A stretch of 33,586 nucleotides of DNA, taken from positions 1-33,586 of the forward strand of contig DAOVXU010000002.1 in the NCBI GenBank assembly GCA_030635995.1, written 5' to 3'. Below the pieces are notes generated by a model, which saw nothing but the letters and a program-made list of their open reading frames with translations, was not told the DNA's origin and made no database searches. A program made the position numbers and the translations under genes. The stretch is from Arcobacter sp. (GTDB lineage Bacteria > Campylobacterota > Campylobacteria > Campylobacterales > Arcobacteraceae). Of this stretch, positions 1 to 33,586 are shown in pieces (positions within the stretch are counted from its first letter, which is position 1; every line of letters starts with the position of its first letter).

Positions 1-1
1 A

Positions 2-883
2 CAAACACTTGATAGTAATTTTGATGTAGAATATAGTGGTGATTTGACAGTTTCAGAGTATGGGTATACTAATGCACCAGAAGCTGCAGTTGGTATTGGT
101 GAGGTACATACTTATAATTTATCAGCTAAACCTTCACCTGATGCTACATTAGATTATAAATTAGTTGTTGATGGAGTAGAAATTATAAGTGATAATTCAG
201 GTGATTTAGATTTATTAATTACTGATATACTAGCTAATGCTAAATTTGTTGCAGAAGGTACAACGACAATTAACACTGTTCAAGTATATAAAGATTCAAA
301 TGGCTACTTGGTATTTAAAAATAATGATGCAAATGAACCATTTACTTCAGTAATAACTATTGATACAAATAATGATGCTTCATATAATGATGATATTAGT
401 TTAAAAAGAAATGCAGATTATAGTGTTAGAGAAGGTACTGGTGCTGAATTTATGGAGATAAAAACTAGAATTGATCAAACCACTTCAAAAAGTAGTATGC
501 AATTAAGACTTGATACTCTTAAGATTTCTGATAGTGCATTTGGGGATTTTTCAGTTGATGAGACAGGATTGATTACTATGAGTCAAGATGGTGCAATGTT
601 TGCAGTTGGTCAAATTGCTATTGCAAAGTTTATTACAAATAGAGGACTTGAACCTATTGGAAATAATCTTCTAAAAGTTACACTTGCTAGTGGTGATCCT
701 ATTTATAATCTTAATAATGATAAAACAGCAGAGATCCAATCAAGTACACTTGAGCTTAGTACAGCTGATCTAAGTGAAAGTTTAGTTAATCTTATGGTAT
801 TTCAAAGAGCTTTTGAAGCAAATGCGAAATCAATCACAACAGCTGATACGATACTGAATACACTTATTCAGTTGAAACGATAG
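2..883 (+). CDS. flgE: Flagellar hook protein FlgE, C-terminal part (5' end outside window)
   Basis: Reading frame is open from base 2; the listed start at 44 is an internal TTG. C-terminus LSESLVNLMVFQRAFEANAKSITTADTILNTLIQLKR matches the FlgE/rod-hook C-terminal helix signature. Confidence 0.82.
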   Translation, partial: QTLDSNFDVEYSGDLTVSEYGYTNAPEAAVGIGEVHTYNLSAKPSPDATLDYKLVVDGVEIISDNSGDLDLLITDILANAKFVAEGTTTINTVQVYKDSNGYLVFKNNDANEPFTSVITIDTNNDASYNDDISLKRNADYSVREGTGAEFMEIKTRIDQTTSKSSMQLRLDTLKISDSAFGDFSVDETGLITMSQDGAMFAVGQIAIAKFITNRGLEPIGNNLLKVTLASGDPIYNLNNDKTAEIQSSTLELSTADLSESLVNLMVFQRAFEANAKSITTADTILNTLIQLKR

Positions 884-922
884 GAGTTTAGTGGTTAGTG
901 GTTAGCTAACCTCTATTTTAAA

Positions 923-1249
923 ATGGATAATATTTTACTCGTATCAATTTTTGGTGTTTTGGCTCTTTATTATTATAGTAGTATGAATGTATACAAATCT
1001 ATGTATAGAAAAATAAAAGAAGAGAAAGAGATGATTGATAGTGCTCATGATAATCGAACTACTGAATTAGATAGATTAGAGAGAAGTTTTAATGATGCTC
1101 TGGAGACTATTCAACACTCTGATGAGAACTTAACAAAAGTTAGAGAAGAGGTTCAAAGAATTAAATTAGCTAATAATGATTTGAAACATAGAAATGAATT
1201 ATTACAAAAAAGAGTTAATGAACTCTACTCTTCTGTTGGGATGATTTAG
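923..1249 (+). CDS. Small membrane-anchored coiled-coil protein, unknown function
   Basis: N-terminal hydrophobic segment (ILLVSIFGVLALYYY) followed by a charged heptad-like helix; co-directional in the flagellar cluster. Confidence 0.6.
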   Translation: MDNILLVSIFGVLALYYYSSMNVYKSMYRKIKEEKEMIDSAHDNRTTELDRLERSFNDALETIQHSDENLTKVREEVQRIKLANNDLKHRNELLQKRVNELYSSVGMI

Positions 1250-1301
1250 ATAATTATGAATTTTGAATTATAAATGTTGAATTGGGAGATATAAATCAAG
1301 A

Positions 1302-3317
1302 ATGAAGAACTTACTATATATTGTAATTTTATGTTCTCTTTTATTTGGAGCTAAAGAGTCTTATATTTATGAATCTCAACCTAATGTAATTTTTAATTAT
1401 GATAAATTAACCCAAAAAGAACGTTCTATTGCTTTACAAGTTGATTTTAACAATGCAGTATTATATTTAGAACAAAAAAAATATCTACAGGCGATAAGAT
1501 TATTTAAAAAAACTGCTAAAATACTTAAAATTCCATCTTTCTTAAATATAGGTATTGCTTATTATAAATTGGATTCTATAAATAATGCTTATCTTTATCT
1601 AAAAAAGATATATGATGTTAAAGAAGCAGCCTCTCAAGATGTATATTCATATATTAGTTCCTCTTATTATCTTTATTTAATAACAAATGATAGAAAATAT
1701 ATCACAACGATATTAGATGTTGTAAAAACCATTAAAAAAAAGAAAATCTCTTCTCATGTAAAAAGACTTGTTGCTGATACTTATATTTTATTAAAAGAGT
1801 ATGAAAAAGCTATAAGAATAATAAAAACTATGAAAGATAAAGATCTTTTAAAACTAGCTCTTTTATATATTAAAACAAAAGATTATGTGATGGCTGATAT
1901 AAATTTACAAAAAGCATATGAAAATACTAAAAATGATAAGATGATGAATAAAATATTATGGTTACAAGTATTTAGAGATCTTAAAGCGAATGATACAGTA
2001 AAAATACAAGATCATATTGATGTTATTATTAGTAGAAAAAAGATTTTTAATGCAAATAGAAAGATGCCATTAAAAATATATTTTAATAAAGATAAATACA
2101 GTTCAGAGCAATATTTTAATAGAGTTGTAAAATTTTCGCAAGATAGAAAAATTGATATGATATTTTATTTTGCACCATTTATTTTTGTAGATAAAAAAGA
2201 GATATATAATGATTCTTCATTTGGTTTTGTATTAAAAAATCAACAAAATATAAACTCTTTAGATATGATGATAGAATATAATAAAAAGTTTATAGATATA
2301 GTAAAAGATGACCCTATAATAAGGGTTAATAAATTACAAAAGATAGTTGATGAAAAATATGATACTAAATCGTATGAGTATTATAATCTAGCTGTTAGTT
2401 ATGCTCAAATTGATAACTTTAGTAGTGCTTATAAATACTTTAAAAAAGCCTATGATCTAAACCATGCAAATAAATTGTATAGTGCTATGGCATTGATTAG
2501 TGCTAAGAGAGCTGATATAGATATTTCTAAAGTTATAGAAAAAAAAATAAGTCAGAATTTGCTAGCTAAAGGTGGTGAATATCCATATTTAGGTAAATAT
2601 ATATATAAATTAATCTATAATCCAAAATATAAATTAAATCCAAGAAAACTTACTAATATATCTAAAAGATCTATTTTTTTAAGAGCATTGTATTTTCTTG
2701 AGCATATTAATGAAAATGGAATAAATGAAGATGAACCACTTTTAAAAGCTGATGTAAAAGATCCTTTAGTATTTTTATTTAGAGAGTTGGTAAAATTAAA
2801 AGATGAGAGTAGATATAATTATATCTCAAGGCTTCAAGACACTATACCTAAAGTTTATAATGATTATTTTTTAAAAGGTCCATTAATCATAACTCAATAT
2901 TATATTGATCTCTTAAAAGGATTGGGTATATTTGATAGGGTTGATTTTCATATTAAAGGGGAAATATCCCCTACATATTTAAGAACAAAAGCTTTAGTTC
3001 AACTTTATGATGGTTATCCAGTACAAAGTATAAAAATACTTGAGCATTTGCAAGAAAAATATAACCTAAATGATAAATATACTTCATATTTAATAATTGC
3101 TTCTTTTTTAAGGGCTAATGATTATAGTAATGCAAGTGCAACTTTAGGAATGCTAGAGTTTGAATTGAATGATAATGATGCAAAATTTTTAAATGGTGTA
3201 CAGCTACTTCAAAGTTTAAAATTAAATAGTGCAAGACGAGCATTTAAAAATAAATATAAAGGTTTTTTAATAGATTTTAAACTTGAAGGTTTTGATGATT
3301 ATTTAGAGTCTTTATAA
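1302..3317 (+). CDS. Secreted TPR-like repeat protein in the flagellar cluster
   Basis: Sec-type signal (MKNLLYIVILCSLLFGA) then repeated TPR-like helices (e.g. YYNLAVSYAQIDNFSSAYKYFKKAYDLN). Confidence 0.7.
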   Translation: MKNLLYIVILCSLLFGAKESYIYESQPNVIFNYDKLTQKERSIALQVDFNNAVLYLEQKKYLQAIRLFKKTAKILKIPSFLNIGIAYYKLDSINNAYLYLKKIYDVKEAASQDVYSYISSSYYLYLITNDRKYITTILDVVKTIKKKKISSHVKRLVADTYILLKEYEKAIRIIKTMKDKDLLKLALLYIKTKDYVMADINLQKAYENTKNDKMMNKILWLQVFRDLKANDTVKIQDHIDVIISRKKIFNANRKMPLKIYFNKDKYSSEQYFNRVVKFSQDRKIDMIFYFAPFIFVDKKEIYNDSSFGFVLKNQQNINSLDMMIEYNKKFIDIVKDDPIIRVNKLQKIVDEKYDTKSYEYYNLAVSYAQIDNFSSAYKYFKKAYDLNHANKLYSAMALISAKRADIDISKVIEKKISQNLLAKGGEYPYLGKYIYKLIYNPKYKLNPRKLTNISKRSIFLRALYFLEHINENGINEDEPLLKADVKDPLVFLFRELVKLKDESRYNYISRLQDTIPKVYNDYFLKGPLIITQYYIDLLKGLGIFDRVDFHIKGEISPTYLRTKALVQLYDGYPVQSIKILEHLQEKYNLNDKYTSYLIIASFLRANDYSNASATLGMLEFELNDNDAKFLNGVQLLQSLKLNSARRAFKNKYKGFLIDFKLEGFDDYLESL

Positions 3318-3342
3318 TAATTTATCATATAAAGATAAAGTG

Positions 3343-3351
3343 TGATATAAT
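3343..3351 (+). promoter_or_regulatory. Candidate extended -10 promoter (TGATATAAT) upstream of the FlaG-like/fliY/pomAB genes
   Basis: TGnTATAAT motif in the intergenic gap 27 nt before the ATG at 3378; motif match only. Confidence 0.35.
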
Positions 3352-3377
3352 AATTTAGATTTTATAAGGAGTATTTT

Positions 3378-3695
3378 ATGCAACTTGGTAGATTTGAGAT
3401 GATGGATCAATCTAAACTTGAGTATATTGAAAAAATCTCTAAAATAGAAACTATAGATAAACAACATACAATAGTTGAAGATGAAAAGTACAAAGAACTA
3501 GAAGAGGGCATGCGTCCACAAAAAAAGAATGAAGTTCTTTTAGATAATGTAAAATTTGGATTTGATAATGAAACAAAAGAATTTTTTGTAAGAGTTACAA
3601 ATGATGGTGTAGAGTATCAGTATCCAACTGATCAGATGATGAGATTAAAAATGCAACTAAATGAAAGTTTAGAAGAGCAATTAAAAAAAGTATAA
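3378..3695 (+). CDS. FlaG-family-like flagellar protein
   Basis: C-terminal half VKFGFDNETKEFFVRVTNDGVEYQYPTDQMMRLKMQLNE resembles the FlaG core (F..D..T...V.V.D...Q.P...ml.l). Confidence 0.55.
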   Translation: MQLGRFEMMDQSKLEYIEKISKIETIDKQHTIVEDEKYKELEEGMRPQKKNEVLLDNVKFGFDNETKEFFVRVTNDGVEYQYPTDQMMRLKMQLNESLEEQLKKV

Positions 3696-3707
3696 AGGAA
3701 ATAGTAA

Positions 3708-4583
3708 TTGGCATCAGATATATCAAGTATTATACAAAATGAATTAATAAATACATTTGAAAGTTTACTGTCATTAGAATCAACTGTAGATGATATAGGT
3801 TTATCATCTAAAGATGATATTAGTGATGAACAATGTGTAAAGGTAACTGCTGAGTTAAAATCAAAAGATTTACAAAGTACTTGGCATTTCTTTTTACCAA
3901 CATTGATTGCAACAAAGTTTGAATATTATATGTTAGGTGAAATTGGGGATCTTAAAGCATCTTTAGATGATGAGATTGTAGATGCTACTAAAGAGATTAT
4001 ATCAACGATTGGAGGAAGTTTAAGTACTTCAATTGATGCACAAGCTTTTGATGATATCTCTAAAGTTCAATTTTCAATTCAAGATGCAACCATAGTTCAA
4101 GGGTCTAAATTAGAAAATTATGATAATCTATTTAAAATAAATTTAACTTTTAATGGTGAACAATTAAATTTATTTATACAGTTTGATGAGCCAATTTTAG
4201 AATTTTTAGGAAAAATTGTTTCTGGTGAAAATATACTTACAGAAGAAGAGGAAGCTGAGGCTGAAGCTGAATCTTCAGGACCAGTTGCTATTGGTACGGC
4301 TTCATCTATATTATCTTTACTAGGGGAAGAATCTACTGAAAATTTAAAGTTATTATTTGGTGTAAATTTAAGATTTAGTGTTAGGCTTGGCGTAAAAACA
4401 TTTCTTTTAAAAGATATAGTAAATTGGGATGTAGGTCAAATAATAGAATTAGAACAGATGGTAAATGAGCCTTTAGATATTCTTGTTAATGGTATGAAGG
4501 TTGGAGAGGGTGAAGCTGTAATAGTTGAAGGTAGATTTGGTGTAAAAATTAAATATATTGGCGAAAAGAAGATAGAGATATAA
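3708..4583 (+). CDS. fliY: Flagellar motor switch protein FliY/FliN (CheC-like N-domain plus FliN C-domain)
   Basis: C-terminus LRFSVRLGVKTFLLKDIVNWDVGQIIELEQMVNEPLDILVNGMKVGEGEAVIVEGRFGVKI is a canonical FliN/SpoA domain; N-part resembles the CheC/FliY fold. TTG start. Confidence 0.85.
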   Translation: MASDISSIIQNELINTFESLLSLESTVDDIGLSSKDDISDEQCVKVTAELKSKDLQSTWHFFLPTLIATKFEYYMLGEIGDLKASLDDEIVDATKEIISTIGGSLSTSIDAQAFDDISKVQFSIQDATIVQGSKLENYDNLFKINLTFNGEQLNLFIQFDEPILEFLGKIVSGENILTEEEEAEAEAESSGPVAIGTASSILSLLGEESTENLKLLFGVNLRFSVRLGVKTFLLKDIVNWDVGQIIELEQMVNEPLDILVNGMKVGEGEAVIVEGRFGVKIKYIGEKKIEI

Positions 4584-4594
4584 AAAGGTAAGTT

Positions 4595-5350
4595 ATGGAT
4601 AAAACGACCGCAGGTGGAGTTGCTGGAGTTTGGGGACTTGTAGCATTAGCTATTGTTTTAGGTGGTGCTGGATTTGGAGCATATGTTGATATCCCATCTG
4701 TTATTATTGTATTTGGAGGAACAGCTGCTGTTACTGCTGGTCAATTTGAGGCTGCTGCTTTAAAGCAAATGGGTAAAGCAATGGGAGTTGCTTTTAATGA
4801 AGTTAAAGTTGAAACTACACCAGAACTTATTGAAAAGATTATCCATTATGCAACAGAGATTAAGAAAAATGGTGTTATGCAAATGGAACAACAAATTATG
4901 GATGAACTAAATCCATTTTTTAAAGAAGCATTTGCTTTACTTGTAGACAATACAAAGCCAGATGTATTAGAAGCTTTAATGGAAACTAAAATGGAACATA
5001 TGGAGGGTCGTCATAAAACTATGATATCTATTTTTGGTAATATTGGTGGAAGTGCTGGATCAATGGGTATGATTGGTACTCTTGTAGGACTTGTAGCAAT
5101 GCTGGCAAACCTTTCAGATCCTTCAGCTGTTGGACCTGCTATGGCTGTTGCACTTCTTACAACTATGTATGGTGCATTGATTGGTACGGCAATTGCTGGT
5201 ATTATAGAATCAAAATTGGAACAAAAAAATAGTGTAGAGATGATAGCAAATCAAATTACTATTCATGGTGCAAGTATGATTGCATCTGGGGAATCAATTG
5301 GGAATATTAAAATGAAATTAAATGCAATACTTCCAGTAGAGGAAGAGTAG
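4595..5350 (+). CDS. motA/pomA: Flagellar stator protein, MotA/PomA family (PomA-like)
   Basis: GMIGTLVGLVAMLANLSDPSAVGPAMAVALLTTMYGALIG closely resembles the PomA TM3-TM4 region. Confidence 0.88.
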   Translation: MDKTTAGGVAGVWGLVALAIVLGGAGFGAYVDIPSVIIVFGGTAAVTAGQFEAAALKQMGKAMGVAFNEVKVETTPELIEKIIHYATEIKKNGVMQMEQQIMDELNPFFKEAFALLVDNTKPDVLEALMETKMEHMEGRHKTMISIFGNIGGSAGSMGMIGTLVGLVAMLANLSDPSAVGPAMAVALLTTMYGALIGTAIAGIIESKLEQKNSVEMIANQITIHGASMIASGESIGNIKMKLNAILPVEEE

Positions 5351-5353
5351 GCA

Positions 5354-6148
5354 ATGGCTAAAGATAAGTGTCCTGATTGTCCTAAGTGTTTACCTGGTTG
5401 GCTAGTTCAATTTGGAGATCTTATGTCACTTCTACTTTGTTTTTTTATCCTTTTATTATCTATGGCAACAATGGATAAAAAGAAAGTTGAAGAATATTTT
5501 GAGATTATGAAAAGAAGTATGGGATTTTTAGAAGGTGCAGCAGATACAGCAGCAGCTTCCAAAGAGAGTTTATCAAAAGATCATAGAGATTCTAGTGAAG
5601 CAGGAAATCAAGGTGATATGGGTGGTGGAAATGATTATGGAGAATTTACCCAAGAGGTTGAAGATTTAGCAAATGAATATAATGATACAAATGATGCAAG
5701 TAAAGATGATGAAGTAACATTAACAATAAAAAATAATAATGAATTTTCTATGGATATACCATCATCACTTATGTTTGATGAGGGTAGTTATAAAATTAAT
5801 AATATTCAAGCAAAAAGATTTATAAGAAAAATTGCTAGAGTTATAAGAACTATGTCTGATGGGATGGATATTGAGATTATTGGATATTCAAGTGTTGGTG
5901 AGGTAAATAGTGGAGATATACCAAGGGATAGTTGGGATATATCTGCATTAAGGTCTATTGAAATAGTAAAAGAACTTATTAAAAATAAGATTGAACCATC
6001 AAGGCTTAAAGTAGCTGCATTTGGCTCTTATAGACCAAAAAGTGATGACTATAATGCAAATAGACGAGTTGAATTGAAATTTAGATCTACAGGTTATGAA
6101 GAGAATGAATTTGGAAATGAAAACTTTTTTGATAGAATTGATAAATAG
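5354..6148 (+). CDS. motB/pomB: Flagellar stator protein, MotB/PomB family (PomB-like, OmpA-like C-domain)
   Basis: N-terminus CLPGWLVQFGDLMSLLLCFFILLLSMATMD is PomB-like; C-terminal OmpA-like region (IEIIGYSS...ALRSIEIVKELIKNKIEPSRLKVAAFGSYRP...NRRVELKF). Confidence 0.88.
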   Translation: MAKDKCPDCPKCLPGWLVQFGDLMSLLLCFFILLLSMATMDKKKVEEYFEIMKRSMGFLEGAADTAAASKESLSKDHRDSSEAGNQGDMGGGNDYGEFTQEVEDLANEYNDTNDASKDDEVTLTIKNNNEFSMDIPSSLMFDEGSYKINNIQAKRFIRKIARVIRTMSDGMDIEIIGYSSVGEVNSGDIPRDSWDISALRSIEIVKELIKNKIEPSRLKVAAFGSYRPKSDDYNANRRVELKFRSTGYEENEFGNENFFDRIDK

Positions 6149-6157
6149 GGGTAATTT

Positions 6158-6448
6158 ATGGAGATGTTAAGTGCTAATGTAGATATTTCAATGTTAAACC
6201 AAAAAAAATATGAGAATATTGACTCAAAAAATATGAAAAAAGATGATTTAAAATCTGCGTGTGATAATTTTGAATCATTTTTTATGCAACAATTACTTGA
6301 TATATCTTTAAAAAATACAAATGTTGCAGGTGATAATACAGGTAGTGATATTATTAAAGGTATGTATACAGAGAATTTATCAAAACAAAGTGCAGGGACA
6401 CTTGGGATTAGTGATATTTTATATAAATTTTTAAGTGAAAAAAGGTAA
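6158..6448 (+). CDS. flgJ: FlgJ-like rod-binding protein (N-terminal domain only, no muramidase)
   Basis: CDNFESFFMQQLLDISLKNT...IIKGMYTENLSKQSAGTLGISDILYKFL matches the rod-binding domain. Confidence 0.75.
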   Translation: MEMLSANVDISMLNQKKYENIDSKNMKKDDLKSACDNFESFFMQQLLDISLKNTNVAGDNTGSDIIKGMYTENLSKQSAGTLGISDILYKFLSEKR

Positions 6449-6453
6449 TTAAG

Positions 6454-6831
6454 ATGATAACTAATCAAGTAAATAAGATGATAGATATGGCAGTATCTTT
6501 AAAAGAAGCTATAAAAGAAGATATAGAAGATGTTAAGATGGCAAATCATGAAAAACTTTTAGATAGAAATGAGATAAAATTGGAGCTTATGCAAAATATT
6601 AGTAATGCTCATCAAGAGCTAAATGAGCTTTTAGCTACTGCTATGCAAAATGGGGAAGATATAAATGATTATAGAGATATTGTTAATAATTTGGAAGAAC
6701 ATTTAAGAGAATTATATGATTTAAATGGGAAATTAGCATCTATAGTTTTACCTGTAAAACAGATGTATAAGCAGATAATAGATGATATTACACTTGTAAA
6801 TGGTGGTTCACTTTTTGAGGTAACTGCATAG
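6454..6831 (+). CDS. FlgN-like flagellar chaperone candidate
   Basis: 125-aa all-helical protein directly after flgJ; position and helix pattern fit FlgN, sequence signature weak. Confidence 0.45.
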   Translation: MITNQVNKMIDMAVSLKEAIKEDIEDVKMANHEKLLDRNEIKLELMQNISNAHQELNELLATAMQNGEDINDYRDIVNNLEEHLRELYDLNGKLASIVLPVKQMYKQIIDDITLVNGGSLFEVTA

Positions 6832-7217
6832 TGAGATTTATAGTTTTTCTTTTTTTAATTATTTTTTCTGCTAATGCTACAGAGATTCTTGTAAGTGATA
6901 AAAATATTAGATATCAAGAGATTCTGGATTATGATAATTTATCAATTAGTACAACTGAAAAAAGAGTTAGATGTGAGATGTTTGATAAAAATAATTTATT
7001 AAATACAACATATCAAGCCAAACATTACATTCTCAAGGGAAAACCTATTTGTATTAAAGATGTACAAGTGGTGAAAAAAAATAAGATTCGGTATGATTTT
7101 GGAAATATTGTAATAGAGCGAAATGGAAAAGTTATTGGGGAAAATAAAAAGTATATTAGAGTTAAAAATATTGATGGAACAATCGATAAGATCTATAAAA
7201 ATGGACAGTTAAAATGA
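6831..7217 (+). CDS. Secreted protein with FlgA/SAF-like C-terminal region
   Basis: GTG start, signal peptide (MRFIVFLFLIIFSANA), and the segment YQAKHYILKGKPICIKDVQVV...VIGENKKYIRVKNIDGTIDKIYKNGQL, which resembles the FlgA SAF pattern (A...I..G..I...D...G...IRV.N). Confidence 0.5.
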   Translation: MRFIVFLFLIIFSANATEILVSDKNIRYQEILDYDNLSISTTEKRVRCEMFDKNNLLNTTYQAKHYILKGKPICIKDVQVVKKNKIRYDFGNIVIERNGKVIGENKKYIRVKNIDGTIDKIYKNGQLK

Positions 7218-8359
7218 ATATGTTATCTTTTTTAGGTGAAACACCTACACATGCTCTACGAAAAGCTCAAGAGGAGTGTGGAGAGGATGCTATTGTAATC
7301 TCTACTAAAAAAATATCTAATAAGGGTAAAGGTAGTAAAGATATGTATGAGATCCTTGTGGGTCTTGAAGATGAAACACATGCTCAAGCTGTAAAACAAA
7401 GGCTTCAATTATCTTCACAAAACAATGAAAAAAAAGTTGATGCTCAATTTTATGATTTTAGAGCAGAAATTTTACAGATGCAAGATGAATTAAAAAAAGT
7501 CCAAAAATCACTTTGGGAACCAAAAAGTAAATTGTATGATTTGGTAATACCTTCAGAATTTATAGATATTTATGCTTTATTTGAAAAAAATGAATTTGAT
7601 GAAGAGATGACTTATACTATTTTAAAGAAAACTATAACTCAACTTCCTCTTGCTATGAAATCAAATGAGAAAAAAATAAAGGATTTTTTCAAATTAATCT
7701 TAAGAAGAATTATCCCTATAAAATATGAAGTACCAGCTCGTGTTCATCAAAGAAAAGTGATGATGTTTGTTGGTCCAACAGGTGTAGGTAAAACAACAAC
7801 TATTGCTAAACTTGCAGCTAGATACGCTTATAAAATGGGTGTTGATTATAAAGTTGGTATTATCACTTTAGATTCTTTTAGGGTTGGTGCTATTGAACAA
7901 CTTAAAGCTTATACAAATATTATGAGGATACCTTTAGAGGTTGTAAAAAAATCTGAAGATTTAGTTGAAGCACTTTTACGACTTCAAGATTGTCATTATA
8001 TTTTAATAGATACAGCTGGTAGTAGTCAATATGATGCTGATAAAATAGAGATAATAAATAAATATCAAAATAGATTAAAAGATATAAATATTGAAAAGAT
8101 GTTAGTTTTACCTGCAAATATAAAAAGGACTGATCTTCTTGAAATTTATGACCATTATTCAATATTAGGGATCAATAATTTAATTCTTACAAAACTAGAT
8201 GAAACTAAAAGTTTTGGTAATATTATATCATTTGCATATAAAGTTAAAAAATCAATTGCATATCTTTCAATTGGACAAAATGTGCCAGATGATTTGGTGT
8301 GTGCTGATGACAGTTATCTTATTGATTGTTTTATGAATTTATCTATAACTAAAAAGTAA
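7214..8359 (+). CDS. flhF: Flagellar biosynthesis SRP-type GTPase FlhF
   Basis: P-loop MMFVGPTGVGKTTTIAKLAARYA; GIITLDSFRVGAIEQLKAYTNIM; ILIDTAGSSQYD; LTKLDET. Confidence 0.93.
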   Translation: MNMLSFLGETPTHALRKAQEECGEDAIVISTKKISNKGKGSKDMYEILVGLEDETHAQAVKQRLQLSSQNNEKKVDAQFYDFRAEILQMQDELKKVQKSLWEPKSKLYDLVIPSEFIDIYALFEKNEFDEEMTYTILKKTITQLPLAMKSNEKKIKDFFKLILRRIIPIKYEVPARVHQRKVMMFVGPTGVGKTTTIAKLAARYAYKMGVDYKVGIITLDSFRVGAIEQLKAYTNIMRIPLEVVKKSEDLVEALLRLQDCHYILIDTAGSSQYDADKIEIINKYQNRLKDINIEKMLVLPANIKRTDLLEIYDHYSILGINNLILTKLDETKSFGNIISFAYKVKKSIAYLSIGQNVPDDLVCADDSYLIDCFMNLSITKK

Positions 8360-8367
8360 TATAGTAT

Positions 8368-9189
8368 ATGTTTAATACAATCTCTTCACAAGCTAGTAAA
8401 TTAATAAATTTAACAAAAAAAGAACATAGCAGAGTAAATTCTAAAACTAAAATTATTGCTATTACTTCTGGAAAAGGTGGAGTTGGTAAATCAACAATAA
8501 CAGCAAATATGGCATATCTTTTTTCTCAATATGGTAAAAATGTTGCAGTTGTAGATGCTGATATTGGTTTAGCTAATATGCAAATATTATTTAATTTAAA
8601 GCCTAAAAAGACATTATATGATCATCTTGAAAATGGGGCTAAATTAGAAGAGATTATATCTCAAACCCAATATGACAATATCTCTTTAGTAGCAGGTAAA
8701 AGTGGGCATAACTTTATACATAACAATTCATCAAGACTATATTCTAGAATTATTTTAGATATAGTAGCTTTGAATAAATATGATATATTACTAATAGATA
8801 CTGGTGCAGGATTGAATGATTATGTTCAAGAATTTCTTGAAATTGCTGATGAGATTGTTGCAATTACTACAACAGATCCTAGTGCTTTAACAGATGTATA
8901 TGCTTTATTGAAAATGATAAGTACAACTAAAAAAAGATTATTTTTAGCTTTTAATCAAACAGCAAATTATAAAATAGGTCAAGCTATAACTCAATCCTTA
9001 AAAGATTTGGCTTTAAAAAATCGACTAAATAGAAATTTTATGGTAAAATATATAGGTAATGTAATTCCTGATTTAAATATAGCAACAACAGGAAGATTAA
9101 GAAAGTTATTTGTAAAAGAATTTGCAGGGAGTAGTTCAGCTTTGGATTTAGAAAGAATAGTAGATAGTTTGATAAAAGAGATTAAATGA
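8368..9189 (+). CDS. flhG: Flagellar number regulator FlhG/FleN (MinD-like ATPase)
   Basis: Deviant Walker A SGKGGVGKSTITANMAYLFSQYGKNVAVVDADIGLANMQILF; directly after flhF. Confidence 0.9.
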   Translation: MFNTISSQASKLINLTKKEHSRVNSKTKIIAITSGKGGVGKSTITANMAYLFSQYGKNVAVVDADIGLANMQILFNLKPKKTLYDHLENGAKLEEIISQTQYDNISLVAGKSGHNFIHNNSSRLYSRIILDIVALNKYDILLIDTGAGLNDYVQEFLEIADEIVAITTTDPSALTDVYALLKMISTTKKRLFLAFNQTANYKIGQAITQSLKDLALKNRLNRNFMVKYIGNVIPDLNIATTGRLRKLFVKEFAGSSSALDLERIVDSLIKEIK

Positions 9190-9515
9190 TTATAGAAGAT
9201 TTTTCATATAGATTAATATCTAGTAAAATGATGAATACATATGTAGCTACTGCATTTTTTTCTACAGTTATATTTTTTGTCCTTAATGCTAATTCCTATA
9301 CACCTTTAGAGATGATAACTGGTATTATACTTGCAACTATTGCTTTTAAGGGAGTTGCAAATATGATGCTTTCTCTTGTAATATTATTGTTTAATTTAGA
9401 TAATAAGGGTGATGCTTTAGAGTTTGAACAGAGATCTGCAAAAGTAAATGGTTTATTAAATGAATTGTCTTTGCAACAAACAAAAATTAAATCAAATCAA
9501 CTAGTTAAAGGATGA
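9186..9515 (+). CDS. Small two-TM membrane protein, unknown
   Basis: Overlaps the flhG stop by 4 nt; two hydrophobic segments, no recognised family. Confidence 0.55.
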   Translation: MIIEDFSYRLISSKMMNTYVATAFFSTVIFFVLNANSYTPLEMITGIILATIAFKGVANMMLSLVILLFNLDNKGDALEFEQRSAKVNGLLNELSLQQTKIKSNQLVKG

Positions 9516-9518
9516 TAG

Positions 9519-9824
9519 ATGACATTGGGTGAAATTTCAACACAAATAAAAGGTTTAAGTACCGATAAACTTTTTTCTCAAACTACTAATCCTGAAGTAG
9601 AAGGGGAATCTTTCTCTTCGATGTTAAATAAAGCTATTGGGGATGTTAATAATTCTCAAGTAAAAGGTTATGAAGCGATGGAGAGTATTGCTACAGGTAA
9701 GGTAGAGAATTTACAAGAGGCTGTTCAGAAGATTGAAGAGGCTGAACTTAGTTTGAAACTTGCCTTAGAGGTTAAAAACAAAGCACTATCAGCATACAAA
9801 GAAATTATGCGAATGCAAGTATAA
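9519..9824 (+). CDS. fliE: Flagellar hook-basal body complex protein FliE
   Basis: SFSSMLNKAIGDVNNSQ...AVQKIEEAELSLKLALEVKNKALSAYKEIMRMQV is the FliE C-terminal signature. Confidence 0.92.
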   Translation: MTLGEISTQIKGLSTDKLFSQTTNPEVEGESFSSMLNKAIGDVNNSQVKGYEAMESIATGKVENLQEAVQKIEEAELSLKLALEVKNKALSAYKEIMRMQV

Positions 9825-9928
9825 AATAGTGTAATTTTTGCACTATATGGCACGATTATGCTTCTTGAAATACTTGAGTATTCCTGCGAAGCCTAATCAT
9901 ACCATATAGCACAAAACTTACACTATTT
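9824..9928. repeat. 105-nt imperfect palindrome / long hairpin between fliE and flgC
   Basis: Left arm 9824-9864 and right arm 9888-9928 (41 nt each) are complementary at 35/41 positions; the central AATACT..AGTATT extends the stem. Confidence 0.88.
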
Positions 9929-9963
9929 GAGTTTTGTAAGTTTAGAATAAGAAAGGATATAAT

Positions 9964-10428
9964 ATGGGATTTTTTGATGGATATAATGTAGCAACATCTG
10001 GGATGACGGCTCAGAGAACTAGAATAAATACAGTGAGTGCTAATATTGCTAATGCACAAACAACGCATAGTGCTGATGGTGGTCCTTATAAAAAACAAAA
10101 TGTTGTATTTGAAGAGATTTTATTAAATAAGCAAAAGGATGCAACATCTTCTGAGCGAGGAGTAAAAAATTCTAATAATAGTAATTCTTTTTCTCCTGTT
10201 GGTGTTGGGGTAAAAGAGATTGTTGATGCAAAAGGTCAGCCTATAATGAGATACGAACCTGCACATCCAGATGCAAATAATGATGGTTATGTAGCATATC
10301 CAAATATAAATCCTGTAATAGAGATGACAGATTTAATAGAAGCTATGAGAAGTTATGAAGCTAATTTATCAGCATTTCAAACTCAAAAAACAATGGATAC
10401 AAAGACTATTGATATTTTAAAAGGTTAA
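9964..10428 (+). CDS. flgC: Flagellar basal-body rod protein FlgC
   Basis: N-terminus GFFDGYNVATSGMTAQRTRINTVSANIANAQTT and C-terminus MTDLIEAMRSYEANLSAFQTQKTMDTKTIDILKG. Confidence 0.93.
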   Translation: MGFFDGYNVATSGMTAQRTRINTVSANIANAQTTHSADGGPYKKQNVVFEEILLNKQKDATSSERGVKNSNNSNSFSPVGVGVKEIVDAKGQPIMRYEPAHPDANNDGYVAYPNINPVIEMTDLIEAMRSYEANLSAFQTQKTMDTKTIDILKG

Positions 10429-10446
10429 TTTTTTGGAGGAATTTAA

Positions 10447-12168
10447 ATGTCTAGTGATATATTAAAAAGTGAAATTTTACCTAATGTTAAGGTTGATAAA
10501 GAATCACCTGCATCTAAGGTTCCTAGTGATGAGGTTAAAAAGGAAGGTGTATCTCTTTTTGATTCAATACTTTCTAAAACAAAATCTAAAGTTACATTAT
10601 CTAAAGAGGTGACTTCTCAAAGTAAACAAAATACTATTGTAGAAAAAAAAGAAGTAAATAGTGCAAAAATATTAGAAAATATAAAGGTAGAACCATCTAA
10701 AGTATCACTTTTAGATAGAATGGCTAGTAATTTAAAAGCAGATTCTCCTTTAGATAAAACAAAAAAAGATATAAAACCTGAAGTTGATAATAAAACATTA
10801 TTTGATAAATTAACAACGAATAAAATACAAATAGATACAAAAAAAGATGATATTCCAAAAGAGGGAATAAAAAATCAAGAATTTGAAAAATTAAATTTAA
10901 AAATAGAAAAACCTGATATTGGAAAATTAAAAACTGAAGATAATAGTGCTGAAAAAAAGATTGTTATACCTGCTAAAAAAGTAGAAATAAAAGAGACTCA
11001 AAATAGTAATATAATCGAAAAGAATATATCTAAAGCTGATATTGAAAAGTTGAATAAGTTGTCTAAACAAGAAGATAATAAAATTTTTATAGATGATTTA
11101 GTAAATAGTATAAATAGTATAAAAAGTGAAGATATAGTTAATGATAAAAATAATAAAAAACCTATATCAAATCAAAAAGAGAAAAAAATCTCTTTATTAG
11201 ATAGTTTAGTAGAACAAACAAAGGTTAAAACTCAAGCTGAAGATATACCTAGTGATAAAAAAGTATTAGAACATAGTAAAGAGAAAATAGATGAAACACC
11301 TCTTCAAGCAAAGATATTTTTATCAAATCAAAGGGTTCAAAAAGAGATCCTTTCTGGACAAAAAATAGTTGAAGCTAAAGAGATGTTAAATAGTAAAGAG
11401 AAATCAGTATCAAATATTAAAAAGAGTGCAGATACTTTAGAGTTGAATTCTAGTAAAATAGAGATAGTTGAAGAGGAAAGTTTAACAGATAAAAAAGATA
11501 TAAAAATAGTTGGAACTAAAACTGATATAAAAGAGCAACTAAAACAACAAAATAATATGTTAAATAAAATATTTTTAAATCAAACTAAAGGTAGTGAAAC
11601 AATTACATTATTAAAAGAAGTTGAGATTAAAAATGATAAAAAATCAGTAGAGGTTAAAAGTGTAAAAGAGAATGCAATTAAAGTAGATGAAGATATAAAA
11701 GTAACAGTTGAACAAACTGTAGCGCAAAGTATAACAACTAAGATTGTTGAATCAAAACAAAAAATGAACTCTTTTATGTCTGATGTCGCTAAAAATATCT
11801 ATTTAAATTATAAACCACCAATTACGGCATTTAGAATTAGATTAGACCCTGCGAATTTAGGAAGTATTGCTATTATGATGAAAAGTGATAAAGCTAATAA
11901 TTCTATATCTGTTAGTTTAAATATGTCCCAAAGCAGTACATTAGAGACATTTAGTGAAAATAGAGGTACATTACAAAATGCACTAAATAAAGTTTTTGAT
12001 ACTGAATCAACTTTCTCTTTAGATTTTGGTATGCAAGATAGCGATAATAGTTCTTTTGAGCAGTTTAATCAGCAACAAAATAGCAATCAATCAAATTCAC
12101 AAAATAGTAGTGAAGATATAAATATAAAAAATGAAGAAGAGATAGTAGAAGATCAAAGTTATATGTAG
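10447..12168 (+). CDS. fliK: Flagellar hook-length control protein FliK
   Basis: Long Lys/Ser/Glu-rich ruler region, then a Flg_hook-type C-domain (FRIRLDPANLGSIAIMMKSDKANNSISVSLNMSQSSTLETF). Confidence 0.82.
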   Translation: MSSDILKSEILPNVKVDKESPASKVPSDEVKKEGVSLFDSILSKTKSKVTLSKEVTSQSKQNTIVEKKEVNSAKILENIKVEPSKVSLLDRMASNLKADSPLDKTKKDIKPEVDNKTLFDKLTTNKIQIDTKKDDIPKEGIKNQEFEKLNLKIEKPDIGKLKTEDNSAEKKIVIPAKKVEIKETQNSNIIEKNISKADIEKLNKLSKQEDNKIFIDDLVNSINSIKSEDIVNDKNNKKPISNQKEKKISLLDSLVEQTKVKTQAEDIPSDKKVLEHSKEKIDETPLQAKIFLSNQRVQKEILSGQKIVEAKEMLNSKEKSVSNIKKSADTLELNSSKIEIVEEESLTDKKDIKIVGTKTDIKEQLKQQNNMLNKIFLNQTKGSETITLLKEVEIKNDKKSVEVKSVKENAIKVDEDIKVTVEQTVAQSITTKIVESKQKMNSFMSDVAKNIYLNYKPPITAFRIRLDPANLGSIAIMMKSDKANNSISVSLNMSQSSTLETFSENRGTLQNALNKVFDTESTFSLDFGMQDSDNSSFEQFNQQQNSNQSNSQNSSEDINIKNEEEIVEDQSYM

Positions 12169-12924
12169 ATGGAATCATTAGTTGCTCTTTTAGATCAAAA
12201 TACAATATATATATTTCTTTTACTTTTTGCTAGAGTATTAGCGTTTATGGCATTTATGCCAATTTTTGGACATACAAGTGTATCCCCTACAATAAGAGTT
12301 GCAATATCTTTTTATCTATCAATTTTTTTATTTCCATTAATTGATGTAGAGTTGATAAATATTACTAGTGATGCCGATTTTCTAAAAAGTATTATTGGTG
12401 AAATTACACTAGGATTAGTTGCTGCTGCTATGGTTCAAATAATATTTTCTGCTGTTCAAATTGTAGGAGATTTAATAGGTTTTGCAACGGCACTTTCTAT
12501 GGCGAATATGTTTGATCCTGCTACAGGAACTCAGCAAGGTATAATTAGTAGATTTTTATTTATGTTAGTATTGGTTTTATATTTTCAAACAGGTATGTAT
12601 GAAGTGACACTTTTAATGCTTGGTAGTAGTTTTGGGATGATACATCTTGGTCAATTTAATATTTTTGATTATGATATAGTTTCTATGGCAATAACAGAGG
12701 TAAATAATATGTTTATATTTGCTTTTGCTTTTTCATTTCCTCTGTTTTTTATAGGCTTTATATTAGATATTTATTATGGTTATGGTACAAAATCTATGCC
12801 AGCATTTTCACCATTTATTGTAACTTTTCAAATAAAATTCACATTGATTTTTGTATTTTTAATGTTGGGGCTAGATATATTTGCACATAGTCTTGAAACA
12901 TATTTTATTAGTAAATTTAGTTAA
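12169..12924 (+). CDS. fliR: Flagellar export protein FliR
   Basis: Multi-TM; RVLAFMAFMPIFGHTSVSPTIRVAISFYLSIFLFP and GDLIGFATALSMANMFDPATGTQ are FliR hallmarks. Confidence 0.93.
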   Translation: MESLVALLDQNTIYIFLLLFARVLAFMAFMPIFGHTSVSPTIRVAISFYLSIFLFPLIDVELINITSDADFLKSIIGEITLGLVAAAMVQIIFSAVQIVGDLIGFATALSMANMFDPATGTQQGIISRFLFMLVLVLYFQTGMYEVTLLMLGSSFGMIHLGQFNIFDYDIVSMAITEVNNMFIFAFAFSFPLFFIGFILDIYYGYGTKSMPAFSPFIVTFQIKFTLIFVFLMLGLDIFAHSLETYFISKFS

Positions 12925-12944
12925 GAAAAGGGATCTAGTTTAAT

Positions 12945-13994
12945 ATGGCTGATGCAGATAAAGACTCCAAAACCGAAGAGGCCACCTCCAAGAAGATTGA
13001 AGACTCTAAAGCAGAGGGGAATGTTCCAAAATCTGCTGAAGTTCCAGGTGCTGCAATCTTATTTTTTTCCTCAATTTATTTATTATTTTTTGCAGGAGAT
13101 ATTTTTGAAAATATACAAAAAATGATGCTTTATGTTTTTAGTTTTATTGGGGAAGATATTGATGGTACAGTTTTATTTACTATTACCTATACTGTTATAA
13201 ATACACTTCTGTATTCTTTAACGCCACTATTTATTATGGTCGTTTTTTTAGCTGTAATTTTTAATGTAATGCAATTTGGTTTTATATTGACACCTCTAAA
13301 ATTAGAATTATCAAAAATAAATCCATTTACTGGATTCTCAAATGTATTTAGTTTAAAAAAAGGTCTTGAAGCACTTAAATTAACAGCAAAATTAACAATT
13401 ATTTTTATAGTTATGGTTATTATATTAGTTATTGTTTGGGATGATATTTTAGTGATGATGGATATGACTATACATGGTTCTATCTCATTGATTATTAATC
13501 TTATAGGTTATTTTCTTGTAGCTATTTTGCTTATTGTAATCATTTTTGCTATAATAGATTTTTTCTTTACGAGACATTATTATTTTGAACAATTAAAAAT
13601 GACAAAGCAAGAGATAAAAGATGAACATAAACAAATGGATGGTGATCCTCTAGTAAAAGGTAGAATTAGATCTATTCAGATGAAGATGTCTCGTCAAAGG
13701 ATGATGAAAGATGTAGCAGATGCTGATGTAGTTATAACCAATCCTACACATTATGCAGTTGCATTACAATATAAACAAGGTGAACAAAATGCACCTAAAA
13801 TGGTGGGAAAAGGGATAGATTTTTTAGCAATAAAGATGAAAGATGTAGCTAGAGAGAACAATATCCCAATTATAGAAAATCCAGCAATGGCAAGAGCTTT
13901 GTACGATCAATTAGATATAGAGCAAGAGGTTCCTGAAGAGTTTTATAAAGCGATTGCTGAGATTTTTACATATATATATGAATTGAATAAATAG
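12945..13994 (+). CDS. flhB: Flagellar export protein FlhB
   Basis: DKDSKTEEATSKKIEDSKAEGNVPKSAEV N-terminus, and the autocleavage NPTH motif in VVITNPTHYAVALQY. Confidence 0.95.
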   Translation: MADADKDSKTEEATSKKIEDSKAEGNVPKSAEVPGAAILFFSSIYLLFFAGDIFENIQKMMLYVFSFIGEDIDGTVLFTITYTVINTLLYSLTPLFIMVVFLAVIFNVMQFGFILTPLKLELSKINPFTGFSNVFSLKKGLEALKLTAKLTIIFIVMVIILVIVWDDILVMMDMTIHGSISLIINLIGYFLVAILLIVIIFAIIDFFFTRHYYFEQLKMTKQEIKDEHKQMDGDPLVKGRIRSIQMKMSRQRMMKDVADADVVITNPTHYAVALQYKQGEQNAPKMVGKGIDFLAIKMKDVARENNIPIIENPAMARALYDQLDIEQEVPEEFYKAIAEIFTYIYELNK

Positions 13995-14003
13995 GAAATA
14001 AAA

Positions 14004-16001
14004 GTGAATATTCTAATATCTTTGTTCTTAGTTTTAACAATAGGTTTTGCTAAAAAAGATTTTTATTATAGTTTTATCGATGAAGATAAAAATCAGATGG
14101 AACAATATAAAAAAGATAAAATATCTGGAGGAAATGATAAATTATCTTATATTAAAAGGTTAGTTCGAGAAGGGCAACTAAATGAAGCTTATAAAAGTAT
14201 TGTAAAGTTTAAAGAAGAGAATAGTATAAAAGTTTTAAAATCTACTGTTGAGATACTGTATGCTGAAATTTTATATAAAAGAGGTAGTAAAAAATTTGCT
14301 ATAAAAGGTGCAGCTTTACTTGAAAATGCTATAAATAATGGGACAATTATTGAATCTGATCTTTTAGAAGCATTACGATTATTAGTGAAATTAGAGATAA
14401 AAATAAATAAAATAAAAGAAGCAAAATTTTATGCAAATTCTATTGTTGAAAGTTTTGATGATCCCTTGTCTCAAGCTTATGGAAAAATAGCTGAAGCACA
14501 AATATCAACGCATAGAAGAAAATATAAAAATTCAATTAGAATATTATATAAAATATTAGTAAAAACAAAAGATATTGAAGTAGCTACAGTTGTCGCTGAT
14601 GAATTGTATGATGTATATGTTTTAAATGGTGAAGATGAAAAAGCACACAATTTAGCAACTAAAGTTTTAAAAAAGAATATTGCATATTATGCTAATGATA
14701 GTTTTTTAGCATTAAAAAAAGTTGATAAACTAATAAAAGCTCAGATGCCACACTTAGCAATACAAATTTTGAAAATGTTACTTAAAAATGCAAAACAAAA
14801 AGAGAGTATTAATACATTTAAATATAAGTTAGCAAATGCCTATATGTCTATAAAAACTTTTGAAACACAATATATGCTTGAAGCAAAAGAGTTATATAAA
14901 GATTTAATAAGTTCAAAACGAGGTAATCCTTATAAAAAAAGAGCAAAGATGTATATTGATGAGATATTGATGAGAGAAGGGAAACTTTCTCCAGCTTTAA
15001 TAGTACGAAAATATCCACATTCAGAACCAATGCAAGAAAAATCATTGATGCAAGAGTTATTAAATCAAGCTAACAATCATGAATATGATAGGGTTAATAA
15101 AGTTAAAAAAATATATAGAAAGATTAGTATAGTAACTGCAAGAAGATATGGATTTACAAATATTAAAGAAGTATTTATTAGTATTGATGAGGATATGATT
15201 AGATATTATTTAAAAGATGACAAATGTTTAGAGTTGTCCAAGGTCCTTAAAAAGATAGATATAGGAGCATTAAAAAAGATAATAATAGACAATGAAGCAA
15301 ATGAGAAGATGTTTAATTGTTTATTGGAATATCCAAGTAAAGTAACTTTTAATATAGCAAATAAGGCATTTGCAGATAGTAAGAATGGAAATATATATTT
15401 ATACCTAGAAAAGATAGCATTGCAGTTGAATTTAAATGAAGAGGCATATAAATTGTCTCAAAATTTAGATATGGTTGAAAAAGATAAGGAGTTATATAAA
15501 AGTAAGGAATTTTTATATAGATTTTTAATATATGGTAAACTGAATAATAAATACAAGATGGAAAAGTTTTTTGCCTATGCTTTACGAAATAAACATTATA
15601 TTGAACAAAATGAAAATGAACCATTAATAATTGACTTTTATTATCAATATTATCTATATTTAATTGATAAGAATAAAGAGAAACAAGCTATAAAAATATT
15701 AAAAAAATTATATGATGCTCAAAATAAGATGGATGCATTTGTTTATTCTCCATTTGTAGAGATGCAATTATCTTTAGAGGAAAAATTGGATGACAATTAT
15801 AAAGGTGCATTGGAATACTTAGAATTAGCACTTGATAATCCAAGAAATATAAAACCAAATGATTTAGTACAAATATATTTTGAGATGTCAAAGATATATA
15901 AAAAGCTAGGAAAAGAAAATAGATATAAGCATATGATAGATAAGTGTAAAGATGTAAAAGATGCAGATAGTTTATATAAAAAGATGTGTGATAAGTCTTG
16001 A
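14004..16001 (+). CDS. Secreted TPR/helical-repeat protein (candidate PflA-type motor accessory protein)
   Basis: Signal peptide MNILISLFLVLTIGFA, about 650 aa of helical repeats, located between flhB and fliI. Confidence 0.68.
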   Translation: MNILISLFLVLTIGFAKKDFYYSFIDEDKNQMEQYKKDKISGGNDKLSYIKRLVREGQLNEAYKSIVKFKEENSIKVLKSTVEILYAEILYKRGSKKFAIKGAALLENAINNGTIIESDLLEALRLLVKLEIKINKIKEAKFYANSIVESFDDPLSQAYGKIAEAQISTHRRKYKNSIRILYKILVKTKDIEVATVVADELYDVYVLNGEDEKAHNLATKVLKKNIAYYANDSFLALKKVDKLIKAQMPHLAIQILKMLLKNAKQKESINTFKYKLANAYMSIKTFETQYMLEAKELYKDLISSKRGNPYKKRAKMYIDEILMREGKLSPALIVRKYPHSEPMQEKSLMQELLNQANNHEYDRVNKVKKIYRKISIVTARRYGFTNIKEVFISIDEDMIRYYLKDDKCLELSKVLKKIDIGALKKIIIDNEANEKMFNCLLEYPSKVTFNIANKAFADSKNGNIYLYLEKIALQLNLNEEAYKLSQNLDMVEKDKELYKSKEFLYRFLIYGKLNNKYKMEKFFAYALRNKHYIEQNENEPLIIDFYYQYYLYLIDKNKEKQAIKILKKLYDAQNKMDAFVYSPFVEMQLSLEEKLDDNYKGALEYLELALDNPRNIKPNDLVQIYFEMSKIYKKLGKENRYKHMIDKCKDVKDADSLYKKMCDKS

Positions 16002-17311
16002 GTTTAGATATAGATAATATTTTAAATAATATCAGTATGGATAACTTAATAGTCCCTTTTGGTAGAATTCATAAGATAAATAGTACAACAATAGTTGCAA
16101 GTGGTTTGGTTGTGGCTATTGGTGATGTTGTAAAGATAGAATCAGAAATGCACTTATATACTGTACTTGGAATGGTTGCTTCAATTGTAGAAGATGAATT
16201 TACAGTTGTGCCATTTTCTTTTATAGATGGATTTAGAATAAATGATAAAGTTTATTTACAAAAAGATGGACTTAATGTAAAGTGTGGTTATGGTCTTTTA
16301 GGTAGGGTAGTAAATGCTATGGGAGAGCCAATAGATGAGAAAGGTAAAATTCAAGATTTAGAAGAGACATCACCTATAAATAAAGAATCTATATCTCCTT
16401 TAAAAAGGGGAATTATAAGTGAAAAATTCTCAACTGGGGTAAAATCGATTGATTCTATGCTCACTTGTGGAAAAGGACAAAAAGTTGGTATTTTTGCTGG
16501 TTCTGGTGTGGGTAAATCTACACTTATGGGAATGATTGTAAAAGGTTGTCAAGCTCAAATAAAAGTTATAGCACTTATAGGGGAAAGAGGTAGAGAGATA
16601 CCTGAATTTATCCACTATAATCTTGGAAATAATTTAGAAAATATAGTGATAGTAACAGCAACTAGTGATGAATCATCCTTAATGAGAAAATATGGAGCAT
16701 TTACAGCTATGGCTATTGCTGAATATTTTAGAGATAAAGGGCATGATGTACTACTTATGATGGATTCTGTTACAAGATTTGCTATGGCACAAAGAGAGAT
16801 AGGACTTAGTACTGGTGAACCACCTGGTAGGGGTGGATACCCACCTTCTGTATTTGCACTTTTACCTCAACTTATGGAGAGAGCTGGAGCGAATGAGAAA
16901 GGGACTATGACTGCATTTTTTACAGTTCTTGTAGATGGTGATGATATGAGTGATCCTATTGCTGATCAAAGTAGGTCTATCTTAGATGGGCATATTATTT
17001 TAACTAGAGAACTAACAGAACAAGGTTTTTATCCACCTATTGATCTACTTCAAAGTGCTTCAAGAGTTATAGATAAGGTTATCTCTAAAGACCAATATAA
17101 TGGTTTTTTAAAGTTAAAAAGGGTATTATCATTAATAAAAGAGAATGAAGTGTTGATAAGAGTAGGGGCATATAAAAAAGGTATGGATTTGGAACTTGAT
17201 CGAGCTTTAGCAAAAAAAGATAAGATTAGAGAGTTTTTAACTCAAGATACAAATTCTAGCTATTCTTATGATGAAGTTATAAATAAATTCTTAGGAGTTG
17301 CAAATGATTGA
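15998..17311 (+). CDS. fliI: Flagellum-specific ATPase FliI
   Basis: Walker A GKGQKVGIFAGSGVGKSTLMGMI; IALIGERGREIPEFI; STGEPPGRGGYPPSVFALLPQLMERAG. Confidence 0.95.
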   Translation: MSLDIDNILNNISMDNLIVPFGRIHKINSTTIVASGLVVAIGDVVKIESEMHLYTVLGMVASIVEDEFTVVPFSFIDGFRINDKVYLQKDGLNVKCGYGLLGRVVNAMGEPIDEKGKIQDLEETSPINKESISPLKRGIISEKFSTGVKSIDSMLTCGKGQKVGIFAGSGVGKSTLMGMIVKGCQAQIKVIALIGERGREIPEFIHYNLGNNLENIVIVTATSDESSLMRKYGAFTAMAIAEYFRDKGHDVLLMMDSVTRFAMAQREIGLSTGEPPGRGGYPPSVFALLPQLMERAGANEKGTMTAFFTVLVDGDDMSDPIADQSRSILDGHIILTRELTEQGFYPPIDLLQSASRVIDKVISKDQYNGFLKLKRVLSLIKENEVLIRVGAYKKGMDLELDRALAKKDKIREFLTQDTNSSYSYDEVINKFLGVAND

Positions 17312-18518
17312 TTTAACTAGTAGTATGATGTACAGAATTGGTAATCTTGATGTTCAAAATGAGAGAATTTCATATCAAATGAGTACAGGAAAAGTTATCG
17401 ATAGAGGTAGTGATGATTCTGTACTTTATGGTAGGTATCTTGATGTAGAAGATAATCTTAGGACACATGAGGGGCTTAAAGTACAAATTGAAAAAACTAC
17501 AGCTCAAAATAATGTAGCAGATTCAAGTGTAGATGAGATAAAAAAGACTTTAGACAGTATGAAAGTTGATTTATTAAAATCATTAAATTCTGGAATGACA
17601 AGATCAGATCGACTGGCAGTTGCAACTAATATGGAAGGGATGAGAGAAAATCTTATAACTTTATCAAATACAACAGTTGATGGAGAATATCTTTTTAGTG
17701 GTTCGAATACAACAAAACAAACATTTATAAAAGATAATGATTTTGAAGTTACTGGAAAAGTAGATTTTGGTGGAAATGGACACTTACGGAATATTGCAGT
17801 AGATCCAGGTGTATATCGGGATAGAGGAGTTACTGCTCATGATGTTTTAATGTATAGTGTAGATACTTCAAGTGCTGAGGATAAAATAAGTTTTCAAGAG
17901 GTAGATATTGTTGTGGATGAAAATGGTAATACATGGAAACTTAATGGATCAAAAGATCAACTTGTAAAATTGAATGAACAAGGTGTTGAAACGGCTGAAT
18001 ATTTAAAAGTTACAAATGATGGGGGTACTCCTAAAACATATACTAGTGAAACATTAACTGATGCTAATAATGCTAGTAGAATTAAAGATAGTACAGCTTC
18101 AGGTTTACTATTGGAAGCAAAACATAGTATTTTTGAAGATTTAAATGTAATAATAAATGCATTAAAAGGGTACAATACTCAATTAACAGATGATGCAAAT
18201 GATGGTAAACAAGGTACAGTTGCAACAGATGAAGAGGTAAGAGATACCCTATCTAACTATCTTGGAAAATTATCTAACCAATATGATGCAACAAATATTG
18301 GTCATGCTGAACTTGGTGGAAGAAATAAGATTTTTGAAACAGCATTAGAGAGTTTAACTGCAAAAGTTACACACTATAATATCTTGATGCAAGAGACAAA
18401 TGGTGCAGATATGGCTAAACTTGCTATGGAATCAAAATCATTGGAGATGACATACAATGCACTTTATTCAACAGTATCGAAAATGCATCAATTATCTTTA
18501 GTAAATTTTATAAATTAA
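17304..18518 (+). CDS. flgL: Flagellar hook-associated protein FlgL
   Basis: Flagellin-like N-terminus and TTVDGEYLFSGSNTTKQTF; ATG at 17304 (overlapping the fliI stop) preferred over the TTG at 17298. Confidence 0.85.
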   Translation: MIDLTSSMMYRIGNLDVQNERISYQMSTGKVIDRGSDDSVLYGRYLDVEDNLRTHEGLKVQIEKTTAQNNVADSSVDEIKKTLDSMKVDLLKSLNSGMTRSDRLAVATNMEGMRENLITLSNTTVDGEYLFSGSNTTKQTFIKDNDFEVTGKVDFGGNGHLRNIAVDPGVYRDRGVTAHDVLMYSVDTSSAEDKISFQEVDIVVDENGNTWKLNGSKDQLVKLNEQGVETAEYLKVTNDGGTPKTYTSETLTDANNASRIKDSTASGLLLEAKHSIFEDLNVIINALKGYNTQLTDDANDGKQGTVATDEEVRDTLSNYLGKLSNQYDATNIGHAELGGRNKIFETALESLTAKVTHYNILMQETNGADMAKLAMESKSLEMTYNALYSTVSKMHQLSLVNFIN

Positions 18519-18532
18519 TTTTTTAGTCTTAC

Positions 18533-20653
18533 ATGAATTTTAGAGATCTATTTTTTAGGAAAGAGTATGTATTAGTTGCATTTATCTTTGCGATGCTTGC
18601 AATTATAATTGTACCTCTACCTAAAAGTTTTTTAGATTTTTTTCTAATTATATCGTTAACTTCTGCAATATTAATACTTTTAATATCTCTTTTTGTTCAA
18701 AAACCAACTGATCTATCGACCTTTCCAACTCTTTTATTAATACTTGTACTTTTTAGATTATCTCTAAATATTGCTACAACTAGATCTATTTTAAGTGAGG
18801 GGCATAATGGTCCTGATGAGGTTAGTTCTATCATTGCAGCTTTTGGTGAATTTGTTGTTGGTGGAAATATGGTAATTGGAATTATTATATTTATAATACT
18901 TGTACTTATAAACTTTATGGTTGTAACAAAAGGGGCAGGAAGAGTAGCTGAAGTTCAAGCAAGATTTTCACTTGATTCTTTACCTGGTAAACAGATGGCA
19001 ATTGATGCGGATTTAAATGCTGGGTTTATTGATGATAAACAAGCAAAAGAGAGACGAGAATCATTAGCTAGTGAAGTTAGTTTTTATGGGACAATGGATG
19101 GTTCTGCTAAGTTTGTAAAAGGTGATGCAGTTGCAGGGATAATTATCACTATGGTAAATCTTGTAGGTGGACTTTTAATAGGTATGTTTCAGCATGATAT
19201 GACAGCAGGGGAAAGTGCAACTGTCTATACAATATTAACTATTGGAGATGGTCTTGTTGCTCAAATTCCAGCATTGATTATATCAACAGCAACAGCTATT
19301 ATAATTACTAGATCAAATTCAGATGAAGATAAATTTGCTAGTGGAACTATATCTCAACTTGTAAAAGACAGTAAAGCTATGATGATTACAGGAATTGCAC
19401 TATTATTATTTGGATTAGTTCCTGGTTTTCCTATTGGAATACTGTTTTTTATGGGATTTTTACTTATGGGAATTGGATATATTGTGTATCTACTGGAATC
19501 TGGGCAAGAGAATGCTTTTACTCAGTTTTTTAAACCACAACCTAAAAATAAAAAAGTTAAAACACCCACTGATATTGATAAATTAAAGAAAAAGAAAAAA
19601 GAGATACAAGCTGTAGATGAAGAGAAAGTTTTGGATAAAACTATGAAAATGGAAGTTTTAGAACTTAAACTTGGACCACGACTTTTATCATTAATTCAAG
19701 GGGATAGTGAACTTTTAGATAAAATAAAAGGGATAAGAAATACTATTGCAGGTGAGTTAGGATTTGTTATTCCTCAGATTAGAATTTCAGATGCAATAAA
19801 TTTAAGTATGAATGAATATTCTTTTAATTTAAAAAGGATACCAATAGCAAAAGGGAATGTTGAATTAAATCAACTTCTAGCTATGGGTGGGATTAGTAGT
19901 GCAAAGATAGAGGGTAAAAAAGTAAAAGAGCCTGTATTTGGACTAGATGCTACTTGGATAACTGAAGATAAAAAAGATTTAGCTTTAAGTAAAGGCTTTA
20001 CTGTTGTGGATGCTCCAACAATTATATCTACACATATCTCTGAACTTATTAAAAAACATTCAGAAGATATACTTACAAGACAAGATATTGTAAATATTGT
20101 GGATAGACTTAAAGAGAGCTTTCCTATAGTTGTGGATGAAGCTATGAAGATCACAACTTATGGGATACTTTTAAGAATTTGTAAAGACCTTCTTCATGAG
20201 AAAATACCAATTGTTGATATGCTTACTATTTTAGAATCATTAGCTGATATAGGTGAAGTTACAAAATCACCTGAGATATTATTGGAACATGTAAGAAGTA
20301 AATTATTTAGACTTATAACCAATAAATTTACAGGAAATGATGGAGCTTTACATATAATTACTATTAAACCTGAACTTGAACAACAATTTTCAAGTAAACT
20401 TCAAGAACAACATGGTGTTAGCCACCTTATGTTAAGTATCTCTGAGATAAATTCTTTAGTAACAAAAACTAGAGAATTGGTACAAACTATTGAATCAAAA
20501 GGGGTAAATACTGTTTCAATGGTAGTAGATCCAATTTTAAGAAAAAGGATTTCTGAGATATTTGAGAAATTTGGATTTGATATAGCTGTTTTAAGTCATG
20601 CCGAACTTGATACAAAAGCAGAATTTACAATAGAGGGAACTTTAGAATTCTAA
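18533..20653 (+). CDS. flhA: Flagellar export protein FlhA
   Basis: LFRLSLNIATTRSILS, VTKGAGRVAEVQARFSLDSLPGKQMAIDADLNAGFIDDKQAKERR and GDAVAGIIITMVNLVGG are FlhA signatures. Confidence 0.96.
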   Translation: MNFRDLFFRKEYVLVAFIFAMLAIIIVPLPKSFLDFFLIISLTSAILILLISLFVQKPTDLSTFPTLLLILVLFRLSLNIATTRSILSEGHNGPDEVSSIIAAFGEFVVGGNMVIGIIIFIILVLINFMVVTKGAGRVAEVQARFSLDSLPGKQMAIDADLNAGFIDDKQAKERRESLASEVSFYGTMDGSAKFVKGDAVAGIIITMVNLVGGLLIGMFQHDMTAGESATVYTILTIGDGLVAQIPALIISTATAIIITRSNSDEDKFASGTISQLVKDSKAMMITGIALLLFGLVPGFPIGILFFMGFLLMGIGYIVYLLESGQENAFTQFFKPQPKNKKVKTPTDIDKLKKKKKEIQAVDEEKVLDKTMKMEVLELKLGPRLLSLIQGDSELLDKIKGIRNTIAGELGFVIPQIRISDAINLSMNEYSFNLKRIPIAKGNVELNQLLAMGGISSAKIEGKKVKEPVFGLDATWITEDKKDLALSKGFTVVDAPTIISTHISELIKKHSEDILTRQDIVNIVDRLKESFPIVVDEAMKITTYGILLRICKDLLHEKIPIVDMLTILESLADIGEVTKSPEILLEHVRSKLFRLITNKFTGNDGALHIITIKPELEQQFSSKLQEQHGVSHLMLSISEINSLVTKTRELVQTIESKGVNTVSMVVDPILRKRISEIFEKFGFDIAVLSHAELDTKAEFTIEGTLEF

Positions 20654-20663
20654 GGATAAAAAT

Positions 20664-20921
20664 ATGTTAGATAATAATTTTAAAGAGGTAGATTTTTGTA
20701 AAGATTGTGTATGCTTTGTGGAATGTAATAGTTCAAAATATGATATAAAATTACTTGAACAGTATATGATTTTTACAGCATTAAGGGATACTGAAAGTTT
20801 AATTGAAAAGAAATTTAATGAGATATTCAAAAATCCAAATTATCTACTTAACGAAGTAAGAGATTTTATGGAAGATAAAAAAGAAAATTGTATATATTTT
20901 AACAATAGGAAGGATATTTAG
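20664..20921 (+). CDS. Small cysteine-containing protein, unknown
   Basis: Tightly packed ORF after flhA with a CKDCVCFVEC motif. Confidence 0.55.
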   Translation: MLDNNFKEVDFCKDCVCFVECNSSKYDIKLLEQYMIFTALRDTESLIEKKFNEIFKNPNYLLNEVRDFMEDKKENCIYFNNRKDI

Positions 20922-20922
20922 T

Positions 20923-21528
20923 ATGGGACAATTATTAAGATATATATTTGTAGGAGCATTGGCTTTAATTCCTCTTTTTATAGTAGTTCAAGTTGTATTT
21001 TGGGTAAATAGATTAAGTATAGATCTTTTTAGAGAGATCTCAGTTTATACGAATAGTACTTTGTACAGTTCATTGATTTTATTGATAACTGTACTATTAC
21101 TTGGAATTATAGGATACTCTACTGAAAAATTTGGTAAGTCATTGTTAATTGGTGTGATAGATAATATATTAAATAAAATTCCAGCTATAAGAACTATATA
21201 CTCAATAGTTAAAAAAATTACAAATCTTTTTATGTCAAATGGTAAAGAGGAAAAAAAAGAGGTTGTATTGGTTGAATATCCAAAGAAAGATTTATGGGTA
21301 CCTGCTTATGTGTTAAGTAAATATGAAAATACTTTAGTATTGTTTGTCCCAACAAGTCCAAATCCTACAAGTGGATACACTGTAATAGTAGAGAGAGAAA
21401 ATATAAAAGAGACAACTTTAACAGTTGCCCAAGCTAGTCAATTTATAGTTAGTATGGGTGCAGATTTTATAAAAAAAGAGGAGATTTCTGCTATAATCTC
21501 AAAAAACTCAACTAAAAATAAGGCTTAA
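20923..21528 (+). CDS. DUF502-family membrane protein
   Basis: Two TM segments and LNKIPAIRTIYSIVKKI...VLVEYPKKDLWVPAYV...FVPTSPNPTSGYTVIVERENI, typical of DUF502. Confidence 0.85.
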   Translation: MGQLLRYIFVGALALIPLFIVVQVVFWVNRLSIDLFREISVYTNSTLYSSLILLITVLLLGIIGYSTEKFGKSLLIGVIDNILNKIPAIRTIYSIVKKITNLFMSNGKEEKKEVVLVEYPKKDLWVPAYVLSKYENTLVLFVPTSPNPTSGYTVIVERENIKETTLTVAQASQFIVSMGADFIKKEEISAIISKNSTKNKA

Positions 21529-21530
21529 TA

Positions 21531-21737
21531 ATGATAACTTTAAAGATGGAAAAAGAGTGTGGATGTTTTAAAAAGAGTAGTTTTAATGCAGAACAAACTT
21601 TTACTACAAAAGGGGAAGCATTACAGAGTGCAAAAGGTATGTGTGAAGATATGAATGAAACATTTTGTCAAAAACATAAATTTAATTTTGAGCAAAATGA
21701 AAATGAAATAATAATAAAAATGGAAAGAAATAAATAA
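21531..21737 (+). CDS. Small conserved-looking cysteine-containing protein, unknown
   Basis: Starts 3 nt after the upstream stop; CGCFKKSSF...CEDMNETFCQKHKF. Confidence 0.55.
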   Translation: MITLKMEKECGCFKKSSFNAEQTFTTKGEALQSAKGMCEDMNETFCQKHKFNFEQNENEIIIKMERNK

Positions 21738-21738
21738 T

Positions 21739-22983
21739 ATGATAGATAATAAACTTTTACAAAAAGATTTTACTACAGTTGCTAGTGCCTTAGAGAAAAA
21801 AGGCGTAAGTACAACTTTACTAGAAGAGCTTAAAAATGATGTTTTGGCAACAAAATTAAAACGGCAAAGTATGGAGGAGATACAAGCAAAACAAAATGCT
21901 TTATCATCTTAATTTGGTTTATATAAAAAAGAGGGGAAAGATATAGCTCCTTTAAAGCAAGAGATAGATGAACTAAAAAAACAAAAACAACTAATAGAAG
22001 AAGAGGTTAGAACTCTTGAAGAGGGCTTAAATGATATTATGATGGGGATTCCAAATCTTCCAGATGATAATGTCCCTTTAGGGGAGAGTGAAGATGATAA
22101 TATTGTGATTAAAACTGTTGGAACTCCTAAAGAATTTAACTTTATACCAAAAGAGCATTGGGATATAGGTGAGAGTACTGGTATCATTGATTTTACAAGA
22201 GGTGTAAAAGTAGCAAAAAGTAGATTTGCAGCACTTAAGGGAATTGGAGCTAGACTTGAGAGAGCTTTAATCAATTACTTTTTAGATTTTAATCGTGAGA
22301 GAGGATTTGAGGAGTGGTATGTTCCATTTATGGCAAATTCAAATACTTTAAGAGGAACTGGGCAGTTACCAAAGTTTGAAGATGATCTATTTAAAATTGA
22401 GGGTGAAGACTTATATTTAATCCCTACTGCTGAAGTGAGTTTAACAAATTTGTTTAATGATGAGATAGTACCACAAAATGAGTTGCCAATGCTTTTAACA
22501 TCTTATACACCTTGTTTTAGAAAAGAAGCAGGAAGTGCAGGAAGAGATACAAGAGGGATAATTAGACAACATCAATTTGATAAAGTAGAGATGGTTGCTA
22601 TTACAAAACAAGAGCAGTCCGAAGAAGTATTTAAAAAGATGGTTGAATGTGCTAGTGATCTATTAACTTCATTAGAGTTACCACATCAAGTTGTACAACT
22701 TTGTACAGGAGATTTGGGATTTTCTGCAGCTACAACGATTGATCTTGAAGTGTGGTTACCTGGACAAGGACAATATAGAGAAATTTCATCAATTTCAAAC
22801 ACAAGGGATTTCCAAGCTAGACGAGCAAAAATAAGATATAAAGATGGTAAGAAGAATATGTTATGCCATACATTAAATGGCTCATCACTTGCAGTTGGAA
22901 GAACATTAGTAGCTATTATAGAAAATAATCAAAATGAAGATGGTAGTATTACTGTACCTTCTGTATTACAGAAGTATATGTAG
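21739..22983 (+). pseudogene. serS: Seryl-tRNA synthetase gene interrupted by an in-frame TAA at 21910-21912
   Basis: ATG at 21739 reads MIDNKLLQKDFTTVASALEKKGVSTTLLEELKNDVLATKLKRQSMEEIQAKQNALSS* then continues in the same frame [24 protein letters not shown]...[18 protein letters not shown]... to the class II synthetase core ([41 protein letters not shown]). Confidence 0.85.
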
Positions 22984-23086
22984 AGCTTATTTTGGATGAT
23001 TATTTACTTTTTTTAGTAGATGACTGTATATAGGCTGCCGAGATTATAGATGAGAAAGTAGAATATAATATGGATAAGGATTTAAG

Positions 23087-23329
23087 ATGATAGGAACATT
23101 AATTAAGTTAGCAGTATTGGCAATAATAATATTTGTAGGCTTGAATATATTTAATCCTGAAATGGCAGATAATGCAGTTAATAAAATTAGTGAAACTACA
23201 GGTATAGACAAAAATACTATAAATAATAATTTAGAAAAAGCTACAAATATGGCATTAGATGGAGCTGAAAAATTAAATGATGCTGCTAAAGAGAAGATTG
23301 AAGAAGCTAAAGATAAGATGGATAACTAA
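23087..23329 (+). CDS. Small membrane protein with amphipathic helical tail, unknown
   Basis: N-terminal TM (IKLAVLAIIIFVGLNIF) and charged helix; TATAAT-like box upstream. Confidence 0.5.
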   Translation: MIGTLIKLAVLAIIIFVGLNIFNPEMADNAVNKISETTGIDKNTINNNLEKATNMALDGAEKLNDAAKEKIEEAKDKMDN

Positions 23330-23403
23330 TAAATATTCGCAACTACCTCCATTTTTTTAACTTCAGCTACTTTCACATATCTTAGTGTTTGATTTATATC
23401 TTT
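23326..23403 (-). pseudogene. Tyrosine-recombinase C-terminal remnant A
   Basis: Minus-strand translation KDINQTLRYVKVAEVKKMEVVANIY* parallels remnant B (KDINQTLRYAKVDEVKKMKAVEKLF*). Confidence 0.75.
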
Positions 23404-23528
23404 ATAAGGTAGATATGTAAATGGGATTTGATAAATTCTTTACATAGTTTCAAGAATATATTTAAGTATAAAAGTGCTACACTTATGAAATTAATAAGTT
23501 TTTATAATAAGTGGAGGGTGTAATTTTC

Positions 23529-25046
23529 ATGAATAAAATGACTAGTAAAATTATTTTAATGCCGCTTATATTTATTTTTCTTATGTCAATTATGGTTAGT
23601 TATACTTATATATATTTAATTAAATTACATCACAATGAGAATATTAGAAATTTTACAGAATCTTATAATGAAGAACAATATAAAAAAATCAAAAATAATG
23701 TAGATGGAATTAGAAATACAATTAGTTATGCAAATAAAATATATGATGAAACTCAATCAGAATTAAAAGCAAGAGTATTAAGAAGAATTAATCATATTAA
23801 TATGATAAACACACCTTATGTATTTATTTTAAAATTAATAAATATTAACGGTGGAGATAATTTTGCTAAAATAATTTTTTATAACAATAAACCACAGGCA
23901 ATAGGTAAATTTATTTCAGATAGTAAAAAAGACATTAATAATAAATATTTTTTAAAAAAAGTTTTAAAAGATATAAAACAAAAAGGTTATTCCTATGTTA
24001 TATATAAACATGCTAAACCAAATAATAAAAATATAAATAAAAAACTTACATATTTTTATCTTGATAAAAAATTTAATTGGATAATCACAAGCAGTATATT
24101 TCTAGATGAAGTCAATACTGATATAAATAAAAAAAATAAGAAATTTGAAATGCAGATTAAAAAATTAATTCAACTAACTGTCTTTATAACAATAATATTA
24201 TCTTGTATACTTGGTATTATATCTTATTTTTTCTCCAAAAATATATCTAAACAAATAGAATACACAAAAGAAAAGTTAAAAATTAATGTAGCAAAAGAAA
24301 TAGAAAAAAATCAATTAATAGAAAAACAACTTATTAAATCAGAAAAAATGGTAGCAATGGGAGAGATGATAGGTAATATAGCTCATCAATGGAGGCAGCC
24401 ATTGTCTGTAATATCAACAGCATCGACAGGTATTATTATGCAAAAAGAGTATGGTGTATTAGATGATGATAAACTTATAAAAACTTGCCATGCTATAAAT
24501 GACAATGCACAATATCTATCAAAAACAATAGATGATTTTAAAAATTTCATTAAAGGGGATAGAACTAAAGAAATTTTTAATTTAAAAAATGGTATTGATA
24601 GTTTTTTAAATTTAGTAGAAGGCTCAATTAAAAATTACAATATAAATATAATATTAGACTTAAAAAAGAATATTGAAATAAATGGCTATGAAAATGAATT
24701 AATTCAATGTTGTATAAATGTTTTTAATAATGCAAAAGATGTTTTAGTAGAAAATAATATTGAAGATAAATTAATATTCTTATCAATTTATAAAAAAGAA
24801 GATAAAGCAATTATAAAAATTAAAGATAATGGTGGTGGAATACCTGATGATATACTACCAAAAATATTTGAACCCTATTTTACAACTAAACATCAATCCC
24901 AAGGTACAGGACTAGGACTTCATATGACTCATAATTTAATTGTAGATGGTATGGGTGGAACTATTGAAGCTACAAAGCAAACTTATACTTATGATGATAA
25001 AGAATATACTGGTGCTGAATTTGTGATAACTTTACCACTTAATTAA
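23529..25046 (+). CDS. Membrane sensor histidine kinase with Cache-type periplasmic domain
   Basis: Two TM segments around a Cache-like region; MGEMIGNIAHQWRQPLSVIS H-box; DNGGGIPDDILPKIFEPYFTTK...GTGLGLHMT ATPase motifs. ATG at 23529 follows GGAGG. Confidence 0.88.
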   Translation: MNKMTSKIILMPLIFIFLMSIMVSYTYIYLIKLHHNENIRNFTESYNEEQYKKIKNNVDGIRNTISYANKIYDETQSELKARVLRRINHINMINTPYVFILKLININGGDNFAKIIFYNNKPQAIGKFISDSKKDINNKYFLKKVLKDIKQKGYSYVIYKHAKPNNKNINKKLTYFYLDKKFNWIITSSIFLDEVNTDINKKNKKFEMQIKKLIQLTVFITIILSCILGIISYFFSKNISKQIEYTKEKLKINVAKEIEKNQLIEKQLIKSEKMVAMGEMIGNIAHQWRQPLSVISTASTGIIMQKEYGVLDDDKLIKTCHAINDNAQYLSKTIDDFKNFIKGDRTKEIFNLKNGIDSFLNLVEGSIKNYNINIILDLKKNIEINGYENELIQCCINVFNNAKDVLVENNIEDKLIFLSIYKKEDKAIIKIKDNGGGIPDDILPKIFEPYFTTKHQSQGTGLGLHMTHNLIVDGMGGTIEATKQTYTYDDKEYTGAEFVITLPLN

Positions 25047-25312
25047 AACAACTTCTCAACAGCTTTCATTTTTTTAACTTCATCAACCTTAGCATATCTC
25101 AAAGTTTGATTAATATCTTTATGATTTAATAATTTCTGAACCAAAAATATATCATTGTATAAAACACAGTGAGTAGCAAATGTCTGGCGTAACGTATGGT
25201 GGCAAACTTTATTTTTTTCATCATCAGTTTCAATTATTAAATAAATCATCATCTGGCGTGTGGTTACCTGGACAAGGACAATATAGAGAAATTTTATCAA
25301 TTTCAAATACAA
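25043..25312 (-). pseudogene. Tyrosine-recombinase/integrase C-terminal remnant B
   Basis: Integrase-like part is about 25043-25250: [52 protein letters not shown], with the R..H box and catalytic-Tyr context. No N-terminal half; upstream coding runs into the serS-tail copy. Confidence 0.82.
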
Positions 25313-25427
25313 GGGATTTCCAAGCTAGACGAGCAAAAATAAGAGATAAAGATGGTAAGAAGTATATGTAGAGCTTATTTTGGATGATTATTTACTTTTT
25401 TTAGTAGATTACTGTAAATAGGCTGCC
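25258..25427 (+). repeat. Partial duplicate of the serS 3' end and downstream spacer, with a 120-bp internal deletion
   Basis: Aligns to 22750-23039 with about 5 mismatches over 170 bp; bases between the two AGAAG 5-mers (22850-22854 and 22970-22974) are missing. Confidence 0.92.
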
Positions 25428-25514
25428 AGAAAGTTCGAAGGAGTCTTTTTTTATTAGTGTTTAATTATTGGGTGGCACTTAAATAGTTAATTTAAAAAAA
25501 ATATCATAATTAAT

Positions 25515-25549
25515 ACTTAAGTAAATTATATATATAATTATCCTTAAGT
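25515..25549. promoter_or_regulatory. Nested palindromes upstream of the second histidine kinase
   Basis: ACTTAAG / CTTAAGT inverted repeats flank the 16-bp palindrome AATTATATATATAATT; function unknown. Confidence 0.4.
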
Positions 25550-25630
25550 CATAAAGGGTAGGGATGAATAATATAAATCTTTTTATTATATTACTGGTTG
25601 GGTTTTTATTCTTTAATATCAGGATGTATC

Positions 25631-27526
25631 ATGTCAATATTTAATATCGCCCAACAAAATTTTTCTAAATATTTGTATGCTGTTCTAGTGATTATATTTG
25701 TATTCTTTTTCATTTTTATATCTGGCTTATTTGTAATTATTGAAAATAACTATATAAAAGAGGATTTAAACTATCAAAAAGAGAAATTAATAGATAGGAA
25801 TAATAATATTATTCATGCTGAAGTTAATAGATTGATAGAACTAATAGACAGAAAAAATACAGAATTAATTCAAAAAGGTTTAACTCCCACTGAGATAAAA
25901 GAATATATTATAAGTATGATATCTCATAAAGGAGCAGGTGCTGATGAAAAGTTTGTAGTACTTGATAGTAATTTAAATATACTTTGGAATAGACACATTA
26001 AAGCCATTGGTAAGAATTTAAATGATGTTGATATTAATACATATAGTAAGGTGTCAAAACTAAATTTTCAAAAAGGGGAATATATAGAGTTAACTAATTT
26101 TATGAAAAAAAATAGAATAGTTTATTTTAAAAGTTATAATAAATTTAATTGGATTTTACAAACAGGATATTACTCTGCAAAAATCGATAAAATTATAAAT
26201 GAAAAAGAAATAATTTTACATAATAGAATTCATGACAAAGTCAAACTAATTCTTATTTTAGTTTTTATATTTTTAATAATTACTTTAATATTTTCTTCTT
26301 TGATTGTAAAAAACATATCTAATATAATTAAAACATATCAAAATAAACTTATTAATGCTAATGAAACTCTTGAAGATAAAGTAAAAGAACAAACGGATGA
26401 ACTTCATAAAAGTTTAGAAATTATAAGTAATGATATTATATATTCAAAAACAGATTTAGATGGAATTATAACAGAAGTTAGTCATGCTTTTTGTAAGATT
26501 TCACAATATACTAAGGATGAATTAATAGGTAAGACACATGCAATTATGAAACATGAAGATACACCTAAAGAGTTACATAGTTTTTTATGGCATACTTTGG
26601 AAGAAAATCATATATGGTATGGAAAAACTAAAAATCATAAAAAAGACAATACAAGTTATACTTTTAATATGTCAATTACGCCACAATATGATAAAAATAA
26701 TAAAAAAATTGGATATATGGCGATAAGACATGATATAACAGCTCAATTAGAGCTTGCAAGAGTAAATGAAAATCTAGAAATAAAAGTCAAAGAGGAAGTT
26801 GATAAAAATATAGCAAAAGAGTTACTTTTATTTGAACAATCAAAAATGGCATCAATGGGAGCAATGATAGGTAATATAGCTCATCAATGGAAACAACCAC
26901 TTTCTGTTATTAGTGTAATAGCTTCAGGACTAAGTTTTAAATATGATTTAGATACATTAGATATAGATACAATTCCAGAAGAAACAAAAACAATAGAGAA
27001 ACAAATTACTCATCTCTCTAATACAATTGATACATTTAGAAACTTCCTAAAAGAAAAAAAAGTGTTTAAAGAGGTAGTGCTTCAAGATAGAATAGATGTA
27101 GCATTAAGTATATCAGGTGTAGTACTTAAAGATTCTGGTATAGAACTAAAAAATAATATAAATTATAACAATCCAATTAAAATATCTTTAGTAGTTGGAG
27201 AGTTAGCAGAAGTATTAATAAATATAATTAATAATGCAAAAGATATACTGAAGGACAAAAATACTCAAGATCCTTGGGTTCAATTAGATTTAATAGAAAA
27301 AAAAGATAAGGTTATTATTACTATTGAAGATAATGGTAAAGGGATACCAGATGATATATTGCCACATATTTTTGATGAGTATTTTACAACAAAAGATGAA
27401 GATACTGGAACTGGACTAGGACTTTATATGAGTTATCAAATTATCACTAAAAGTTTAAAAGGTAAACTATATGTTCAAAATACTGAAAACGGTGCAAAGT
27501 TTTTCATAGAGTTGCCACTTAATTAA
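25631..27526 (+). CDS. Membrane sensor histidine kinase (Cache-like, PAS, HATPase)
   Basis: TM-Cache-TM, PAS (YSKTDLDGIITEVSHAFCKISQYTKDELIGKTHAIMKHEDTP), MGAMIGNIAHQWKQPLSVIS, DNGKGIPDDILPHIFDEYFTTK. ATG at 25631 preferred over the listed 25598. Confidence 0.88.
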   Translation: MSIFNIAQQNFSKYLYAVLVIIFVFFFIFISGLFVIIENNYIKEDLNYQKEKLIDRNNNIIHAEVNRLIELIDRKNTELIQKGLTPTEIKEYIISMISHKGAGADEKFVVLDSNLNILWNRHIKAIGKNLNDVDINTYSKVSKLNFQKGEYIELTNFMKKNRIVYFKSYNKFNWILQTGYYSAKIDKIINEKEIILHNRIHDKVKLILILVFIFLIITLIFSSLIVKNISNIIKTYQNKLINANETLEDKVKEQTDELHKSLEIISNDIIYSKTDLDGIITEVSHAFCKISQYTKDELIGKTHAIMKHEDTPKELHSFLWHTLEENHIWYGKTKNHKKDNTSYTFNMSITPQYDKNNKKIGYMAIRHDITAQLELARVNENLEIKVKEEVDKNIAKELLLFEQSKMASMGAMIGNIAHQWKQPLSVISVIASGLSFKYDLDTLDIDTIPEETKTIEKQITHLSNTIDTFRNFLKEKKVFKEVVLQDRIDVALSISGVVLKDSGIELKNNINYNNPIKISLVVGELAEVLINIINNAKDILKDKNTQDPWVQLDLIEKKDKVIITIEDNGKGIPDDILPHIFDEYFTTKDEDTGTGLGLYMSYQIITKSLKGKLYVQNTENGAKFFIELPLN

Positions 27527-27682
27527 CTTAATTTATAAATTATAAAAGCTTAAGACTATCATATAAGCATTATGTTACAATGTAATCATAAAATGACATC
27601 AAAAGGTGTTTGGTTAAGCATAAGCGTATTTAGAAGTTTTAAAGAGTGTAAAAAAATATAAACAAACAAGAGGGGGTATTTA

Positions 27683-28780
27683 ATGATGACTAATAAAACA
27701 ATATTAATTGTAGATGATACGATTATAAATCTTGATATCTTGGTTGTTCTTTTAAAAGAATATGATGTTTTAGTAGCAGTTAATGGTTTAGAGGCATTAA
27801 CGATAGCAAGTGAGAATAAACCAGATTTGATATTATTGGACATAATGATGCCAGATATGGATGGGTATGAAGTATGTACAAAATTAAAAGAAAATCAAAA
27901 TACAAAAGATATTCCAATAATATTTATAACAGTAAAAACAGATGAAGATAGTATAGAAAAAGCTTTTGATATTGGTGGTGTTGATTATGTAACTAAGCCA
28001 TTTCGTTCAAAAGAATTATTAGCAAGAGTAACTACACAGTTAAAGATAGCAGAGCAATCTTATTTTAAAGATAAACTTATTCAAGAACAAGCTAAAATGG
28101 CTTCAATGGGAGAGATGATTGGTAATATTGCTCATCAATGGAGGCAACCCTTAAATGCTATAAGTTTAACAGCATCTGCTTTACAACTTAAACTTAAAAT
28201 AGAAGAAGATATATCTAAAGAATATTTTGATAAAGAATTAGGCTTAATAGATGAATATACGCAACATTTATCTAATACAATTAATACTTTTAGAGATTTT
28301 ATAAAAGCTAAAAAAGTATATAAAGAGTTAATACTTCAAGATGAAATATCACAAGCTTTAAATATATCTGTTATTACACTTAAAAATAAGTTTATTAAGT
28401 TAAAAGATAATATTGATTATGAGAATGGTATTAAGACTATTATGACTACAGGAGAATTAGGGCAAGTTATTATAAATATTATTAACAATGCAAAAGATAT
28501 TTTAATTGAAAAGAATATTGAAAATCCTTTTGTTAAAATAGAGTTAAAAAAGTTAAGAGATAAAGTAATAATTACAATAGAAGATAATGGTGGAGGGATA
28601 CCAGCTGATATATTACCTAAAATCTTTGAACTATATTTTACAACTAAACATCAATCTCATGGTACAGGGTTGGGACTTCATATGAGTTATGCAATTATTA
28701 CTAATAGTTTAAAAGGTAAATTATGGGCAGAAAATATTGAAAATGGTGCAAAATTCTTCATTGAATTGCCGTTAAATTAA
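27683..28780 (+). CDS. Receiver-histidine kinase hybrid (N-terminal REC, C-terminal kinase)
   Basis: REC: ILIVDDTIINLDILVVLL...LILLDIMMPDMDGYEVC...YVTKPF; kinase: MGEMIGNIAHQWRQPLNAIS and DNGGGIPADILPKIFELYFTTK. Confidence 0.9.
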   Translation: MMTNKTILIVDDTIINLDILVVLLKEYDVLVAVNGLEALTIASENKPDLILLDIMMPDMDGYEVCTKLKENQNTKDIPIIFITVKTDEDSIEKAFDIGGVDYVTKPFRSKELLARVTTQLKIAEQSYFKDKLIQEQAKMASMGEMIGNIAHQWRQPLNAISLTASALQLKLKIEEDISKEYFDKELGLIDEYTQHLSNTINTFRDFIKAKKVYKELILQDEISQALNISVITLKNKFIKLKDNIDYENGIKTIMTTGELGQVIINIINNAKDILIEKNIENPFVKIELKKLRDKVIITIEDNGGGIPADILPKIFELYFTTKHQSHGTGLGLHMSYAIITNSLKGKLWAENIENGAKFFIELPLN

Positions 28781-28793
28781 ATAAAAAGATAAT

Positions 28794-29480
28794 ATGATAA
28801 AAAAGATAATACAAATTTTTCTAGCTATTTTACTGTTTACAATAAAAAAGATATTTGTTAGAGAAAACAGAGTACCGCATAAAATAATGGATAACATTTC
28901 TAATAAATTACATTCTATTTTTATTTTTACCTCTTTTCCTGCACTTTATTTATTGTGGTTTGATATTTATATAAATTTATTTTCTTTAAATACGGCAATA
29001 TATATATTACTATTTTTCCAGTTTGTAATGATAATAAGATATTTTAATCCACTAATGTTAAAAGAGAAGAAATTACAGATTGGTATTATTGAAAAAATTA
29101 AAAAATTATCTTTATTGATTTTTATTTTTAATTGGATATTTTTATCTTTTGGTTTAGCTTTTTCATTTATTATTATAACTTTTTTAAATAATGGGTTTTA
29201 TCTATTTATAATTAACCAGATAAAAAAACAAAAAGAACAAGAAGAGTTTAAAAAACAATTTGGTGATGGTGATTTTTCAAAAGAAGATATTGTTAAAAGA
29301 CATATTTTAAATCTATTTGAATCAGATTTAAATGTTGAACAATTAACAAGAGGTGAAATAAAAAAACAATATAGAATAATGGCAAAGAAATATCATCCTG
29401 ATGTTTATAAGGGAGATGAAAAAAATAAATTTACATCTATTAATTCATCTTATAAATTTTTAATTGATTTGGTAAAATAA
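28794..29480 (+). CDS. Membrane-anchored protein with C-terminal J-domain
   Basis: Hydrophobic N-terminal region and C-terminal EIKKQYRIMAKKYHPDVYKGDEKNKFTSINSSYKFL with an HPD motif. Confidence 0.8.
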   Translation: MIKKIIQIFLAILLFTIKKIFVRENRVPHKIMDNISNKLHSIFIFTSFPALYLLWFDIYINLFSLNTAIYILLFFQFVMIIRYFNPLMLKEKKLQIGIIEKIKKLSLLIFIFNWIFLSFGLAFSFIIITFLNNGFYLFIINQIKKQKEQEEFKKQFGDGDFSKEDIVKRHILNLFESDLNVEQLTRGEIKKQYRIMAKKYHPDVYKGDEKNKFTSINSSYKFLIDLVK

Positions 29481-29511
29481 TGAAATTTTTAGATATTAAA
29501 GTGGTTTAAAT

Positions 29512-29757
29512 ATGATTACAATAGAAATAATTACAGAGTTTTTAGGTTGGTGTTCAATAATTAATATAGGGATGTTAATGTTATCTGCAATATTACTAGT
29601 GTTATTTAATGATACTATATTAAATATTCATATTAAAATGTTTAATTTAGATAAAAAATATTTGCAACAAACATATTTTAAATATTTAGCACAATACAAA
29701 ATTATAATTATAATATTTAATATTGTTCCATATTTTGTTCTAAAAATAATAGTTTAA
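29512..29757 (+). CDS. Small two-TM membrane protein, unknown
   Basis: 81-aa ORF with two hydrophobic helices downstream of the J-domain gene. Confidence 0.45.
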   Translation: MITIEIITEFLGWCSIINIGMLMLSAILLVLFNDTILNIHIKMFNLDKKYLQQTYFKYLAQYKIIIIIFNIVPYFVLKIIV

Positions 29758-29907
29758 TTATTATTTTTAGGCACTTATTCTTTTCATTAATCCTTTAGTG
29801 GGAATCTTTATAACATTTTAAAGTTCTATTTAGATAATGACAATATTTTTACAAAATAATTGAGGTTTTATTATATTAATCATATAAGCTTAAATTAATT
29901 ATATAAG

Positions 29908-29916
29908 TGATAATAT
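29908..29916 (+). promoter_or_regulatory. Candidate extended -10 promoter (TGATAATAT) for the riboswitch transcript
   Basis: Motif match placed so that transcription would start just before the riboswitch. Confidence 0.4.
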
Positions 29917-29921
29917 TTTCA

Positions 29922-30012
29922 TACAAGCTTAATTGTTAAAGCCAAACTTATCGCGAGGTAAGGACGGAAAGCTACGGGTCTTAAATTTAAGATAGCCGAG
30001 TTGTCTTGATTA
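29922..30012 (+). promoter_or_regulatory. c-di-GMP-I (GEMM-I) riboswitch aptamer
   Basis: AAAGCCAAA-CTTATC-GCGA-GGTAAG-GACGGAAAGCTACGGGTCT..AGATAGCCGAGTTGTC matches the GEMM-I pattern: GNRA-capped stem, ACGnAAAGC, CGGG, and AGnUAGCCGnGUU. Confidence 0.88.
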
Positions 30013-30040
30013 TATTCAATATTTATGCGACTTGACTATT

Positions 30041-30063
30041 CTAAATTTTGACCTAAAATTTAG
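30041..30063 (+). promoter_or_regulatory. Hairpin overlapping the ribosome-binding site of the 60-aa ORF
   Basis: Perfect 9-bp stem CTAAATTTT / AAAATTTAG (loop GACCT); its 3' arm runs into AGGAG (30062-30066), 6 nt before the ATG at 30073. No U-tract follows. Confidence 0.65.
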
Positions 30064-30072
30064 GAGTAAATT

Positions 30073-30255
30073 ATGATTAATCAACAAGAAATAAATTTCT
30101 TTAATTCAAATTCTAAGTCATCAACATACATCAATAGAGATAAAAAAGATTGCAACTGGAGTTTTTCAAAAAAGAATATAAATAATAGTAATAATATATT
30201 TAGTATAGTCACAATATTTGTATTTACAATATCAATAATAGCCTATATAATATAG
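30073..30255 (+). CDS. 60-aa micro-protein with C-terminal transmembrane tail, unknown family
   Basis: AGGAG RBS 6 nt upstream; MINQQEINFFNSNSKSSTYINRDKKDCNWSFSKKNINNSNNIFSIVTIFVFTISIIAYII; directly behind the riboswitch. Confidence 0.7.
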   Translation: MINQQEINFFNSNSKSSTYINRDKKDCNWSFSKKNINNSNNIFSIVTIFVFTISIIAYII

Positions 30256-30275
30256 TAATTTATTTATAGGTAAGT

Positions 30276-32663
30276 TTAAAAACTTACCCATTCATCAGAA
30301 TCATTGTTTGATACAATTTCTTTTGGTGATATAGTTTGCTTTAGATTTTTTGACTTTACTGCTATATTTGGTTGTACAATTTGTTTAGAGTTAATTCGTC
30401 TTTGATTTTTTTTATCAATAGCTACATCTTTTTCTCTTTTATCTTTTATTTGTAGTATTTCATCTTTTGCTTTTACTGTATCTTTACCAATAAAATTCTT
30501 TTCATTAGCATCATTCACAATATCATGTGCAATCTTTTGTGTCTGAATTGATATATCTTTTGTATGAGAGGCAACACTTGCATTTTTTTGTGTTTGTTGA
30601 TCAAGCTTACTAATTGCATCATTAATTTGCTCAATACCAATTTGTTGCTCCTTACTTGCCATCTCTACATCTGATACAAGTTCTAATGTTTTAGTGATAG
30701 AATTATTTAGTTGAGTGTAGCCAGCTATCATCTCATCTGCAATTAATTTACCATCATTTGCTTTATTTGTTGCATTTTGAACCAATACTTTAATCTCATT
30801 AGCTGCTTCTGCACTTCTTGAAGCTAGATTTCTAACCTCTTGAGCAACTACAGCAAATCCTTTACCAGCTTCACCAGCTGTTGCTGCTTCAACTGCTGCA
30901 TTTAAAGAAAGTATATTTGTTTGGAATGCTATTTGATCTATTATACCAATAGCATCACTAATAGCATTTACTTCATTATTTATAGAATCCATAGCTGTTG
31001 TAGTTTGAGTTGCTAAATTTTGACCTGTATTTACAGAATCCTTTACTTGACTTCCATGACTTGCCATATCATTAACAGTATTTGTATTATTTATTATATT
31101 TGCTGTTATCTCTTCTAGTGCAGCTGCAGTTTCCTCTAAAGATACGGCAGTTTCATTTGATGCAGAGTTTAAAGTAGCGACATTTGTCATTAAAACATCT
31201 GAACTTGACTGAAGTGTTAGACCATTTGATTTATTTTCAACTAACATTTTATTTATAATATCAGCTAATGAATTTAACTCTTTAGCAGTTTGTCCATTAG
31301 TGTCTTTTATTCTATGTGTAAAGTTTAAATCATGAAATTCTTTTAATATCTCTCTTACTTTATTTAAATCATCTGCAACTACATGTGATATAGCTTTTAG
31401 CATTTCATTAAAGATTGTTTTTAACTCTTCTAAACCTTCATTTTGAGTTGAGGCATTTATAGTTTGTTTTATATGTCCATCTTTTACAAGATTTACAACT
31501 CTTTTTACATCTATTATAACTGCTTCATCTTGCTCTATAAGTGATTTTGTTTTAGTTATATTTTTATTTACAACTTTTGCCATTGTACCTATTTCATCAT
31601 TTGAATTATCATCTAATTTTATCACCGATGATGATTCTTTATTTAGATATTTAAAAAATCCTAATATTCCATTTTGAAATAGATTAAGTGGATTAATAAC
31701 TATTTTTTGCACAGATATTGATATTGCTATTAGGATAAATATCACAAGAAATACTATAATTAAAAGAGCAATATTAATAATCTTATTGGCACTATTAACA
31801 GCCATATTTACTTTTTCTAAAGGTGATCCTACTATTGCAATTCCTAGTTTAGTTCCTCTAAAATCTTTAACATCAATATATGTGTATAAAAATTTATCTG
31901 TTTCAAATCTTTTTGTTTTTAAAAATTGAGCCATATTTAAATTTTGTGCATCTGCTAAAAACTTTTTATCTATAAATTTTTGAGAAATAATATAATTAGT
32001 TTTAAAAATACTAGTTTGATTAAATGTTTTTACTGATGATACTCGTTTATCCATTAGCAGTATAAAGCCATCTTTATTTTTATTAAATGCTTTTGCAACA
32101 CTATTTAAACCTTGCATAAACTCCAATGACCCTAGATGTTTACCACTATTTGAAGTAACAGGAACAACAGAACGAAGTGATAATCCAGCTTTTCCTAGTT
32201 CAAAAGTATTTACAGCAGTTTTTGTTTGATTTACCTTTACAATAGAGTGTCTAAAAGAACTTAGATCATCTCCAAATTTATCAAGTTTCCATATTCTTAC
32301 AAATGATTTATTGTCTTTTGTATGTACATGTACTTTTACATTTTTAAATGGTGTTGATGACTTTAAACTTTTACCAAGATTTATTAAACTCTCTATAGCT
32401 ATTTTTCTATCATTTTTTTCTAGTGATTCTTTTATTTTCCCATCATTTGCAACAGAAACTGCATTTGATATACCAACATCTTTTTTTAATTGAAACTTAT
32501 CATTTGTTTCTATCTGTAAACTTTTTATAAATTGAGCATCTACTTCATCTTCTATTTGAATTGAATACCAATTTAATAATAAAAATCCAAGTAGAAGTCC
32601 TACCGCAGAAATACCAACTACAGTATAATTAAGTTTTTGACCTATCTTTTTATTTTCAAACAT
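30276..32663 (-). CDS. Methyl-accepting chemotaxis protein with dCache-type sensor and C-terminal WxxF tail
   Basis: TM-double Cache-like-TM and signalling tip [51 protein letters not shown]; ends DSDEWVSF. Confidence 0.93.
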
Positions 32664-32767
32664 TACATTCCCTTATATTAAAATTTATTTTTTATTGTAA
32701 CATAACTATTGTCGCATTAATATAATAAAAACAAAGTTATATAATGATTGGTATTAATATTATAAAA

Positions 32768-33379
32768 CTAATGTTGAGATTTTTTTTCTATTTTTTTACT
32801 TTTTGCCATAGTGCTTTTCATGTGTAATTTTGACAGAGCAAATTCTTTGGCAGATTTGTTAACATTTAATTCTTTCTGTAAACTTTGAATTTTTTGATTT
32901 AATTCTTTAATTAATTTATCTTGTTTTATGGAACTATTTTTATATTCATTTTTTAAATTAGCATTTTTAAGTTTACTCTCTTTTAATAAAAGACCAAGTT
33001 TTCTTTGAAATTCTTCCGCTTGTACTCTTACTGTTATATCTTCTCTTACTGAATCATAACTAAGTAGAGTGTGATTTTTGTCAAATATGGGACTTATGAT
33101 AGTTTTAGTTATATAAAAATCACCATCTTTTTTAAGGTTCTTAATGATTCCTTCCCATTTGTGACCATCTTTAATGGTTTTCCATAAATCTTCAAAATCA
33201 CTTGCCTCCATATCAGGATGTCTTACAATATTGTGAGATTTACCAATTAATTCATCTTTAGAATAGCCACAAATATTACAAAATGCAGTTGAAGCATGAG
33301 TTATTATACCTTCTAAATCAGTTTTTGTATAAATTACATAGCTATCAATTAATGTATCTTCTTCCATATGATTATCCAT
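32768..33379 (-). CDS. PAS-only (Aer/CetB-like PAS) protein with coiled-coil tail
   Basis: VIYTKTDLEGIITHASTAFCNICGYSKDELIGKSHNIVRHPDMEASDFEDLWKTIKDGHKWEGIIKNLKKDGDFY; no catalytic output domain. Confidence 0.82.
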   Translation of the reverse strand: MDNHMEEDTLIDSYVIYTKTDLEGIITHASTAFCNICGYSKDELIGKSHNIVRHPDMEASDFEDLWKTIKDGHKWEGIIKNLKKDGDFYITKTIISPIFDKNHTLLSYDSVREDITVRVQAEEFQRKLGLLLKESKLKNANLKNEYKNSSIKQDKLIKELNQKIQSLQKELNVNKSAKEFALSKLHMKSTMAKSKKIEKKSQH

Positions 33380-33412
33380 AATACAACGATCCTTTATATT
33401 TAGTATAAATAA

Positions 33413-33431
33413 CTAATGATAATATCATTAG
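33413..33431. promoter_or_regulatory. 19-bp perfect palindrome in a divergent intergenic region
   Basis: CTAATGATAATATCATTAG, adjacent to TATAAT (33432-33437) and TGATACAAT (33440-33448). Confidence 0.5.
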
Positions 33432-33487
33432 TATAATTATGATACAATAATAGTTATTAAAAAAATATATATAAGTAGGTTGGGTAT

Positions 33488-33586
33488 TTGAAAAAATTAA
33501 TATTTTTAGTTTTATTATCTTCATCATTGTTTGCTTCGTTGATTGGTAATGGATATATATATAATGATTTAAAAGTTTTAGAAGAA
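33488..33586 (+). CDS. N-terminus of a secreted protein (truncated by window end)
   Basis: TTG start; MKKLIFLVLLSSSLFASLIGNGYIYNDLKVLEE signal peptide, frame open to the end. Confidence 0.6.
   Translation, partial: MKKLIFLVLLSSSLFASLIGNGYIYNDLKVLEE

Follow-up and report, generated by a model that had tools for sequence, protein, structure and literature searches.

The usual targets of c-di-GMP riboswitches are genes for enzymes, pili, adhesins and flagellar components, whose roles are assumed from the gene names. In Clostridioides difficile, Cd1 lies before flagellar genes and is a c-di-GMP OFF switch that acts via transcription termination. Vc2 of Vibrio cholerae works at translation, as an OFF switch that hides its ribosome-binding site, according to the passage of PMC9262584 that cites Inuzuka et al. 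2018. The locus described here lies in a stretch of 33,586 nucleotides, analysed as a whole (the window). It shares with Vc2 the aptamer class and the predicted output, in which the ligand hides the Shine-Dalgarno (SD) sequence, and differs in its target, a lone microprotein, and in its predicted unliganded state, a 25-bp helix that takes up the greater part of the aptamer 3' half. With Cd1 it would share motility-state logic and the lowering of expression by c-di-GMP, whereas Cd1 combines transcription termination with a flagellar operon and the window combines the lack of a terminator with a single small target. The elements of the locus are, from 5' to 3':

29909-29914, + strand: candidate -10 box (GATAAT, with a T before it), read from the sequence about 17 nt 5' of the aptamer; weak.
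29932-30009, + strand: c-di-GMP-I (GEMM-I) aptamer (RF03167, 62.9 bits; RF01051, 65.4 bits).
29941, 29967, 29968 and 30004, + strand: aptamer landmarks G20, G46, A47 and U92, respectively (Vc2 numbering).
29976-30004, + strand: switching strand, from the P3 5' strand to nt 92, which in the minimum-free-energy fold joins the anti-aptamer helix without ligand.
30027-30054, + strand: anti-aptamer strand (GCGACTTGACTATTCTAAATTTTGACCT), in the same register at three related loci (L022, L002 and L003).
30039-30065, + strand: SD-masking hairpin, with 9 perfect pairs (30041-30049/30055-30063), or 12 including G-U pairs.
30062-30066, + strand: Shine-Dalgarno AGGAG, read from the sequence.
30073-30255, + strand: 60-aa tail-anchored microprotein with the head Y..R.KKDCNWSF.K and a C-terminal membrane helix at residues 39-59.

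The coordinates and anatomy that an earlier sequence-only reading had given for the riboswitch, hairpin and ORF are right, and the GEMM-I aptamer that it proposed is genuine. Scored alone, RF01051 matches significantly at 65.4 bits (cut-off 35 bits, E 9.6e-13) over model positions 1-87 of 87, while in a cmscan of the window the c-di-GMP-I family aptamer at 29932-30009 (+) is the sole Rfam match above its gathering score (RF03167, 62.9 bits, E 9.4e-13). An RF01051 search found no second aptamer in the 1.78-Mb Campylobacterota assembly. The candidate -10 box is rated weak because the region is AT-rich; it is absent from the sigma-70 site list, in which the nearest upstream + strand site is at 29848-29877.

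By the ungapped alignment that provides the Vc2 numbering, the window aptamer retains the pocket bases G20 (29941) and A47 (29968), together with a GNRA-type P2 loop (GCGA) and the P3 receptor segment. Its description as near-consensus has to be qualified at two places: pocket base 92 is U (30004) and not the typical C, although C92 is not strictly required, and the P2 pair C21-G46 replaces G21-C46. Among the 69 Campylobacterota aptamers tallied, G46 is found in all 69 and position 92 is C in 66 and U in 3, the rare natural U92 occurring in the window (L001) and at L071 and L103, three otherwise unrelated loci. RF03167 is the top-scoring clan member in the window scan, and despite a score above its cut-off of 59 bits we dropped membership of this "GGC" family: its model has a consensus G at position 47, whereas the window has A47 (and U92), so the label is unsuitable. 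An aptamer of the C21-G46 type is also present on contig CAMYOD010000040.1 (L081), in a bin labelled Gammaproteobacteria, with its 3' part recurring as an inverted copy just downstream (GGCGGCCCGGCTGT).

The leader between aptamer and ORF can adopt two mutually exclusive structures. Positions 30041-30063 read CTAAATTTT-GACCT-AAAATTTAG and contain the perfect 9-bp stem that had been noted over AGGAG, CTAAATTTT (30041-30049) pairing with AAAATTTAG (30055-30063), whose 3' arm runs into the SD; when the aptamer is forced to form, this hairpin lengthens to 12 bp, covering A62-A65 of AGGAG. In the unconstrained minimum-free-energy fold, 29976-30004 instead pairs with 30027-30054 through 25 pairs (21.2 expected pairs), and this anti-aptamer helix excludes both the aptamer and the SD-masking hairpin. 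Three further genomes of the bacterial family encode relatives of the microprotein (55-59 aa; together with the window protein, family A), each preceded by the same riboswitch, and the unliganded leaders there form the helix in the same register with 24 (L022), 26 (L002) and 27 (L003) pairs. Compensatory changes are found at offsets of -21 (A-U/G-C), -17 (U-A/G-C), -15 (A-U/G-C) and -11 (U-A/C-G) from nt 92. When the downstream leader was dinucleotide-shuffled, the observed pairing was matched by 0, 11, 4 and 2 of 1000 shuffles for the window, L022, L002 and L003, respectively.

Forcing the aptamer helices lowers the mean SD accessibility from 0.61 to 0.04 in the window, from 0.23 to 0.03 in L022, from 0.40 to 0.11 in L002 and from 0.64 to 0.34 in L003, drops that were equalled by 0, 1, 5 and 8 of 100 shuffles, respectively; the shifts are modest in L002 and L003, where the SD sequences are irregular. 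The cost of forcing the aptamer in the four leaders is 4.2-8.3 kcal/mol, which a ligand of nanomolar affinity might pay. The folding is purely thermodynamic, without ligand, tertiary contacts or co-transcriptional kinetics. As in Vc2, aptamer formation in these computations exposes the SD-masking strand, and it does so in the same direction in all four leaders. No terminator-like site was found in 29700-30400, which places control at translation.

The calculations point to a translational OFF switch, which we regard as likely, whereby c-di-GMP would halt synthesis of the microprotein in the cell. At low c-di-GMP the aptamer 3' half (29976-30004) would pair with the downstream leader (30027-30054) and block the SD-masking hairpin, allowing synthesis of the microprotein; once c-di-GMP is high, the aptamer would close on its ligand and release the downstream strand, which would fold into the hairpin that buries AGGAG and stops translation. 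The c-di-GMP-gated membrane peptide of the earlier reading thereby acquires a predicted direction, OFF at high c-di-GMP through masking of the ribosome-binding site. An ON switch, in which c-di-GMP would unblock the ribosome-binding site and sessile cells would make the microprotein, would fit the ability of GEMM-I aptamers to work both ways (PMC9262584 sets an OFF switch against the ON switch of a related cGAMP aptamer) and the Flp pilin leaders of the same bacterial family (L009, L029), for which no drop in SD accessibility is predicted; it is nevertheless unlikely for the microprotein, given that 4 of 4 leaders shift OFF-ward in the calculation and that the anti-aptamer helix and the hairpin over AGGAG cannot coexist. 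We restrict the OFF model to family A, because the leaders of a group of 68-80 aa proteins (L016-L020) lack the same anti-aptamer fold at minimum free energy. In genome G051, where GEMM-I aptamers also precede flagellin and Flp pilin genes, the flagellin leader is likewise predicted to be OFF (SD accessibility 0.45 to 0.18) and the Flp leader is unchanged.

The product of the switch is a 60-aa ORF (ATG at 30073, stop at 30255) with one hydrophobic segment from residue 42, and AlphaFold returns a single confident helix (residues 39-59) preceded by a low-confidence head, in keeping with the C-terminal membrane tail originally described. The four proteins are built alike, with a basic head that carries Y..(R)..K.C/W.(N/S)WSF.K and a helix at the C-terminus. 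No charged residue lies beyond the hydrophobic tail and the head is net positive, so by the positive-inside rule the head is probably cytoplasmic. From the sequence, the protein is thus probably inserted by its C-terminal helix with the basic head and its conserved WSF motif in the cytoplasm. Family A does not fit the Flp/Tad pilins, the most frequent known target in the bacterial family: its helix sits at the very end of the chain instead of on the N-terminal side, and it lacks a prepilin-type N-terminus with its G ahead of the cleavage site.

The suggestion that the peptide acts on adjacent chemotaxis machinery was not supported. The chemoreceptor next door (dCache_3 + MCPsignal, 30276-32663) is on the opposite strand and convergent, and different genes flank the other three loci: an sfsA-like gene precedes L002 and L003, whose downstream neighbour is an AAA ATPase or a moaC-like gene, and L022 is flanked by a lipoprotein-like gene and by RNase HII (genes named from their translations). 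The link was rejected, and with different surroundings at the four loci the nearby chemoreceptor probably stands there by coincidence. Elsewhere in the window, 28794-29757 (+), 5' of the riboswitch, encodes a membrane protein with a C-terminal DnaJ domain and then a DUF6868 small membrane protein, and 25043-25312 (-) holds a frame like the C-terminal part of a tyrosine recombinase (...LNHKDINQTLRYAKV), apparently a remnant.

Flagellins are encoded in 4 of 4 family A genomes, and the most parsimonious guess is that the microprotein has its role while cells are motile and c-di-GMP is low. In that state, motile or planktonic, it probably serves a membrane complex as a small regulator or as a partner. 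Its size, basic head, single membrane helix, lone gene and patchy distribution would also suit a type I toxin-like small hydrophobic toxin or a membrane-depolarising peptide that the riboswitch silences at high c-di-GMP. Such a function is rather improbable: the conserved head sequence (WSF.K) suggests a specific partner, PADLOC, PHROGs and phage or plasmid records gave no match, and no antisense RNA was identified, the antisense promoter-like hits that did appear being expected of AT-rich DNA. As the conserved microprotein is the sole gene in its unit, its phenotype could be followed free of operon effects.

Base 92 of the GEMM-I aptamer pairs with one guanine of c-di-GMP. U92 may weaken ligand binding; natural GEMM-I variants at pocket positions including 92 have reportedly retained c-di-GMP binding. 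The genome of the window encodes 18 GGDEF domains, and c-di-GMP is therefore very likely made. Our reading of the sequence is that the aptamer would operate in the cell as a weaker but working c-di-GMP switch. It is very unlikely, in our estimate, that U92 has altered the ligand to another cyclic dinucleotide (e.g. cGAMP, with its adenine facing U92) or abolished useful binding. This idea draws on the pairing of position 92 with one ligand base, on the scarcity of U92 among the tallied aptamers and on the Vc2 G20A/C92U mutant, which binds c-di-AMP (PMC7288161, PMC9049102). The window, however, retains G20 and A47, relatives encoding the same protein have C92, GGDEF domains are many in the genome, and the Vc2 C92U mutant itself has been crystallised (PDB 3MUR and 3UD3, as the structure listing in PMC10671752 gives them). 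The natural U92 pocket is a convenient case in which to test the tuning of riboswitch affinity.

On sequence grounds, family A is a small, conserved, undescribed protein family, so far seen only behind a GEMM-I riboswitch. A profile of the four members finds them at E 5e-22 to 2e-26 among 107 genomes of the bacterial family, the next match lying at E 0.0015 with in-frame stops. These E-values come from a profile that contains its own matches, and a leave-one-out test was added, in which a profile of the three relatives alone ranks the window ORF first among the non-training frames (4139 ORFs; 19.7 bits, E 1.6e-4). The score of the window protein was reached by 0 of 1000 shuffles that kept head and tail composition, and the same was true of the other three members, which bears out conservation of the ORF behind GEMM-I in related genomes. 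Family A is present in 4 of the 107 genomes, and the profile search of these genomes found none away from a riboswitch. In the sole close pair, differences at codon positions 1, 2 and 3 number 13, 13 and 23, mild evidence of coding.

A class-wide profile search of 388 genomes gave no credible new member; the sub-threshold matches in G245, G382 and G415 contain internal stops and were rejected, as were the hits of a single-sequence search of 60 relatives, which yielded noise only (in-frame stops or partial matches in longer frames). A scan with the aptamer pattern re-found three loci and added two, L080 and L081, which carry other targets. The earlier statement that the protein belongs to no recognised family stands: matches in Pfam, NCBIfam and PHROG were all sub-cut-off or chance-level, and no relative was found in PADLOC or the PDB, a family match being taken as one above a curated cut-off or, where no cut-off exists, with a convincing E-value. 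That the ORF is untranslated or functionless, the RNA purely regulatory or the riboswitch a relic has in its favour the small number of members (four), their divergence (31-39 % identity to the window protein) and the failure of the microprotein search to find any in other species of the window's genus, and is highly improbable: each member is recovered in the leave-one-out test (0 of 1000 shuffles), SD and start keep their positions, and the conserved switch acts on that SD.

A lone microprotein as the direct target of a genuine GEMM-I aptamer is thus supported, and a survey of the bacterial family shows how far the pattern extends. RF03167 and RF01051 each detect 29 aptamers in 20 of 107 genomes, with targets that include family A (4), a 68-80 aa hydrophobic family (6), Flp pilin (6), a 79-84 aa single-helix family (3) and peptides of 33-40 aa (3). 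Small non-pilin membrane proteins are the target of 16 of the 29, so that the "unusual target" of the earlier reading is true of the riboswitch class at large and not locally. Outside the family, aptamers in members of the bacterial class mostly lie before secreted, sensory or lipoprotein-like proteins. The preference for lone small membrane proteins is thus local; it renders the window less exceptional than the earlier reading supposed, and the overall pattern of more interest; no published description of this pattern was found in the literature searched. Tentatively, and with the odds somewhat against it, we suggest that in this bacterial family much of the riboswitch-borne c-di-GMP output passes through several unrelated and undescribed lone membrane microproteins, at least family A being translated only at low c-di-GMP, and that each may tune a membrane machine of the motile state. 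Family A and the other small targets suggest that membrane microproteins form a level of c-di-GMP signalling that is so far unexplored.

Several of the other target groups have features of their own. In genus g9, six aptamers (L016-L021) precede the 68-80 aa hydrophobic proteins, which carry the motif FF.WS.P...LN...RE/DIF..NVL; the one member tested (L017) had no Pfam or NCBIfam match above cut-off. Aptamers in genus g12 (L005, L011, L013) lie before the 79-84 aa single-helix protein, which ends in YW.GGKF-like motifs and at L013 is directly followed by a 70-aa paralogue. At L014, L023 and L025 the aptamers precede solitary hydrophobic peptides of 33-40 aa (MRTFKQGIKKSLLLTAFSIMLIVSMNLYAGILV), after which no long same-strand frame follows. 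In G051 (C18:5382-5838), three GEMM-I aptamers (L006, L026 and L028) fall within 460 bases: a tandem pair precedes a 133-aa secreted-like protein, and the third, which is divergent, a flagellin-like gene.
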